A DNA stretch of 61,090 bases, from positions 1-61,090 of the forward strand of contig JAIOYP010000020.1 in NCBI GenBank assembly GCA_021741155.1, in the 5' to 3' direction. Made by a program: the position numbers and the translations under genes. This document shows positions 1-61,090 of the stretch, piece after piece. A model generated the notes under the pieces. The model was not told where the DNA came from, searched no databases, and was given only the letters and a program-made list of their open reading frames with translations. Numbering within the stretch: the stretch's first letter is position 1; each line of letters begins with the position of its first letter. Source of the stretch: Flavobacteriales bacterium (GTDB lineage: Bacteria; Bacteroidota; Bacteroidia; UBA10329).

Positions 1-210
1 ACCTCCAACGGAAACACCTTGAATATCATCCTATCCGAAAACACCGAAAATGGAAAGGTGGATGTGATGGATATGGCTGGAAGAACCGTTGGTTCCTTCA
101 ACCTGAATTCAACCACTACCTCTCTTCCAATGAACGTGAGCACGGGCGTTTACCTCGTTCGTCTTGAAACTGGAAAAGGAACGGATACACACCGCATTGT
201 AATCAAATAG
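1..210 (+). CDS. T9SS-secreted protein, C-terminal sorting domain (partial, 5' end outside window)
   Basis: The reading frame is open from the first base and ends at 210, so only the last 69 residues are present. They match the type IX secretion C-terminal sorting domain: a VDVMDMAGRTV strand, then LPMNVSTGVYLVRLETG and a final basic IVIK. In this family the tail directs the protein through the outer membrane T9SS and is then cleaved for surface attachment or release. The function of the missing N-terminal part cannot be told. The gene ends just before a perfect palindrome and a 7-bp tandem array. Confidence 0.85.
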   Translation, partial: TSNGNTLNIILSENTENGKVDVMDMAGRTVGSFNLNSTTTSLPMNVSTGVYLVRLETGKGTDTHRIVIK

Positions 211-230
211 ATTATCGGCAGAGGTAAGGA

Positions 231-244
231 CGTGCTGCAGCACG
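231..244. repeat. 14-bp perfect palindrome after the T9SS gene
   Basis: CGTGCTGCAGCACG is its own reverse complement. It lies 20 bp after the stop of the T9SS cargo gene and just before the heptad array. It has no T-run, so it is a poor intrinsic terminator. It could be a repetitive extragenic palindrome. Confidence 0.6.
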
Positions 245-251
245 CCCCTAC

Positions 252-307
252 TCGCAACCCGCAACCCGTAACCCGTAACCCGTAACCCGTAACCCGTAAC
301 TTGCAAC
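252..307. repeat. 7-bp tandem array (CCGTAAC)
   Basis: Eight 7-bp units run without a gap: TCGCAAC, CCGCAAC, five perfect CCGTAAC, then TTGCAAC. The array ends one base before the ATG of the small peptide gene at 309, where a leader and ribosome-binding site would be expected. It is one of several 7-bp-period arrays in this window. Confidence 0.9.
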
Positions 308-308
308 C

Positions 309-458
309 ATGAAAAAGAAAACTTACACAAAACCAACAATCAAAAAGATTACCATCGACAACGAAATCAGCATGGTGATGATGTCTGCTCCGTTCGGTCC
401 GGGTAGCGACCCAGAAAGCAGTATCAAGTTGCTGAACCCGCTGAGGTGGTGGAGATGA
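309..458 (+). CDS. Small 49-residue peptide, MKKxTYxKPxI type
   Basis: An ATG directly after the heptad array opens a 49-codon frame ending in TGA. The peptide starts MKKKTYTKPTIKKITIDNE, continues through MVMMSAPFGPGSDPES and ends NPLRWWR. From memory, short Bacteroidota proteins beginning MKK-x-Y-x-KP-x-I, with a variable Gly/Pro-rich tail, are common near secreted-protein genes and have no assigned function; some resemble peptide precursors. There is no classical signal peptide. A strong hairpin (492-521) follows about 35 bp downstream and would end the transcript. The family link is inference; the frame and position are direct. Confidence 0.55.
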   Translation: MKKKTYTKPTIKKITIDNEISMVMMSAPFGPGSDPESSIKLLNPLRWWR

Positions 459-491
459 TGCAGAGGTCAGTTTTTGATTCTCTCTTTTATG

Positions 492-521
492 GACGGTCGG
501 AGGCAATAACCTCCGACCGTC
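492..521 (+). terminator. Hairpin after the small peptide gene
   Basis: GACGGTCGGAGG pairs perfectly with CCTCCGACCGTC across a 6-nt loop, CAATAA. The following TTCGTTT is a weak T-tract, so this is a probable but not classical intrinsic terminator separating the peptide gene from the TonB-family gene. Confidence 0.65.
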
Positions 522-584
522 TTCGTTTATCAGTAAACGCAACGCCAATGATGCCACGGTACTTAACCTTAAATCCTGCTGAAA

Positions 585-1265
585 ATGAAAACTTCAAAAG
601 CATTATTGGAAAGAAAGAGACCGTTGTTCTTTATGGCTGGCCTCGTGTTTGCATTCTCCATTACACTCGTTTCGTTTGAGTGGAGAACCCCGTATGAATA
701 TCCTGTCCTTCCAGATTGTGGTCTTCCTCCAATAGAATATCCGCAAGGGTATTTGGTAACGCTGCCCGAAACAGAGAAGAAGGTGGAGAAGCCCGAGCTT
801 CCGAAGGTGGAGAAACCCACGTTTGAGATTAAGTTGGCAGAGAATAATGCAGTTACAGAGACTTCGGATCCGACTGTATTGACTCCTGAAAACGTGGAAG
901 ACCATAAAGGAACCGACTTCAAGGCTGTGGAGGCAGAAGTAGCAGACGTTGCGCCTTACGACTGGGTTCCGAAGATGCCGGTATACTGTAGTGGCCCCGA
1001 AGACATGATGAAGGTGATGTACAAGAATCTCAATTACCCGAAGGTTCCGTTAGATAATGGCGTGAGCGGGGTTGTGGTGGTTCAGTTTACCGTTACAAAG
1101 AGTGGCGCGGTGAAAGATGTGCAAGTAGCACGCTCCGTTGACCCATGGTTAGATGCCGAAGCGCTACGGGTAGTGAAGATGCTCGATTGTTTTGAGCCCG
1201 GACAACAAGGCGGACGGAACGTAGATGTGTTTTTGAAGTTACCTGTTCGGTTTTCTATTGAGTGA
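585..1265 (+). CDS. TonB-family energy transducer-like protein
   Basis: The 226-residue protein has one N-terminal membrane segment (about residues 13-30, FFMAGLVFAFSITLVSF), a charged Pro/Lys/Glu-rich linker (about 60-110), and a C-terminal TonB-like domain (about 140-226). The last carries the typical GVVVVQFTVTKSGAVKDVQV run, then D-AEALRVVKML and a final LPVRF. TonB proteins pass proton-motive energy from ExbBD to outer-membrane transporters. No exbB, exbD or TonB-dependent receptor lies nearby, so the partner is unknown; in Bacteroidota such orphan copies are numerous. The ATG lies in AAAATGAAAAC with no alternative nearby. Confidence 0.75.
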   Translation: MKTSKALLERKRPLFFMAGLVFAFSITLVSFEWRTPYEYPVLPDCGLPPIEYPQGYLVTLPETEKKVEKPELPKVEKPTFEIKLAENNAVTETSDPTVLTPENVEDHKGTDFKAVEAEVADVAPYDWVPKMPVYCSGPEDMMKVMYKNLNYPKVPLDNGVSGVVVVQFTVTKSGAVKDVQVARSVDPWLDAEALRVVKMLDCFEPGQQGGRNVDVFLKLPVRFSIE

Positions 1266-1310
1266 AAAAAAGAGAGAGAAGGACGGTTTTACATTCGCTC
1301 CTCGCTTTCG

Positions 1311-1373
1311 TCTCTTGTTCCTCCCTTCTTGCTCTTGTCCCCCGTCCCCTGTCTCTTATCTCATTGTCCGTTC
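1311..1373. repeat. Degenerate 7-bp pyrimidine-rich array
   Basis: On the plus strand the run divides into 7-bp units such as CTCTTGT, CCCCCGT, CCCCTGT, CTCTTAT and CTCATTG. The period is clearest from 1332 to 1366. It lies between the TonB-family gene and the ATG at 1408, so it is non-coding if that start is right. The units are degenerate, so the array is less certain than that at 252-307. Confidence 0.55.
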
Positions 1374-1407
1374 ATGTGAAACGATAACTTTGTCCCAAGC
1401 CATTACC

Positions 1408-3054
1408 ATGCGCTTGGGACTTTTTTTCGCACTCGCCATATTACTCCTCACGGTTGTTCCAAGCTTTGCTCAGGAGCAATACACCTACCAATTCAATCAT
1501 GGGAACTACGCGGAGTTTGAAGGATTTTTGCATGTAAAGGGTTCGGAGTTCCATTCGGGAATGAAGCCATACCGCATAAAGCAGATGAACGAATCGTTTG
1601 CCTTTGATTCGGTGCGTACCATTAATTTTCATAAAGGGAAGTTCTCGCGGACGCTGCTCGGGCGCAAGCTTTTTAGGCAGAGCTTGCTGAGGGTAGATTC
1701 GGCCAAGTATCAGTTTTATGTTGACCCTGTGTTTAACTTAGAGTTGGGCATGGATATCGTGAGCAAGGAGCGCCTAACGGTGAACACGAAGGGCATCACG
1801 TTTAAAGGAAGCATTGGGAAAACGGTTTCGTTTATCACTTCATTTTGGGAGAACCAAGCAACGTACCTGCCTTACATGAACACTTGGATTGACAAGCATC
1901 AGATTGTGCCGGGCGAGGGAAGGATTAAGGATTTTGCCTTCGATAATGGACTTTATCAGTTTTTGGGAGTAAAGGTGAAGGGTTATGACTTTTCGATTGC
2001 TTCGGGGCACGTGTCGTACACTCCCATTAAGGCGCTGAACATCCAATTGGGACACGATAAGCTGTTTGTGGGAGAGGGTTACCGCTCCATGTTGCTGTCG
2101 GATGTGGGCTACAACTATCCGTATCTGAAAGTGAGCACCAATGTGTGGAAGATTCAGTACGATTTCATCTTTACGCAGTTGCAAGACACCCGTGTGCCCG
2201 TCATATTTGAAGCTGGATTTAAGAAGAAGTGGGCCTCGTTTCACTATTTGAGCGTATTGCTTGGCAAGAGGGTGCAAGTGGGATTGTTTGAGGGTGTGAT
2301 TTTCAAGAGCGATAGTTCAGGAAATGGTGGTTTCAACTGGAATTTCTTCAATCCGATTACGCTGTTTAGGTCGATACAGTATGCGTATGACGGTTCGGGA
2401 AACAATGCCGTGGCGGGCCTCAATCTGAAATACGTTCCGTTTGATGGGGCGGCCTTTTACGGGCAGTTGGCCATAGATGAGCTCGATTTTACCAAGATGA
2501 GCCAAAGCGGATTTATTGGTCAGCGCGTGGGGTGGCAGTTGGGCTTCAAGGTTTTTGACCCCTTTGGGCTGAAGAAACTCTATGCGCGGATTGAGTACAA
2601 CGCAGCGCGGCCTTATACCTACGCGCACGAATCATCTCTTCAGAGTTACACCCATTACAACCAGCCATTGGCGCATCCGCTAGGGGCCAACTTCCACGAA
2701 GTGGTGGGCGAGTTGGGTTATCGCTGGCGCGACTTGCGTTTTAGCTACCGCATCAGCTTTGCTTCCATCGGCAGAGATTCTACGGGCGTGAACTACGGAA
2801 ACGATGCGTACAACCCCGATACGCAAACCTTTCGCGGAGCAAATTCTTACGGAAATACCATTGGACAAGGGGTGAAATCAACGCTTATGTACCAAACGGT
2901 AGAGCTGGCGTATGTGGTGAACAGGGCATCGAACCTGCACATACTGCTCGGATTAAGACACCGCGTGGCTAAGGATGAAGTTGCCACAGAAAAGAACGCG
3001 TACGTCTATTTCGGAATTCGAACCATCTTGAGAAATCTCTACCATGATTTTTAA
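1408..3054 (+). CDS. RemB-like outer-membrane beta-barrel protein (copy 1)
   Basis: The frame is open from 1258, but ATG 1408 starts a clear signal peptide (MRLGLFFALAILLLTVVPSFAQ) and the upstream codons are a low-complexity repeat, so 1408 is chosen. The 548-residue protein is rich in alternating aromatic beta-strands. It has motifs that I recall from the gliding-motility RemB and Wzi-like barrels of Flavobacteria: GHVSYTPIKALNIQLGHDKLFVGEGYRSMLLSD (in part), FHYLSV, HYNQPLAHPLGANFHE. The role is probably at the outer membrane, in surface polysaccharide or gliding. The next gene is a paralogue and overlaps it by 11 bp, so the two are co-translated. The family name is from memory. Confidence 0.65.
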   Translation: MRLGLFFALAILLLTVVPSFAQEQYTYQFNHGNYAEFEGFLHVKGSEFHSGMKPYRIKQMNESFAFDSVRTINFHKGKFSRTLLGRKLFRQSLLRVDSAKYQFYVDPVFNLELGMDIVSKERLTVNTKGITFKGSIGKTVSFITSFWENQATYLPYMNTWIDKHQIVPGEGRIKDFAFDNGLYQFLGVKVKGYDFSIASGHVSYTPIKALNIQLGHDKLFVGEGYRSMLLSDVGYNYPYLKVSTNVWKIQYDFIFTQLQDTRVPVIFEAGFKKKWASFHYLSVLLGKRVQVGLFEGVIFKSDSSGNGGFNWNFFNPITLFRSIQYAYDGSGNNAVAGLNLKYVPFDGAAFYGQLAIDELDFTKMSQSGFIGQRVGWQLGFKVFDPFGLKKLYARIEYNAARPYTYAHESSLQSYTHYNQPLAHPLGANFHEVVGELGYRWRDLRFSYRISFASIGRDSTGVNYGNDAYNPDTQTFRGANSYGNTIGQGVKSTLMYQTVELAYVVNRASNLHILLGLRHRVAKDEVATEKNAYVYFGIRTILRNLYHDF

Positions 3055-4648
3055 GGGACGGGGCACATACCTCTTGGCGCTGCTGTTGGTGTTTCCGATG
3101 CTTGGCGTGGGACAGAATGTGATTACGCAGCATTCGCCATTGCTAGAGACGTTCTTGATGGAGGATGCGCTGCGCAACGGCAGGGCAACGGTGCATACGG
3201 GTGTTCGGCCTTCCATTCTTCCGCAGTCGGATATGGACAATCGGAATGAGTTGTTGAAGTCTTTTGTGTTTAGAGATAGTTCGGCATTACACAACTTCTC
3301 TAACGGACATTTTCTCGATTACAAGAAGAAGTGGTTTGGGGTAGAGATTGACCCAATTATTCACAGCATTGCGCGCTACGGCACGGCCTCTGGGTTTACA
3401 ACCGAGCAGGTAGGAGGATTACGGGGAGATGTATTTCTGGGCAAGAACTTCGTGGGGCATTTCTCTATCAGAGGTGGGGCGTTTAAGCCAGTGCAGCATG
3501 TGGCAGATTTTATGGCGGCCAATAATGTTGACCCAGGTCAGGGAAGCTTTACGCGCCAAGGACAGATGAACACATTCTTCGACCCAAGCGGTTACCTCTC
3601 GTATTCGCCATCGAAGCATTTTAATGTGCAAGCGGGGTACGACAAGATTTTTATTGGCAACGGCTATCGCTCGTTGTTCCTTTCGGATAATGCCAATCAG
3701 TATGCGTTCTTAAAGTTGGACACGTGGGTGTGGCGATTGCGCTACGTGAATATCTGGGCCAACATGAAGGACATCCGTCCTGGGGCGTATCGGAACAAGT
3801 TGGCGACCTTCCATTACCTCTCGTTGAACATCGCGAAGCGTTTTAATATTGGTTTGTTTGAGAGTATTGTGTGGCAGGGAGCGGATTCTTCGGGGGCGCG
3901 TGGGTTTGAGATGAACTACATCAACCCGATTATCTTCTACCGTCCGATTGAGTTCTCAGTCAATTCGCCCGACAACGCGGTGCTGGGCTTCGATTTCCGT
4001 TATCGCATTGGCAAGAACAACCATCTCTACGGTCAGTTGGTGTTGGATGAGTTTCTTTCAAACGAAGCGTTTAAAGGTCTTACTGCGGGCAAAGACACTA
4101 CCGTGCAGAAGGGATTTTGGGGCAACAAGCAGGGTTTTCAGGTGGGGATTAAGGGCTATAATCTGTTCTGGATTAAGAATCTCTACTATCAAACGGAGTT
4201 TAATTGGGTGCGGCCGTTTACGTACACGCACGTAACTGTGGAACAGAACTATGGGCATTACAATCAGCCGTTGGCGCATCCGCGTGGAGCCAATTTTCTG
4301 GAGTCGATGACCATTTTGCGCTACCGAAAGAGCAATTGGCTGATTGAGGCCAAGTTTATTTATGCCAATTATGGGTTGGATACGAATGCGGTGAGTTACG
4401 GCAGCAACATTTACCGTTCGTATCTACAACGGCAGGGCGAATACGGCAATCACATGATTCAAGGATTGGATACCAAACTGTTCTCGTGGCAGTTTAGGGC
4501 GGAGTATATTCTTAATGCGGCTTGGGATTTACGCCTTACGGGTGGTTTTACAAGCCGTGTAGAGCAGTCGGCTCTGCATAGGAGAGAAGAACTTTATTTT
4601 TTCTTCGGAATCAGTTCGGATATCACGCGGCCGTTTGATGATTTTTAG
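3044..4648 (+). CDS. RemB-like outer-membrane beta-barrel protein (copy 2)
   Basis: This 534-residue protein starts at an ATG inside the last codons of copy 1. It has a signal peptide (about residues 1-24, ending MLGVGQ). It repeats the plan of copy 1: an N-terminal segment, then a barrel with SPSKHFNVQAGYDKIFIGNGYRSLFLSDN split over two strands, FHYLSLNIAKRFNIGLFESIVW, INPIIFYRPIEF and HYNQPLAHPRGANFLE. The last two are the most conserved in the family. The tandem arrangement points to duplication and possibly a hetero-oligomer. A 209-bp gap follows, holding only a distant GATTCTTCGG/CCGAAGAATC inverted pair. Confidence 0.65.
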   Translation: MIFKGRGTYLLALLLVFPMLGVGQNVITQHSPLLETFLMEDALRNGRATVHTGVRPSILPQSDMDNRNELLKSFVFRDSSALHNFSNGHFLDYKKKWFGVEIDPIIHSIARYGTASGFTTEQVGGLRGDVFLGKNFVGHFSIRGGAFKPVQHVADFMAANNVDPGQGSFTRQGQMNTFFDPSGYLSYSPSKHFNVQAGYDKIFIGNGYRSLFLSDNANQYAFLKLDTWVWRLRYVNIWANMKDIRPGAYRNKLATFHYLSLNIAKRFNIGLFESIVWQGADSSGARGFEMNYINPIIFYRPIEFSVNSPDNAVLGFDFRYRIGKNNHLYGQLVLDEFLSNEAFKGLTAGKDTTVQKGFWGNKQGFQVGIKGYNLFWIKNLYYQTEFNWVRPFTYTHVTVEQNYGHYNQPLAHPRGANFLESMTILRYRKSNWLIEAKFIYANYGLDTNAVSYGSNIYRSYLQRQGEYGNHMIQGLDTKLFSWQFRAEYILNAAWDLRLTGGFTSRVEQSALHRREELYFFFGISSDITRPFDDF

Positions 4649-4857
4649 GGTAAGGGACGAAAGACGATAGGGAGGGATTCTTCGGATTTTGCACGCAGAA
4701 GTGCAGAGTGTGGAAATATTCTTCCTTTTTACTGTCCTTTCTGTGTGTTTCCCGAAGAATCGGAACAAGTTATAGCTAATACAAATTCGCTTGTGCAAAC
4801 CAAGAATCAAGGATTCCATATTTGATTAACTGTTTGGGTCTACAGGGGGGCATGATT

Positions 4858-6498
4858 TTATTTAAACACCATCCGCACAAATTGTTCCTTCCCAATTTCA
4901 TCATCCAAGTAGAGAATACCTTCCTTGGAACCGTTTGGGCTTAGAAAATTGTATTCCTCAAAATAGCTTCCGGTCTTCTCAGATGTCCAGAGCTTTTCGC
5001 GCTTTGCCACGCTGGTCGGATTGGCCATGTTGATGGTGACCAGCACAATCGGATTATCCATCTTATCAAACTTGGCCACGCCAGCTTCTGGTGTCCACTC
5101 CTTTTCGGTGTTCGCAAAATTGTCGTTGAAAAGCACATACAGTTTATCGTCCACCACCTTGCAGGCATAGCCCAAACCCTTACCTGTTTTGTTTTCCTGA
5201 TCCTTAGGTACACGCGTGCTCCAGTTCAGTTTTCCGTCTGTGGCATTTACGGAGAAAAACTGAGCGTCTTTTCTTGTGTAGGTGATGATGTCAATGTCTA
5301 AATGCGCGTTGAATTTGGTAGAATCCAAGCTCGATTCCGCCATAATGAGGTAATTGTCACCATCTAATTTGGTAAATCCATTGATGACGAAATTATCTTC
5401 AAACGCACCTGCTGCATTTTTGGAATCCTTCTCAACTCGCTTCACTATTGACTTGGATTGATGCAAAATCATATATGCATCATCAAACGGAATGTATTTG
5501 AAAACAGGTCGTTGCTTAGCGGCCCCTGTCCAACTTACAAAAGCAATGCCGTCAGCCTTTTCTAACCAGCTTTTGGTGTCGTTATTCCAATCCATGTAAT
5601 TGGCCGCCATTATCATTCCCGATTCTGTTCCCTGCAGGGTCCAATTGCGAATTTGTTTTTCTAAATCTCCCGATAGGTCAATGGTTTCAAAACCTTCTGA
5701 GTTGACTTTTGTAAGCTTCACGTGGTAACGCGCATCGTTGTTAAAGGCATCTCCTTTATCTGTTCTTCCCCAGCAATAAACCGTACCATCATTGGCAACA
5801 CCAACGGCAGCTTTTGGTGCACTTGCTTCCCATGCACTTCCACCTAATTGAAACGTACCATCTCCCGAACGAAATTCCACATCTTGCTGCCATTTTTTAT
5901 CCAAATCGGTATCAAAAGCCATAAAACGGAAGGTTTGCGTAGGGTCATCTTTCTTATCTGCCCTTCTCGCCTTTTTGAAATAGACCACGAATTTGGAACC
6001 ATCCTCAGACACTGCATAGTTCAAATGCCCATCGTTGAAATTGGCATGAAAACCATTGCCATCCACACGGGTTACCTCTTTTGCGTCTCCAATCTTCAGC
6101 GCTGCGGCATCAAATTCCGATAGGTAAACGGTATTCGCCTTATCGTAAGTTAAGGTCTTTCCTGTAAGGAGAACGGCCTTGTCTTTGAGACGAATAAAAC
6201 CCTTGTGTACGTAACCATCGGCACTCTGCAAACGGTCAAATTTAGCTGATGAAATAGGCTGCAACGTGGTATCGTACACCGTAAAAATATCCTGACGGTT
6301 GTGGAATGTATGGGTCACAAAGCCGTTGGAATTATATGCCAAAAACTGCGTCATTTTCTTGTCCGCCTCCTTCTTAATGGACGAGCCCATATACACATCC
6401 AAGTTTTCTGAGCGGCCTGTTTTGCGCTGCGCAAAACCTTCCATTGTAGCCCCAAGGCCTACCATCACCATCATCACTCCTAAAAAATACTGCTTCAT
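4858..6498 (-). CDS. Secreted protein of unknown function
   Basis: The protein is 546 residues with a signal peptide of about 23 residues (MKQYFLGVMMVMVGLGATME, then GFAQ). The mature part has many short beta-strand blocks with recurring aromatic/acidic turns (for example FDTDLDKKW, GVANDGTVYCWGRT, VDDKLYVLFNDN). That suggests a beta-propeller-like or repeat fold. I do not recognise a family or any catalytic motif. There is no T9SS sorting tail or lipobox, so a periplasmic location is likely. On the leftward strand, TTCCTTCG about 25 bp upstream of the start is a near match to the -7 element. Convergent to the RemB-like pair and divergent from the M16 protease gene. Confidence 0.6.
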   Translation of the reverse strand: MKQYFLGVMMVMVGLGATMEGFAQRKTGRSENLDVYMGSSIKKEADKKMTQFLAYNSNGFVTHTFHNRQDIFTVYDTTLQPISSAKFDRLQSADGYVHKGFIRLKDKAVLLTGKTLTYDKANTVYLSEFDAAALKIGDAKEVTRVDGNGFHANFNDGHLNYAVSEDGSKFVVYFKKARRADKKDDPTQTFRFMAFDTDLDKKWQQDVEFRSGDGTFQLGGSAWEASAPKAAVGVANDGTVYCWGRTDKGDAFNNDARYHVKLTKVNSEGFETIDLSGDLEKQIRNWTLQGTESGMIMAANYMDWNNDTKSWLEKADGIAFVSWTGAAKQRPVFKYIPFDDAYMILHQSKSIVKRVEKDSKNAAGAFEDNFVINGFTKLDGDNYLIMAESSLDSTKFNAHLDIDIITYTRKDAQFFSVNATDGKLNWSTRVPKDQENKTGKGLGYACKVVDDKLYVLFNDNFANTEKEWTPEAGVAKFDKMDNPIVLVTINMANPTSVAKREKLWTSEKTGSYFEEYNFLSPNGSKEGILYLDDEIGKEQFVRMVFK

Positions 6499-6617
6499 CC
6501 GTTCAATTGATTTTCGGGAAGCGAAGGAACGGATTATCCAGAAATCAACCGTTTTCGGTATTTGTCCAATTTAACACTATTTACAACCTCATTAGAACTG
6601 TCGCGCAAGTGGTTTTC

Positions 6618-6625
6618 TATATTTG
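6618..6625 (+). promoter_or_regulatory. Bacteroidota -7 element (TATATTTG) for the M16 protease
   Basis: TATATTTG fits TAnnTTTG, with its last base 24 nt before ATG 6650. It excludes the upstream TTG at 6623 as the start codon, because that codon lies inside the promoter element. Confidence 0.6.
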
Positions 6626-6649
6626 CCGTTCTCAAAACCAAAACCGCAG

Positions 6650-9520
6650 ATGAAATTAAAACCGTTATTCCTTCTTGCTGGCTTCGCGCTAACAACCGTT
6701 TTCAGCTTTGCTCAAAATAAGACCACCGTAGTGCCAGCAGGCATGAAGTTGGTAGAAAAGGTCGAAAAATCGGAAGATGGACTTTCCATTCCTTACGAGA
6801 AATATGTGCTCGATAATGGGCTGCAAATCATTATTCATGAAGATCATTCCGATCCAATCGTTCATGTGGATGTGACCTACCACGTAGGATCAGCCCGCGA
6901 AGAACCTTTCCGTTCGGGTTTTGCCCACTTTTTTGAGCATATGATGTTTCAAGGCTCCGATAACGTAGCCGATGAGGAGCATTTCAAAACTGTTTCAGAG
7001 TCTGGAGGTACACTTAACGGAACCACCAACAAAGACAGAACAAACTACTTCGAAACACTTCCTAGCAATCAGCTCGAAAGAGCACTTTGGCTAGAAGCAG
7101 ATAGAATGGGATTCTTGTTGGATGCCGTTACGCAAGAGAAATTTGAAGTGCAACGCGCCACCGTTAAAAACGAGCGCGGACAGAGCTACGATAACCGCCC
7201 GTATGGCTTGGTAGGCGAGAAAGTGAATCAAGCACAATACCCACAGACTCATCCTTACAATTTCCCAACAATTGGTTATTTAGAAGACCTAGACAACGCC
7301 AATGTGGATGACCTCAAACGCTTTTTCCTTCGTTGGTATGGACCAAACAATGCTGCACTTACTGTTGCTGGCGATGTAGATCCAAGCGAAGTGCTAAAAC
7401 TGGCTAAGAAATACTACGGAACCATCCCTCGCGGAACGGAAGTAGTTGCCGACAAGCAGAAGCGCGTGGTGCTACCAGAAGATCGCTACATTTCTTACGA
7501 GGACAACATTCGTTTCCCGTTGCTACAGATTTCCTATTCAACTGTTCCAAACTACCATCCTGATGAAGCTCCGTTAGATATCCTTTCCGACATTCTAGGC
7601 GGTAGCGAAAACTCACTTTTCTACAAGAACTTCCAAAAAAGTCAAGTAGCGATTCAGGCCTCTGTTCAGCATCCATGCCAAGAACTTGGAGGTCAATTTC
7701 AGTTGACTGTGCTTCCTTATCCAGGAAAAACGTTGGTAGAAATGCAAGACATGGTTAACGCAACCCTTGCCGAGTTTGAGAAACGCGGTGTGAACGATGA
7801 CGATTTAAAGCGATTCAAATCGACTATGGAAAGCCAAATGATTAGCAGCCTCGAAACAGTTTCGGGCAAGGCAACCATGCTAGCTCAGTATCAATATGTG
7901 ATGGGAAATCCCAATTATGTGGGCAAGGATTTGAAGCGGTACATGGCTGTAACCGCTGCCGACATTATGCGGGTTTACAATACTTACATTAAAGGACAAA
8001 AAGCCGTTATCCTAAGTGTTTATCCTAAAGGGCAACCACAATTAGTGGCCAAGCAAGACAATTTCACCTACGTAAGAGACAAGAAACTGAAGGCCAACAT
8101 GGCTCAATATGAAGGTCTTTCGTACGTAAAGCCAACCAAAGAAGTAGATGGTTTTGACAGAAGCGTAAAGCCTTCTTCTGGCCCAAGCCCAGTGATAAAA
8201 GTACCGGATTCTTGGTCAGTATCTTTTGAAAATGGCCTGAAGATTATTGGCGCCAAAAACGATGAAATTCCGAAGACATATCTCCGAATTGGCATCAAGA
8301 CAGGACACCGATACGAAGATGCTGCTAAAGCGGGAATTTCGGCTCTCTTTGCCTCCATGATACCAGGAACAACTGAGAAATACAGCACCGAAGAATTCGC
8401 TGGCGAGTTGGAAAAACTTGGAAGTTCAATTAGTGTAAGCGCTGGCGATGAGGAAGTGGTGGTGAACATGAGTTCACTTACCAAAAACTTGGATGCCACG
8501 TTGGCATTGCTAGAAGAAGCAATGATGCGTCCTAAGTTCACCACCGAAGAGTTTGAGCGATTGAAATTTGCACAGATGGAATCTATCGCTAATCAGGTAA
8601 ATGAGCCAACCTCCTTAGCGGACAACCAGTTCGGAAAAGTGCTTTATGGCGAGAACCATATCATGGGTATTCCGTCATCAGGAACTGAGAAAACATTAAG
8701 CGGTGTAACGCTTGCCGATGTAGAAGAATTCTACAAGTCTCGTTTTGCTCCAAACATCAGTAATTTGGTAATTGTTGGAGATATTGAAAAAGACGCGGTT
8801 TTGGGTAAACTTGGCTTCCTTAAAACTTGGAAGAAACGCGATGTGACTTACCCGAAAGAACCTGCAACTCCAGCTGCTGGAAAAACCAAAATCTATTTGG
8901 TTGACAAGCCAGATGCTGCCCAATCGGAAATCCGTTTGGGATATCTGTCTCAAGCATTTGATGCCACAGGAGATTTCTACAAATCAAAACTGATGAACTT
9001 TAACTTGGGTGGAAACTTCAACAGCCGACTCACACAAAAACTGCGTGAGGAGAAAGGTTGGACCTACGGCTCTTACTCCTACTTTGATGGAAGTGAACAT
9101 GTTGGGCCATTTATGGCAGGAGGAGCCTTTAAAAGAGAGGCTACGGATAGCGCCATTGTCGAATTCATGAATCAGTTTCAATTCTTTGCTGGCAAAGGCA
9201 TCACGGATGAAGAATTGACATTCCTCAAAAGTTCTATCGGACAAAAAGACGCCTTGAAGTATGAAGCTGGTTACCAAAAAACGGGATTCCTAAACACCAT
9301 TCTTCGTTTTGGTTTGGAAACAAACTACACAGAAAAACAAAACGACATCCTGAAAAAACTTACCAAGGAAGATGTGAATGCCTTGGCTAAGAAATACATC
9401 GATTCAAATAAAATGGCTATTGTAATCGTGGGCGACAAAGCCACCATCTACGAAGGTCTAAGCAAGTTGCCATACGAGATTGAAGTTGTGAATCAATCTG
9501 TTCCAACTAAGAAAGATTAA
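6650..9520 (+). CDS. M16-family (insulinase-like) zinc protease, two-domain
   Basis: The ATG at 6650 opens a signal peptide (to about residue 22, FSFAQ). The 956-residue protein has two M16 halves. The N-terminal half carries the inverted zinc motif HFFEH at about residues 93-97 and a downstream Glu-rich helix (LWLEADRMGF). The C-terminal half (from about residue 510) lacks HxxEH and keeps the substrate-closing motif (QKLREEKGWTYGSYSY). This active/inactive pairing is usual for periplasmic M16 proteases that degrade unfolded peptides. It is monocistronic, ended by the strong hairpin at 9554-9583. Confidence 0.9.
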   Translation: MKLKPLFLLAGFALTTVFSFAQNKTTVVPAGMKLVEKVEKSEDGLSIPYEKYVLDNGLQIIIHEDHSDPIVHVDVTYHVGSAREEPFRSGFAHFFEHMMFQGSDNVADEEHFKTVSESGGTLNGTTNKDRTNYFETLPSNQLERALWLEADRMGFLLDAVTQEKFEVQRATVKNERGQSYDNRPYGLVGEKVNQAQYPQTHPYNFPTIGYLEDLDNANVDDLKRFFLRWYGPNNAALTVAGDVDPSEVLKLAKKYYGTIPRGTEVVADKQKRVVLPEDRYISYEDNIRFPLLQISYSTVPNYHPDEAPLDILSDILGGSENSLFYKNFQKSQVAIQASVQHPCQELGGQFQLTVLPYPGKTLVEMQDMVNATLAEFEKRGVNDDDLKRFKSTMESQMISSLETVSGKATMLAQYQYVMGNPNYVGKDLKRYMAVTAADIMRVYNTYIKGQKAVILSVYPKGQPQLVAKQDNFTYVRDKKLKANMAQYEGLSYVKPTKEVDGFDRSVKPSSGPSPVIKVPDSWSVSFENGLKIIGAKNDEIPKTYLRIGIKTGHRYEDAAKAGISALFASMIPGTTEKYSTEEFAGELEKLGSSISVSAGDEEVVVNMSSLTKNLDATLALLEEAMMRPKFTTEEFERLKFAQMESIANQVNEPTSLADNQFGKVLYGENHIMGIPSSGTEKTLSGVTLADVEEFYKSRFAPNISNLVIVGDIEKDAVLGKLGFLKTWKKRDVTYPKEPATPAAGKTKIYLVDKPDAAQSEIRLGYLSQAFDATGDFYKSKLMNFNLGGNFNSRLTQKLREEKGWTYGSYSYFDGSEHVGPFMAGGAFKREATDSAIVEFMNQFQFFAGKGITDEELTFLKSSIGQKDALKYEAGYQKTGFLNTILRFGLETNYTEKQNDILKKLTKEDVNALAKKYIDSNKMAIVIVGDKATIYEGLSKLPYEIEVVNQSVPTKKD

Positions 9521-9526
9521 ACGGTT

Positions 9527-9548
9527 AGGGTTTGCCGCATCAAACCCT
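9527..9548. repeat. Copy of the AGGGTTTG-n-CAAACCCT palindromic repeat
   Basis: AGGGTTTG, CCGCAT, CAAACCCT form an 8-bp-armed inverted repeat. Apart from two central bases it equals the palindromes at 53635-53654 and 53773-53792 inside the alpha-2-macroglobulin gene. It lies just after the protease stop codon and before a separate terminator. Confidence 0.7.
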
Positions 9549-9553
9549 ATCAG

Positions 9554-9590
9554 AAAGCCGCTCCAAGAAATTGGGGCGGCTTTTTTATTT
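9554..9590 (+). terminator. Strong intrinsic terminator after the M16 protease
   Basis: AAAGCCGCTCCAA pairs with TTGGGGCGGCTTT (one G-T wobble) around a GAAA tetraloop, and a T-tract follows. The A-run on the left side means it may also work for tadA, which converges from the other side. Confidence 0.9.
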
Positions 9591-10031
9591 CCGCTTCTTC
9601 AGAAAAAATAGCTTGAGTAGGTCGGCACAATCATCTGCCATCACACCGCTTTTTGATTTAGTTTTTGGATGAAGGAGATTTCCAACGGTTGAGAAACCGC
9701 GTTTTTCGTCACTCGCTCCATAAACAACGCTATCAACTTGGCTCCAGAAAAGAGCGCCTGCACACATCACGCAAGGTTCAAGCGTTACATAGATAGTGCA
9801 GCCTTTCAGGTACTTTCCACCTATAAAATCAGCTGCTGAAGTGATGGCTTGCATCTCCGCGTGAGCGGTTACATCATTCAAAGCTTCGGTAAGATTATGA
9901 GCTCGCGCAATGATGCGTTTGTTTGCCACCACAACTACTCCAACCGGAACTTCGTCTTTATCGAATGCCCTTTGCGCCTCTTTCAAGGCTTCCTTCATAA
10001 AATGCTCGTCAGAAAATACGCTTAACTCCAT
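9585..10031 (-). CDS. tadA: tRNA-specific adenosine deaminase
   Basis: The 148-residue protein has the zinc deaminase motifs HAEM (about residue 57) and PCVMCAGA (about 87-94), with the catalytic Glu in HAEM. TadA converts A34 to inosine in tRNA-Arg(ACG), allowing it to read CGN codons. Length and motif spacing fit TadA rather than guanine or cytosine deaminases. It is monocistronic and convergent with the protease gene. On the leftward strand, TACTTTTA (10036-10043) is a one-mismatch -7 element just upstream of the ATG. Confidence 0.93.
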   Translation of the reverse strand: MELSVFSDEHFMKEALKEAQRAFDKDEVPVGVVVVANKRIIARAHNLTEALNDVTAHAEMQAITSAADFIGGKYLKGCTIYVTLEPCVMCAGALFWSQVDSVVYGASDEKRGFSTVGNLLHPKTKSKSGVMADDCADLLKLFFLKKRK

Positions 10032-10063
10032 GGGGTAAAAGTAACGCGTGGCGAGTTATGGGA

Positions 10064-10144
10064 TGTCAATTGTCAATGCCTAAATAGAGTTGACCGTGGA
10101 CTATCGACCATCGACTTTTTCCCGTTTTTCCTTTCCCGTTTTTC
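10064..10144. repeat. Degenerate 7-bp tandem array between tadA and aspS
   Basis: The spacer contains TGTCAAT twice in tandem (10064-10077). From 10089 there is GTTGACC, GTGGACT, ATCGACC and ATCGACT, then TTTTCCC, GTTTTTC, CTTTCCC and GTTTTTC. All keep a 7-bp step from 10089. It lies between divergent promoters, so it could influence both. Confidence 0.65.
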
Positions 10145-10156
10145 CCTTTAAGACCT

Positions 10157-10164
10157 TACCTTCG
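10157..10164 (+). promoter_or_regulatory. -7 element (TACCTTCG) for aspS
   Basis: TACCTTCG fits TAnnTTCG and ends 23 nt before the aspS ATG. The same octamer precedes cysQ and, on the other strand, the TonB-C-like gene at 60201. Confidence 0.6.
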
Positions 10165-10187
10165 CGCCCTCAAAAAAATTCGGTACA

Positions 10188-11939
10188 ATGCATCGCTCAC
10201 ACACTTGCGGAGAATTAAGATCAGAACACATTGGTTCTGAAGTAACGTTAAGCGGCTGGGTCCAACGTGGCCGCGACCTTGGCGGAATGACCTTCATCGA
10301 CCTTCGCGACCGCTACGGAATGACGCAATTGGCCTTTAACCTTGAGGTAAATAAGGAGCTTTGTATGAAGGCGCGCAGCTTGGGCCGCGAGTTCGTTATT
10401 AAGGTAAAAGGAAAAGTTGCCGAACGCGAAAGCAAGAACAAGAACATGCCAACTGGCGATGTTGAGATTATCGTTTCTTCTTTGGAAGTTCTGAACTCAT
10501 CAAAAACACCTCCGTTCACTATTGAAAACGAAACCGATGGTGGCGAGGAAATCAGAATGAAATACCGCTACTTGGATCTTCGCAGACAAAAAATGCGCAG
10601 TAATCTGGAGTTGCGCCACCGCCTTTCCATCGAAACAAGAAAATTTATGGATGAGCAAGGTTTTCTCGAAGTAGAAACGCCTTACCTCATTAAAAGCACG
10701 CCCGAAGGAGCCCGCGATTTTGTGGTGCCATCGAGAATGAATGCAGGGCAATTTTACGCCCTACCGCAAAGTCCGCAAACCTTCAAACAATTGCTGATGG
10801 TTTCTGGTTTTGATAAATACTATCAGATTGTTCGCTGCTTCCGCGATGAAGATTTGAGAGCCGACCGTCAGCCCGAATTCACACAACTCGATTGCGAAAT
10901 GGCTTTTGTGGAGCAAGAAGACATTCTGAACATGTTCGAGTCTTTGACGCGCCATCTGTTCAAAACCGTAAAAGGTTTAGAACTGAAGGAATTCCCAAGG
11001 ATGGAGTATGCTGATGCCATGCGTTTGTACGGTTCAGATAAACCAGACATCCGCTTCGGAATGCAGTTCGTAGAACTGAATGAAGTGGTGAAAGGACAAG
11101 GATTTGGTGTGTTTGATACTGCCGAATTGGTGGTTGGAATCAATGTAAAAGGCGGAAATATTTTTACCCGTAAGCAGATTGATGAATTCACTGAATTCGT
11201 AAAACGACCACAGATTGGTGCCACTGGATTGATTTATTGCCGCCACAACGAGGATGGCACATTCAAAAGCTCGGTAGATAAATTCTTTACCGAAGACAAG
11301 CTTGCCACTTGGGGTAAAGCATTCGATTCAGAAGTCAACGACATGATTTTCGTTATGGCAGGAACAGAGGAAAAAGTGCGCAAGCAACTTTCAGAACTTC
11401 GGTTACAGATAGCTGCCCTTCAAGGCCTTATGGATCCGGAAAAATTCGCGCCACTTTGGGTTGTCAACTTTCCACTGTTGGAATGGGACGAGGAAAGCAA
11501 GCGTTTCCACGCCATGCATCATCCGTTTACATCTGCCAAGCCGGAAGACTTGCATCTAATGGCCAACGAGCCAGGTAAGGTTCGCGCTAATGCCTACGAT
11601 TTGGTAATCAACGGAACAGAGTTGGGAGGTGGTTCCATCCGAATCCACGATAAAGGCCAGCAAAAGCGCATGTTTGACTTGCTCGGATTTACAGAAGAAG
11701 AGGCCAAAAACCAATTCGGCTTTCTGATGGATGCGTTTGAATTTGGAGCGCCACCGCATGGCGGAATCGCCTTCGGCTTTGATAGATTGTCTGCCATTTT
11801 TGGTGGACAAAAAGACATCCGAGATTTCATTGCCTTCCCTAAAAATAACTCAGGACGAGATATGATGATTGACTCTCCTTCGGTGATTGACAAGGCACAG
11901 TTGGATGAGTTGAATATTGGTGTTTTAAGCACAAAATAG
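10188..11939 (+). CDS. aspS: Aspartyl-tRNA synthetase
   Basis: This 583-residue class II synthetase has an N-terminal OB-fold anticodon domain ([22 protein letters not shown] in two blocks), then the catalytic core with motif 2 ([18 protein letters not shown]) and motif 3 ([15 protein letters not shown]). The bacterial GAD insertion lies between, at about residues 290-400. It charges tRNA-Asp and is essential. Length fits bacterial AspRS. Its own promoter precedes it, and only 40 bp separate its stop from wza, which has a separate promoter. Confidence 0.97.
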
Positions 11940-11966
11940 GGGTGATTATCAGGTTGTATTAAGAGT

Positions 11967-11974
11967 TATATTTG
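11967..11974 (+). promoter_or_regulatory. -7 element (TATATTTG) for wza-wzc; possible leaderless start
   Basis: TATATTTG is a perfect TAnnTTTG element, and only 5 nt separate it from the wza ATG at 11980. Bacteroidota transcripts usually start a few bases after this element, so the mRNA may begin at or next to the start codon with no Shine-Dalgarno leader. Confidence 0.6.
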
Positions 11975-11979
11975 CGCCC

Positions 11980-12741
11980 ATGAAATTCAGACCAGCGATT
12001 CTGCTGATTTTACTGTCGTCAATCCTAATTCTATCGGAGTCCTGCATCACTAGAAAGGACATCTCTTACTTTCAGGATATAGGAGACACCCTTTCAATTC
12101 AGAAAATTTCCCGTGATTTTGAAGCGGTGATTCAGAGTGGCGACATTCTTTCCATTCACGTTACAAGTTTGAGCAATGAAGCCAGTAGCTTCTTCAATGT
12201 CATAGGAGAGACTACAGATCAACAAGTAGCAAATACGTATCTAGTAAATGCTTCTGGGGAAATCGAGATGCCGTTGATTGGATCGGTTTCAATTGCTGGT
12301 AGCACATCCGAATCTGCCAAACAGATTATTAAGGAGAAACTAAAGAAATATCTGGTGGATCCAACAGTTAATCTGCGAATAAGGAATTTCAAAGTAACTG
12401 TGTTGGGCGAAGTGCAAGTGCCAGGAGTATATACCATTCCGAATGAAAAAATAACCTTGATAGAAGCCCTTGGTCTCGCTGGCGACATGACAATTTTTGC
12501 CAAAAGAATAAATGTCCTAGTCATTCGAGAACAAGACGGACAAAGAAGCTTTGTGAAGCTGGATTTGACGTCAAAAGAATTTTTTGAATCCGATTATTAT
12601 TACCTCCACAGCAATGATATTCTTTATGTGGAACCAGGTAAAGGCAAATTCGCCTCGGCCGATGCATGGTATAAGATTCTTCCTATCGTTTTCAGTGGTC
12701 TCACCGCACTTGGGCTCTTCCTGCAACGGATTAATTTCTAA
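11980..12741 (+). CDS. wza: Polysaccharide export outer-membrane lipoprotein (Wza-like)
   Basis: The 253-residue protein starts with a hydrophobic segment ending at Cys22 (ILSESCITR), a probable lipoprotein site. A poly_export domain follows (about 45-135: IQSGDILSIHVTSL, ASGEIEMPLIGSVSIAG), then a SLBB domain (about 140-215: VTVLGEVQVPGVYTIP). A final hydrophobic segment (about 230-250) fits the C-terminal membrane helix of Wza. Wza proteins form the outer-membrane channel for Wzy-dependent capsule or exopolysaccharide. It is the first gene of a two-gene operon with wzc, 9 bp away. Confidence 0.9.
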   Translation: MKFRPAILLILLSSILILSESCITRKDISYFQDIGDTLSIQKISRDFEAVIQSGDILSIHVTSLSNEASSFFNVIGETTDQQVANTYLVNASGEIEMPLIGSVSIAGSTSESAKQIIKEKLKKYLVDPTVNLRIRNFKVTVLGEVQVPGVYTIPNEKITLIEALGLAGDMTIFAKRINVLVIREQDGQRSFVKLDLTSKEFFESDYYYLHSNDILYVEPGKGKFASADAWYKILPIVFSGLTALGLFLQRINF

Positions 12742-12750
12742 TAGCAATAC

Positions 12751-15159
12751 ATGACCGACCAAAACCAAAATGCAGTTGCTGATGACGATGAGTTGGATTT
12801 AGGAAAAATTATCCAACTTGTTCTTGAGAATTGGCTTCTGTTTGCCGTTTCAATCTTGTTGGCCTTGATTATCAGCTACGCCTACGTTTGGTATTCGCAG
12901 CCTGTGTACGAAATGACTACCACAGTATTGGTCGATGACCAAGGCTCTGATATCTCTCAGAATATTTTGGATGAAGTTGGTGTAGTAGGCAAGAAGCGGA
13001 ACATTGAAAATGAGATAGCCATTCTAAGCTCACGGAATCTTGTTGAAAAGGCTATGGCAACACTTAATCTCAACGTAAGTTATACCATCAATTTGGGGCT
13101 TAGAAAAAGAGACCTCTACAACGACAGCCCACTGAAACTTGATTATCTGCTATCCGAAGATGCTCCATCGGCCTTCCTATTCACCGTTCATCTTGCGCAA
13201 GACGAACCAACGGCTGTTCTAACCTATGAGCTGCAAGAGTCGAATGGAGATTGGACAGAATACGAACAACATATTACGCTGGAAGAACAGTTCAGTAATC
13301 CTCTAGGACATTTCCGATTACTGCCAACCGAATATTTTCCTCTATTCGCAAGTGGTGACTCTGCCCGAAGTCTTGATTACGAACTACAGTATATGAGCAA
13401 CAGTCAACTAGCCACCATCTATTTAGGGATGCTTGAAGTTGAAGAAGCGCGAGAGAAAGCAAGTATTCTGAGACTCAGGTTGAAGGACCAAGTTGGTCAG
13501 CGTGGCGAAGATGTTCTAGACGCCATTCTCGGAGTCTTTATCCAAAACAATATTGAAAAGAAGAATCAACTTGCTTCAAATTCACTGAAATTCATTGAAA
13601 AGCAGTTGGATGTGATAACTACTGACCTGACCATATTGGAGAGTGAAATAAAAGGCTTCAAGACCTCTCACGGAATCACTGACATCAGTTCGGAAGCCAC
13701 TTTCTTTCTACAACAAGTAGGATCGTTGGATGCAACAGTGTCTGAAATGGATGTGAAGCTCAGCATTATAAATTACCTGGAAGTATATATCACTTCTGAT
13801 AAGGATTTGAAAAATGCTTCACCATCAAGTTTAGGAATTGCTGATCCATTGTTGAATGCGCTCATCGTCCAACTAAACACTCTCTCAACTGAACGACAAA
13901 GTCTGCTTCGTTTTACCAAAGAAGACAATCCACTGGTTAATGCACTCGATCTTCAAATTCAGGAAACCAAGAAATCTCTGATTAATAACATCGCCAGTAT
14001 TAGAAGCGGGCTGGAAGCCTCCAAAAAGGAATTGCAGAAACAATTGGCGGGTATTGAAAAAAAGGTGAAAACCTTGCCCAAGGCTGAGTATGACTTGCTT
14101 GCTCTTCAAAGACAGTACTCTATTAAAGAGAGTCTCTATTTGCTGCTACTCGAAAAAAAATCGGAGAACTCCATTCTACTAGCCTCTACTGTTTCGGACA
14201 ATATGGTTATTGATAAGGCCAGAAGCACCGAAGACCCCATCAAACCCAAAAAATCATTCGTCTATCTCCTTGGATTATTAATTGGATTTGGTATTCCGAG
14301 TTTTTATCTCGTTTTAATACTGATTTTTGATAACCGAATCAAAGATGGAGACCACCTTAAGAAAACGTCTCCTATTCCATTTTTGGGGGTTATTCCACAT
14401 CATAACGAAACTCACTATCTGGTTGTACGCGATATGGTTAATACGGCCATTGCCGAATCATTCCGCTCCATCAGAACCAACCTTTCTTTCCTTATCCAAA
14501 AAAACGAACTTGCCTTAGGTGTGTCTCCAAAGGTCATTCAGCTCACTTCGGCCATGGGATCAGAAGGGAAATCATTCTGTTCTATCAATCTCGCAGCATC
14601 CTTGGCGCTTGGTGGCGCAAAAACCATTGTGGTCGGTCTGGATTTGCGAAAGCCAAAACTGGCAGAGTATTTTTCACTCTCCAACAAGATTGGGGCAAGT
14701 TCTGTTTTGGCTGGTATGGAATCTCTTGAAAATGCCATTTTAAGCACCGAAATTGAAAATCTAGATGTGCTCGTAGCTGGGCCAGTTCCACCCAACCCTT
14801 CTGAACTTCTTATGGGGAAAGGCTTGACCGAAATGCTGGAAAATCTTACTCAAATGTATGACCACGTTGTATTGGATACGCCTCCGATAGGTTTGGTTAC
14901 CGATAGTCTCATAATTTCTGAGCATGCCGCCACAACAATATATGTGGTTAGACAGAATGTCACGAATTTAAACAGCATGCAGTATATCAATGATTTGTAT
15001 CGATCAAAGAAGATTAAGAGTATTTCGCTATTGTTTAATGATGTGAAATCCTCAAAATTCGGCTATGGTTATGGCTATGGTTATGGTCAAGGCTACTATA
15101 TCGAAACGGTTAAGTTGACCAAGTGGCAACGACTGAAACTGTTCTTGAAGCCCTCTTAG
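12751..15159 (+). CDS. wzc: Polysaccharide co-polymerase / BY-kinase (Wzc-like)
   Basis: The 802-residue inner-membrane protein has a Wzz domain with membrane segments at about residues 28-48 and 503-527 and a coiled-coil-rich periplasmic part. A cytoplasmic bacterial tyrosine kinase domain follows. Walker A is SAMGSEGKSF (about 600), Walker A' is IVVGLDLRKPKL (about 628) and Walker B is VVLDTPP (about 706). The tail has a YGYGYGYGQGYY cluster (about 770-781), the autophosphorylation region that tunes chain length and export. It works with Wza and Wzy. It overlaps the convergent wzi-like gene by 4 bp. Confidence 0.93.
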   Translation: MTDQNQNAVADDDELDLGKIIQLVLENWLLFAVSILLALIISYAYVWYSQPVYEMTTTVLVDDQGSDISQNILDEVGVVGKKRNIENEIAILSSRNLVEKAMATLNLNVSYTINLGLRKRDLYNDSPLKLDYLLSEDAPSAFLFTVHLAQDEPTAVLTYELQESNGDWTEYEQHITLEEQFSNPLGHFRLLPTEYFPLFASGDSARSLDYELQYMSNSQLATIYLGMLEVEEAREKASILRLRLKDQVGQRGEDVLDAILGVFIQNNIEKKNQLASNSLKFIEKQLDVITTDLTILESEIKGFKTSHGITDISSEATFFLQQVGSLDATVSEMDVKLSIINYLEVYITSDKDLKNASPSSLGIADPLLNALIVQLNTLSTERQSLLRFTKEDNPLVNALDLQIQETKKSLINNIASIRSGLEASKKELQKQLAGIEKKVKTLPKAEYDLLALQRQYSIKESLYLLLLEKKSENSILLASTVSDNMVIDKARSTEDPIKPKKSFVYLLGLLIGFGIPSFYLVLILIFDNRIKDGDHLKKTSPIPFLGVIPHHNETHYLVVRDMVNTAIAESFRSIRTNLSFLIQKNELALGVSPKVIQLTSAMGSEGKSFCSINLAASLALGGAKTIVVGLDLRKPKLAEYFSLSNKIGASSVLAGMESLENAILSTEIENLDVLVAGPVPPNPSELLMGKGLTEMLENLTQMYDHVVLDTPPIGLVTDSLIISEHAATTIYVVRQNVTNLNSMQYINDLYRSKKIKSISLLFNDVKSSKFGYGYGYGYGQGYYIETVKLTKWQRLKLFLKPS

Positions 15160-16814
15160 ATACCGATAGTCATGCCCAGCGATAAACTGTGTGGGCTGCC
15201 AGAGTACACCGCAGGGTTGAATCTATAGGCGTCCAGCCCAGTCTCTTTCAGGTATTGGTAGTTTAAACTCACATTGATACCATGGGATACTAGATACTTT
15301 ATCTTCGCATTCAATTGGTAGCGCTTAACACGTGTTTGAATAATGAACGGAAATCCTGTTCCAGCATCTCCATTAGTATATTCATAAGTCTCCCCTTTTC
15401 GTATCAGGGTAAAGCCCAAATTTAGAGCTAGTCGACTAATTGGCTTATAGATTAGTGAAGTGTAGTATTCTTCGGCATTGTCCTTCAAATAATGGCCTAA
15501 TGCATAGCTGTTGCTTTCAAACGTAGTAGTGTTGATGAAATGCTGATATACGAAGGGATTATTCCGTGTGTATTCAAAAATCAGCGAGAGATTAACATTT
15601 GCAGGAGCCGTGAACCGGAATCCTGCTTTCCAACTCAAGTGATTCCTCGATGTTTGGGGTTTGAACATTGAACTCAAACGTAATTCATCAACAAAAACGC
15701 TTGTATAGACTTCGAGAAACCGGAGGTTTCTCGAAACCAGATTGATGAACATTTGGGAATTCTGACCACGGGAGTTTGTACCGCTGCCAGTACTATTCAA
15801 CGTATGATCTACGGACTTGTAAAACAGAAATGGAATAAGATATACTGGATTGAAGCGGTCTGAATAAACCACACTGTTTCCGAATGAGAAATACAGACCT
15901 TTTACCGGTCTAACTGTAAACATGTTTGCAGCCAAAAACTTTGAGCGCATGATGTCGCGTGTCTGACTGCCCGATTGGTAACTGGCGCTGCTATCAATCA
16001 CATCTGAAACTAGCCACGCATGTATATAATCAAATGAGAACCAAGGCACTGGGTTCAAATGCATCTTAATCATTGGAAAAGATGGAGTTCGACCAGAAAA
16101 GATGTTAGACCCGTTATAGGCCGTTCCCCATTTAATGTTGTCCTTGGCCAAGGCTAGATAGCCCCATTTTGCACAGGCGGCAATGCCTCCACGCATTTCG
16201 CTGAAGTCCCGATTTCCTTTATAGTTGACACCTAAACGCTGATTGAGAAACGATTCATCGCTAAGTATTCTTGAATCGTGTTGGTCTGCGATATCTGCGA
16301 AAAAACTGAAATAGGGGCTGATGTTACCAAATAGGGAAACACCGAACTCGCGATGATAGAAAAGCTGATCCTTGGTCCACCAACCTTCTCCGCCAATCCG
16401 AGCGTTCAAGGAAATGTTAAACAGTTTTCCCTTGTAGTGAAAAAGATCGTGTCGTTTTATTCTCTTCCGAAGTGGGAATACTTCTTTCTTCTTCAGCCCT
16501 TTTCCTATATAATCCAGTCCAACATAGGAAGAATCCTCCTTGATAAAATCCTGCTTATAGAAAGCCAACTCATCCCTTTGACGCTTATTCAATCGGTCTG
16601 TTGTGTCTGAAATTGACCAAAGCACATCGTGAATCTGTACGCGGCTCAATGGTAGCACCGCAGAATTCAGCTGAACAACCTTGATGGAAGACATTTCCTC
16701 TAAGAATTCGTAAATCTCCTGATCGGAGTGATGCACAGGCACGTATTGCGCCACAGCACTCCTAAGCACAAAAAGTAATACTGAGCACGCAAGAATGAGG
16801 ATTCGGAAAAACAT
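15156..16814 (-). CDS. Capsule assembly outer-membrane barrel (Wzi-like)
   Basis: The 552-residue protein has an N-terminal signal peptide ending about residue 22 (LRSAVAQ), an alpha-helical N-terminal part (residues about 30-90) and a long beta-barrel region rich in aromatic strands ending NPAVYSGSPHSLSLGMTIGI. This layout and its place in a Wza/Wzc locus fit the Wzi family, which anchors capsule to the outer membrane. It also shares a loose plan with the RemB-like pair at 1408-4648. It is downstream of the priming transferase gene with a 2-bp gap, so it probably ends that transcript. Confidence 0.72.
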   Translation of the reverse strand: MFFRILILACSVLLFVLRSAVAQYVPVHHSDQEIYEFLEEMSSIKVVQLNSAVLPLSRVQIHDVLWSISDTTDRLNKRQRDELAFYKQDFIKEDSSYVGLDYIGKGLKKKEVFPLRKRIKRHDLFHYKGKLFNISLNARIGGEGWWTKDQLFYHREFGVSLFGNISPYFSFFADIADQHDSRILSDESFLNQRLGVNYKGNRDFSEMRGGIAACAKWGYLALAKDNIKWGTAYNGSNIFSGRTPSFPMIKMHLNPVPWFSFDYIHAWLVSDVIDSSASYQSGSQTRDIMRSKFLAANMFTVRPVKGLYFSFGNSVVYSDRFNPVYLIPFLFYKSVDHTLNSTGSGTNSRGQNSQMFINLVSRNLRFLEVYTSVFVDELRLSSMFKPQTSRNHLSWKAGFRFTAPANVNLSLIFEYTRNNPFVYQHFINTTTFESNSYALGHYLKDNAEEYYTSLIYKPISRLALNLGFTLIRKGETYEYTNGDAGTGFPFIIQTRVKRYQLNAKIKYLVSHGINVSLNYQYLKETGLDAYRFNPAVYSGSPHSLSLGMTIGI

Positions 16815-16816
16815 AA

Positions 16817-18196
16817 TCAGAATGCGTTTTTATTGGAATTTCCAAAAACTGTCATCAGTATGATTCTCACATCCAACCACATATTCCAATTTTCAATGTA
16901 CCAGAGGTCGTGCCGGGTACGTTCCTGTTTCTGTTCTGCTGTTGCCGTTGGGCCACGCCAACCGTTTACCTGTGCCCAACCTGTTATTCCGGGTTTGATA
17001 TAATGCCTTAGCATGTATCCTTCCACCTTCTTTTGCATGTGTTCGTTAAGGTGTCTTCGATGTGGTCGAGGTCCTACAACGCTCATTTCTCCTACAAGTA
17101 CGTTGTAAAACTGAGGTAGCTCATCCAAGCTGTATTTTCTAAGGAATGCTCCAAGTTTGGTAATTCTCGGGTCGTTCTCGACCGTGCTCTTTGAGGCATG
17201 GTCTTGACTATTGTCAACCTTCATGGATCGGAACTTCCAACACTTGAATTCCTCACCCCTAAGCCCTACACGCATAGGTGAATAAAACACTGGTCCTTTG
17301 CTATTCAGTTTTATCATTATCGCAATCAGCACAAACACAGGAAAAAGCAATATGCAGACGGTTAAGGCAAACACCAAATCAAACAATCTCTTGAGTGTCT
17401 TATTCAAGAAATTATCTAGTGTGATTTCTCGGATGTTGACTACTGGAAGATTGCCAAGTGTTTTAATTTCAAACGGCCTGTCAATCAATCTGAAGTAATC
17501 TGGAATCATGCTTATCCTCAATCCATGAAATTCCGATACAGCAATGGCTTTGTTAATCTTCTCCACTTCTAGCAGCGGAATGGCCAGTATCAATCCCTGT
17601 ACCTTGCCTGAAGCTAAGATCCCGTCCAGATCTTCAAGATTGCCAATCACCAGCTCTCTATCAACCATAGACAATTCGGGATTGTCGTCCAAAAAACCTA
17701 CAATGGAATAGCCCATACCCACATCGCTCTTGAGGTATTCGAGCACCTGCTTACCAATTCTGCCTGCGCCAATTATCAGTACGCTCCTCACATGCCTACC
17801 TTGAGACCTGACTCTAACAAGATACCAATTGAAAAAAACGAAGCCAATATTGCGGATAAGAAAAAAGAACAAAATTGTACCGAATAGAACCAAACGGGAA
17901 TAAAACCGCAAATCCAGAACCAAAATCAAGGTGGATACAATCCCCACGAATATCATGAAATCTAATACCTGATTCCGTATCCTTTGAACCAATCCTTCTC
18001 GGAAATGATAGTTCTGAGACGTGAATGCCACTACCACGGTGGCCCAGATAAGAATGATAAGCGGCAGCACCAAGAAGTACTTTCCTGCCTCAAAAGAATT
18101 GTATTTGAGATAGATGCTTCCTAGAAAGGATGCCACTATGATAACAATATCATAGGCAAGAAAAACCCAAACCAGTCTGGAAGTTCTTTCGTTCAT
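16817..18196 (-). CDS. Undecaprenyl-phosphate sugar-1-phosphate transferase (priming)
   Basis: About 459 residues in the WbaP/WcaJ family. Four N-terminal membrane segments come first, then a nucleotide-binding-like domain (VLIIGAGRIGKQVLEYL, about 145), then the catalytic domain beginning KRLFDLVFALTVCILLFP. That domain has KCWKFRSM, KYSLDELPQFYNVLVGEMS, VGPRP and KPGITGWAQVNGWRG. It puts the first sugar phosphate on undecaprenyl phosphate to start the repeat unit; the sugar cannot be read from sequence. The start is at ATG 18196 rather than 18220, because a promoter element lies between them. Confidence 0.92.
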   Translation of the reverse strand: MNERTSRLVWVFLAYDIVIIVASFLGSIYLKYNSFEAGKYFLVLPLIILIWATVVVAFTSQNYHFREGLVQRIRNQVLDFMIFVGIVSTLILVLDLRFYSRLVLFGTILFFFLIRNIGFVFFNWYLVRVRSQGRHVRSVLIIGAGRIGKQVLEYLKSDVGMGYSIVGFLDDNPELSMVDRELVIGNLEDLDGILASGKVQGLILAIPLLEVEKINKAIAVSEFHGLRISMIPDYFRLIDRPFEIKTLGNLPVVNIREITLDNFLNKTLKRLFDLVFALTVCILLFPVFVLIAIMIKLNSKGPVFYSPMRVGLRGEEFKCWKFRSMKVDNSQDHASKSTVENDPRITKLGAFLRKYSLDELPQFYNVLVGEMSVVGPRPHRRHLNEHMQKKVEGYMLRHYIKPGITGWAQVNGWRGPTATAEQKQERTRHDLWYIENWNMWLDVRIILMTVFGNSNKNAF

Positions 18197-18207
18197 CGTT
18201 CCAAGGT

Positions 18208-18215
18208 CAAATGTA
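18208..18215 (-). promoter_or_regulatory. -7 element (TACATTTG, minus strand) for the priming transferase
   Basis: On the minus strand TACATTTG is a perfect TAnnTTTG element, 11 nt before the ATG at 18196. It would give the priming transferase and wzi-like gene their own promoter inside the leftward gene series. Confidence 0.5.
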
Positions 18216-18277
18216 ACCAATTACCATTGGTGCGGATGCCGTTTAGCAAGTCTAGAATTCCCTAAGAAAGCCGTTTC

Positions 18278-20176
18278 TTAGTTGGAGTGCCCGTTCGGAA
18301 AATGTTGACGATTCCATAACTCTAAGGAAATGAGTGTAAACAGGAGTTTGGAATGATCGTGAGTATTGGCAAAGTGCTGTTTCACTATCAAATCAAGTCT
18401 ATCTCCGTTCAGAATCCTATTTTTCACAAGTGTTGAGTTGCCAAAAAGTTCAATGACCTGACTCCTCAGTTCTTCGCGCAGCCAGATTCTAAGCGGTGCT
18501 TCAAATCCATGTTTCGGCCTATTCAGAATATCTTTATGAATTCGATTCTTGAAAATCTCCTTTAGAATGTATTTGGTGGTGAGGCCCTTCATTTTGAATT
18601 CATCCCTGATGCGATAGGAGGTTTCAATCAATTCATGGTCAAGAAACGGGACACGAACCTCAAGCGAGCGAGCCATGCTCATGCGGTCTTCTTTGATGAG
18701 GTAATTGTTAGGAAGAATGGTCTTCAAATCGGCATAGGATGCCTTGGTTAGAAAACTCTGTGAAGGAAACGTATCGAACACCTGTTCTACTGTAATCTCG
18801 GTATTCTTTCCAATCTTCTGGTTCATTTCCTCCGACAGCAAAAGTGTTCTTTCCGAATCGGTCAGCATATGGAACGAACGGTCGTAGCGTTCTCCCAATG
18901 GCTGCTTGGCACTTTCCAAAAACTTCAACACTCTTCTTTTGAAACTCTTCTTATTGCTGGAATTAGGCAGAAACCTAGATACCTGTATCATTGCATCGAT
19001 TACCATTTGCGGTGTCTGGTCGAACACCTCAGATCCTTTATTCAGCCAATAGCGCTCGTATCCCCCAAAAATCTCATCTGCGCCAGCACCGCTGAGTGCA
19101 ACCTTCACATCCTTTTCGGCAAATTCGCTCACGAGATAATTTGGAATAATGGCATAATCGCCCAAGGGTTCATCAATATACCTAACCAAGTTGTCAATTA
19201 GTTCCATGATATTTATGGGCTTCACAACCAAGGCATGATGATCTGTTCCATTGAATTCGGCTGATAGTTTTGCATACTCCAGCTCGTTGTAGCTTTTGGC
19301 ATCAAATCCAATGGAATAGGTTGATATCCGATCTCCCTTCAACTCGGTTGCAACATTGGCTAGAATGGCCGAATCAATTCCTCCACTTAAAAAAACACCT
19401 AACGGAACATCAGCAATCAATCTTCTTTCGACCGCTCGGTAAATGGCTTCTTCAACCACCTTCTTCGACTCGCTAAGCGTTGTGATACGCGGCTTCTCAA
19501 TGTGGTCTTCCAGTTTCCAATAAGGTTCGTTCCGTGTTATTTCTAACGCGAAGTTCACCTTCATCAGGTATCCGGGTCTCAGCTTTGTAATGCCTTCGAA
19601 CATGGATCCATCACCCTGAATATACTTGTATCGAAGCAAGCTGTTAAGCGAATCAGCATCCATTTTCTTTTCGTAAGATGGATGTTGCAGGATGCTCTTA
19701 ATCTCTGATCCATATACAAAGTCGCCAGAAGTGCTGTAGTAATAGATTGGCTTGATACCTAGCCGATCTCTCACCAGCGTGATCTCGTGTTTTTTACGGT
19801 CGTAAATCGAAATGCCGAACATTCCCATCAGTTTGGAGAAGATGGCATCGCCATAAACCTCGTATCCAAGAAGTATTACTTCGGTGTCTCCTTCGGTTTT
19901 GAAAACAACCCCTCTATCCTTCAGTTCTTTTCTCAGTTCTCTGAAGTTGTATATCTCACCATTGAAAACGATGCAAAGAGTAGAATCGGAATTATAAATC
20001 GGTTGGCCGCCTGTGCTCAGGTCTATGATGGCAAGCCTGCGCATGGCCATGCTGAATCCTTCTTCACTGAAAAAACCATCGCTGTCTGGGCCACGATGAA
20101 TAATCTGTTCATTCATTCTGCGGATGACATCCTCAGAATGCCGCTCCTTTGAATAATAGCCGCAAATCCCACACAT
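18278..20176 (-). CDS. asnB: Asparagine synthase-like glutamine amidotransferase (copy 1)
   Basis: The 632-residue protein starts MCGICG, so the N-terminal glutaminase Cys2 is present. The GATase II domain (about 1-210, with NGEIYN and the IHRGPDSDG loop) is followed by the AsnB ATP-pyrophosphatase domain with SGGIDSAILA (about 260) and the LPNNYLIKEDRMSMA region. The family amidates carboxyl groups using glutamine ammonia. Inside polysaccharide loci such proteins are thought to amidate uronic acids rather than make free asparagine. A diverged second copy lies 4.5 kb away. The substrate is inference. Confidence 0.9.
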   Translation of the reverse strand: MCGICGYYSKERHSEDVIRRMNEQIIHRGPDSDGFFSEEGFSMAMRRLAIIDLSTGGQPIYNSDSTLCIVFNGEIYNFRELRKELKDRGVVFKTEGDTEVILLGYEVYGDAIFSKLMGMFGISIYDRKKHEITLVRDRLGIKPIYYYSTSGDFVYGSEIKSILQHPSYEKKMDADSLNSLLRYKYIQGDGSMFEGITKLRPGYLMKVNFALEITRNEPYWKLEDHIEKPRITTLSESKKVVEEAIYRAVERRLIADVPLGVFLSGGIDSAILANVATELKGDRISTYSIGFDAKSYNELEYAKLSAEFNGTDHHALVVKPINIMELIDNLVRYIDEPLGDYAIIPNYLVSEFAEKDVKVALSGAGADEIFGGYERYWLNKGSEVFDQTPQMVIDAMIQVSRFLPNSSNKKSFKRRVLKFLESAKQPLGERYDRSFHMLTDSERTLLLSEEMNQKIGKNTEITVEQVFDTFPSQSFLTKASYADLKTILPNNYLIKEDRMSMARSLEVRVPFLDHELIETSYRIRDEFKMKGLTTKYILKEIFKNRIHKDILNRPKHGFEAPLRIWLREELRSQVIELFGNSTLVKNRILNGDRLDLIVKQHFANTHDHSKLLFTLISLELWNRQHFPNGHSN

Positions 20177-20181
20177 GATTG

Positions 20182-21315
20182 TTACTTCTTGTCGGCAAGT
20201 AATAGTTCGTACTGCTCGCGATAATACTGGGTCATGGCATCACCTGAATATTGAGTCAGCACTTTCTGTTTTGCCTTCAGGGCTTTCTTGTTTGCAATAT
20301 CCCGATTGGCGTAATACCATTTCAGTTTCTCGGCCAAATCCACGTAATCCTTATCCTTGAAAAAGGTTACTTCTGTATCGTCAAAAACTGCCGTGTTCTC
20401 AGGAATGTCGCTTGCAATGATGGGCGTTCCAGATAGCGCAACCTCAAGCAGCATAATTGACATGCCTTCTGTTTCGGACGGGAACACGAACACCTCAGAC
20501 TGGCCAATCAAATCTAGTAAAGTGGCCTTGTTTCCGATATAATCGGTCATATGAACCTTCAATCCTTTTCCGAGTACCTCCAATTCCTTCAAATAATTTC
20601 CAGTATGATTCAGCTCTCCAGCAATCAGAATATCCTTTTCAAAATTGAGTGCGCCCAAGGCTTTTAGCATGGTGTGAACTCCCTTTGTTGACATTATTCT
20701 TCGAGCACCAAATGAAACGTATGGCTTGGAGATGCCATGGGTGCTGAGCACTTTCTCTGCTTCAGAACCACTCAAGTCTTTCAATGGCTCCACACCATTG
20801 GGAATGAACAGCACATCTCTACCATATCGCTCTTTATACGTTACAGAAAGGGGCTGAGAAATTACAGTGAGCCGCGCTTTGGAACGTACAAAAATGCGTT
20901 CGTTCATTTTGAAATAGAGCTTCGCGATGGGGCCCCATTTATCACGCACATAGGGCGACTCGTGCGAGGTGGCCAATATTCGCTTGTACTTGATGGAAAG
21001 TAGCGGAAGGAAAAATGCCGCATCAATCTTGCGCACATGCAGCAAGTCGTAGTTGGCCTTGAACATTAGGTGGAAATAGCACTTTACGAGGTAGATAAAA
21101 ACACCGAGCCCTTTTATTGGCACTTCATCAAACTGAACCACATTCACCCCTGGAACATTGGTAGTGGCCTGCGAATGGGTGTAACAGTAAATGGTAATCT
21201 CGTACTCATCCTTAAGGTTGCGGATTAAATTCTCGGTTGTTCGACTTACTCCTCCTTTGGATGGGAAGTACTTCACTCCAAAAAACGCCAAACTGTTCTT
21301 CTTTTTTTCGCTCAC
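20182..21315 (-). CDS. Glycosyltransferase family 4
   Basis: The 377-residue protein has the GT-B plan. The N-terminal half contains FPSKGGVSRTTENLIRNL, typical of acceptor-side loops. The C-terminal half contains the donor motif FVFPSETEGMSIMLLEVALSG (in part), the EX7E-like signature of GT4, then TPIIASDIPEN. The start is a GTG with no nearby ATG. It is 5 bp downstream of its follower asnB. Donor and linkage cannot be told. Confidence 0.85.
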   Translation of the reverse strand: MSEKKKNSLAFFGVKYFPSKGGVSRTTENLIRNLKDEYEITIYCYTHSQATTNVPGVNVVQFDEVPIKGLGVFIYLVKCYFHLMFKANYDLLHVRKIDAAFFLPLLSIKYKRILATSHESPYVRDKWGPIAKLYFKMNERIFVRSKARLTVISQPLSVTYKERYGRDVLFIPNGVEPLKDLSGSEAEKVLSTHGISKPYVSFGARRIMSTKGVHTMLKALGALNFEKDILIAGELNHTGNYLKELEVLGKGLKVHMTDYIGNKATLLDLIGQSEVFVFPSETEGMSIMLLEVALSGTPIIASDIPENTAVFDDTEVTFFKDKDYVDLAEKLKWYYANRDIANKKALKAKQKVLTQYSGDAMTQYYREQYELLLADKK

Positions 21316-21340
21316 TTTGATTCCGCTTCTGTTCTTGATT

Positions 21341-22495
21341 TTACTTCACGTTCTGCTCGATGAATTGCTCGTAGCGTTCAACGAATCTTTCCTCTCCATA
21401 TTCGTTTTTCAGCTTTTCGTAGCTCCTTGCCCCAAACTCATTTCTCATTCTGGGTGAGGAAATAAGTTCTGAAAGACCCTTTGCCAAAGTCGGAACATCT
21501 CCAATCTCGGCAAGAAAACCATTCTTTTCAGAATCAACCAATCGACCATTATCTCCTGCTCTCGTAGCAACAATGGGTAGCGAGAAGCTCATGGCCTCCA
21601 TCACAGCATTGGAAAGCCCCTCGAACAACGATGTCATGAGAAAAATATCTGCATCACGATAATAATCATCCATATTGGCAGGGTTGATTACTATTTCCAC
21701 ACGGTCTGTCAAATCAAACTCGGCAACCCACTGCCGAACCTGATGTTCCAAATCTCCCCAGCCCACGGCTAGATACCTGAAAGATAAACCATCGCTTTTC
21801 AGCTTCGACATAACACGAATAGCTGTCAAATAATCCTTCTGATTGGTAAATCTACCTACAGAAAGGATTGTAACCAAACGCTCTGGGCGATGAACAACGA
21901 GCTTTTTGCCAATATCAAAACAGTTTGGAATGACCACGGCCTTTTCTTTTCTAAATCCTTTTTGACCTAAAAGGGTTACCCCACAATAATTATTGAAAAT
22001 AGAAAGATTATTCACATAGTTGTGTAGGAATCTTTCGGCAGGTTCCTTCTTAGGGTCAAGCACCGAATTTCTGATTCCTCCAACTTTCAGCTTTACTCCA
22101 GCCAGCCAGCCAATAATCCCACCAACCATATTGGCCAGTAGCAGGTAGGTAAATAGAACTTCTATGTTCCGACTCTTCAATTCTCTGTAAAAGGAAAACG
22201 GTTTTGTTAACCATGAACCGTGTAATGAAATTATATCAACGCTGGTAACTGCTATTCGGTCAAGAAACTTATGGTCTACCTGCTCGGGATAATAAACGAA
22301 TACATGCACCGTATGCCTTCCGCTAAGCAAACGAGCCAAAATCATGGCCTGCTTTTCAGCGCCTCCAGGAGTAAGCGACCTCAGCAAAAAGCCAATATTC
22401 CTACCTCCTCCGATTTTTTTGACGTTATCCTTCAACCCTTTAGCGCAATCAACTATTCTCAATTTCTTTTGACAATCACCGCATTGCTCAAGCAA
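21341..22495 (-). CDS. Glycosyltransferase family 4 (start uncertain)
   Basis: GT4 features are clear: IGFLLRSLTPGGAEKQAMILA at the usual N-terminal position, LSVGRFTNQKDYLTAI in the middle, and FLMTSLFEGLSNAVMEAMSF with LPIVATRAGDNG at the donor site. The start is a problem. The open frame reaches a TTG at 22495, but the first 30 residues (Cys-rich, MLEQCGDCQ) are not GT4-like, and no ATG lies before NIGFLLRS. A GGAGGAGG stretch sits just before NIGFLL. Either a TTG is used or the original start was lost when the upstream sequence changed. Confidence 0.8.
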   Translation of the reverse strand: MLEQCGDCQKKLRIVDCAKGLKDNVKKIGGGRNIGFLLRSLTPGGAEKQAMILARLLSGRHTVHVFVYYPEQVDHKFLDRIAVTSVDIISLHGSWLTKPFSFYRELKSRNIEVLFTYLLLANMVGGIIGWLAGVKLKVGGIRNSVLDPKKEPAERFLHNYVNNLSIFNNYCGVTLLGQKGFRKEKAVVIPNCFDIGKKLVVHRPERLVTILSVGRFTNQKDYLTAIRVMSKLKSDGLSFRYLAVGWGDLEHQVRQWVAEFDLTDRVEIVINPANMDDYYRDADIFLMTSLFEGLSNAVMEAMSFSLPIVATRAGDNGRLVDSEKNGFLAEIGDVPTLAKGLSELISSPRMRNEFGARSYEKLKNEYGEERFVERYEQFIEQNVK

Positions 22496-22634
22496 ATGTC
22501 AAATGCCTTATCAACAAACGGAACGATTTTCAAATCATACTTTACCGCACGCACCTCAGGTGACTTCTTTTCAAAATATACTGGTTTGTCAATATCAAGT
22601 GCTCTGATGTTCCGCACAAGTAGCTTACCCAAAC
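22496..22634 (-). other. Orphan open-frame fragment between epimerase and GT4 genes
   Basis: On the minus strand a frame different from both neighbours is open for about 64 codons, from after a TAA inside the epimerase 3' end to a TGA inside the GT4 5' end. It includes RALDIDKPVYFEKKSPE and DKAFDICLSNAV. It reads like coding sequence but has no ATG, only TTG or GTG starts. It matches no family I recognise. It may be a remnant of a deleted gene; a short real gene is less likely. Confidence 0.3.
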
Positions 22635-23594
22635 CTAATAACTCTTCTGAGTATTAATCTTCCAAGCAACAAATTCAGAAAGGCCTTCCTCCTTACTGTA
22701 CTTTGGGGCGTAACTTAGAATCCTCTTTGCCTTGGAGATATCGGCAAAGGTAATATCCACATCACCCAGTTGCTTGTCCATTCTATTGATAATTGCTTTT
22801 CTACCAATGATTTCTTCTAACGAACTTATCAGTTCGGCAAGTGTAATGGTTGTAGATTCACCTAGATTGAGAACGTGATAACCACTAAGCTTATCCATAC
22901 TCTTAACAATTCCGTCAACGATGTCTGAGACGAACGTGTAGTCGCGTGCTGAACTGCCGTCTCCGAACACTGGTATAGGTTTACCTTTTAGAATGAGGTC
23001 TGTGAATTTGTGTATCGCAAGATCTGGTCTCTGCCTCGGGCCATAAACTGTGAAGAAGCGAAGACACGTTATATCGCATCCATAAAGATGGTGGAAAGTG
23101 TGACAGAGCAGTTCTCCTGCCTTCTTTGTAGCTGCATAGGGAGATATGGGATTGTCAACTGAATCATCTTCAGAAAAAGGCGTTTTCTTGTTGTTTCCGT
23201 AAACTGATGAAGAGGAAGCAAATACCATTCTTCTGAGCCCGAGGTCTTGCATTATCTGAAGAAGGTTCAGTGTACCCATTACGTTGACATCGTAATATTC
23301 CTTCGGAGATTCGATGGAAGGACGAACTCCGGCTTTCGCGGCAAGATGTACCACTGTGTATGGCATATGTTCGCAAAAAACCGCTCGCATCTTTTCCTCG
23401 TCACGAATATCGGCCTCAACCAGCGTAAAATTCGGGTTAGCCCGTGCCTGCTTAATGTTCGATTCCTTAATCTTTCGGTCATAGAACGGATCGAAATTGT
23501 CTATGGACACAACTTTGAATCCATCCTTCAGAAGTCTGTCCGTCAAATTCGATCCTATAAATCCTGCTCCCCCTGTAATCAGTATTGTCTTCAT
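22635..23594 (-). CDS. NAD-dependent sugar epimerase, UDP-glucuronate 4-epimerase-like
   Basis: A 319-residue extended SDR. It has the Rossmann motif TGGAGFIGSNL (residues 7-17), the catalytic YAATK and the VFASSSSVYG strand. VSIDNFDPFYDRKIKE and CLRFFTVYGPRQRPD are features of UDP-glucuronate/GlcNAcA 4-epimerases (CapI/WbpP type) more than of GalE. It would convert UDP-GlcA to UDP-GalA or the N-acetyl analogue. No UDP-glucose dehydrogenase gene is in the window. The start ATG overlaps the stop of the upstream GT by 4 bp (ATGA), so translation is coupled. Confidence 0.82.
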   Translation of the reverse strand: MKTILITGGAGFIGSNLTDRLLKDGFKVVSIDNFDPFYDRKIKESNIKQARANPNFTLVEADIRDEEKMRAVFCEHMPYTVVHLAAKAGVRPSIESPKEYYDVNVMGTLNLLQIMQDLGLRRMVFASSSSVYGNNKKTPFSEDDSVDNPISPYAATKKAGELLCHTFHHLYGCDITCLRFFTVYGPRQRPDLAIHKFTDLILKGKPIPVFGDGSSARDYTFVSDIVDGIVKSMDKLSGYHVLNLGESTTITLAELISSLEEIIGRKAIINRMDKQLGDVDITFADISKAKRILSYAPKYSKEEGLSEFVAWKINTQKSY

Positions 23595-24682
23595 TCAACT
23601 ATTTTCTTCAAACATTCTTTATACACCTGCAAAAAATTCGTTGTCATCTGATCTATTCCAAACTTCTGCTGGACAATTTCTTTACCTCTCGCCCCCATTT
23701 CCTTGGCAAAATCACAATCATTAAGCAATTCCATCTCCCGACTGGTAAGATCATCACTGCTAAATGGTTTCAAAAGATAGCCGCTCTTTCCGTCTTCTAT
23801 CAATTCGGGTGTTCCTCCGTTATTGGATGCTAAAATTGGTTTTCCAAGAGAAGCAAACTCCAGTAGAGCATTGGAAATTCCTTCTCCATACGTACACAAT
23901 ACACCAATGTCGCAAATACTCATAATAGATTCAACATCGTCTTGTTTTCCCAAAAACCTAATGTTGGGCAGAAACTCAGTCGGAATCATGGCTCTAATAA
24001 CGGAATCATCTCCAGAGCCAACACAAATGAATGTGACGTCTTTTCGTTGAATCAAAACCTCAATAGCTGCTTTAATGAATGTGTTATAATCCTTCTTATC
24101 TGAGAAAGTAGCTATCATTCCAATCACGTACTTACCGTATATGCTGAAACGCTTTCTGACCAAATCTGAGTTTGGCAGATTACGTACTCTTTCAAAATTG
24201 AAGCCATTGTAAATAACCTGACTTTTGTGAAGCGGAGCCTGATAAATGTTCAATCCGGCATAGCTATTTGCAACAATTTTATCAGAAAAAGGAAAGGTTA
24301 ATCTATGATTGAAGAATCCTTTGGACAATTCCTGAGGCGCATTGGTGATTTGGCTATTAATCATCGGTATTCTGAACAATACTTTAGCAGGTATGGCATA
24401 TACAGCCACCATGTTTCCCCATACGTGAATCAAATCGGGTTTTATTTGCTTTACTAGTTTAAAAAAGAGAAAGAATATTCTAGGATCCTTCTTCAAATAC
24501 TTTCGCTCAACATAGTGGATTGTAACAGGCAGCTCATGTATCTCCTTGTAATGAATCTCTCTCTTGGTTAGCACAAGGTCGAGCGTCATGTTCTCTATTG
24601 TACTCAAGCGCTTAAGGAGTTCGACCAATCGTCTCTCCTTACCCCCAGACCTAAGGTTTTCTATAAAAAAGAGTATTCTCAA
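23591..24682 (-). CDS. Glycosyltransferase family 4
   Basis: The 363-residue GT-B enzyme has ENLRSGGKERRLVELLKRL at the N-terminus, IGMIATFSDKKDYNTFIKAA at the start of the donor half, and GVLCTYGEGISNALLEFASLG then KPILASNNGGTPELI at the nucleotide-sugar site. It starts at a TTG directly after the TAG of asnB copy 2, with no spacer, so it depends on translation of the upstream gene. Confidence 0.87.
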   Translation of the reverse strand: MRILFFIENLRSGGKERRLVELLKRLSTIENMTLDLVLTKREIHYKEIHELPVTIHYVERKYLKKDPRIFFLFFKLVKQIKPDLIHVWGNMVAVYAIPAKVLFRIPMINSQITNAPQELSKGFFNHRLTFPFSDKIVANSYAGLNIYQAPLHKSQVIYNGFNFERVRNLPNSDLVRKRFSIYGKYVIGMIATFSDKKDYNTFIKAAIEVLIQRKDVTFICVGSGDDSVIRAMIPTEFLPNIRFLGKQDDVESIMSICDIGVLCTYGEGISNALLEFASLGKPILASNNGGTPELIEDGKSGYLLKPFSSDDLTSREMELLNDCDFAKEMGARGKEIVQQKFGIDQMTTNFLQVYKECLKKIVE

Positions 24683-26542
24683 CTACTTGTTTCTTTGAAG
24701 CCAAGATTCAAGGTAAAGCAAATTCCAGATCTTATAACTGAAATCGCGGGTTCCTTTGAGGTGACCGTCAATGATTTTTTTGGTCTGGTCAGGTTTTATA
24801 TACTCTGCGATTAAAGCTGAATTTGAGAGCAACAAATCATTCACATATTGTTTTAGATCATCTTTAAACCAAACAGACAGCGGTACTCCGAATCCTTGCT
24901 TGGGGTGACTAACGGTGGATTGTGGAAGATACGGCTTCATGGTGTTTTTCAAGATCATTTTTAACCCTTTGTCATTAATCTTAAAATGTGAGGGAATCTT
25001 TGCCGACAGCTCAAAAAGTTTGTGATCGAGAAGTGGTACTCTTACCTCAAGAGAATTGAGCATGCTTACCCGATCAACCTTGGTCAATATATCATCAACT
25101 AGATAGTTTTTCATGTCATTACCTTGCATTTTCGAAATGAAGTCGGCATCAATAGAATCAATTGTTGATATCATGTGATTTTCAGACAATTGCCCAGCAA
25201 GCTTTTGCTTAAATCGATCTGTGTAGATATGCGTGCGTTCGTATGGGTTAAATAATCCGTTATACGCTCCTAGATAATTCGAATCCACAGAAAGATAATA
25301 GGAAAGCCCTTTGCCCCCCATGGAATTTGGCAGCAACGCATGCATAGACCCGAAAACTGCTTTATTCACTACGCGGTTGTTCATAGGCCGTTCGTGCAGT
25401 TTCCTCATTTTAGCATAGCGCTGGTATCCTGCAAAAACCTCATCACCGCCATCTCCAGACAGTGCTACTGTTACGTGTTCTCTTGCAAATTTGGAAACAT
25501 AGTAAGTTGGAATGGCAGAACTGTCAGCAAAAGGTTCGTCATACGCATCAACAAGTGTGTCCATCAGGCCTATTGATTCCGGTTCCACAATCATCTCATG
25601 ATGTTCTGTGCCATATTTCTCAGCAAGTACCCGCGCGTGATCAAGCTCATTGAACTTGGCCTCTTTAAAACCGATGGAGAATGTTTTGATAGGCCGATCT
25701 GATGCCATTGCCATCATGGCAACAACTGCGCTTGAATCGATTCCTCCACTCAGAAAAGCTCCGAGTGGCACATCAGCAATCATTCTCAATTTGACCGATT
25801 CCTGAATAAGTGCTAACACTCGTTCTTCCCACTCGGATTCCTTTATCGAAAAATCGGGCTGGAATGATATATCCCAGTATTTTCTCTCTTGAAATAAACC
25901 GTTGTTCAGATTCAACACGAATGTGAACCCGGGTTTCAACTTCTTGATAGTTGTAAAAATAGATCTGTCACTAAGAATGTAGCCATAAGCAACATAATCG
26001 TCCAGTGCTGCCACGTTCAGTTCATACTGCACTCCATTGGCTGCTTTTATAACCTTAATCTCAGACCCCCAAACGAATTGGCTATTATCGAGATAATAGT
26101 AAAATGGCTTAATACCGAATCTGTCTCGCGCACCAAAAAGAAGGTTTTTCCGTTGATCCCAGATAACAAACGCGAACATTCCCCGAAGATGGTCCACACA
26201 GTTCTCTCCATACTCCTCATATAGATTAACGATGACCTCAGTGTCCGTTTTGGTTTTGAATTGATACCCTTTCTGAATGAGTTTCTCGCGCTCCTCTTGA
26301 AAATTGTAAACCTCCCCGTTAAAGGTTATCCAAATATTGCCATGTGCATTGGACAGCGGTTGATGACCAGTATGAAGGTCGATGATACTAAGCCGCCTGA
26401 AACCCAGTCCCACATTGTCCTTTACATAATAACCATCATCATCAGGGCCCCTGTGAATAATAGTGTCCGCCATTCGCTTAATCTCCAACTGATCAACCGA
26501 ACGGTTTTTGTCAAAATAAACCTTACCTGCTATACCGCACAT
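24683..26542 (-). CDS. asnB: Asparagine synthase-like glutamine amidotransferase (copy 2)
   Basis: The 619-residue protein has Cys2 (MCGIAG), IHRGPDDDGYY, NGEVYN and the synthetase P-loop SGGIDSSAVVAMM (about residue 260), all as in active AsnB. It is clearly diverged from copy 1 (different N-terminal insert DKNRSVDQLEIKR), so it is not a recent duplication. Two glutamine amidotransferases in one glycan locus suggest two separate amidation steps. It has its own -7 element 33 bp upstream and heads a leftward transcript that includes GT4, the epimerase, two more GT4 and copy 1. Confidence 0.9.
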   Translation of the reverse strand: MCGIAGKVYFDKNRSVDQLEIKRMADTIIHRGPDDDGYYVKDNVGLGFRRLSIIDLHTGHQPLSNAHGNIWITFNGEVYNFQEEREKLIQKGYQFKTKTDTEVIVNLYEEYGENCVDHLRGMFAFVIWDQRKNLLFGARDRFGIKPFYYYLDNSQFVWGSEIKVIKAANGVQYELNVAALDDYVAYGYILSDRSIFTTIKKLKPGFTFVLNLNNGLFQERKYWDISFQPDFSIKESEWEERVLALIQESVKLRMIADVPLGAFLSGGIDSSAVVAMMAMASDRPIKTFSIGFKEAKFNELDHARVLAEKYGTEHHEMIVEPESIGLMDTLVDAYDEPFADSSAIPTYYVSKFAREHVTVALSGDGGDEVFAGYQRYAKMRKLHERPMNNRVVNKAVFGSMHALLPNSMGGKGLSYYLSVDSNYLGAYNGLFNPYERTHIYTDRFKQKLAGQLSENHMISTIDSIDADFISKMQGNDMKNYLVDDILTKVDRVSMLNSLEVRVPLLDHKLFELSAKIPSHFKINDKGLKMILKNTMKPYLPQSTVSHPKQGFGVPLSVWFKDDLKQYVNDLLLSNSALIAEYIKPDQTKKIIDGHLKGTRDFSYKIWNLLYLESWLQRNK

Positions 26543-26574
26543 CCCTAGTCATTTGAGCTCTTTTAGCTGTGTTG

Positions 26575-26582
26575 CAAACCTA
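26575..26582 (-). promoter_or_regulatory. -7 element (TAGGTTTG, minus strand) for asnB copy 2
   Basis: TAGGTTTG on the minus strand is a perfect TAnnTTTG match, 32 nt upstream of the ATG. The 100-bp gap here is the largest in this part of the leftward series, which supports an internal promoter. Confidence 0.5.
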
Positions 26583-26642
26583 CGATGTATAGCTGAGTTT
26601 GAAAACCTGTCAATGAACTTCTAAAAAGTCTGAAAAGAACGT

Positions 26643-27812
26643 CTATTTGCTAAGAAATTCTTGTAATGGTTCGCTATGACATCGAAAATCAAAATGGCGC
26701 ATACCTAGCCCATACCCAGCAACCCCAATTCTTTGGGCTAGTTGCCTATGCTCTATCACCAATCTCATTTTTTCGCAGTATGATTCAACCGTAAAATCAT
26801 CTGCAATTAGAGCGTTCTCATTGTCCACAAAGTAGTTATCAATTTCGCCAATATGTGTTGTGATTAAAGGATTTCCTGTTGCCAAATATTCGCTGATTTT
26901 GTGTGGAAAACGAGCTTTATCCTGAACCGTATCCCGTAACGGTATCAACATGGCAGAGGCTCCCTTATATTGGTAAATAAGCTGATCTAAAGGCAGACCA
27001 GATAATACATTGATTCTTTGTTGTTTCCTACTTCCAAGAATGTGTTGCCTAATCAAATTCATATCGGTAGCCGAACCGTTAACAATCAACCGAAGTTCGA
27101 ATTGTGTATCATCTATTTGGTCAAATGCATCTATGATGAACGTGATGACTTTTTGATATCCTGCAGAACCGCAATACAGAAAATAGGCTGATGAATTATT
27201 CGTGTCATCTTCGGCTTTCCGGAATAATTCAAAGTCAGTCAGTGGCGGAATTTTCAATGTTTTACTCTCTGGAATTGAAGGCACAATATTTCGCAGGAGC
27301 TGGTCGCTGATGTAGATAATACGGTCACAGTATTTCGTAAAAACACTATCAAAGTTTTTTGATGACCCAGTAGAAACCGATAATTCACCTACCTGTTCAA
27401 CATAGTCATAAACAAGATCAACTCTCAGTAACTTACTAAGTACAGAATAATACTTAAGATCTATCAGCGAAATGGTATTCACGAACAAGTAATCCAAATT
27501 ACCTGATAATTTCCTTCCTACAATAAAGCCCAATTCTCCAAAAAAACCCACAACTTTAAGTAGATTTCTTACAAGAAAATTGGACTGATAAAACGGAACT
27601 CCAGAAGAAAACAGGAAATCGATTCCTTGATGCGAACCACTCATCGGAATGGATACATACTCATTTTTATGTTTCCTGTAAACCCCCTTCCTACTACAGA
27701 CCGTAACATGATAGCCTGCTTGGGAAAGAGCCTTTGAAATATACAGTTGCCGTTGTATCTGCGCCATCCCGTAAGGAAAGCCATTAGAGCCTAAATATAT
27801 GACCTGCTTCAA
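26643..27812 (-). CDS. Glycosyltransferase (GT4-like)
   Basis: The 389-residue protein has the GT-B form: YGMAQIQRQLYISKALSQAG near the N-terminus, then LRLIVNGSATDMNL, and a donor-side segment GASAMLIPLRDTVQDKARFPHKISEYLATGNP (in part) followed by LITTHIGEIDNYF. The weaker match to GT4 than its neighbours lowers certainty. It starts at a TTG that overlaps the stop of the acetyltransferase gene by 4 bp (TTGA). Confidence 0.72.
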   Translation of the reverse strand: MKQVIYLGSNGFPYGMAQIQRQLYISKALSQAGYHVTVCSRKGVYRKHKNEYVSIPMSGSHQGIDFLFSSGVPFYQSNFLVRNLLKVVGFFGELGFIVGRKLSGNLDYLFVNTISLIDLKYYSVLSKLLRVDLVYDYVEQVGELSVSTGSSKNFDSVFTKYCDRIIYISDQLLRNIVPSIPESKTLKIPPLTDFELFRKAEDDTNNSSAYFLYCGSAGYQKVITFIIDAFDQIDDTQFELRLIVNGSATDMNLIRQHILGSRKQQRINVLSGLPLDQLIYQYKGASAMLIPLRDTVQDKARFPHKISEYLATGNPLITTHIGEIDNYFVDNENALIADDFTVESYCEKMRLVIEHRQLAQRIGVAGYGLGMRHFDFRCHSEPLQEFLSK

Positions 27813-28459
27813 CTGCTAATCTCTTTTATGACTTTAGCTGGATTGCCTCCAGCTATTACGTTGGCTGGAATATCTGAAACCACAACACTATTTGCTGTTA
27901 TAATACTGTTTTCTCCTATTGTTACTCCTTTCAGCACCACAACTCCATATCCTAACCAAGCATTATCCTTAATTACAACTGGTGCGGAATTCGAGCTATT
28001 TGGCTCATGCCTCAATTGTGGACTTGAGGGATGCCAATCGAAGTCCGTTATCAGGGTATTGGCACCGCATAAGACTCGGTCTCCGATTATGATACTTTCA
28101 GATGCTCCGATAACGGTGCCGCTGAAACCGCAATCATTTCCGATTTCAAGTGTTGCATTTTCCCGATGCGTTGCCAGAATGCAAGATTGTTGTATCCCGA
28201 TTAGATTAGATTTTACATGAGACCTGAAGCAACATGAATGCCCAATGGACACTCTGCTATTGTACGACCTTTTAGATATTGGAACTCCATAGAATGTACA
28301 CCCAGAAGCAAATTCAATCCCTTCCAATGCGAACTTCAATTTGGTGTAAGAGGTACTCACCAACATAATCAGCGTCATTTTATACTTCCGCACCTTGCCT
28401 AAAAGTATCGGCATGGGGTCGATTCGCAGTCGAGAAAGAATTGGTTTTTCATTTGTCAT
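27809..28459 (-). CDS. Hexapeptide-repeat acetyltransferase
   Basis: The 216-residue protein has left-handed beta-helix repeats from about residue 70 to the C-terminus, with WLGYGVVVLKGVTIGENSII and VVVSDIPANVIAGGNPAKVI typical of the Maa/NodL/WcaF branch. The catalytic His is probably in TDFDWHP. It transfers acetyl from acetyl-CoA to a sugar hydroxyl. Because FdtA/FdtB-type genes lie close by, it might instead N-acetylate the 3-amino sugar, but the motif pattern favours an O-acetyltransferase. The ATG overlaps the wzy stop by 4 bp. Confidence 0.82.
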   Translation of the reverse strand: MTNEKPILSRLRIDPMPILLGKVRKYKMTLIMLVSTSYTKLKFALEGIEFASGCTFYGVPISKRSYNSRVSIGHSCCFRSHVKSNLIGIQQSCILATHRENATLEIGNDCGFSGTVIGASESIIIGDRVLCGANTLITDFDWHPSSPQLRHEPNSSNSAPVVIKDNAWLGYGVVVLKGVTIGENSIITANSVVVSDIPANVIAGGNPAKVIKEISS

Positions 28460-29724
28460 ATCACTTCCTGCAACTGATGTCTTCGTCTATTCTTGATGTT
28501 GACCCAACCAATCATTATCATTGTCCATATTACGATGTTGTATTGAAAAGGATTGGAAAACAAGGGTAGGACTATCACGATGGCTATCATTAGGCTTTCT
28601 AATTTTCTTCGAGACCCATGGTTAGGTATAAACCCGTTAAGTCCATATAAAATCAAGGTAATTCCCAGCAGGCCGAACTTGCCAAGTAATACCGCAAGTC
28701 CATTGGGATTGGACCATACGTTTCCAATTCCAACAACCTCATAATCATCATCCCAGCCATAGCCAAGAATTGGTCTGTTCTTTACCCTATCGACCTCAAT
28801 CAATAGACCTGCAAACCTTCCGATGGAGGCCGAGCTGTTCGCTTCGGTGTACTCCCGATTCTGATAGATTTGATTATAGTCCACATTCTGATCAAGGTAT
28901 TTATCAATCTTTCCTTTCATAAAGGGAGAGTTATAAATAGGAATGACCAACAAAATAGTGACACCTAAATAAACGCTTAATTTTAGGACGTTCTTACGGT
29001 TTCTTTGAAGCGCCAAAAAAAACAAGCAGAAGAACAGCGCCATATAGGTTGTTGTGGATATTGTTGTTGCCGCATAAGCAAACAAGAACATGGATGTTTT
29101 TGTGATAGACATTCGATCGATGAATATGTAACGATAGACTAATAAGAAGACTATCATTGCGCCAAAGGCACCGGCTTCCCACATGAAACCACTATTACGA
29201 TCTGGTTGCCATGGATTCAGATTGAAAAAAAACACATACGTCCCTCCCAAATCCGACTGAGATGTTACAGAGAAATTAAACGGTTCAAGAAGAGCGCTTA
29301 GCAAGTTAACGTCTACAATCTGAAAAATATAGAATGGGATGGTCACCAAGGTCATTGAATACATCACCTTGAAAAGAGAATCGGTAAAATGTCTCCCAAA
29401 TTGATTCACCAGATGATATATCATGATGATGAGTGCGAAGAATTTGAGTGAGCCGATTGTGAACACTCCAGTAGAAATGTAATGGTATGTCTCGATGAAA
29501 AGGCATAAGCCAGCTAGCCAAATGCCAAGCCTATCCTTCAGCCAACCAACCCCTTTTCTTTTGACAAGAAAGGCCGTGGTGAACAAAACAAGCACCAATA
29601 TCGCCTGCGGACTTATTGCGAATTCTGCAATTGCCGCAGACAGATAAACCGAGTAAAGACCGAAAAGCACAAAGAACCAGTAACTCCAGTTCCGATTGAT
29701 ACTTATGCGTGGTAACTGGGACAT
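28456..29724 (-). CDS. Putative O-antigen/capsule polymerase (Wzy-like)
   Basis: The 422-residue protein is strongly hydrophobic with about ten membrane segments. There is a long periplasmic loop (about residues 255-310) containing GRFAGLLIEVDRVKNRPILGYGWDDDYE. A conserved R-x-n-GYGW feature of this kind is common in Wzy/WaaL proteins. Wzy sequences diverge widely, so the call rests on topology, the loop and context. It is the only polymerase candidate in the locus, next to wzx, wza and wzc. Confidence 0.75.
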   Translation of the reverse strand: MSQLPRISINRNWSYWFFVLFGLYSVYLSAAIAEFAISPQAILVLVLFTTAFLVKRKGVGWLKDRLGIWLAGLCLFIETYHYISTGVFTIGSLKFFALIIMIYHLVNQFGRHFTDSLFKVMYSMTLVTIPFYIFQIVDVNLLSALLEPFNFSVTSQSDLGGTYVFFFNLNPWQPDRNSGFMWEAGAFGAMIVFLLVYRYIFIDRMSITKTSMFLFAYAATTISTTTYMALFFCLFFLALQRNRKNVLKLSVYLGVTILLVIPIYNSPFMKGKIDKYLDQNVDYNQIYQNREYTEANSSASIGRFAGLLIEVDRVKNRPILGYGWDDDYEVVGIGNVWSNPNGLAVLLGKFGLLGITLILYGLNGFIPNHGSRRKLESLMIAIVIVLPLFSNPFQYNIVIWTMIMIGWVNIKNRRRHQLQEVI

Positions 29725-29791
29725 TCTTTGTTCTATTCTATAAGAATATTTGTTCTAAAAACTAGAATAACCAATCTGGTACTCTCTATGG

Positions 29792-30886
29792 CTAAGCACA
29801 AAAAGAATTTACCAACCTGCACACCCTACGAACATCCTCTTCATCGTGTCCATAAGAGATTGGTAAACTCAATGTAGTTTGATGAATGAGTTCGGAAGCC
29901 GGAAAATGACTATCTGCGAATCCCGAAATTTCTTGACACGCCTTTTGTCTATGGGGCGGAACGGGATAATGTATCTCTGTCTGTACCCCATTTTCGAGCA
30001 AATACTGCCGAAGTGAATCCCGATTATTGCTTCTGATATTGAAAATATGGTACACGTCATAGTAATCGGCATCGACCACAGGAAGAATTAGGTTTTTCAA
30101 CTCTTGAAAATAGATTTTGGCCAACTTTCTCTTGTGCTCATTAATCTTATCCAAGTATGGCAATTTTACATTCAAAAAAGCCGCCTGAACCTCGTCAAGC
30201 CTAGAATTGTAACCGATGTATTCATTATAATACTTTTTGGACGAGCCGTAATTTCGAAGTTTCCTAATCATATCGGCCAGTTCAGCATCATTGGTCAAAA
30301 TGGCACCGCCATCGCCCAAACAGCCAAGGTTTTTAGTTGGATAAAAACTGAACGCTGCGGCATCACTCCAACAACCAGCCTTTACTCCTTTCATAGCTGC
30401 TCCGTGAGCTTGGGCACAGTCCTCAACGACTTTTAAGTTGAACTCCTGCGCAATCTGTCGAATGGAGTCCATCTCACACAGTTTACCATATAGATGTACC
30501 ACGAGAATGGCGGCCGTTTTCCCAGTGATAGATTTCCTTATTGCCTCTGGATCTATGTTGTATGTGTTTATATCTGGCTCGACCAATACAGGTTTAAATC
30601 CATTTTGAAGTACGGCAAGGATGGTGGCGATGTATGTATTGGAAGGCACAATTACCTCAGACCCAGCTGGAAGGTTCAGGGCTTTGAGTGAAAGCATCAG
30701 GGCGTCAAGCCCTGATGCCACTCCGATACAATGTTTAACGCCACAGTATTTCGCAAACGAATCCTCGAACTTCTCCACAGCACTACCAAGGACAAACCAC
30801 CCGCTTTCTAAAGTTTCGGAAAAAGCGTGCTTGTAATCCTCAAAAAACTCGGCATTTGACAGCCTTAAATCTTCATATTTTATCAT
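29792..30886 (-). CDS. fdtB: DegT/DnrJ/EryC1-type sugar aminotransferase (FdtB/QdtB-like)
   Basis: The 364-residue PLP enzyme has the [11 protein letters not shown] strand (PLP phosphate side) and the Schiff-base Lys in [18 protein letters not shown] (about residue 185). It ends with the usual HIFNIR and [10 protein letters not shown] substrate elements. Placed immediately after an FdtA-like ketoisomerase, with an ATGA overlap, it most likely makes dTDP-3-amino-3,6-dideoxy-hexose from the 3-keto sugar. The gene symbol depends on that context. Confidence 0.8.
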
Positions 30887-31248
30887 TGATAATCCTCGTA
30901 TATGTAGTCGTCTGGATCAAAACTAGTAGAGGCCAGCACCATTAAAATGGCATCCTCAGAAAAATTGCTCATAACGTGGTAATCCGAAGGTTCAATTATA
31001 AGACACTTACTGGGCGTGTCCAGAACAAATTCCTTTTGCTCCTTTCCGTTGTTGTTCCAAATTTGGCAGCTTCCTCTAAGACAAATGGCCGCCTGTACAG
31101 TGCTTTTATGACGATGTCCACCACGTTCGCTTGAATCTACACCGTAGATGTAAAATAGCCGCTTTATTTCGAATGGCACCACCTTATCTATTACCGTCAG
31201 GTTGCCTCTCTTATCTGTAAATGTTTGTAGGTCAATTATCCTTGCCAC
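30883..31248 (-). CDS. fdtA: dTDP-4-keto-6-deoxyhexose 3,4-ketoisomerase (FdtA/QdtA-like)
   Basis: The 121-residue cupin starts [20 protein letters not shown] and has [20 protein letters not shown] (in part), with the two active-site His in GGHRHK, as in the WxcM/FdtA family. It converts dTDP-4-keto-6-deoxyglucose to the 3-keto form, feeding FdtB. FdtA (galacto) and QdtA (gluco) cannot be separated by eye. It starts at GTG. The rmlA and rmlB genes that make its substrate are not in this window and must be elsewhere. Confidence 0.85.
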
Positions 31249-31258
31249 TGGCCGTGAT

Positions 31259-32221
31259 TTACATTATTTTTCGTCTTCGGATATGCTTCAATAATACAAT
31301 TAGGTCTGCAAAGGTATCCGAATTCCCAATGGGTTCGAGCTTTGGATCCAATGCTTTCAATTGAGCCTTCACCTTTCTAAGTTCTCGAAAATATGGGCGA
31401 TACAATTTTCGTTTGATCTTCTCACTCTGACGACCACTTCCGATAAAGAAGAAGCGACCGAAGAATTGCTTTACGCCCTGAAAGTGGTAGAATATGATAT
31501 CAAACTCCCTTTGAGAATTCTTTTCCACCAGTTTGTAATCCGAACTAGATAGAACATCAAAAGCATCAACATTCCAAGGAGCCACACCTGCTCCCGAATG
31601 TTTTGAAACCGCAACAGATTCGAACATTTCTGGCCAAGAATTCAAGTATCCTTGATCCCCCCATTTACCATCCTCCTTGCGCAAATAACACCACTCAGCA
31701 CATTTCTCTTTCCACCAGCTTAAGACCTTCATACCAGCCACATCATTTCTGAATGGATTGAATTGTACGCAGTAAATTCCTGCGTACTCTAGATGTTCAA
31801 GTCCCTTGGAATAATTATGTCTGGTAATAAGCACAGATTTATCCTGCATTTCGTCAAAAAGAGGTGCTGGATTATTGAAGAAACGGATATCAGCATCAAG
31901 ATATGTGCATTGACTGAGGTCATGAGTGTTAATGGCATGATAAACCACAAAAGGTGTTAGCGTAAAGAAAAACTCTTGTTCCGTCCTATTTGACTTTGCC
32001 TCAACCAGTATCGGGTCCATCAAGTCTTTGATAGGTACAGGAATCAGTGAGCCGTACAACTCATCTACCGTTTTTAGTCGCTGAAGCGTTCTGAAGGTTG
32101 TCTCGTCAAAACAGTAGTAATAGAGCGTAAAGCTTTCTACCTGCTCAACCAACGACCGATACAAGACCAACGCCTTGGCCATATAAGATTCTCCTGTTAG
32201 GATGCAAAAATTGTATTTCAC
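31259..32221 (-). CDS. GT-A glycosyltransferase (GT8-like)
   Basis: The 320-residue protein opens with a Rossmann-like strand NFCILTGESYMAKALVLYRSL. It contains a DxD metal site in CTYLDADIRFFNNP (about residue 105) and later GKWGDQGYLNSWPEMF and APWNVD, arranged as in GT8-like nucleotide-sugar transferases. The C-terminal part is basic and helical, fitting membrane association. It starts at GTG, 10 bp upstream of fdtA. Donor sugar unknown. Confidence 0.75.
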   Translation of the reverse strand: MKYNFCILTGESYMAKALVLYRSLVEQVESFTLYYYCFDETTFRTLQRLKTVDELYGSLIPVPIKDLMDPILVEAKSNRTEQEFFFTLTPFVVYHAINTHDLSQCTYLDADIRFFNNPAPLFDEMQDKSVLITRHNYSKGLEHLEYAGIYCVQFNPFRNDVAGMKVLSWWKEKCAEWCYLRKEDGKWGDQGYLNSWPEMFESVAVSKHSGAGVAPWNVDAFDVLSSSDYKLVEKNSQREFDIIFYHFQGVKQFFGRFFFIGSGRQSEKIKRKLYRPYFRELRKVKAQLKALDPKLEPIGNSDTFADLIVLLKHIRRRKIM

Positions 32222-32231
32222 TTAATTAGGC

Positions 32232-32397
32232 TTAATAAAATAAACAACAATAATGCATTTTACTCTCTTCATAGGACATGTTCTCAATGTAGGAATCCTG
32301 CCCAATTACCAATTCGAATTTCTGTTCCATTCTTTTCACGAGATTAGAGCGAAAAAACAATCTGCAAGGATAGAAAACCTTCCTAACATAAAACTGT
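32232..32397 (-). other. 166-bp gap with a possible short reading frame
   Basis: Between the wzx stop and the GT8-like start the minus strand is open and codon-like (FELVIGQDSYIENMSYEESK). It has an internal ATG that would give about 32 residues, and the frame continues back into wzx in another phase. I see no family. It may be a remnant of a lost gene or chance. Confidence 0.2.
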
Positions 32398-33747
32398 TTA
32401 TCTGAGCCAAATGCCTGATTCTTTGCGGTTGAGAATGAGGTGTACCTGTCTGAATTGAAAATACAAAGGTGGAAGTTGAACACTAATCATCGCGCTTACT
32501 ATTCCAACCGCACCGAAATTTACTCCAAGCACGTATGCAAGGGGAACAAACATGACCAATTGCACCACAGAAAGAATCATCATTACCCTAAGTTTTCCAA
32601 TCCCATTGATGAAGCTTGATAAAGGTGCTTCAATACTTAGAATCATTAGATATATCGCGATTGCTACTGACAATTCAAATGGTATAATCAACTTATCTCC
32701 AATCCAAAATTCGAATACTGTTCGGCACAAAAGCAACATTACCAAAATTCCTATGGCAACAACCACAGAAAGTTGGTTTAACTTAGACATCGTGTATTTG
32801 AGCCATTTGAAGTCATCTCGGTGATAGGCGTCTGTCACGGCAGACCAAAGCGGAGTTAGCAAGATGGTGTATCCCATTATTGCTACTGAAAAATACTTGT
32901 AGGCAACATTATAGGCCGCGACCATCTCTTGCGAAGCAAAATGAGCTATAAGGATGTTAGTCATTGAAAATAAAATAACCGCAATCATTTGCATGAAAAA
33001 AAACTTGACTCCTAAGCCCAAAAGCTCTTTCGAGTGAGCGAAGTCAACATGAGACCACGATGGTCTGTAAACGCGAAATTCTCTGGTGTACAAAAAAACA
33101 CTGGCGATTAACAAAACCAGAACAGGCACCAGACTCATCACAAAGGCCACCGAAACCAGTGAGGCCTTGGAAATCATGACCAAACCACTGATTACCAAGA
33201 ACGATAGAATGTTGCCTAAGGGACCAAAGGAGTTGTTCACTGCTGGTCGTTGATGGGCGAGAAGTACCGATCCAATCAATTTAAGTAGAAACCCCAAAAG
33301 GAAAAAATTGAACACTACCTGAGCTACCACTATCAACTCAGAGTTTTCAACGAATTTTGTGTTAAGGACGGTCTGCCAGTTAACAAATGGAATTACTAGG
33401 TTGAAAAGCACTAGCAGCAGCCCGCAGACCAGCCCCAGAATAGCATAGGTTGTGCTTATGTAAACCTTTGCGAGATCCAATCTTTCTGTGGCTATCGCTT
33501 GGGCAAGTTTGTTCCTGAGTCCGTTTCCAAGCCCAATATCGAAAAACGTAAACCAGCCGATTATCGAACTCAAGGTCAACCAAATTCCATAGCGTTCGGC
33601 ATCCAACACATCGAGCAACAATGGAACAAAGGCCAATCCAATAAAAATACTAACCCCCTTTATCGCAAAGGAATAAGCAAATTGCTGCTTTGCCTTTACG
33701 CTCCGTTCGTGACCCTCACTGAAGAATTTCTTGACCCGTGAGATCAT
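32398..33747 (-). CDS. wzx: Polysaccharide flippase (Wzx-like)
   Basis: The 449-residue protein has about twelve to fourteen membrane segments with the polysaccharide_synt/MATE pattern: an N-terminal SVKAKQQFAYSFAIKGVSIF amphipathic start, WLTLSSIIGWFTFFDIGLGNGLRNKL (in part) near residue 60, and a C-terminal tail ending SGIWLR. GLGNGLRNKL is typical of Bacteroidota Wzx proteins. It moves the lipid-linked repeat unit across the inner membrane before Wzy polymerisation. It follows gmd by 10 bp. Confidence 0.88.
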   Translation of the reverse strand: MISRVKKFFSEGHERSVKAKQQFAYSFAIKGVSIFIGLAFVPLLLDVLDAERYGIWLTLSSIIGWFTFFDIGLGNGLRNKLAQAIATERLDLAKVYISTTYAILGLVCGLLLVLFNLVIPFVNWQTVLNTKFVENSELIVVAQVVFNFFLLGFLLKLIGSVLLAHQRPAVNNSFGPLGNILSFLVISGLVMISKASLVSVAFVMSLVPVLVLLIASVFLYTREFRVYRPSWSHVDFAHSKELLGLGVKFFFMQMIAVILFSMTNILIAHFASQEMVAAYNVAYKYFSVAIMGYTILLTPLWSAVTDAYHRDDFKWLKYTMSKLNQLSVVVAIGILVMLLLCRTVFEFWIGDKLIIPFELSVAIAIYLMILSIEAPLSSFINGIGKLRVMMILSVVQLVMFVPLAYVLGVNFGAVGIVSAMISVQLPPLYFQFRQVHLILNRKESGIWLR

Positions 33748-33757
33748 ATTACTACCA

Positions 33758-34873
33758 TCATTCGAAATAATCCAAGGTATTATATCCGTTCTCCTTCAGA
33801 AACTTATCTTTTCTGAAAATGGCTAAATCACCTGCCATCATTTCCTCCACAAGTTTTCTGAGATCATATTTTGGTTTCCATCCCAACTGATTATTCGCTT
33901 TGGTTGGGTCTCCTATCAAAAGGTCAACCTCTGTCGGTCTAAAGTATTCTGGGTCAACCGCAACAACCTCTTTACCAATCTCTACTGGGAATTCTGGATT
34001 GGTGGAACTCAAAACATATCCTTTTTCATCCACTCCTTCCCCTTTAAACTCCAACTCAACGCCAATTTGACCGAAAGCCAAGCGAACAAACTCCCGAACC
34101 GAAGTTGTTTTTCCTGTTGCTATAACGAAATCTTCAGGTTTCTCCTGCTGTAGTATGAGCCACATGGCCTCCACATAATCCTTGGCATGTCCCCAATCGC
34201 GCTTGGCATCTAAGTTTCCAAGATACATTTTCGATTGCATTCCAAGAGCAATGCGAGCGGCAGCACGGGTTATTTTTCGGGTTACAAAAGTTTCTCCCCG
34301 AACAGGCGACTCATGATTGAACAGAATTCCGTTACATGCAAACATGTTGTAGGCTTCACGGTAATTAACTGTAATCCAAAAAGCATACATTTTGGCTACA
34401 GCATATGGAGACCGCGGATAGAATGGCGTTTTCTCGCTTTGAGGAACCTCCTGCACGAGACCATACAATTCGGATGTTGATGCTTGGTAGACTCTGGTTT
34501 TCTGAGTTAGCCCCAGCAACCTCACGGCTTCCAAAATTCGCAAAGTTCCAGTTCCGTCTGCATTGGCGGTGTATTCTGGAATATCAAAGCTGACCTTTAC
34601 ATGACTCATCGCAGCCAGATTGTAAATTTCATCGGGCTGCACTTCCTGAATTATCCGAGTCAAATTCATTGAGTCGGTCAGGTCTCCATAATGCAAATGA
34701 AAATTGACATTGTCCTCATGCTTGTCATGATAGAGGTGATCAATTCTATCTGTGTTGAAAAGTGAACTTCTACGTTTTATTCCGTGAACGTCATACCCCT
34801 TTTTCAAGAGAAACTCAGATAGATATGCTCCATCTTGTCCAGTAACCCCTGTTATCAATGCCACTTTCTTCAT
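33758..34873 (-). CDS. gmd: GDP-mannose 4,6-dehydratase
   Basis: The 371-residue short-chain dehydrogenase has [20 protein letters not shown] at the N-terminus, [19 protein letters not shown] and [13 protein letters not shown] with the catalytic Tyr/Lys, and [11 protein letters not shown]. All are characteristic of Gmd. It makes GDP-4-keto-6-deoxymannose, the first step to GDP-L-fucose. The ATG overlaps the fcl stop by 4 bp, so the two enzymes are made together. Confidence 0.97.
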
Positions 34874-35814
34874 ACTGAGTAATGTTTTTGCTGATTCAAG
34901 AAATCGGCATATGTCATTTCTATTCCTTTCCTAAGTTCAATTTTTCGCTTCCAGCCAAGGGCAGAAAGCTTACTTACGTCCATCCATTTGCGCGGTGTTC
35001 CATCTGGCATATCGGAATTCCATTTGATTTCTCCCTTAAAGCCGACCACATCTTTGATTAGCTCGGCAAGTTCCTTGATGGAAACATCTTCGCCTGCCCC
35101 AATATTCACCAGTTCGCGATCATTGTAGTTCTCCATTAGAAAAAGACAGGCATCGGCCAATTCTTCAGCAAACAGAAACTCTCGCTTTGGAGTTCCTGTT
35201 CCCCAAACTTCCACAGATTTACTTCCATTCTCTTTCGCCTCATGAAATTTTCGGATGAGAGCTGGCAGAACGTGTGAGTTTTTAAGATCATAGTTGTCGC
35301 CAATTCCATACAGGTTAGTTGGCATTACGCTGATAAAATTGCATCCGTATTGATCCCGATACGATTCGCAAAGCTTGATTCCTGCAATTTTTGCGATGGC
35401 ATAAGGTTCATTGGTAGGTTCCAATTCGCCCGTCAGCAAGTATCCTTCCTTCAACGGCTGAGGGGCAAACTTCGGATATATGCAAGACGACCCGAGAAAC
35501 ATTAACTTTTTCACTTCGTTTTCATATGATGCGTGAATCACATTGGTCGCAATCATAAGGTTGTCGTACAAAAACTCCGCTCGATAAGTATTGTTGGCGT
35601 TGATGCCGCCAACCTTTGCTGCTGCTAGAAAGACGAATTCAGGTTTTTCTTCAGCGAAGAACTCATTGACCTGCTGCTGATTGCGAAGGTCCAATTCGGA
35701 TGATTTTCTTACTATAATGTTACTATGACCCGCCTTTTCTAACAATCGGTAAATTGCTGATCCTACCATTCCTCGGTGCCCAGCAACATAAATCTTAGAA
35801 TTAGAATTCATCAT
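34870..35814 (-). CDS. fcl: GDP-L-fucose synthase
   Basis: The 314-residue epimerase/reductase has [14 protein letters not shown] near the N-terminus, the [15 protein letters not shown] catalytic motif, [14 protein letters not shown] and the C-terminal KWMDVSKL. This set is diagnostic of GDP-L-fucose synthase (WcaG). It turns the Gmd product into GDP-L-fucose. The start is one of two adjacent ATGs. It has its own -7 element and is probably the first gene of the leftward polysaccharide transcript. Confidence 0.96.
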
Positions 35815-35839
35815 ACTTCCTTAGGGTCTGTCAAGTGGG

Positions 35840-35847
35840 CAAAACTA
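35840..35847 (-). promoter_or_regulatory. -7 element (TAGTTTTG, minus strand) for fcl-gmd and the polysaccharide genes
   Basis: TAGTTTTG on the minus strand fits TAnnTTTG, 25 nt before the fcl start, in the only gap between hldE and fcl. Confidence 0.55.
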
Positions 35848-35883
35848 CGTATTAAAGCTATCTTGCTTTGCCGAATTCTTATC

Positions 35884-37260
35884 TCACTCTTTTAACAATC
35901 CGGTAGTAGAAACTCCCTCAACCAATGGCACAATCACCACTTTATCAACCAAATCGCGACCAACGATTTCATCCAATCCGTAATCTCCACCTTTCACAAG
36001 AATATTTGGTCTCAGTTCTTCCAAGAGTTCGAAAGGTGTGTCTTCTGAAAAAACTATTACTGCATCAACTGAAGGCAGAGCCGCCAAGGCTTCAATACGC
36101 TGAGAAACTGAATTTATTGGCCTTTCAGCGCCTTTTAGTCGTTTGATGGAGTCATCTGAATTCAATCCAACGACAAGCATATCACCAAGTTCGCGTGCTT
36201 CTCGCAGCAGTTTTCTATGTCCTTGATGTAGCACATCGAAACAGCCGTTGGTGAAAACGATTTTTCGAGTCTCATTGCGCACTTTGAAATCGGTAAGGTT
36301 TTCTCTTAAAACGAGCTTAGAACTGCCTTTAAGGAACGTGTCCAATTCGGAACGATGCACTACGGCTGTCCCCAATTTGCTCACTACAATGCCTGCCGCA
36401 GCGTTTGCCACAAATGCGCTTTCATTAACAGACTTCCCTTCTGCCAAACTCACTCCAAAAGCAGCAAGCACCGTATCCCCCGCTCCGCTGACATCATAAA
36501 CTTCGAGCGCACGAGTTGGAATATTTAGAATCCTGTTCTCAGAAACAACGGTCATTCCGTAACTGGATCTGGTGGCCACAATATTTTTTATTCCATACTG
36601 GGAACGTAATGAATTGCAAGCTGCAACAACCAAATTATCATCATTTTGGATGCCTTTTCCCGCTTCGGTCATTCCCAATTCAACCAAATTGGGCGTGATG
36701 AGAAATGCATTTCTATAAACAGACCAATCTGAACGCTTTGGATCAACCAGCACACGTTTTCCATGCTTGGCGGCAGTGTCAAAAATCAATTTCAAAACTT
36801 GGTCGGAGAGGGTTCCTTTCGCATAATCTGATAGTAAGATAACTTCACTAGAAGCTACTTGACTATCCAATTCGGAAGCAAAACGACTGAATTGTGAATC
36901 GTTCCACACAATTGGAACTTCTCGATCAAAACGAACGATTTGTTGTCCAGATACAACTCTGGTTTTGACAATTGTATGTTGATTACCTTGAATGATTGCG
37001 GTTTCGATCCCAGTCTTTTTGCAGCATTCAAGCACTACTCGCCCTGCCTCATCATTCCCGATTAGGCCAAAAAGTATTGGCTGACCACCTAGTGCTGCTA
37101 CATTGGCCGCCACATTCCCAGCTCCACCAAGTGTTGACCATTCTTTGTCAACTTTGACAACAGGAACTGGCGCTTCTGGACTGATGCGCGTTACTTTTCC
37201 CGACACGTATTGGTCGAGCATGATATCGCCAATTACCAATATGCGTGGTCGATTTTCCAT
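35884..37260 (-). CDS. hldE: Bifunctional heptose-7-phosphate kinase / heptose-1-phosphate adenylyltransferase
   Basis: About 458 residues. The N-terminal ribokinase-like domain (1-310) has LGGAGNVAANVAALGG and the catalytic DVSGAGDTVLAAF. The C-terminal nucleotidyltransferase (about 330-458) has FTNGCFDVLHQGHRKLL and ends GVSTTGLLKE, as in RfaE proteins. It makes ADP-heptose precursors for LPS core or glycan. An in-frame TTG lies 12 nt upstream, but ATG 37260 matches the usual N-terminus. It follows cysN with only a few bases between, so it is likely in the cys transcript. Confidence 0.92.
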   Translation of the reverse strand: MENRPRILVIGDIMLDQYVSGKVTRISPEAPVPVVKVDKEWSTLGGAGNVAANVAALGGQPILFGLIGNDEAGRVVLECCKKTGIETAIIQGNQHTIVKTRVVSGQQIVRFDREVPIVWNDSQFSRFASELDSQVASSEVILLSDYAKGTLSDQVLKLIFDTAAKHGKRVLVDPKRSDWSVYRNAFLITPNLVELGMTEAGKGIQNDDNLVVAACNSLRSQYGIKNIVATRSSYGMTVVSENRILNIPTRALEVYDVSGAGDTVLAAFGVSLAEGKSVNESAFVANAAAGIVVSKLGTAVVHRSELDTFLKGSSKLVLRENLTDFKVRNETRKIVFTNGCFDVLHQGHRKLLREARELGDMLVVGLNSDDSIKRLKGAERPINSVSQRIEALAALPSVDAVIVFSEDTPFELLEELRPNILVKGGDYGLDEIVGRDLVDKVVIVPLVEGVSTTGLLKE

Positions 37261-37264
37261 CCGT

Positions 37265-38557
37265 TTAAACAATCATTCCAGCGCCAACGGTGTTGTTGGT
37301 TGCTTCGTCAATCAATATAAGTGATCCTGTATTTCTATTCTTGCGGTAGCCATCAATAAACATAGGAACCGTTGTTCTAATTGTGATTCTTGCAATATCA
37401 TTCAGCCCTATGTTGCTATCGTCCTCTATTTTTTGGAGCGTATTAATGTTCAGCTTATACTTTACTTCCTTGATGATGCAACGAGCATCTCGCGAGGTAT
37501 GTTTCAAAGCATATTTTCCTCCAATTTGCATCGGGCGATCGCCCATCCAACAGATCATCACATCAAATTCTTGCTTCTGCTCTGGCTGATTGTTCACCTT
37601 CACAATCATATCGCCACGGCTAATGTCAATATCGTCTTCCAAAGTCATTGTCACGCTCATTGGCGGAAATGCCTTCTCAATCGGGCCATTCATTGAATCA
37701 ATGGATTTAATCCTTGAGGTAAAACCAGATGGCAGAACTGAAACTGCATCTCCCGCACGAAAAATTCCTCCTGCCACACGTCCTGCATAACCACGATAGT
37801 CGTGGTATTCGGTTGTCATTGGGCGAATTACATACTGAACTGGAAATCGAGAATCAATGTGATTCTGATCGCTGCCGATATGAACCGTTTCGAGAATATG
37901 CATCAACGTTGGTCCTTGATACCAATCCATGTTTTTGGAACGGTCCACTACGTTATCTCCTAAAAGAGCGCTTATCGGCACAAAACGAACATCCTTTATA
38001 TCCAATTTGGCTGAGAAATCCTCAAAATCCTTGCGGACTTTTTCATACGATTTCTCACCAAATCCTTCCAAATCCATCTTATTAACACAAACCACAACGT
38101 GAGGAATCTGAAGCAAAGAAGCGATGTATGCGTGTCTCTTTGTCTGTTCAATTACTCCATGACGAGCATCAACAAGAATGATGGCCAAGTTGGCTGTGGA
38201 TGCTCCAGTAACCATATTTCTAGTGTACTGAATGTGCCCAGGAGTATCGGCAATAATGAACTTACGCTTTGGTGTGGCAAAATAGCGGTAAGCCACATCG
38301 ATGGTGATTCCTTGCTCACGTTCAGCACGAAGTCCATCAGTCAAAAGGGCAAGATTCACGTGCTCATCACCTTTTCTGTCACTGATGGCTTTAATGGCCT
38401 CCATTTGATCTTCGAAAATCGATTTGCTATCGTACAGCAATCGCCCAATCAACGTGCTTTTTCCATCATCAACACTACCAGCGGTGGTAAAGCGCAAAAG
38501 CTCCATATCGAGGTAGCCTTTGCTGTCGTACTTATCCATTGTATGTTCTTGTGTCAT
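37265..38557 (-). CDS. cysN: Sulfate adenylyltransferase subunit 1 (GTPase)
   Basis: The 430-residue translational-GTPase protein has the P-loop GSVDDGKSTLIGRLLYD, switch EREQGITIDVAYRYF, DTPGH and NKMD. That is the CysN version of the elongation-factor fold. With CysD it makes adenosine phosphosulfate, driven by GTP hydrolysis. There is no CysC domain fused at the C-terminus, in line with a separate cysC. A second start at residue 7 is possible. In the operon it is split from cysD by the S23 cassette. Confidence 0.96.
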   Translation of the reverse strand: MTQEHTMDKYDSKGYLDMELLRFTTAGSVDDGKSTLIGRLLYDSKSIFEDQMEAIKAISDRKGDEHVNLALLTDGLRAEREQGITIDVAYRYFATPKRKFIIADTPGHIQYTRNMVTGASTANLAIILVDARHGVIEQTKRHAYIASLLQIPHVVVCVNKMDLEGFGEKSYEKVRKDFEDFSAKLDIKDVRFVPISALLGDNVVDRSKNMDWYQGPTLMHILETVHIGSDQNHIDSRFPVQYVIRPMTTEYHDYRGYAGRVAGGIFRAGDAVSVLPSGFTSRIKSIDSMNGPIEKAFPPMSVTMTLEDDIDISRGDMIVKVNNQPEQKQEFDVMICWMGDRPMQIGGKYALKHTSRDARCIIKEVKYKLNINTLQKIEDDSNIGLNDIARITIRTTVPMFIDGYRKNRNTGSLILIDEATNNTVGAGMIV

Positions 38558-38566
38558 TTTGAAAAA

Positions 38567-38594
38567 ATTTGAAATTTGAAACTTGAAAGCTGAG
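38567..38594 (+). repeat. 7-bp repeat array, cysN-proximal flank of the S23 cassette
   Basis: Plus-strand units ATTTGAA, ATTTGAA, ACTTGAA and AGCTGAG are four consecutive 7-mers. They are inverted relative to the nine-unit array at 38957-39019. TTGAAAGCTGA (38583-38593) is the exact reverse complement of 39008-39018. The array sits in the leader of cysN. Confidence 0.8.
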
Positions 38595-38601
38595 ACCCGT
38601 G

Positions 38602-38943
38602 CTAACGCTTCACGATGGTGACAAATATGGCAACGAGTTCCTCAGCTTCTTTTTTCAATAACTCCGTGTGTGATTTTTCTATGATGTTTGCATCTGACAA
38701 TAGATCCAGCCAGAAAGCACTTTCATCTGCCTCTTCTATCACCACGCCTAATTTAGCCTTGAACTCTCTTGGACTTCTCCCTCTAAAAGCGGAACGTGTA
38801 TTTGCACCGACTGAAGTTCCAGACCGAAGCAATTGCCTACCAAGAATCTGTGCTTCAGAAGTTTTTGAAATTTCCTGATAGAATTTCACGATTGCAAGCG
38901 CAAACTGCCTCGTTCTATCCTTAAGATCTCTATGTTCCTGCAT
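38602..38943 (-). CDS. Four-helix-bundle protein (S23 / 23S rRNA intervening-sequence family)
   Basis: The 113-residue helical protein has HRDLKDRTRQFALAIVKFYQ, then LGRQLLRSGTSVGANTRSAF and EFKAKLGVVIEEADESAFWL, the family's conserved pattern. Relatives are encoded in intervening sequences of 23S rRNA genes, and are related in fold to the Avd protein of diversity-generating retroelements. Its molecular job is unknown. Here it interrupts cysD-cysN and is flanked by inverted heptad repeats, so it looks inserted. No reverse transcriptase is near. Confidence 0.9.
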   Translation of the reverse strand: MQEHRDLKDRTRQFALAIVKFYQEISKTSEAQILGRQLLRSGTSVGANTRSAFRGRSPREFKAKLGVVIEEADESAFWLDLLSDANIIEKSHTELLKKEAEELVAIFVTIVKR

Positions 38944-38956
38944 TAGCGGTTCTGTA

Positions 38957-39019
38957 TTTCAGCTTTCCTGTTTCCTGTCTCCCCTTTCAAGTTTCCTTTT
39001 TCAGCTTTCAGCTTTCAAA
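38957..39019 (-). repeat. 7-bp repeat array, cysD-proximal flank of the S23 cassette
   Basis: Nine consecutive 7-mers on the plus strand: TTTCAGC, TTTCCTG (twice), TCTCCCC, TTTCAAG, TTTCCTT, TTTCAGC (twice), TTTCAAA. There are no indels. The last unit overlaps the cysD stop codon, so the cassette boundary falls at or next to that codon. Confidence 0.9.
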
Positions 39020-39920
39020 AATATCCCTGCTTCTTTCGGTCTTCCATGGCCGCTTCCGAGCGTTTATCGTCCGATCTGCCACCACGTTCAGTAACTCGCG
39101 TTGAGGCAACTTCATCAATAATATCCTCCAAAGTTGAGGCATTCGAAAGCGTTGCTCCTGTACAGGTAAGATCTCCAATGGTTCTGAATCGAACTTGTCT
39201 TTCTGTCACTTGCTCACTGTCCTTCAATTGCATGAAATCCGCATACGCTAGCAGCATTCCATCACGCTCAAAACATTTTCGCATGTGGGTGAAATACAAG
39301 TTTGGAATCTCAATGTCTTCCAAAAGGATGTATTGCCACACGTCCATTTCCGTCCAATTTGAAATTGGGAACACTCGGAAATGTTCGCCCATATTCTTTT
39401 TCCCGTTGAAGATGTTCCAAAGTTCTGGACGTTGGTTTTTGGGATCCCACTGCCCGAAATCGTCACGGTGTGAGAAGAACCGCTCCTTGGCACGAGCTTT
39501 TTCCTCATCTCTTCTTGCTCCACCCATTGCGCAATCAAATTTGTGCTCTTCAATGGCATCAAGCAATGGCGTAATCTGAAGCGCATTTCGACTAGCATTC
39601 ACGCCTTTTTCCTCTACAACTCGCCCCTTGTCAATGCTTTCTTGAACTGAAGCAACAATCAATCTTGCTCCAATCTTCTCAACAAGTGCATCTCTAAATT
39701 CAATTGTTTCAGCAAAATTGTGACCCGTATCGATGTGCATTAGTGGAAACGGAATCTTCGCTGGCCAAAAAGCTTTCCGCGCCAAATGCGTCACCAAAAT
39801 CGAATCCTTTCCTCCTGAAAAAAGCAACACTGGATTTTCGAATTGAGCGGCAACTTCTCGAAGAACGTACATCGATTCGGATTCCAATTCCCTTAAGTGT
39901 GTCAGTTTGTATGATTCCAT
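39015..39920 (-). CDS. cysD: Sulfate adenylyltransferase subunit 2
   Basis: About 301 residues with the PP-loop SGGKDSILVTHLARKAF (near residue 36), HIDTGHNFAETIEFRD and GGARRDEEKARAKER, which together define CysD. It forms adenosine phosphosulfate with CysN. ATG 39920 is taken; the frame opens one codon earlier at a TTG. Three bases separate it from the cysC stop. The stop codon lies inside the heptad array. Confidence 0.96.
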   Translation of the reverse strand: MESYKLTHLRELESESMYVLREVAAQFENPVLLFSGGKDSILVTHLARKAFWPAKIPFPLMHIDTGHNFAETIEFRDALVEKIGARLIVASVQESIDKGRVVEEKGVNASRNALQITPLLDAIEEHKFDCAMGGARRDEEKARAKERFFSHRDDFGQWDPKNQRPELWNIFNGKKNMGEHFRVFPISNWTEMDVWQYILLEDIEIPNLYFTHMRKCFERDGMLLAYADFMQLKDSEQVTERQVRFRTIGDLTCTGATLSNASTLEDIIDEVASTRVTERGGRSDDKRSEAAMEDRKKQGYF

Positions 39921-39923
39921 CAA

Positions 39924-40526
39924 CTAGTATTTGATTAGCGGCATCACCGCGTCATATATCTGCTTTACACATTCATCTACAGAACGTCCAACAGTACTTA
40001 TATCCAAAAATGGGTTTTCTGGAGCTTCAAATGGAGCGTCCAACCCTGTAAAATTCTTAATTTCTCCAGCACGTGCTTTGGCGTAAAGCCCCTTTACATC
40101 TCGCTTTTCACACTCCTCAAATGGTGTGTTAATGAAAACTTCAACCATGTCTTCTCCCAAAATATCTTTCGCCTGTTGGCGGATGTCTTTTGTTGGGCTT
40201 ACAAAACAGTTAAGTGTGACAACACCGCAGTTTACGAACAGCTTAGAAACCTCGGAGATTCTGCGAATATTCTCCTTTCGGTCGTCTTCCGAAAACCCAA
40301 GATTATTGTTGATTCCAGAACGAATATTGTCACCGTCTAACACTTGCGTCAAGATTCCCTTTTCGGCCAACACTTGCTCTAACGCCACAGCAATCGTTGT
40401 CTTTCCCGAACCAGAAAGCCCAGTCATCCAAACCACCAAGCCTTTCTGGTTAAGCAGTCTTTCCTTATCCTGACGTTTCAGAATGCGGTCAAATGTTGTA
40501 TAAATGTTCTCAGAAGTTGAACTCAT
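39924..40526 (-). CDS. cysC: Adenylylsulfate (APS) kinase
   Basis: The 200-residue kinase has the P-loop MTGLSGSGKTTIAVALEQVL, LDGDNIRSGINNNLGFSEDDR and NCFVSPTKDIRQ, which are CysC motifs. It phosphorylates APS to PAPS. With cysD and cysN in one operon and no cysH nearby, PAPS rather than sulfite may be the goal, as needed by sulfotransferases. First gene of the operon with its own -7 element. Confidence 0.96.
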   Translation of the reverse strand: MSSTSENIYTTFDRILKRQDKERLLNQKGLVVWMTGLSGSGKTTIAVALEQVLAEKGILTQVLDGDNIRSGINNNLGFSEDDRKENIRRISEVSKLFVNCGVVTLNCFVSPTKDIRQQAKDILGEDMVEVFINTPFEECEKRDVKGLYAKARAGEIKNFTGLDAPFEAPENPFLDISTVGRSVDECVKQIYDAVMPLIKY

Positions 40527-40536
40527 TTTGGGCGCG

Positions 40537-40544
40537 CGAAGCTA
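40537..40544 (-). promoter_or_regulatory. -7 element (TAGCTTCG, minus strand) for cysC-cysD-cysN
   Basis: TAGCTTCG on the minus strand fits TAnnTTCG, with 10 nt to the cysC ATG. It lies in the short divergent spacer with deoC, whose weaker candidate element TACATTAG is at 40601-40608 on the plus strand. Confidence 0.6.
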
Positions 40545-40625
40545 CAGAATTGCTTGCTTTAAAGCGAATTTGTAGCGGATTCGGCCACAAACCGAATAAT
40601 TACATTAGCACATTCATTTTTCAGA

Positions 40626-41528
40626 ATGACAAACAATCAACTCATTGCACTAAAACGCCCCATCGACCAAGTTGGTGTAGAGGAACGCGTTGCGCGATTT
40701 CAAACACGAAGCATCAAAAACGAGGCAAAAAACCAAGGACTGAAAATGGTCTTGAATATGATTGACCTCACAACTTTGGAAGGAAAGGACACCGAAGGAA
40801 AGGTGCGGCAAATGTGCTACAAAGCGGTTCATCCACATGATGCATTGTCTGATTTACCGACAGTAGCGGCCGTATGTGTCTATCCAACTTTTGTAGCAAT
40901 TGCGAAAGATGCCTTGAAAGGTTCGGGAGTAAAAGTTGCCTCTGTTGCAACAGCATTCCCATCGGGAAATTCATCACGAAAAATCAAATTGGCGGATACC
41001 AAGATTGCTGTTGATGCAGGAGCTGACGAGGTTGATATGGTGATTTCACGTGGCGAATTCCTTTCAGGGAATTACAGCTTTATGTTTGATGAAATTGCGG
41101 CAATTAAAGACGCTTGCGGAAAAGCCCGACTAAAAATAATCTTGGAAACAGGCGAACTTTCTACGTTGGATAATGTGCGACACGCAAGCGACATTGCAAT
41201 GCTTGCAGGTGCTGATTTCATCAAAACCTCCACAGGAAAGATTAGTCCAGCGGCCACGATGCCGGTTACTTTGGTGATGCTCGAAGCAATCCGTGATCAT
41301 TATTATGAAACAGGCAAAATGGTGGGCATGAAACCTGCTGGTGGCATCAGCAAATCAAAGCTCGCTTTGCATTATTTGGTGATGGTAAAAGAGACGCTGG
41401 GCGATGCGTGGTTGAGTAACGAATGGTTCCGTTTTGGGGCGAGCAGCTTGGCAAATGATGTGCTCATGCAGTTGGCCAAACAGGCCGATGGACAATATCA
41501 AGGATTGGATTATTTTAGTAAAGACTAA
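40626..41528 (+). CDS. deoC: Deoxyribose-phosphate aldolase
   Basis: The 300-residue TIM-barrel protein has MVLNMIDLTTLEG with the early Asp, VCVYP, DEVDMVISRGEFLSGNY, LKIILETGEL and the Schiff-base lysine in DFIKTSTGK, then GMKPAGGIS. Length fits the longer DERA type. It splits 2-deoxyribose 5-phosphate to glyceraldehyde 3-phosphate and acetaldehyde. The aldehyde dehydrogenase downstream would oxidise the acetaldehyde, so the genes make sense as a deoxynucleoside-salvage unit. Confidence 0.95.
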   Translation: MTNNQLIALKRPIDQVGVEERVARFQTRSIKNEAKNQGLKMVLNMIDLTTLEGKDTEGKVRQMCYKAVHPHDALSDLPTVAAVCVYPTFVAIAKDALKGSGVKVASVATAFPSGNSSRKIKLADTKIAVDAGADEVDMVISRGEFLSGNYSFMFDEIAAIKDACGKARLKIILETGELSTLDNVRHASDIAMLAGADFIKTSTGKISPAATMPVTLVMLEAIRDHYYETGKMVGMKPAGGISKSKLALHYLVMVKETLGDAWLSNEWFRFGASSLANDVLMQLAKQADGQYQGLDYFSKD

Positions 41529-41541
41529 CAGCCCTTCCTAA

Positions 41542-41558
41542 CCTCCCCAAAGGGGAGG
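41542..41558. repeat. 17-bp palindromic repeat (CCTCCCC-AAA-GGGGAGG)
   Basis: CCTCCCC pairs with GGGGAGG around AAA, in the spacer between deoC and aldA. A related CCCTAAAGGGGGA occurs after cysQ (48412-48424). I recall similar interspersed palindromes in other Bacteroidota genomes. There is no T-run, so it is not a standard terminator. Confidence 0.55.
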
Positions 41559-41613
41559 AACAAAAAAGAGTTCAGAGAAGCAACAGAACATTGGTTAAAG
41601 CGGCTAAATAGAA

Positions 41614-43086
41614 ATGGCAAAAAAGACAGAAACTAAACTCGATTTCGGTTCCAAATGGGATTATTCGGCTGCGCCAGAAAGCGCCAGTCATGCCGAAATC
41701 AAGAAGGAATACGAGCTATACATCAACGGCAAATTCGTGAAGGCTGAAGGTGGAAAGAAGTTCGCTTCTATCAACCCAAGCACCGATGAACACATCGCCT
41801 ATTTCGCGGAAGCGAGCGATAAAGACGTGGACAAAGCAGTAAAAGCTGCTCGAAAGGCCTACAACGAAGTTTGGAGCGTAATGCCTCCGAAAGAGAGAGC
41901 CAAGTACATCTTCCGTATTGCAAGATTGATACAGGAACGAGCACGGGAATTTGCCGTTTTGGAAAGCATCGATGGTGGAAAACCGATCCGTGAAAGCCGC
42001 GATGTGGACGTGCCGATTGCCGCCAATCATTTCTTCTATTATGCTGGTTGGGCAGATAAATTGGAGTACGCTTTCCCTGGAAAAACGGCTAAACCCATTG
42101 GAGTTGCAGGACAGATCATTCCATGGAATTTTCCGCTCATGATGGCCGCTTGGAAAATTGCGCCAGCCTTGGCTTGTGGCAATACGGTTGTATTGAAACC
42201 AGCGGAAACTACGCCACTTACAGCCATGAAATTGGCTGAGCTAATTCACGATAGCGGCCTGCCTGCTGGTGTGGTGAATATTGTAACTGGCGCAGGCGCT
42301 ACAGGGGCAGCCATTGTCAATCACCCTGACGTAGACAAAGTGGCTTTTACGGGCTCAACTGGTGTTGGAAAAATCATTCAAAAAGCCATTGCTGGAACCA
42401 AGAAAACTGCAACACTTGAACTGGGTGGAAAGGCCGCCAACATCATTTTTGATGATGCGCCACTTGACCAAGCCGTTGAAGGAATTATCAATGGAATTTT
42501 CTTCAATCAGGGGCACGTTTGTTGTGCTGGTTCTCGCCTTTTCGTTCAGGAAAATGTGAAAGACATCGTTATCAAGAAATTGAAAGACCGATTGAGCACT
42601 TTGATTGTGGGTGACCCGATGGATAAGAATACGGATGTGGGTGCCATCAATTCAAAAGAGCAGCTCGCATCCATCAACAAGTATTTGAAGATTGGGGTTG
42701 AAGAAGGTGCAGAGATTTACCAGCCGAATTGTATGCTTCCGAAGAAAGGAAACTGGTGCAAACCGACCTTGTTTTTAGAAGTTTCGCAAAGCCACAGAAT
42801 TGTACAGGAAGAGATTTTCGGACCTGTTCTTACGGTTCAAACTTTCCGAACAATTGATGAGGTAATCGACAAGGCGAATAACACGCCATTCGGGCTTTCG
42901 GCAGGTGTTTGGACGGATAAAGGATCGAAGATCTTCAACCTTACAACCAAGCTGCGAGCAGGAGTTGTTTGGGCAAATACCTACAACAAATTCGACCCGA
43001 CATCGCCTTTCGGTGGATACAAGGAAAGCGGCTACGGACGCGAAGGCGGATTACAAGGATTGGCCGCTTACGTTAAGTTGGCTTAG
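41614..43086 (+). CDS. Aldehyde dehydrogenase
   Basis: The 490-residue NAD(P)-dependent enzyme has the cofactor region GQIIPWNFPLMMAAWKIAPA, FTGSTGVGK, the general base Glu in LELGGKA and the catalytic Cys in FNQGHVCCAGSRLFV, plus EEIFGPVL and PFGGYKESGYGRE. All catalytic elements are present. With deoC upstream, acetaldehyde is a plausible substrate. The next gene is a truncated homologue; the GxxExxY cassette separates the two. Confidence 0.95.
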   Translation: MAKKTETKLDFGSKWDYSAAPESASHAEIKKEYELYINGKFVKAEGGKKFASINPSTDEHIAYFAEASDKDVDKAVKAARKAYNEVWSVMPPKERAKYIFRIARLIQERAREFAVLESIDGGKPIRESRDVDVPIAANHFFYYAGWADKLEYAFPGKTAKPIGVAGQIIPWNFPLMMAAWKIAPALACGNTVVLKPAETTPLTAMKLAELIHDSGLPAGVVNIVTGAGATGAAIVNHPDVDKVAFTGSTGVGKIIQKAIAGTKKTATLELGGKAANIIFDDAPLDQAVEGIINGIFFNQGHVCCAGSRLFVQENVKDIVIKKLKDRLSTLIVGDPMDKNTDVGAINSKEQLASINKYLKIGVEEGAEIYQPNCMLPKKGNWCKPTLFLEVSQSHRIVQEEIFGPVLTVQTFRTIDEVIDKANNTPFGLSAGVWTDKGSKIFNLTTKLRAGVVWANTYNKFDPTSPFGGYKESGYGREGGLQGLAAYVKLA

Positions 43087-43088
43087 CA

Positions 43089-43130
43089 TTTAACCACAGA
43101 GAACACGGAGGAGGCACAAAGGACACAAAG
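43089..43130 (+). repeat. 9-bp repeat array, left flank of the GxxExxY cassette
   Basis: After TTTAAC the sequence steps in 9- to 11-bp units sharing CAC-RRAG: CACAGAGAA, CACGGAGGA, CACAAAGGA, CACAAAGAA. It starts 2 bases after the aldA stop and ends 2 bases before the GxxExxY ATG. TTTAACCACAGAG (43089-43101) is the exact reverse complement of 43543-43555. CACAGAGAACACGGAG (43095-43110) matches 43513-43528 inverted. Confidence 0.92.
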
Positions 43131-43132
43131 AA

Positions 43133-43510
43133 ATGGATGAGCAATTGAATATTCTTTCTGGAAAAATCATTGGTTGTGCAATCAATGTGCATCGCGCGCT
43201 TGGGCCTGGGCTTTTGGAAAGTGCTTACGAAGAGTGTCTTGCCTTTGAATTGACTGATGCAGGACTTTTTGCAGAGAGGCAAAAAGCACTGCCCCTAGTC
43301 TATCGTGAAGTGAAAATGGATGCTGGATATCGAGTTGATTTTCTGGTCGAAAACAAAATTGTTGTGGAATTGAAGTCAGTAGAACTTTTAAATGATGTTC
43401 ACATTGCCCAAGTACTCACGTATTTGAAGCTGAGCGGTTGTAAACTCGGACTATTGATGAATTTTAACGTTACCGTCTTAAAAAATGGCATCAAACGATT
43501 GGCAAATTAA
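43133..43510 (+). CDS. GxxExxY protein (PD-(D/E)XK nuclease-like)
   Basis: The 125-residue protein has the name motif in GPGLLESAYEECLAFEL (about residues 24-40) and a nuclease-like core YRVDFLVENKIVVELKSVE, with D and E-x-K in the usual spacing, then HIAQVLTYLKLSGCKLGLL. The fold family is PD-(D/E)XK, but the function is unknown. The gene is wedged between two aldehyde dehydrogenase genes of one operon, in the operon's direction, with inverted short-period repeats on both sides. It therefore looks like an inserted cassette. Confidence 0.92.
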   Translation: MDEQLNILSGKIIGCAINVHRALGPGLLESAYEECLAFELTDAGLFAERQKALPLVYREVKMDAGYRVDFLVENKIVVELKSVELLNDVHIAQVLTYLKLSGCKLGLLMNFNVTVLKNGIKRLAN

Positions 43511-43555
43511 AACTCCGTGTTCTCTGTGAAATTCTTCGTGAACTCTGTGGTTAAA
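43511..43555 (-). repeat. 9-bp repeat array, right flank of the GxxExxY cassette
   Basis: Read on the minus strand it has the same units as the left flank: CACAGAGTT, CACGAAGAA, CACAGAGAA, CACGGAG. It begins at the base after the GxxExxY stop and ends 10 bp before the next ATG, just ahead of its AAAG ribosome-binding site. Confidence 0.92.
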
Positions 43556-43565
43556 CTATAAAGAA

Positions 43566-44438
43566 ATGAGCAGATTGGAAGTTCAAAAAACATACAAGAT
43601 CTACATCGCAGGGGCATTCCCTCGAACCGAAAGTGGTCGATTCTATCCTGTGAAGTTGAAGAACGGAACGGTGACAAACATCTGTTTGAGCAGCAGAAAA
43701 GATGCTCGGAATGCGGTTGTTGCAGCACGAAATGCGTTTGAAGGATGGAGCTCAAGAGCAGCATTTAACAGGAGCCAAATTCTCTACCGAATTGCCGAGA
43801 TGCTTGAAGGACGAAAGGCGCAATTCATTGAGGAATTGATAGCGGTCGGGTCTTCAAAAGCATCCGCCCAAAAAGAAGTGGAAGCATCGATTGACCGTTG
43901 CGTTTATTTTGCTGGATGGTGCGATAAATACACCCAATTGTTCGGAAGTGTTAATCCAGTCGCCTCATCACATTTCAACTTTAGTGTTCAAGAGCCAACT
44001 GGCGTTGTAACGATTATTGCGCCAGAAAGTCCGTCTTTACTTGGATTGGTGAGTGCAATCATGCCTGTAATCGCTGGAGGAAACACCTGCGTTGTTCTTG
44101 CTTCGGAAAACTCTCCGCATGTGGCAGTAACGTTTGCTGAAGTGTTGAATTCATCAGATGTTCCTGGAGGCGTTATCAATATTCTTACTGGAAAGGAAGA
44201 CGAATTGGTAGAGCATTTCAGTTCACACATGGACGTGAATGCTACCATTTATTGCCGAGAAAAGCATCTCACCAAAATCAAAGAAAATGCATCGTTGAAC
44301 GTAAAACGTGTTTCTGATTGGAGCGGAAAAGACTGGTTCAAGGATGGAGATGATCCGTACTTGCTTCTCGAAATGCAAGAGGTAAAAACTACTTGGCATC
44401 CGATTGAGAACATTGCGGGAACAAAATCAGGTTACTGA
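43566..44438 (+). CDS. Truncated aldehyde dehydrogenase homologue, no catalytic domain
   Basis: At 290 residues it covers only the N-terminal cofactor-binding part of an aldehyde dehydrogenase (AFEGWSSRAAFNRSQILYRIAEML, then VVTIIAPESPSLLGLVSAIMP, NILTG). It ends in a different tail, EVKTTWHPIENIAGTKSGY. The Glu and Cys active-site segments are absent. The reading frame is intact and the tail looks conserved, so it is probably a real shortened protein, perhaps a partner of the full enzyme upstream, rather than a pseudogene. It is 5 bp before the permease gene. Confidence 0.8.
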   Translation: MSRLEVQKTYKIYIAGAFPRTESGRFYPVKLKNGTVTNICLSSRKDARNAVVAARNAFEGWSSRAAFNRSQILYRIAEMLEGRKAQFIEELIAVGSSKASAQKEVEASIDRCVYFAGWCDKYTQLFGSVNPVASSHFNFSVQEPTGVVTIIAPESPSLLGLVSAIMPVIAGGNTCVVLASENSPHVAVTFAEVLNSSDVPGGVINILTGKEDELVEHFSSHMDVNATIYCREKHLTKIKENASLNVKRVSDWSGKDWFKDGDDPYLLLEMQEVKTTWHPIENIAGTKSGY

Positions 44439-44443
44439 GATAA

Positions 44444-46204
44444 ATGCCAGAATTTGCTCCCATATTAGTCGGGGTTTCGGTTCTGTTTCTGCTGGTAGCG
44501 CTTTATTCTGGCAAGATTAGAGCCGAGGTAGCATTCTTCTCCGCTGTCATGTTTCTTACCGTTTTTGGTGTGCTCACTCCTAAAGAAGCCATCAGCGGTT
44601 TTGCAAACGAACAACTAGCAGTCATCATTCTTCTGCTCATTCTAAGCGACACCATCCGAAAAACCAACGTGATGGACTCCCTGTTTGATAGACTCTTCAA
44701 GAGCACCAAAACTCAGCGTTCTTTTGTGGCCAGAATGATGCTTTTCGTTGCGCCAGCATCAGCATTTTTCAACAATACTCCGTTGGTTGCCATGATGATG
44801 CCTTACGTTCACAGCTGGTCTAAACGGAACGGCTTATCGCCTTCCAAATTGCTCATTCCGCTTTCGTATGTTACCATAGTTGGCGGTTGCGTAACGCTGG
44901 TTGGCACAAGCACTAACCTGATTGTGAACGGAATGGCGGTAGATGCTGGTTTTCCGAGTTTGGGAATCTTCGATTTTACTATGGTAGGGTTGCCGTTGGC
45001 AATCACCGCAGGCATTTATCTCTACTTTTTCTCAGATCAATTACTGAAGGATCACAAAGATGCTCTTGACGAATTCAAAGAAGATTGGCGCGAATACTTC
45101 GTAGAAACCGAGGTAAGTATACAATCAACATTGATTGGAAAAACTATTCTGCAAGCTGGATTGAGAAATTTGAAAGGCAATTTTCTTGTTGAAATAGTTC
45201 GAAACGATAGAATCATTACTCCCGTTTCACCTCTCCACATCCTACGCTCAAACGATCGGCTGATTTTTACTGGTGGGCTAGAGACAATCAAGGATATGAT
45301 TAAGTCAGAAATGGGATTGAGTCTGCCAAAAACCTGTGAGACCGAAAACCTGTCTGACGTTGTAGAAATTGTACTCTCTTACAATAGTAGTTTGATTGGA
45401 AAGGCCGTAAAAGACTCTGACTTCAGAGGCAAATACGATGCGGCCATTGTTGCCGTTCACCGAAACGGAGAAAAAATATCTGGCAAACTTGGTGAAGTCG
45501 TGCTTGAGGCAGGCGATGCTTTACTTCTTTTTGCAGGTCGAGATTTTTACAAGCGGGCCACGGAAAACGCTTTTTACATTATTTCCAAACGGCAGAATGT
45601 ACTTGTCCAAGGAAGGAAAGCATTGATGGTAATTCTGGGCGTTCTTACATCCGTTGCCGTTTCTGCCCTTACGCCAATTCCACTTTTCACCTGTCTGTTA
45701 ATCGTTCTTGCGGGAACGCTTCTGGTGGGAGCATTGACTGTAACGGAAGTCCGCAAAGGGTTGGACGTTAATCTATTGGTAATCATGGCGTTCGGACTTG
45801 CCATGGGAAAGGCATTGACCAACAGCGGTGCTGCCGATTTCATTGCCGATCAGGTGTTGCACTATGGAAAATCCCTTGGCCCTGTGGCGATGATTGCCGG
45901 GTTATTTACGGTAACCAATCTGCTAGGTGCTTACATGACAAACAAAGCTGCGGTGGCGCTCATTTTTCCTATTTCAATCAGCTTGGCTCAAAGCATGAAC
46001 CTGCCAATAGAGCCTTTCATTTTGGTGGTGGCGTTTGGTGGTGCGGCAAGTTTCATCACACCAATTGGCTATCAGACCAATCTGATGGTTTATGGTTCTG
46101 GCGGATACAACTTCAACGACTTTATGAAAATCGGCCTGCCACTTACGCTGATTTACATCACGCTCGGAACCTTAATGCTTTCTTGGCAATACGGCCTTTT
46201 CTAA
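44444..46204 (+). CDS. SLC13/DASS-family permease with TrkA-C domains
   Basis: The 586-residue protein has about eleven membrane segments in two halves with the SLC13 signatures FFNNTPLVAMMMPYVHSW and YMTNKAAVALIFPISISLAQ. Two TrkA-C/RCK-C domains lie between them (about residues 210-395, LIGKTILQAGLRNLKGNFLVEIVR in part and SLIGKAVKDSDFRGKYDAAIV in part). Members transport sulfate or dicarboxylates with sodium. The cys genes close by favour sulfate. That assignment is inference. Confidence 0.85.
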   Translation: MPEFAPILVGVSVLFLLVALYSGKIRAEVAFFSAVMFLTVFGVLTPKEAISGFANEQLAVIILLLILSDTIRKTNVMDSLFDRLFKSTKTQRSFVARMMLFVAPASAFFNNTPLVAMMMPYVHSWSKRNGLSPSKLLIPLSYVTIVGGCVTLVGTSTNLIVNGMAVDAGFPSLGIFDFTMVGLPLAITAGIYLYFFSDQLLKDHKDALDEFKEDWREYFVETEVSIQSTLIGKTILQAGLRNLKGNFLVEIVRNDRIITPVSPLHILRSNDRLIFTGGLETIKDMIKSEMGLSLPKTCETENLSDVVEIVLSYNSSLIGKAVKDSDFRGKYDAAIVAVHRNGEKISGKLGEVVLEAGDALLLFAGRDFYKRATENAFYIISKRQNVLVQGRKALMVILGVLTSVAVSALTPIPLFTCLLIVLAGTLLVGALTVTEVRKGLDVNLLVIMAFGLAMGKALTNSGAADFIADQVLHYGKSLGPVAMIAGLFTVTNLLGAYMTNKAAVALIFPISISLAQSMNLPIEPFILVVAFGGAASFITPIGYQTNLMVYGSGGYNFNDFMKIGLPLTLIYITLGTLMLSWQYGLF

Positions 46205-46242
46205 GCCGCAAACAATCAGCACAGCAGCATTTTCAAATTCCG

Positions 46243-47445
46243 TCAGTGAATATTCCCTCCCACAGGTAGTCCACTAGGAACGCCTCCAGGTACGGTGCGG
46301 TCAAAATTGGTGTCGGTAAGACTTTCCAGAAAAGCTACGATATCGTCCATTTCTTCTGATGTAAGACCCAAAGGCTTCATGTCTGGATCCATCATTCCGC
46401 TCAATACATAACCATTCTGAGAAACGCCATCATTCATGAATTCGACCACTTCGCGAATCGTACTTAACATACCATTGTGCAAGTACGGTCCAGTCACTCC
46501 CAAATTGCGAAGGGTAGGTGTTCGGAACTTGTAAAGATTGTCCTTTCCGCGATCGGTGCCTTCTGGATGCTTCGGATTATCTGGAACTCCCATAGCGTGG
46601 AAATTGAAGTCGGAAAGCATTGGGCCAGAGTGACAATTATTGCATTCTGCCTTACCGAAAAACAGTAGAAGTCCTTTTTTCTGTTGATCAGACAGCGCAT
46701 TCTGATCGCCTCTCAAGTAGCGGTCGTACGCGCTATTATTGGTAACGATGGTGCGCTCAAAGGCGGCAATCGCTTTGGAATAATTAATTCTTGTAACCGC
46801 GTCACCTCCCGGAAATGCGACATTGAAAGCGGCAGCATATTGTGAATTGGCTGCAAGTCTGGCAATAATGGTATCAAACACGATTCCTTCAGGGCAGCCA
46901 TCACCACGCATCTCACTTCTTGATCCTGGAGGACCTTGACATTGCGACTCTAGACTTAACATTCTGCTATCCCAAAACATTGGTGCAGATTCAGGTGCGT
47001 AGTTGCCAGCGGCAGTCATTCCATTATAAGCAGTATTGAGTACCGAGGGCGAATTGCGCGGCACCCTTCCGATAGGTTCGGATAACTGCAATCCTCCCGT
47101 ATTCTCTGTTCGAGACGGGCCAAGTCCGCTACCATTCACACCAATTGGCAAATCAAGTCCATCGGAATATCCGAAATCTGGATGGTGGCACGTGGCGCAC
47201 GCCACATCTTTGTGACCACTGATAATGGGATCCCAAAAAAGCATTCTTCCCAATGCAATCTTGGCACTGTTTGACGGATTGGTCAATGGATGCGCCACAG
47301 AAGGCAATCCAGAAAGACCTAGTTCGGCTATTTGTTGATCTAAAGTAGAATCGACAGTTTCTGTTTCGCAAGAATGGAGCAAGAATGCTAGAAACGGTAA
47401 CAGAAGAAACCCTAATCGGAGTTTGGAGAAGGTAAAGTGTTTCAT
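46243..47445 (-). CDS. Dihaem cytochrome c peroxidase (CCP/MauG-like)
   Basis: The 400-residue protein has a probable lipoprotein signal (Cys26 in FLLHSCETE) and two haem c sites: CATCHH (about residue 82) and CNNCHSG (about 270). The plan matches bacterial cytochrome c peroxidases, which reduce H2O2 in the periplasm with electrons from cytochromes. The LGRMLFWDPIISG start of the mature domain and GPYLHNGMLSTIREVVEFMNDG (in part) are usual for the family. It is monocistronic and convergent with the permease gene. Confidence 0.9.
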   Translation of the reverse strand: MKHFTFSKLRLGFLLLPFLAFLLHSCETETVDSTLDQQIAELGLSGLPSVAHPLTNPSNSAKIALGRMLFWDPIISGHKDVACATCHHPDFGYSDGLDLPIGVNGSGLGPSRTENTGGLQLSEPIGRVPRNSPSVLNTAYNGMTAAGNYAPESAPMFWDSRMLSLESQCQGPPGSRSEMRGDGCPEGIVFDTIIARLAANSQYAAAFNVAFPGGDAVTRINYSKAIAAFERTIVTNNSAYDRYLRGDQNALSDQQKKGLLLFFGKAECNNCHSGPMLSDFNFHAMGVPDNPKHPEGTDRGKDNLYKFRTPTLRNLGVTGPYLHNGMLSTIREVVEFMNDGVSQNGYVLSGMMDPDMKPLGLTSEEMDDIVAFLESLTDTNFDRTVPGGVPSGLPVGGNIH

Positions 47446-47602
47446 TGATTGAGGATTGGTTGATTAAGTTAGGCTCGTACAAGGAACTGACCAATAAGGT
47501 TTCGAAACATGATTTAGGTCATATTTATCCCAGTTTTTCGATGAACGATGCAGCCACATAAAAATCATACGAATTGACCGCAACTGCACTACCTGAAGCA
47601 AT

Positions 47603-47610
47603 TACCTTCG
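47603..47610 (+). promoter_or_regulatory. -7 element (TACCTTCG) for cysQ; decides the start
   Basis: TACCTTCG, identical to the aspS element, lies 5 nt before ATG 47616. The frame is open further up to a TTG at 47574, but that would place the promoter inside the gene. The spacing is the same as at wza, so a leaderless mRNA is possible. Confidence 0.55.
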
Positions 47611-47615
47611 AGGCC

Positions 47616-48407
47616 ATGATGCAACAAGCTATAAAAGGCGCCTATGAAGCCGGATTGGAGATACTCGAAGTGTATGGAACCGAGTTTTCTGTTGATGTAA
47701 AAGAGGACAAAAGCCCATTGACGGAGGCCGACCGAAGAGCGCACAACAAGATTATGGAGTTTCTGGATGGAACTGGAATTCCTGTGCTGAGTGAGGAAGG
47801 AAAACACCTTTCGTATGATGAACGCAAAGGCTGGAAACAGTTTTGGTTGGTTGATCCGTTGGATGGAACAAAAGAGTTTGTAAAGCGAAATGGCGAATTC
47901 ACGGTGAATATCGCTTTGATTGAAGATGGCGTGCCGGTTTCTGGTGTTATTTACGTGCCCGTGAAAGACGAAATGTACATCGGCATTAAAGGCTTAGGCG
48001 CTTTTAAAATTGATAATTACTCGAAAATTCATGCTTCGCATACCGACCTGAATGACCTCCTCTCAAAAGGAAATAAACTTCCGATTAAGACGGATAGAAA
48101 GACGTTTTCGATGGTTGGAAGCCGCTCGCACATGAGCGATGAAACGCTCGAATATTTCGAGAAAATGAAGGAGGAGCACGGTGAGGTGGAAATGGTTTCG
48201 ATGGGAAGTTCGTTGAAATTGTGTCTTGTGGCTGAAGGTGCTGCCGATGTTTACCCTCGTTTTGCGCCAACCATGGAATGGGACACCGGTGCTGGCGATG
48301 CCATTGCCCGTAACGCAGGCTGCGTGGTGACCGAAAAAGATGAGGTTACGCCTTTGGTGTACAACAAGGAGAATCTGCTCAATCCTTGGTTTATCATTAA
48401 GCGTTAA
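47616..48407 (+). CDS. cysQ: 3'(2'),5'-bisphosphate nucleotidase
   Basis: About 263 residues of the inositol-monophosphatase superfamily with the metal sites SPLTEADRRAH, WLVDPLDGTKEF and EWDTGAGDAI. GTKEF is the CysQ form. It hydrolyses PAP, the by-product of PAPS-using enzymes, to AMP and may also act on PAPS. Starting at MMQQAIKGAYEAG gives the N-terminus seen in E. coli CysQ. It completes the sulfate-activation set with the permease and cysCDN. Confidence 0.93.
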   Translation: MMQQAIKGAYEAGLEILEVYGTEFSVDVKEDKSPLTEADRRAHNKIMEFLDGTGIPVLSEEGKHLSYDERKGWKQFWLVDPLDGTKEFVKRNGEFTVNIALIEDGVPVSGVIYVPVKDEMYIGIKGLGAFKIDNYSKIHASHTDLNDLLSKGNKLPIKTDRKTFSMVGSRSHMSDETLEYFEKMKEEHGEVEMVSMGSSLKLCLVAEGAADVYPRFAPTMEWDTGAGDAIARNAGCVVTEKDEVTPLVYNKENLLNPWFIIKR

Positions 48408-48453
48408 ATTGCCCTAAAGGGGGATTTGGCTTCGGAGAATGACACCTGTTCCG

Positions 48454-48461
48454 TATTTTCG
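48454..48461 (+). promoter_or_regulatory. -7 element (TATTTTCG) for the GH114-like gene
   Basis: TATTTTCG fits TAnnTTCG, 17 nt before the ATG at 48479. It is placed just after the palindromic CCCTAAAGGGGGA repeat that follows cysQ. Confidence 0.45.
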
Positions 48462-48478
48462 GATTCTAAATTTCTGAA

Positions 48479-49447
48479 ATGCGAAAATCAGGTCGCTTCA
48501 TTCTTGTGGCTCTAGTTGTTTCTTCTTGTGGGAAGGTCGAAGACGACCGCAACTTTAAACAAGATATGCGCGCGTTCGTTATCGGACTGAGCGAATATTC
48601 TAAAGGCATTCATCCCAACTTTATCGTTATTCCGCAAAATGGGATTGAATTGGTGACCGAAACTGGAGACGAAGATGCCGATGCCTTGGCCGCGCCTTAC
48701 CTCCACGCCATTGACGGCCACGGACAGGAAGACCTTTTTTATGGTTATACCGCTGATAATGTGGCCACACCATCAGCAGATTCGGAGTATTTGCAGCTTT
48801 TTCTTGACCGTTCCAATGCAGCGGGCAATCGAGTTTTGGTCATTGACTATTGCTCTACACCAAACAAAATGGACAATTCGTATGCGGTAAACCATGCGGC
48901 TGGCTATATCTCGTTTGCAGCCGACCAAAGAGAGTTAAACAACATCCCTTCTTATCCATCGCCCATTTATGCTGAGAATAATGCGGTAGTAACAATTTTG
49001 GCAGATGCACAAAATTTCCTTTACCTTATTAACCCCGACCAATTCAGCACAAAACCTGCCTTTATTTCTGCCGTTACGGCCACCAACTACGACCTGTTGG
49101 TGATGGACCTTTTCTTTCAGGATGGCACGGAATTCACGGCTACAGAAATTGCCCAACTACGCCAAAAGGCAAATGGCGGAAGCCGCTTAGTAATTTGCTA
49201 CATGAGCATTGGCGAAGCCGAAGACTACCGTTATTACTGGCAAAACGCGTGGAACACAAACAAACCAAGTTGGTTGCGCAACGAAAACCCCGATTGGGCG
49301 GGCAATTACAAGGTGGCTTATTGGGATGCAAGTTGGCAGCAGCTTATTTACGGCAACAACTCATCTTACCTAAAGAAGATCCTTGATGCCAATTTTGATG
49401 GTGTTTACCTCGATATTATTGATGCCTACGAGTATTTTGAGGAGTAA
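48479..49447 (+). CDS. GH114/TM1410-like lipoprotein (putative extracellular glycosidase)
   Basis: The 322-residue protein has a lipobox (VVSSC, Cys17) and a barrel with the TM1410/GH114 pattern: YDLLVMDLFFQDG, RLVICYMSIGEAEDYRYYW, WLRNENPDWAGNYKVAYWD and FDGVYLDIIDAYEYF. The acidic residues in GEAEDY and LDIIDAYEYF are the likely active-site acids. Related GH114 enzymes, including part of PelA, hydrolyse galactosaminogalactan-type polymers. It ends a few residues after the last barrel strand, so the C-terminus looks short. A terminator hairpin follows. Confidence 0.78.
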   Translation: MRKSGRFILVALVVSSCGKVEDDRNFKQDMRAFVIGLSEYSKGIHPNFIVIPQNGIELVTETGDEDADALAAPYLHAIDGHGQEDLFYGYTADNVATPSADSEYLQLFLDRSNAAGNRVLVIDYCSTPNKMDNSYAVNHAAGYISFAADQRELNNIPSYPSPIYAENNAVVTILADAQNFLYLINPDQFSTKPAFISAVTATNYDLLVMDLFFQDGTEFTATEIAQLRQKANGGSRLVICYMSIGEAEDYRYYWQNAWNTNKPSWLRNENPDWAGNYKVAYWDASWQQLIYGNNSSYLKKILDANFDGVYLDIIDAYEYFEE

Positions 49448-49490
49448 TAACTCCGTTTGTGCAAACCAGCATGACACCATCGAGCTTTTT

Positions 49491-49515
49491 CCAACCTAAG
49501 TTGAGGTTGGTTTTT
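49491..49515 (+). terminator. Intrinsic terminator after the GH114-like gene
   Basis: CCAACCT pairs with AGGTTGG around AAGTTG and is followed by five T. Confidence 0.75.
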
Positions 49516-49530
49516 GCGCCAGTGTATCAC

Positions 49531-50210
49531 TCAATCTGCCACCACCAACCTCTGCTTGAGAGTTTCTCCACCTTCTGTGGTTGCCACCACGGTGTAAAGC
49601 CCGCTGGCAAGGTGGCTGATGTTGTTCTAATTGGCTGTTGTTTTCAGGTGAAGCACTGCATGGCCGAGCATGTCAATGAAGGTAATGTTTTGAACTGTAT
49701 ACTTTGAACCCCTACTCTAATGGTGTGGTTGGGCGGGATTTGGGTAAATATCGAACGATGTTATTGGACTGGATTCCTTTACTCCTACCCCTAAGTCACA
49801 TACGCCAGAGACAGTGTAATCATTACTGTCAATGAAAATCGGCAGGCCATATTCACAAAAACCTGAACCCAAATGGCTCGCACTGTCTTCATAGTTACAG
49901 GTAGATCCTAAACCATTAGGGTCATTAAAACTGCCAAATACTCGGAACCCCGACTGACGTATATTTTACCATCTGGGTCTAATTGCAGCGAATGATACGA
50001 AAGGGTTCCAAACTGAGGATTTAACTGTAACATGGAAGCCTAAACATCTGGCACACTACCATTCCCTGCGCTCAAATCGAATTGGTAAACTGCCAAAAAA
50101 GAAGCATAAAGGACATGTTCATTCGGTGAAAAACTCACGACACCATATCTAGAACTATGGGGCAGCGATGAACTAAGATCCAATGCTATATCTATGGTTG
50201 GTCTTGCCAT
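49531..50210 (-). pseudogene. Decayed T9SS-secreted protein gene (5' truncated)
   Basis: On the minus strand the end translates as a T9SS sorting domain, ASGLYTVVATTEGGETLKQR up to LVVAD then stop, with an in-frame TAG before NNISHL. Upstream, in broken frames, are LDPDGKIYVSRGSEYL, CNYEDSASHLGSGFCEYGLP and SRYGVVSFSPNEHVLYASF. This is the repeat style of Bacteroidota surface proteins with propeller-like blades. There are at least two in-frame stops and one frameshift. The remnant stops at a long hairpin (50211-50238). Non-functional. Confidence 0.82.
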
Positions 50211-50238
50211 GTAAAGGCTGGGTTTACCCAGCCTTTAC
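50211..50238. repeat. 12-bp perfect inverted repeat at the pseudogene edge
   Basis: GTAAAGGCTGGG and CCCAGCCTTTAC are exact reverse complements around TTTA. It marks where similarity to the T9SS protein ends. It could be the end of an inserted element or a terminator; no long T-run follows. Confidence 0.75.
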
Positions 50239-50360
50239 TTCTGTTTACTCAGGTTTAGATTTAAACAAGTTAGTCTTAACCTGAGTTAACCCAACCAGAA
50301 CTTTAAAAGACCCAATCTAAACCTGAGTCGTGTCAGCATATACCTGAGTAAACCCAATAA
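50239..50360. repeat. ACCTGAGT repeat cluster
   Basis: ACTCAGGTTTAGATT (50247-50261) is the exact reverse complement of 50314-50328. ACCTGAGTTAACCCAA (50279-50294) recurs with one change at 50342-50357, 63 bp on. Four ACCTGAGT cores thus occur in about 110 bp. No coding frame is seen. Confidence 0.75.
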
Positions 50361-50379
50361 AAACCTGATATGTCGAACT

Positions 50380-50731
50380 TGAACAGAATAATAGAAATGC
50401 ATGTCCGCAACTTTCCCCAAATGGTCAGTTTTGACAGAACGCTAGGGTTTGAGAAATGGGGAAGAACATATTTTTAGCCACAGAAACCTTTAGACTTGCA
50501 CAAGTAAAAGGATCAATAAATTTATAGGAATATTAACCTAAGACAATTCCGAAGAACCGGAGAAAGAAAGGTCTAATAAACAGAATCTTAGGTCCTACCT
50601 ATTCTGTGTATTAGACCTTTCCTTCTCTAGGGTTTTTAACCAATTAGAATGTTAAGCATAAAGGCTTATTAAAGGTTTTAGTCTATACCCTTGTGCGGTT
50701 CGTTCGGTTCTGTCTGCTTAATAACAAAGTT
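50380..50731 (+). other. Non-coding end of an IS110-family remnant, candidate structured (bridge-type) RNA
   Basis: About 350 bp without coding capacity precede the transposase remnant. The main structure is a stem of 27 bp with two mismatches (50560-50586 pairing with 50601-50627; cores GTCTAATA and TATTAGAC) around a 14-nt loop. IS110-family elements are known to encode a bridge RNA in the non-coding end next to the recombinase, which guides target and donor choice. The left boundary given is approximate. Whether an RNA is still made is unknown. Confidence 0.4.
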
Positions 50732-50830
50732 ATGAAAAGTGTATTTATTGGCGTGGATATTTCTAATGATTGGCTGGATGCGGCTATTTGTGCCGATGTC
50801 ACAGAGCCGGTCACTGAAGTGTTCAAGTGA
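50732..50830 (+). pseudogene. IS110-family transposase, N-terminal fragment
   Basis: ATG 50732 opens a 32-codon frame ending in TGA: MKSVFIGVDISNDWLDAAIC and then DVTEPVTEVFK. It matches the start of IS110 DEDD recombinases, with the first catalytic Asp in GVDIS. The remaining 300 or so residues are gone, as sequence beyond 50830 is a short repeat and the thiolase promoter. It is a decayed insertion element. Confidence 0.8.
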
Positions 50831-50835
50831 TAAAT

Positions 50836-50875
50836 AATCAGTGAGAATCAGTCCAATCAGTTCAATCCGCGTTCC
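50836..50875 (+). repeat. 9-bp repeat (AATCAGTnn) array
   Basis: AATCAGTGAG, AATCAGTCC, AATCAGTTC and AATCCGCGTTCC follow directly. The array joins the IS110 remnant to the thiolase promoter. The period resembles the flanks of the GxxExxY cassette, but the unit is different. Confidence 0.75.
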
Positions 50876-50881
50876 ATTCTT

Positions 50882-50889
50882 TATACTTG
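50882..50889 (+). promoter_or_regulatory. -7 element (TATACTTG) for thiolase
   Basis: TATACTTG is one mismatch from TAnnTTTG and ends 16 nt before the thiolase ATG. Confidence 0.4.
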
Positions 50890-50905
50890 TCCAAAATCCA
50901 AGAAC

Positions 50906-52108
50906 ATGAGCGCTTATATATTCGATGCCGTACGTACCCCAAGAGGAAAAGGAAAACTAGATGGAGCGTTGGCTTCGGTAAAACCAGTCGATTTGCTGGC
51001 TTTGACCTTTAAAGCCATTCGCGATAGAAATAATCTGAATACCGATTTGGTGGAAGATGCCATCATCGGATGCGTGAGCCCTGTAAAAGACCAAGGTGCG
51101 AACATCGCCAAGGCAGCTGCTATTGAGGCTGGTTATTCGGAAACTACTGCTGGTGTTCAAGTGAACCGTTTCTGCGCTTCAGGTTTGGAAGCCATTAACA
51201 TGGCGGCAGCTTATGTTGGTAGCGGAAATGCTGATTTGTTGGTTGCTGGAGGATTGGAAAGTATGAGTCGCGTGCCAATTGCCTCAGATGGCGGACCGAT
51301 GTATGACGACCGCGATTTCATCATGAAACATGGCCTTGTTCCGCAAGGGATTTCTGCAGATTTGATTGCTTCCAAATATGGATACAACCGAACGCAGTTG
51401 GATGAATTTGCCGCTCGTTCTCACGCCAAAGCAGACAAAGCTTGGAATGAAGGCCGATTTGCCAAATCAGTCATTTCGGTAAATGATGCAGATGGAAATT
51501 CGCTTTTGGATAGAGATCAAATGATTCGTCCAGGAACAACAGCTGAAGGACTTTTGAAACTGAATCCTGCTTTCATCAAATTGGGTGAAATGGGATTTGA
51601 TATGTTGGCATTGAAGAAATACCCTGAAGTGGGAACAATCAATCACGTGCATCATGCAGGAAACTCGTCTGCTATTGTTGATGGAGCGGCATTGACGCTC
51701 ATTGGAACCAAAGAAGCAGGAGCCGCACAAGGCTTGAAACCGCGTGCTCGAATCCGTTCGATGGCACTCACAGGAACAGAACCGACCATCATGCTTCTTG
51801 GGCCAGCTCCCGTTACCAGAAAAGCTTTGAAGAAAGCAGGAATGGAAATCGGTGACATCGATCTCATTGAAGTGAACGAAGCTTTCGCTGCGGTTGTGCT
51901 TCGCTTTATGGAAGACCTTGGAATTGATGAAAGCAACATCAATGTAAACGGTGGAGCCATTGCCATGGGTCATCCGCTTGGAGCTACTGGCGCTATGCTG
52001 ATGGGAATCCTCATCGATGAACTCGAACGTCAAGACAAGCAAACGGGTCTCGTTACCCTTTGCGTTGGTGGTGGAATGGGAATCGCCACGATTATTGAGC
52101 GGGTTTAA
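50906..52108 (+). CDS. Acetyl-CoA acyltransferase (thiolase)
   Basis: The 400-residue enzyme has the nucleophilic Cys in VNRFCASGLEAINMAAAYV (about residue 90), the NEAFAAV motif, GGAIAMGHPLGATGA with the catalytic His, and the second Cys in TLCVGGGMGIA. It either condenses acetyl-CoA or cleaves 3-ketoacyl-CoA. The family is clear, but biosynthetic and degradative types cannot be told apart here. No beta-oxidation partner is adjacent. It overlaps the convergent T9SS gene by 4 bp. Confidence 0.95.
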   Translation: MSAYIFDAVRTPRGKGKLDGALASVKPVDLLALTFKAIRDRNNLNTDLVEDAIIGCVSPVKDQGANIAKAAAIEAGYSETTAGVQVNRFCASGLEAINMAAAYVGSGNADLLVAGGLESMSRVPIASDGGPMYDDRDFIMKHGLVPQGISADLIASKYGYNRTQLDEFAARSHAKADKAWNEGRFAKSVISVNDADGNSLLDRDQMIRPGTTAEGLLKLNPAFIKLGEMGFDMLALKKYPEVGTINHVHHAGNSSAIVDGAALTLIGTKEAGAAQGLKPRARIRSMALTGTEPTIMLLGPAPVTRKALKKAGMEIGDIDLIEVNEAFAAVVLRFMEDLGIDESNINVNGGAIAMGHPLGATGAMLMGILIDELERQDKQTGLVTLCVGGGMGIATIIERV

Positions 52109-53073
52109 CGCGTGATTGCGAATTTCAAAACTGATTTTTCCGTTTCAGATTGAACTACTGTCAAGTAGATTCCGCCCTTAAGGGAAGCACAATCAAATCC
52201 TCCAACAGTATAGTTTTCAGTCAGTATCAGTTTTCCCGTCATATCATAAACTGAAATGACTGAGTTGGATGAGGCGCACGAACTGATAATTAAGTTTTGG
52301 GAAAAGGTAAGGCAGTTTTTGTTTTGGTCTTCCATATCATCTATTCCAACATTATCGCAAGATGCGTAGGAATCCCAGTCAAATGAGTAGTCTGGTGAAT
52401 TGAAACAAAACAACTGACAACCACTCTCAAACGTGAACTTGAGTGGCCCGAAAAGACCCAATCTATTGTCTCCGTAAGCCTCGTAAGCTACGTAACTATC
52501 AAAGTAATTTATATCGTGATTTGAATTCCAAAAAGATGAAATAAGCCGGTCGGCAGAGTAGCTCCTTACATTTCCAAATGGAGTAGTGATACCGTCTAAA
52601 CTAGAGACAATAGAATAAACAGAGTCAATCCTAAGTGCACCCGATTGAACTCTGTAATTCACAAGGTGTAGAATCGAATCTCCTGGTAAGGCATCGAAAT
52701 CATACAACAGGATTTCACCAGGCACTGAATCCAACTGATCCACGGTATTTGCGTTGCTACTATCTAGCACACCTTTGTAGTACACTTGACTACTGGATGT
52801 TCGTAATCCCCCTAAATAGATAGATAAAGCCGTGTCTGGGAACTCAGTATGTGCAGAACGTTCAAAATATACCTTCGTGTATGTTGTGCCTTCAATGGTA
52901 GTATCGCCATTTAAAAAGCATCTGTCATTACCGTAATAGAAAACATCCTGTTCTCCAAGCACCCAAGACATGTAGCTGCAATAGTAAATCCATTGACCAG
53001 AGGAATCAGGAAAATGAACCTGAGCATGTACAGATGAACTCAGAAAAAGCAACAAGACAATCAACCAACGCAT
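52105..53073 (-). CDS. T9SS-sorted secreted protein of unknown function
   Basis: The 322-residue protein has a signal peptide (MRWLIVLLLFLSSSVHAQ) and ends with a T9SS sorting domain: SNSVISVYDMTGKLILTENY, SLKGGIYLTVVQSETEKSVLKFAITR in part. The middle is beta-rich with four Cys near residues 230-250. I recognise no enzyme family. On the minus strand TACTTTTA just before the ATG is the same weak -7 form as at tadA. Confidence 0.75.
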   Translation of the reverse strand: MRWLIVLLLFLSSSVHAQVHFPDSSGQWIYYCSYMSWVLGEQDVFYYGNDRCFLNGDTTIEGTTYTKVYFERSAHTEFPDTALSIYLGGLRTSSSQVYYKGVLDSSNANTVDQLDSVPGEILLYDFDALPGDSILHLVNYRVQSGALRIDSVYSIVSSLDGITTPFGNVRSYSADRLISSFWNSNHDINYFDSYVAYEAYGDNRLGLFGPLKFTFESGCQLFCFNSPDYSFDWDSYASCDNVGIDDMEDQNKNCLTFSQNLIISSCASSNSVISVYDMTGKLILTENYTVGGFDCASLKGGIYLTVVQSETEKSVLKFAITR

Positions 53074-53089
53074 TGACTAAAAGTAGTCA

Positions 53090-56000
53090 CTATTTGGCCA
53101 CGTTGAGCCTTGCTCCCTCCGAATGCGTTGTAAACTCAGGTGCATACATGCATTGCAGTTGTGAGATGCCATTGCTGAAAGTTCCTGCTTGTGTTACGTT
53201 CAGGTCGTATTCGAACACAAAGGTTCCTTTCGGTAAGTAACCGAAGAAGAAGTTCATCGCTACATCCGTAGTTGAGCGGTAGAAACTCAAGCCCTCTTGA
53301 TATTCTGCTCCAGAAAGTTGCTTGCGCGGTTCAAAGCTAGCTGCTCGCATATCTTTCAGATGCACATATTCCATGTGGCGGTCGGTTTCGAGGGTGATTT
53401 TCACCCGAACTCTATCACCAACTGAAAGAGACGTTTTTGCATCCAGTTTTTTCATTAACGGCCCATTTTCCGTGTCTTGCAGCAACATCACTTCGCGCTT
53501 CATCTTGATTGGGTTGTCGGTCACGCCAGTGACCTTATCTAGGTCTTCGAAATACTGCCAGTAAACCGCGCCCCAAGCCACGCCATCGTTGTCTTTCGTC
53601 ACGGTAATGTTTCCCATTTCTGCGATGGCAGTTTGGGTTTGATGCATCAAACCCTTACCGCTCCAATTCGTTTTGAAATAGCCTGTTCCCGCTTCCGTTT
53701 TCAGGTCTTTGTCCGTTCGTGGGTCAATCGTTTCGTTCCCTATTTTGATGGAAACAAGCGGTTCGGTTGTTAGGGTTTGATGCATCAAACCCTTACCTGT
53801 TGAAAGCAAGGCATAGCACGCCTCAGCAGTTGCTTTGGTTGTTTCCCAGCTTTGCGTTTGTTTCTGCTTCAAGAGCCAAATGTTCATCTCCGAAACCATC
53901 TCAGCATCGTTCGCCACTTCGTGGAATGCTTCCAGGATCATCACGTGGTTTTCAATTGGGGCTTGATGCCAGTAATAGCCCTTGTCCATAGCCCAGTATG
54001 TTCCGAATTCCTTGCTGTTCAAGGCCGTTTCGCGAAGTGAGACAATCACCTTTTTCGCATCAGCATCAAATCCAGAACGATTGAGAATGACAGCTGCCAA
54101 GCCTTTTTGCGAAGCATCCAATTTTGTCCATTTATCTCGGATGAGTTTTACCAACAGATTGTAAGTCGTTTGCGACTTCCCTTTCAGTTTGAAATCATCC
54201 AACCAGAATGAACGTGCATAAGCCATGTGGAGGTCGGTCCAGGTTGGAGCGTCAATTGTTTTTGTGAGCGCTCTACGGTCGTAGTATTTCACCATTTCCT
54301 CATCAAGGAATTCGATGGCATTGGCGAGCATGGTCTGCGTTTCTACATCTGTTTTCCAAACGCCCATTTTGCGCATTTTTCCAAAACCAGAGACGATGTA
54401 ACGGGTGATGTACATGTCCGATTCCATTCCGTTGAACCAGCCCCAACCTCCATCAGGTTTTTGGTTTTGCTTTAGCTTTTTGAGCGCTGTTGCGAGTTCG
54501 GATTCCATTCGGTCGGTATCGAAAAGTTCGGCAATTCGTCTGCGCTGTTCGGTTTCATTTTGTGCATCGCGCACCCAAGGTGTTTCCGTAAGCAAGGCCT
54601 GTTTCAACTCTGGATTCTTCTCCAATTCTGATAAGAAAGCATCACCTTCTTTGTTCTGCGCGGCACTTTTCCATTGGTCAAAAACACGCTTGATGGCAGG
54701 GTCAGAATTGGCCAAATACGTTCCAATGGCATTCGAGTAATAGCGACTAAAAATCTGCTCCGAACATTCGTAGGGATATTCCATCATGTAGGGCAGCGAA
54801 AGCACAGCCAACCAAATTGGGTTTGGGGTGAATTCCAACGTGAGAGAATGATTTCTCAGCGATGAAGATGTGTTGTTTTTCAGTTTTTCAAACGTAAACG
54901 TGTGCGTTCCTTTTCCACGAACAGGAAGCGGCATTGCCTCCGTAACCAACATACGGTTTGAAAGCACAGGAATGGTCTTTTCCTCTCCGTCAGAATGCTT
55001 GTCAGACCACGCTTTTGTGGTGAATTTGATGGCAGCAATTCCTTCGGGAATAGTGATTTCCCAAGAAGCTACTGCCTGTCCATTTGCGATAGACAATTTG
55101 CGATTTTCAATTTGCGATTGGATGGATTCTCCAGTAAGCGCATTTGTCAGTTCCAATGAAGCGTGTGCTTTTGAAACCATAGAATCCAACACATTCACCT
55201 TCACTTGGAAGATGAGCTTATCGCCTTCCCGAACAAAACGCGGATAATTGGGCGTAATCATCAATTGCTTTCGAGTTACGACTTCTTCCGTTATCGTTCC
55301 AATTTTCAGATCTTGCGTAGTGGCCAGCCCCATGAATTTCCATCGCGTTAGCGATTGAGGCGCATTGAATTTAAAGCTGATGTTGCCTTTTTCGTCCGTT
55401 TCTAAATGCGGATGGAAGAACACCGTTTCGCTGAAATCGGAGCGCATTTTTATCTCCTTTGGCGCTTCTCCACCCAGCTTTCCTTCGGCATTTTTATCCA
55501 TCAGACCATCTGATACATCACCATCTTTTGCAAAGCTCGCTCCTGTCTGCATTTGAACTTCATCCAAGCTCATTTCCGCCTCTTCAGCAACAGCCATATC
55601 CGGTATGCCTGATGCTCTGGCGGTGTTGCGCGAAAGAGCAACCGTTTCAAGTCTATTGTAGTACCGCCTTCCTCCACCAAAATAATAACCAAACCAGTTC
55701 AATTCTTCAAAGTCTCTGGAAATGGCCGAACTCGGATATTTGATCCAATCTTTATTCCAAAGCTGGGTTTGCGCACGACCAAACGAGCTGCTTTCCCAGT
55801 TGTATCTGGCGTTCAAAAAGTTGTAGGGATAAAGCCCCCAATTGTTGGCGGCCAACACATCCAGCGAAGCATCGTACATGGTTGTAAGCAATTCTGCTTT
55901 GGCGGGTTTACCGCTCTTGTCGGTGATCTTCACCGTCCATTCTTCCTTGTCATCGGGCGCCATTTCCTTGCGGAAGGTTTCCAATTTCACATCCAACTGC

Positions 56001-59000
56001 TTGTTGGTGTAAGGAACCGAAATCGTTTTTGACCAACTCAAGAGTTCGTTATTTCGAACAGCCGTGATGTGAACCTGTGCATTTCCGCGCCAAGCTTCCG
56101 TTACAGGAATATCAATCTTCTGCTGCGTTCCCGTGCACGAAATTTCCTTGGAATAAACGAGTTTGTTCGTGCTGAATCCTTTGTCTTTGATTTCCACCTC
56201 AATCTTGAAATCCACAAACGCGTAGGACGAACCGACAAGGATTTCGAGCGTTTCGCCTGGTTCGTATTTGTCTTTTAAGGCATGAAACCAAGCGGTGGTG
56301 AAGTAAGGCGGCAACTTCGCGTCCTTCTCGGTCAAGCAGTAATAAGCCTTCTGAACCACCTCCGTTCCGAAGGCATCTTTTGCGGTCAGCTCCACCATGT
56401 AATAGCCTTGTCCGAGGCCATTCAAAGGAGCCAAACTCACATCCTTATCGGTGGCGGTTTTGAGCACGGCATGGAACATATTTCTGTCCTTTTCCCAAGA
56501 ATGAAAATCGTCTTCGTCCTTGTAGGCTTCGTTGCGGAACATGCGTTTATGGTCGATTTCCGATAGATAAAACTGATCGGGTTTTTGCCACATGCGATTG
56601 CGCAGAATGCGATCGTTTGGCTTCAATTTCCACACATCAACCGAAACATCAGCAGCCTGAGGTTCGCCAGAAAGATTGGTAGCCGAAACGGGGTAGCGCG
56701 CCAAATCATAACGCTCAATAATTGCTGGTAAATCAATGTCGATATTCAGCGAGTGATACCCGACCGAAACATTGGCCGAGCCCGTTTGCATTTCGCCACT
56801 TTGGTCGGTGACATCCACTTCTATTTGATAGCTGAAAACGGGCCCATAATCTGCTTTGATGAGCGGGTCGGGCTGTGCGGTGAATTGAATTTGGAACACC
56901 CCCGAAGCATCAGCAGTTGCCGTTCCGAACGCGACCTGTTTCGGTTGTGATTGCGGAAACCAACCCCAACAGCGCCATGAATACGGAAAGCGAGCCGTTC
57001 TAGTGATACGATACTTTACTTCGGCACCATCCAACGGAACGCCCGAATAGGACAAGGCCGTTCCAGAAATGGAAACTGTGTCGTTCACACGGAATTGTCC
57101 TTTTGGCTGATCAACCTTCACCTCAAACTTGGGTCGTTTGTATTCTTCCATGCGGAAAGAATGCGAACCACTCTCGTTGTTGATGCTGATGTAGCCGTTC
57201 AATCCGCCCGTTGGCGCAATGAAAGTGCCTGAGAATGTTCCGAAACTGTTGGTTTTGAGGCTGAGTTGACTCACTTCCTGACCATTGGCATCAAACAAGC
57301 GAACAGTGGTATTCTTCTCCGCCAAGGTTTTTACGTCCGAACCATTACTCGAATGGATGATACCCTTGAATTGAATGACCTGACCCGGACGGTAAATGGC
57401 TCTATCCAAGAAGAACGAAGTTTGGTCATTCCAGCGCACGTCTTCCTGATTTCGGTAGCCGTAAACATTATCGGCACCAATCAATTTGTCGTTGCCCAAG
57501 TGCAAATCGACCATAAAACCACGGTAATCCGAGCTTTGACCTTTCCAAACCGCCTCGCCTTTTGCGTCTGTTGTCAAGGTTTGTTCGAGCACGTATTTAT
57601 TGCTGCGATTCTTACGGTCGTACACCAAACTCAGCAGTTCGATTTTGGCGTTAGCATGCGGTTTTCCTGAGTCGCGCGAAACCACTTTCAATACAGTTTG
57701 TCCATCATCGCTTGAACGTTTCACCAGCGCCAAATCCGTCACGGTGATGATGCTGTAAGCAACCACCTCAGCATTTGTGCTCAGCTTCGAGTCTGAGCCT
57801 ACAAAAACCACGTAGGTTCCAATTGGCAAACCTTCCAATGGCAACTCAATGCTGTGCTGACGGAAATCTCCCGGATTGGGCACTCGCAAGGTTTTTTCCT
57901 TCACGGTTTGGCTGTTCGATTTGAGCCAATTCACCAGTTTTTCGCCATAATTCTGACGTGCATTTTCTCTGTATTGAATGGGGTCAAGTTTGGCCACGCG
58001 AATATGTGCTGACCATGTAGAAGCCTCTGCTTTTCCTGCATTGCGATAGCGGAAAAGAAAACGGAAAGGCTTTTCCGGAAGCACGTTCGCCTCGGCATCC
58101 ATTCCCCATTCGCGCATGCGGATGCGCTCCGAAAGCGACTGGCAATTCCTCGCGCCAAGCGTATTTGGGAATTTGTTGACGTAAACGGAACACAAGGAAT
58201 CTGCCGTTTTTAGATTCCACCAAGCTTCGTTTGTTGGGTCTGTGACGGCATTGCCTTGCTCTAAGAAAAGCTGTGCCAAGTAATAGGCAACCTCAGCGGA
58301 AACCGCATCATCCTTGTACTGTTTCAGCAGCTGTTCTAATCGGTTCTGATAGCGTGCTTGAGCCGATTGCTCTTGCGAACGATTCTGCATGAAACTCAAG
58401 CGTTTCAAATCTTCCGAAACCAAGGCTTCTGTCCCTTGTTTTTTTGCTTCGCGAAGCAATTCTTGATAGAGATGAATGGAATAAAGAGCTGGTTGTACGC
58501 CCGAGTTTTTCGGTGCTTCCCAAGCAAGGAATTCATCTACCGAACCCAACAAAAGCGTGTCGTTATAAATGCCTGATTGATCAAAATTGATGAGTTCGCG
58601 TTCTTGGGAACTGTAGAAATCCAACGCACGAGAAAGAAGTAAATGATAGAGTGATGGACGAAGATTCCGATACGTATTCGAACCTGATAGAATGGCTTCA
58701 TAGTCTTTCAGCGAAGCGGATTTGAGCACTTCTGAATTCTCCAGCGACAGCTGAAAATGTTTGTCGGCTTCTTGTGCAATCCGCTTGAAATCCCACGTTA
58801 AAATGTTCTCACCCGAATTCTCAGATGCGGTGCGATGAAGGATTTGCCAACTGTTGTTTTGATAATAACCCCAACACATTTCGGCCAGTAGCGAATGCAA
58901 AATCTGCTTGGTCGGTTCGGGTGCAGTTTTGGCTTCATCTTCTAAACGAATGATGCTTGCCACAAGACTTTCTTCCTCAAAATCTGCTTGCAGCTTGATT

Positions 59001-59200
59001 TCATGGATGACTGCCTTCACCAACTGCGGACTGTTGCTATCTTTCACCGCCTGGTCGTGGATTTTGGTGACTACCTCCAGTGCTGATTTCGGGCGGCCCT
59101 CGGCCATAAATACATCAACCTGTTTCCACATTTCGTCATAGCTTGGTGTGCCGATGGGAAACGCAAAAAGGGTGAGTAATAAAATCGGAATCAATTTCAT
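53090..59200 (-). CDS. Alpha-2-macroglobulin family protein, thioester type
   Basis: The 2036-residue protein has a signal peptide (MKLIPILLLTLFAFPIG), an N-terminal helical repeat region (about 30-350), several macroglobulin (MG) domains (about 380-1300), and a thioester motif CSEQ in MEYPYECSEQIFSRYYSNAI (Cys about 1479). A terpenoid-cyclase-like domain (GWGWFNG, then WTDLHMAY) follows, then a C-terminal receptor-binding-like domain. Such proteins trap proteases in the periplasm. There is no lipobox or T9SS tail. Two copies of a 20-bp palindrome lie in frame near residues 1803 and 1849. Confidence 0.92.
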   Translation of the reverse strand: MKLIPILLLTLFAFPIGTPSYDEMWKQVDVFMAEGRPKSALEVVTKIHDQAVKDSNSPQLVKAVIHEIKLQADFEEESLVASIIRLEDEAKTAPEPTKQILHSLLAEMCWGYYQNNSWQILHRTASENSGENILTWDFKRIAQEADKHFQLSLENSEVLKSASLKDYEAILSGSNTYRNLRPSLYHLLLSRALDFYSSQERELINFDQSGIYNDTLLLGSVDEFLAWEAPKNSGVQPALYSIHLYQELLREAKKQGTEALVSEDLKRLSFMQNRSQEQSAQARYQNRLEQLLKQYKDDAVSAEVAYYLAQLFLEQGNAVTDPTNEAWWNLKTADSLCSVYVNKFPNTLGARNCQSLSERIRMREWGMDAEANVLPEKPFRFLFRYRNAGKAEASTWSAHIRVAKLDPIQYRENARQNYGEKLVNWLKSNSQTVKEKTLRVPNPGDFRQHSIELPLEGLPIGTYVVFVGSDSKLSTNAEVVAYSIITVTDLALVKRSSDDGQTVLKVVSRDSGKPHANAKIELLSLVYDRKNRSNKYVLEQTLTTDAKGEAVWKGQSSDYRGFMVDLHLGNDKLIGADNVYGYRNQEDVRWNDQTSFFLDRAIYRPGQVIQFKGIIHSSNGSDVKTLAEKNTTVRLFDANGQEVSQLSLKTNSFGTFSGTFIAPTGGLNGYISINNESGSHSFRMEEYKRPKFEVKVDQPKGQFRVNDTVSISGTALSYSGVPLDGAEVKYRITRTARFPYSWRCWGWFPQSQPKQVAFGTATADASGVFQIQFTAQPDPLIKADYGPVFSYQIEVDVTDQSGEMQTGSANVSVGYHSLNIDIDLPAIIERYDLARYPVSATNLSGEPQAADVSVDVWKLKPNDRILRNRMWQKPDQFYLSEIDHKRMFRNEAYKDEDDFHSWEKDRNMFHAVLKTATDKDVSLAPLNGLGQGYYMVELTAKDAFGTEVVQKAYYCLTEKDAKLPPYFTTAWFHALKDKYEPGETLEILVGSSYAFVDFKIEVEIKDKGFSTNKLVYSKEISCTGTQQKIDIPVTEAWRGNAQVHITAVRNNELLSWSKTISVPYTNKQLDVKLETFRKEMAPDDKEEWTVKITDKSGKPAKAELLTTMYDASLDVLAANNWGLYPYNFLNARYNWESSSFGRAQTQLWNKDWIKYPSSAISRDFEELNWFGYYFGGGRRYYNRLETVALSRNTARASGIPDMAVAEEAEMSLDEVQMQTGASFAKDGDVSDGLMDKNAEGKLGGEAPKEIKMRSDFSETVFFHPHLETDEKGNISFKFNAPQSLTRWKFMGLATTQDLKIGTITEEVVTRKQLMITPNYPRFVREGDKLIFQVKVNVLDSMVSKAHASLELTNALTGESIQSQIENRKLSIANGQAVASWEITIPEGIAAIKFTTKAWSDKHSDGEEKTIPVLSNRMLVTEAMPLPVRGKGTHTFTFEKLKNNTSSSLRNHSLTLEFTPNPIWLAVLSLPYMMEYPYECSEQIFSRYYSNAIGTYLANSDPAIKRVFDQWKSAAQNKEGDAFLSELEKNPELKQALLTETPWVRDAQNETEQRRRIAELFDTDRMESELATALKKLKQNQKPDGGWGWFNGMESDMYITRYIVSGFGKMRKMGVWKTDVETQTMLANAIEFLDEEMVKYYDRRALTKTIDAPTWTDLHMAYARSFWLDDFKLKGKSQTTYNLLVKLIRDKWTKLDASQKGLAAVILNRSGFDADAKKVIVSLRETALNSKEFGTYWAMDKGYYWHQAPIENHVMILEAFHEVANDAEMVSEMNIWLLKQKQTQSWETTKATAEACYALLSTGKGLMHQTLTTEPLVSIKIGNETIDPRTDKDLKTEAGTGYFKTNWSGKGLMHQTQTAIAEMGNITVTKDNDGVAWGAVYWQYFEDLDKVTGVTDNPIKMKREVMLLQDTENGPLMKKLDAKTSLSVGDRVRVKITLETDRHMEYVHLKDMRAASFEPRKQLSGAEYQEGLSFYRSTTDVAMNFFFGYLPKGTFVFEYDLNVTQAGTFSNGISQLQCMYAPEFTTHSEGARLNVAK
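53635..53654. repeat. 20-bp palindrome inside the macroglobulin gene (copy A)
   Basis: GGGTTTGATGCATCAAACCC is its own reverse complement and encodes part of GKGLMHQT in the minus-strand frame. Confidence 0.9.
53773..53792. repeat. 20-bp palindrome inside the macroglobulin gene (copy B)
   Basis: An identical 20-bp palindrome, 138 bp (46 codons) away and in the same frame, so it also encodes GKGLMHQT. One flanking base pair extends it to 22 bp. Confidence 0.9.
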
Positions 59201-59224
59201 TTTCTGAGTTTTTGTACTGGATGT

Positions 59225-59232
59225 CGAAGTTA
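59225..59232 (-). promoter_or_regulatory. -7 element (TAACTTCG, minus strand) for the macroglobulin gene
   Basis: TAACTTCG on the minus strand fits TAnnTTCG, 24 nt before the start codon. Confidence 0.5.
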
Positions 59233-59332
59233 GTGGTATTCCATAAGCGGCCTTTCAAACAGGATGCCAACCATTAGAAAACCAACTCGTTTTCGACATA
59301 ATTTGGCGATATTTACGTTATCAATTTTGGTT

Positions 59333-59578
59333 ATGAAAGTCACGAAGAAGCAATACATAATGGATGAGGATGGCAATAAAGTTGCCGTGATTCTTCCTAT
59401 CAAGAAGTATGAAAGAATGCTTCAAGATCTTGAAATGCAAGAGGATGTGGCTTTGTATGATAAAGCCAAAAAGCGAGAGCAAGTGTTTCTAGATGCAAAA
59501 GATGCGATTGCTGAAGCAGATTCCTCTAGAATGGATTTCTCAGAATATGTTCGTCAGCGAAAAGCTGGAATCCGATAA
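59333..59578 (+). CDS. Phd/YefM-type antitoxin
   Basis: ATG 59333 gives an 81-residue protein: MKVTKKQYIMDEDGNKVAVI, then LPIKKYERMLQDLEMQEDV and a Lys/Glu-rich helical tail. That is the form of Bacteroidota antitoxins paired with RelE/ParE-like toxins. The upstream in-frame codons do not look like coding. The next frame is a broken toxin gene, so this antitoxin appears orphaned. Confidence 0.7.
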   Translation: MKVTKKQYIMDEDGNKVAVILPIKKYERMLQDLEMQEDVALYDKAKKREQVFLDAKDAIAEADSSRMDFSEYVRQRKAGIR

Positions 59579-59591
59579 GAAATTGTACTAG
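59547..59591 (+). pseudogene. Truncated toxin start (RelE/ParE-like partner)
   Basis: An ATG overlapping the antitoxin 3' end in another frame starts MFVSEKLESDKKLY and hits TAG after 14 codons. Antitoxin-toxin overlaps of this sort are usual. Another frame continues as IVLDPSAKNTAAF, which hints at a frameshift before the sequence is lost in an interspersed repeat. Confidence 0.4.
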
Positions 59592-59620
59592 ACCCCTCCG
59601 CGAAAAACACCGCAGCGTTT

Positions 59621-59660
59621 GCTAACAGATTGCCGCGCTCGTTCCTCGCTCGCAATGACG
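59621..59660. repeat. Probable interspersed repeat element
   Basis: AGATTGCCGCGCTCG and TTCCTCGCTCGCAATGACG follow each other. I recall text of this kind (GCTCGTTCCTCGCTCGCAATGACG in part) as a dispersed intergenic repeat in Bacteroidota and other genomes. It sits at the point where the toxin sequence ends. Confidence 0.4.
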
Positions 59661-59667
59661 TGCGTTA

Positions 59668-60201
59668 CTAGAAAATCACGAAAATCTGACCTTTTGTAGA
59701 CAGCGGTGCCGTAGCATCGTTATTGAATTTTGTCTGCTGACAAGCCGCTTGCGCTTTCACGAACAGGTATTTATCGTCTGTGGTTTTTGAACCTGGCGCA
59801 CCTGCCTCGGCACTAATTACGTTTCCGTATTTATCGATGGTCACATCAACTACCACAACTCCGGTGTCTTTGGTGCTGAGACCGATCTTCGGGAATTTGG
59901 TCATGGTGCGGCCTTCCATCACATACTCTACTTGATCGAAACCGTTTTTGAATTCTCTTCTGTTGCTGGCTGCTGGAGTGGCGGCCTTTGCTCCTTCTTC
60001 AAAGAAATGAATGGTGCGAACGTCCGACACAGCAATATCCACCGGCTTTCCGTTGGTGAGCATCATCATGGTTGGGCCCGAAAGGGACTTCAATTCGCCT
60101 GTTTTCTTGCTGCCGTCTTTCATGATGACGGTGTGCTGAGAGTAGGCGTAAGGCGTCAGGAAAAAGGATAGAAATAAAATTGGAAGTGTGATACGTGACA
60201 T
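59668..60201 (-). CDS. Secreted TonB-C-like domain protein
   Basis: Starting at ATG 60201 the protein is 177 residues with a signal peptide ending PYAYSQ. Residues 20-80 (MKDGSKKTGELKSLSG, VSDVRTIHFFE) form a small beta domain. The last 80 (KIGLSTKDTGVVVVDVTIDK, YGNVISAEAGAPGSKT) resemble the TonB C-terminal fold, but there is no membrane anchor or Pro-rich linker. It is likely periplasmic. An upstream in-frame ATG would place the TACCTTCG element inside the gene, so it is rejected. Confidence 0.65.
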   Translation of the reverse strand: MSRITLPILFLSFFLTPYAYSQHTVIMKDGSKKTGELKSLSGPTMMMLTNGKPVDIAVSDVRTIHFFEEGAKAATPAASNRREFKNGFDQVEYVMEGRTMTKFPKIGLSTKDTGVVVVDVTIDKYGNVISAEAGAPGSKTTDDKYLFVKAQAACQQTKFNNDATAPLSTKGQIFVIF

Positions 60202-60217
60202 GGCTTTAGTTTTTTTT

Positions 60218-60225
60218 CGAAGGTA
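60218..60225 (-). promoter_or_regulatory. -7 element (TACCTTCG, minus strand) for the TonB-C-like gene
   Basis: TACCTTCG on the minus strand is 16 nt before ATG 60201. It is the same octamer as at aspS and cysQ. Confidence 0.6.
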
Positions 60226-60343
60226 TGGCGAAGATTGTGCCACGAATAATGGGTGGTGGGTGAGTATTGCACAATGAGGTTTTGATAATTGACCTCAAAA
60301 AATGCCTCACGCTGCGGGCACGGCTTTGTAACGAAGATGGATT

Positions 60344-60685
60344 TTACAATCTGTCTAGAAATTCGAGGAGTAGTTTGCGCTTGTCGTTGTCGAGGTTTTC
60401 GAGCTTGCGGCTGACATCGATGGGGGCATGCTCGATGACCATGGGTTGGAGGAAGGATTGTTGTTCCAATTCCTCTTCGTTGGCGGGTACGTATTGGATG
60501 AGGTCGTTGAGGGTGCATTTGAATGCCTGACACAGTTTGTAGAGCAGTGGAAGGTCGAATTTCTGTAGTCTTCCTTGGCTGATTTCGGTGGCGTGGAACC
60601 TTGATAGGCCCTTTTTGCGCAAGTGGGAGTGAAGGTTTTTGATGCCGAGCTCTTGGGCTACTTGAATGATGCGTGTTTGTAGCAT
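60344..60685 (-). CDS. XRE-family transcriptional regulator
   Basis: The 113-residue protein has a Cro/C1-type helix-turn-helix at about residues 20-65: NLHSHLRKKGLSRFHATEIS, GRLQKFDLPLLYKLCQAFKC, TLNDLIQYVP. A short C-terminal helical tail (about 80-113, SRKLENLDNDKRKLLLEFLD) could be for dimerisation. It lies directly downstream of a 21-bp-period operator-like array, which is the obvious candidate binding region. A likely -7 element, TATTTTAG on the minus strand, is at 60701-60708 beside the first repeat. Neither target genes nor signal are known. Confidence 0.8.
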   Translation of the reverse strand: MLQTRIIQVAQELGIKNLHSHLRKKGLSRFHATEISQGRLQKFDLPLLYKLCQAFKCTLNDLIQYVPANEEELEQQSFLQPMVIEHAPIDVSRKLENLDNDKRKLLLEFLDRL

Positions 60686-60700
60686 GGTTTCTATTTGCGA

Positions 60701-60708
60701 CTAAAATA
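60701..60708 (-). promoter_or_regulatory. Candidate -7 element (TATTTTAG, minus strand) for the XRE regulator
   Basis: One mismatch from TAnnTTTG, 15 nt from the ATG, and three bases from the first unit of the 21-bp array. Confidence 0.4.
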
Positions 60709-60710
60709 GG

Positions 60711-60962
60711 TGATCTAATTGATGTGAATATCTAAGTTATTAGTATAAATGTATGGTTTATTAGTTCTTGATTCAGGGATATTAGAACATAAATCTAATT
60801 AATTAGATTATAACGCGGTGTAATTAGATATAAATGCAGCTTATTTGGTACTGTATGCTAATATATTAGTATAGACATCTGATTTATTAGTACATCAAGC
60901 ATACTAATTAGCATGAGAATCTAAGTAATTAGAACATTAGGCGGATAAATTTGACCCTTCCT
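60711..60962. repeat. 21-bp phased tandem array (12 units, 10 strong)
   Basis: From 60732 to 60941 ten consecutive 21-bp units run without any insertion or deletion. Positions 8-12 of the unit are ATTAG in nine of ten units, and position 1 is C in nine of ten. The consensus of the first 12 positions is CTAAnTwATTAG. Perfect CTAA-N4-TTAG palindromes fall at 60732, 60795, 60858 and 60921, every third unit, 63 bp apart. 60792-60809 is an 18-bp perfect palindrome. Weaker units extend to 60711 and 60962. All frames are closed by stops. Confidence 0.93.
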
Positions 60963-61014
60963 AAAATAACCTTACACTTTTTGAGGTAGTTTATAAAAGT
61001 GTATTACAGGGTTT

Positions 61015-61090
61015 ATGGCTAACCCTAAACCAAACTTACAACTTATTATTTTCTTCCTTTTTGGAGCTTACAGAAGCGTTGGTTATTACT
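61015..61090 (+). CDS. Possible start of a gene cut by the window end
   Basis: ATG 61015 opens a frame that runs to the end of the window (25 codons): MANPKPNLQLIIFFLFGAY and onward. It has a hydrophobic stretch, perhaps a signal or membrane segment. There are too few codons for identification. If real, it would be transcribed away from the 21-bp array and be a candidate target of the XRE regulator. Confidence 0.3.
   Translation, partial: MANPKPNLQLIIFFLFGAYRSVGYY

Follow-up and report, generated by a model that had tools for sequence, protein, structure and literature searches.

A 21-bp phased repeat array upstream of an XRE-type regulator gene in a Flavobacteriales bacterium and its relatives: a candidate many-site operator

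Repressors of the XRE/Cro-CI type, including lambda CI, SinR, and the controller proteins, are autoregulated through few operators, and to our knowledge most bacterial repressors have one to a few operators. Plasmid iterons are direct repeats bound by a Rep protein approximately two helical turns apart on one face of the DNA, and the heptad arrays of plasmid pSM19035 comprise 7-bp repeats. In the ParR/parC system, a small DNA-binding protein is associated with 10–20 bp direct repeats upstream of its operon, and each family has its own parC repeats, which the cognate ParR recognises (PMC9426499). For ParB of pSM19035, repeat number and contiguity matter for the complex (PMC9499535). Here, a 21-bp repeat array upstream of an XRE gene is compared with these systems. 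The array lies in a stretch of DNA of 61,090 bp (hereafter, the window), which is an entire contig of a 3.76-Mb assembly of 69 contigs and ends 128 bp past position 60962. The XRE/Cro-CI repressors resemble this locus in their fold and in having sites upstream of their own gene; however, they have two or three operators, whereas 5–20 units are found here at a fixed 21 bp, mostly asymmetric in the subfamily of the window. Iterons are likewise direct repeats of approximately two turns, whereas here no Rep gene was seen and several different arrays occur per chromosome. ParR/parC shares a small DNA-binding protein and upstream direct repeats differing between families, although ParR is typically a ribbon-helix-helix protein working with ParM, whereas the present protein has a predicted XRE fold, is chromosomal as far as searched, and has no NTPase among 20 neighbours; the pSM19035 arrays are similar as repeat arrays and different in their ribbon-helix-helix protein and ParA partner. 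ParR/parC and the pSM19035 arrays may be considered the nearest architectural analogues, and the locus is not classed with either because no partner NTPase was found. A description of such arrays was not found in searches of open-access literature, and none of five spacing terms is present in PMC12204516.

The array at 60711–60962 is confirmed as real. ATTAG starts at positions 60739, 60760, 60781, 60802, 60823, 60865, 60886, 60907, and 60928, in a single 21-bp register; when the local 310 bp were shuffled 20,000 times by a first-order Markov model, no shuffle held more than three in-register copies, against the nine observed. A previous sequence-only reading had described ten ATTAG units without indels; the register is indeed free of indels across approximately 190 bp, whereas the unit at 60844 reads ATTTG, and the array thus consists of nine exact units and one variant. 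A further exact ATTAG at 60936 is off the register. Column counts reveal a sharp core at positions 8–12, the rest of the unit being loose, and the array was not reported by Tandem Repeats Finder at a score of 40, only its core columns being well conserved. The palindromes noted in every third unit are present as four CTAA-N4-TTAG sites in 63-bp steps (Table 1). Identity at lag 63 is not above that at lag 21 (0.53 versus 0.56 over 126 bp; 0.57 each over 84 bp), and the 63-bp superunit is therefore carried by the four CTAA. The pooled units show no significant dyad symmetry (p 0.154), although four single units are full palindromes. The same reading had placed the XRE gene 26 bp away and found every frame rich in stops; the start codon lies at 60685 on the minus strand, against 60711 for the array, and the six frames contain 4 to 13 stop codons each in 252 bp.

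Table 1. Coordinates of the array and associated features in the window
Feature	Position	Strand	Remark
XRE/Cro-type regulator, 113 aa, Pfam HTH_26, C-terminal helical tail	60344..60685	-	
Codons of residues 25-34 (KGLSRFHATE), start of presumed recognition helix	60584..60613	-	Model helix 29-36
Leader, array to XRE start codon	60686..60726	-	41 bp by PWM boundary
21-bp array	60711..60962	No strand	PWM boundary 60727-60957, 11 units; core toward XRE gene CTAAT plus weak distal G
CTAA-N4-TTAG palindrome 1	60732..60743		Full
CTAA-N4-TTAG palindrome 2	60795..60806		Full
CTAA-N4-TTAG palindrome 3	60858..60869		Full
CTAA-N4-TTAG palindrome 4	60921..60932		Full
Possible divergent gene start, truncated by contig end	61014..61090	+	Open frame read by eye

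The XRE protein of the window matches HTH_26 at 29.5 bits against a curated cut-off of 22, and modelling predicts an XRE fold. The AlphaFold model (mean pLDDT 78.5, pTM 0.56) comprises a helical HTH and two short strands. The nearest PDB folds in Foldseek were SaPI2 Stl, CylR2, and the Bacteroides protein 3bs3, and SinR was also matched; the best TM-score was 0.51 of the query over approximately 69 columns, and the best E-value was 0.0088, with no match at E ≤ 0.001. SaPI2 Stl (PDB 8q86, 8rc5) was also the best solved XRE match in a profile search (E 0.00055). Stl, thus the best profile match and top fold match, is itself a 232-aa repressor of a phage satellite, for which we know of no 21-bp array.

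The 21-bp period accompanies the gene in most relatives. With the XRE protein as query, 99 genomes yielded 17 weak homologues (24–35% identical) in seven other genomes, and the top period was 21, 42, or 63 bp at all 17 loci, with an identity of 0.56 or more. In 395 genomes of the class, a profile search at a threshold of at least 58 bits gave 40 matches in 38 genes (that of the window included) in 21 genomes, with up to five members per genome. Periods of 6–79 were compared over the 600 bp before each gene: 21, 42, or 63 ranked first in 36 of the 37 other members and in none of seven distant HTH genes taken as controls, the exception among the members (L123) being a 73-aa open frame that lies at a contig end and has no array. 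A second profile search, of 395 phylum genomes with a stricter cut-off, found members in seven genomes, the window's own and two already seen among them, and provided four new loci, all with arrays, one of which is on the same contig as L181. Furthermore, a contig scan of named genomes gave 114 relatives, of which the best 80 loci were kept and split by eye into family-like loci (L144–L195 plus L199) and short HTH matches (L196–L223). Among these best 80 of 114, a top period of 21, 42, or 63 was found in 44 of 52 family-like loci and was missing from eight; five of the 44 reached only 0.49–0.52 identity, and 11 of the 52 duplicate loci already counted. The short HTH matches, mostly from Clostridia, were flagged in 1 of 26 evaluable cases, which is background level (0.45). 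An array is present at L199, an additional family member from Flavobacterium. The named carriers include Flavobacterium, Chryseobacterium, Epilithonimonas, Arcicella, Imperialibacter, and an Ignavibacteria metagenome-assembled genome; further carriers are Acidobacteriota (Pyrinomonadaceae, Chloracidobacterium), here represented by metagenome-assembled genomes only. Misbinned contigs are possible in all of these metagenome-assembled genomes. Four loci of the window's genus (L074, L119, L120, and L121) encode proteins of 217–235 aa with two tandem XRE domains and have 21-bp arrays upstream, the conserved unit of L120 being unusually long.

A strict test required an identity of at least 55% over 84 bp at lag 21, with the array within 600 bp upstream, and was applied to 82 loci including the window, L123 and the 11 duplicates of the named scan being left out. 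It was passed by 65 of the 82 members, compared with 4 of 687 background segments, i.e., other 600-bp segments of the same loci (Fisher p 4e-73). After thinning to less than 70% protein identity, 54 of 64 members passed. Each other period from 15 to 30 was found in 0–1 of the 82. The window itself reached 0.571, just above the cut-off, and ranked 63rd of 82, a weak position. The 17 failures range from 0.39 to just below 0.55; five are narrow (0.54–0.55 or 0.52), L153–L155, L159, L160, L163, and L175 are clear (0.39–0.48), and nine are from a single set of similar proteins. The proposal of phased sites on one face of the DNA is thus supported. A lack of period conservation in relatives, which the sequence-only reading had named as part of its refutation, did not hold; the exact motif is common to closer relatives only.

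Periodicities of this kind also occur elsewhere. In 461 kb of the window's own genome, 21-bp periodicity at 0.58 over 105 bp was found at three places, two of which are mixed 7/14/21 repeats; the array of the window falls short of this cut-off. Nine of 12 tandem-repeat rows in the window, some overlapping, have a period of 7, 14, or 21, and these periods are common among the repeats at 256–308, 10118–10145, 38957–39017, and 55082–55120. TTAG was considered as a special motif and rejected, because its reversal, GATT, taken as a control, equalled or exceeded it in frequency in six of nine genomes. A search for TTAG at 21-bp spacing gave arrays away from XRE genes in genomes G000 (the window's own), G002, G006, G007, and G008, a set biased by the query. 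A weak 22-bp periodicity is seen near HTH genes at G000:C40 (L331/L352) and L309, with identities of 0.54 and 0.58.

With a looser test that lacks a matched background, at least five units are present in 74 of the 82 loci, with a median of 10 and a range of 5–20. The median distance of these 74 arrays to the start codon is 56 bp, and 58 end within 100 bp of it. Some arrays contain higher-order duplications of 42 or 63 bp. Among distant members the sequence of the unit varies widely at a constant period, and the motif also varies among distant paralogues of a single genome. Close paralogues of the same genome have a common motif (L124/L126 in G011; L127/L131 in G057), and addresses are therefore not always private. 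Units are palindromic in 7 of the 74 arrays at p < 0.05 (median p 0.50); the palindromes of the window are therefore a local detail, and the palindrome and 63-bp scheme was dropped as a general rule. The motif TAnnTTTG, which we take to be the Bacteroidota-type promoter element, lies in the 150 bp preceding the start at 18 of 74 loci, the expected number being 8 and the reverse-strand number 4, and is absent from the 150 bp before the XRE start of the window.

The motif of the window was looked for elsewhere in its own genome, and eight units, four with exact CTAAT, were found at about G000:C27:2625-2792 (L001), directly before another XRE gene, which differs from that of the window and encodes a coiled-coil-like tail. 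Relatives of this second subfamily comprise 14 matches in 8 of 118 genomes, the window's own included, which has three such genes (C27, C65, and C59). Arrays of 21 bp accompany 12 of the 14, the misses being one partial match and one spacing of 22 bp, and the units are palindromic in 11 of 12 (median p 0.003). The palindromic dimer sites proposed earlier are thus characteristic of the second subfamily and not of the window's. Since the units are mostly non-palindromic in one subfamily and palindromic in the other, two XRE subfamilies seem to have a common 21-bp layout that is apparently read differently. In the window's own genome, 21-bp arrays were found at 4 of 27 HTH_26/HTH_3 matches (E up to 1, not all of them real HTH genes), and all four belong to the two subfamilies. 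A further cluster at G000:C68:10313-10422 (L059) comprises three exact ATTAG and one variant in 21-bp register; it is located upstream of a kduI-like gene (named by eye), at a distance of at least about 210 bp, and is a possible trans target of the window's XRE protein. At G000:C67, about 13950–14200 (L058), approximately a dozen 21-bp units (TTAGAAAAT...) lie with no XRE gene alongside, between genes resembling dnaX and acyl-CoA synthetase by eye.

The relation between motif and protein was analysed at 65 loci. Below 85% protein identity, the similarity of the units correlated with that of the proteins at r 0.22 on the same strand and 0.07 on the opposite strand, and with that of the recognition helices at r 0.16 on the same strand (partial 0.087, p 0.001); opposite-strand correlations were 0.05–0.07 overall. 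When a 10-column window was slid along the protein, the best of 50 positions was the start of the recognition helix (KGLSRFHATE), with a partial r of 0.128, a permutation p of 0.0005, and a family-wise p of 0.003. The motif type therefore appears to track the recognition helix weakly, a small effect that partly reflects common descent. In close pairs, the core, whose columns were picked by within-array conservation, is better conserved than its surroundings. Core columns of three homologous but diverged pairs, L104/L131, L126/L131, and L104/L126, are 91–93% identical, versus 62–64% for other array columns, and the flanks of the same pairs are 68–74% and the third codon positions 72–79% identical. 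Among pairs whose proteins are at least 80% identical, the core is ahead of the remaining array columns in 11 of 11 under three gap settings; among all pairs with at least 55% protein identity, it is ahead in 35–41 of 48, depending on the gap setting. Array indels sum to whole 21-bp units in L127/L129 and L184/L188; in most pairs with at least 55% protein identity, the small gaps are not multiples of 21, alignment noise being possible and the lists being noisy except for the closest pairs. On balance, selection on core and register would fit these comparisons better than neutral slippage.

The neighbouring genes were surveyed for a functional context. Pfam families of 20 chosen neighbours of other members comprise pseudouridine synthase, radical SAM, SIR2-like, Schlafen-type helicase, tryptophan dioxygenase family, ParE toxin, MspI endonuclease, DDE transposase, SpoIIE phosphatase, PorV, YqeY, YgbB, release factor 3, a transporter, and a beta-propeller protein, and five neighbours have no family; ParA, ParM, TubZ, and Rep were not found among them, nor was a partner NTPase or Rep among the three genes of the window that flank the array on the side of the XRE gene, the other side running past the contig end. 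No full-length member was found in plasmids (query, the window protein), phages (query, the L009 protein), or viral contigs (query, alignment A3); 18 viral loci are short HTH matches, and none of these reaches 0.55 at lag 21. An iteron-like replication or partition site, which the sequence-only reading had also entertained, is not supported, on these grounds and because the motifs of distant paralogues in one genome differ. On the far side of the array, a conserved protein of approximately 312–341 aa (P318) is divergently encoded in 12 of 36 loci, L122 among them. One model shows a helical protein that carries a C-terminal beta domain (pTM 0.37), the C-terminal part varies, and among the matches listed in a fold search it was mainly this beta domain that was matched. 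The P318 family (L229–L258, for example L244, L242, and L254) has up to 13 matches per genome, and arrays lie upstream in 18 of the 28 evaluable loci of 30; some of these arrays consist of nearly perfect repeats.

The best reading of the locus is that the phased sites would be bound by the neighbouring XRE protein. Judged from the sequence comparisons, the array is probably a dedicated operator array of this protein, filled cooperatively and repressing the protein's own promoter. Each 21-bp unit would be bound by one XRE subunit or dimer through the recognition helix. Because 21 bp correspond to two turns, the bound copies would lie on one face of the DNA and could touch their neighbours, and through this contact approximately ten sites would fill cooperatively into a single nucleoprotein stretch of approximately 230 bp beside the XRE promoter. 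Linkage, fixed period, core conservation in close pairs, and covariation of helix and motif are observed here, and from them we infer binding, cooperativity, and a steep, threshold-like repression of the XRE gene by its own protein; the gene diverging from the other end of the array, where present, is perhaps repressed as well. Units would be gained and lost whole, and motif and recognition helix would drift jointly, so that distant paralogues would acquire different addresses. The retention of this layout across most relatives examined, with motifs differing between distant members, suggests a self-addressed, many-site genetic switch.

Several observations could be explained otherwise. The two additional CTAAT-core clusters of 21 bp in the window's own genome (C27 and C68) would suit a titration sponge, in which the regulator, acting on real targets at other genomic places, is sequestered by the array until its amount passes a threshold; however, C27 may be the own array of its neighbouring XRE gene, the arrays are promoter-proximal, and a helical phase that a sponge does not need is kept, and this explanation is accordingly unlikely. 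It is very unlikely that another protein binds the array, or that the array acts as RNA, with the XRE gene merely adjacent. Arrays occur near P318 genes without this XRE gene (13 of 28 evaluable loci) and elsewhere, and 21-bp arrays are therefore not exclusive to the XRE family; by contrast, the motif follows the recognition helix of XRE, and distant paralogues of one genome carry unrelated motifs, unlike the sites of one common protein.

A centromere-like or DNA-organising site, wrapped by the XRE protein as parC is wrapped by ParR and serving segregation or chromosome structure, would account for a layout resembling the direct repeats upstream of the operon of a repeat-binding protein (PMC9426499). 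The neighbours scanned include no ParA, ParM, or TubZ, though, a genome may hold up to five members with motifs differing among distant ones, and the plasmid and phage searches returned no full-length member, which makes such a role highly improbable. Repeats with periods in multiples of 7 in the window's own genome, and the higher-order duplications of some arrays, are what slippage might leave behind; yet a functionless neutral minisatellite is scarcely credible against the gap between members and background in the strict test, and the excess of core over spacer conservation in all 11 close pairs is unexpected from slippage or homogenisation alone.

An operator array of the adjacent XRE protein might have a wider meaning. 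Conceivably, although we rather doubt it, the loci represent a large unnamed class in Bacteroidota and Acidobacteriota, in which at least two XRE subfamilies, with asymmetric and palindromic units, polymerise on their own arrays, the unit count setting a threshold, array length providing an evolvable dial, and diverged paralogous switches being orthogonal. The gene family itself, in Bacteroidota (with Ignavibacteria) and Acidobacteriota, has a median of ten phased units, free in sequence and apparently fixed in spacing. If the preferred reading is true, it would offer a natural series of protein–operator pairs from which XRE specificity could be read, a clean system in which the effect of site number and helical phase on the steepness of a switch could be tested, and a simple rule for genome scans, 21-bp periodicity upstream of small HTH genes, by which more could be found.

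At the related loci L104, L124, and L131, the array is preceded by similar divergent genes resembling DDE transposases, and the downstream genes are not all alike, and some of these loci may therefore be mobile. The window also contains a RelB-like antitoxin gene (PF18506) at 59264–59578, with no toxin gene beside it in the list of open reading frames, and, at 53090–59200, a gene for a bacterial alpha-2-macroglobulin-like protein of 2036 aa.
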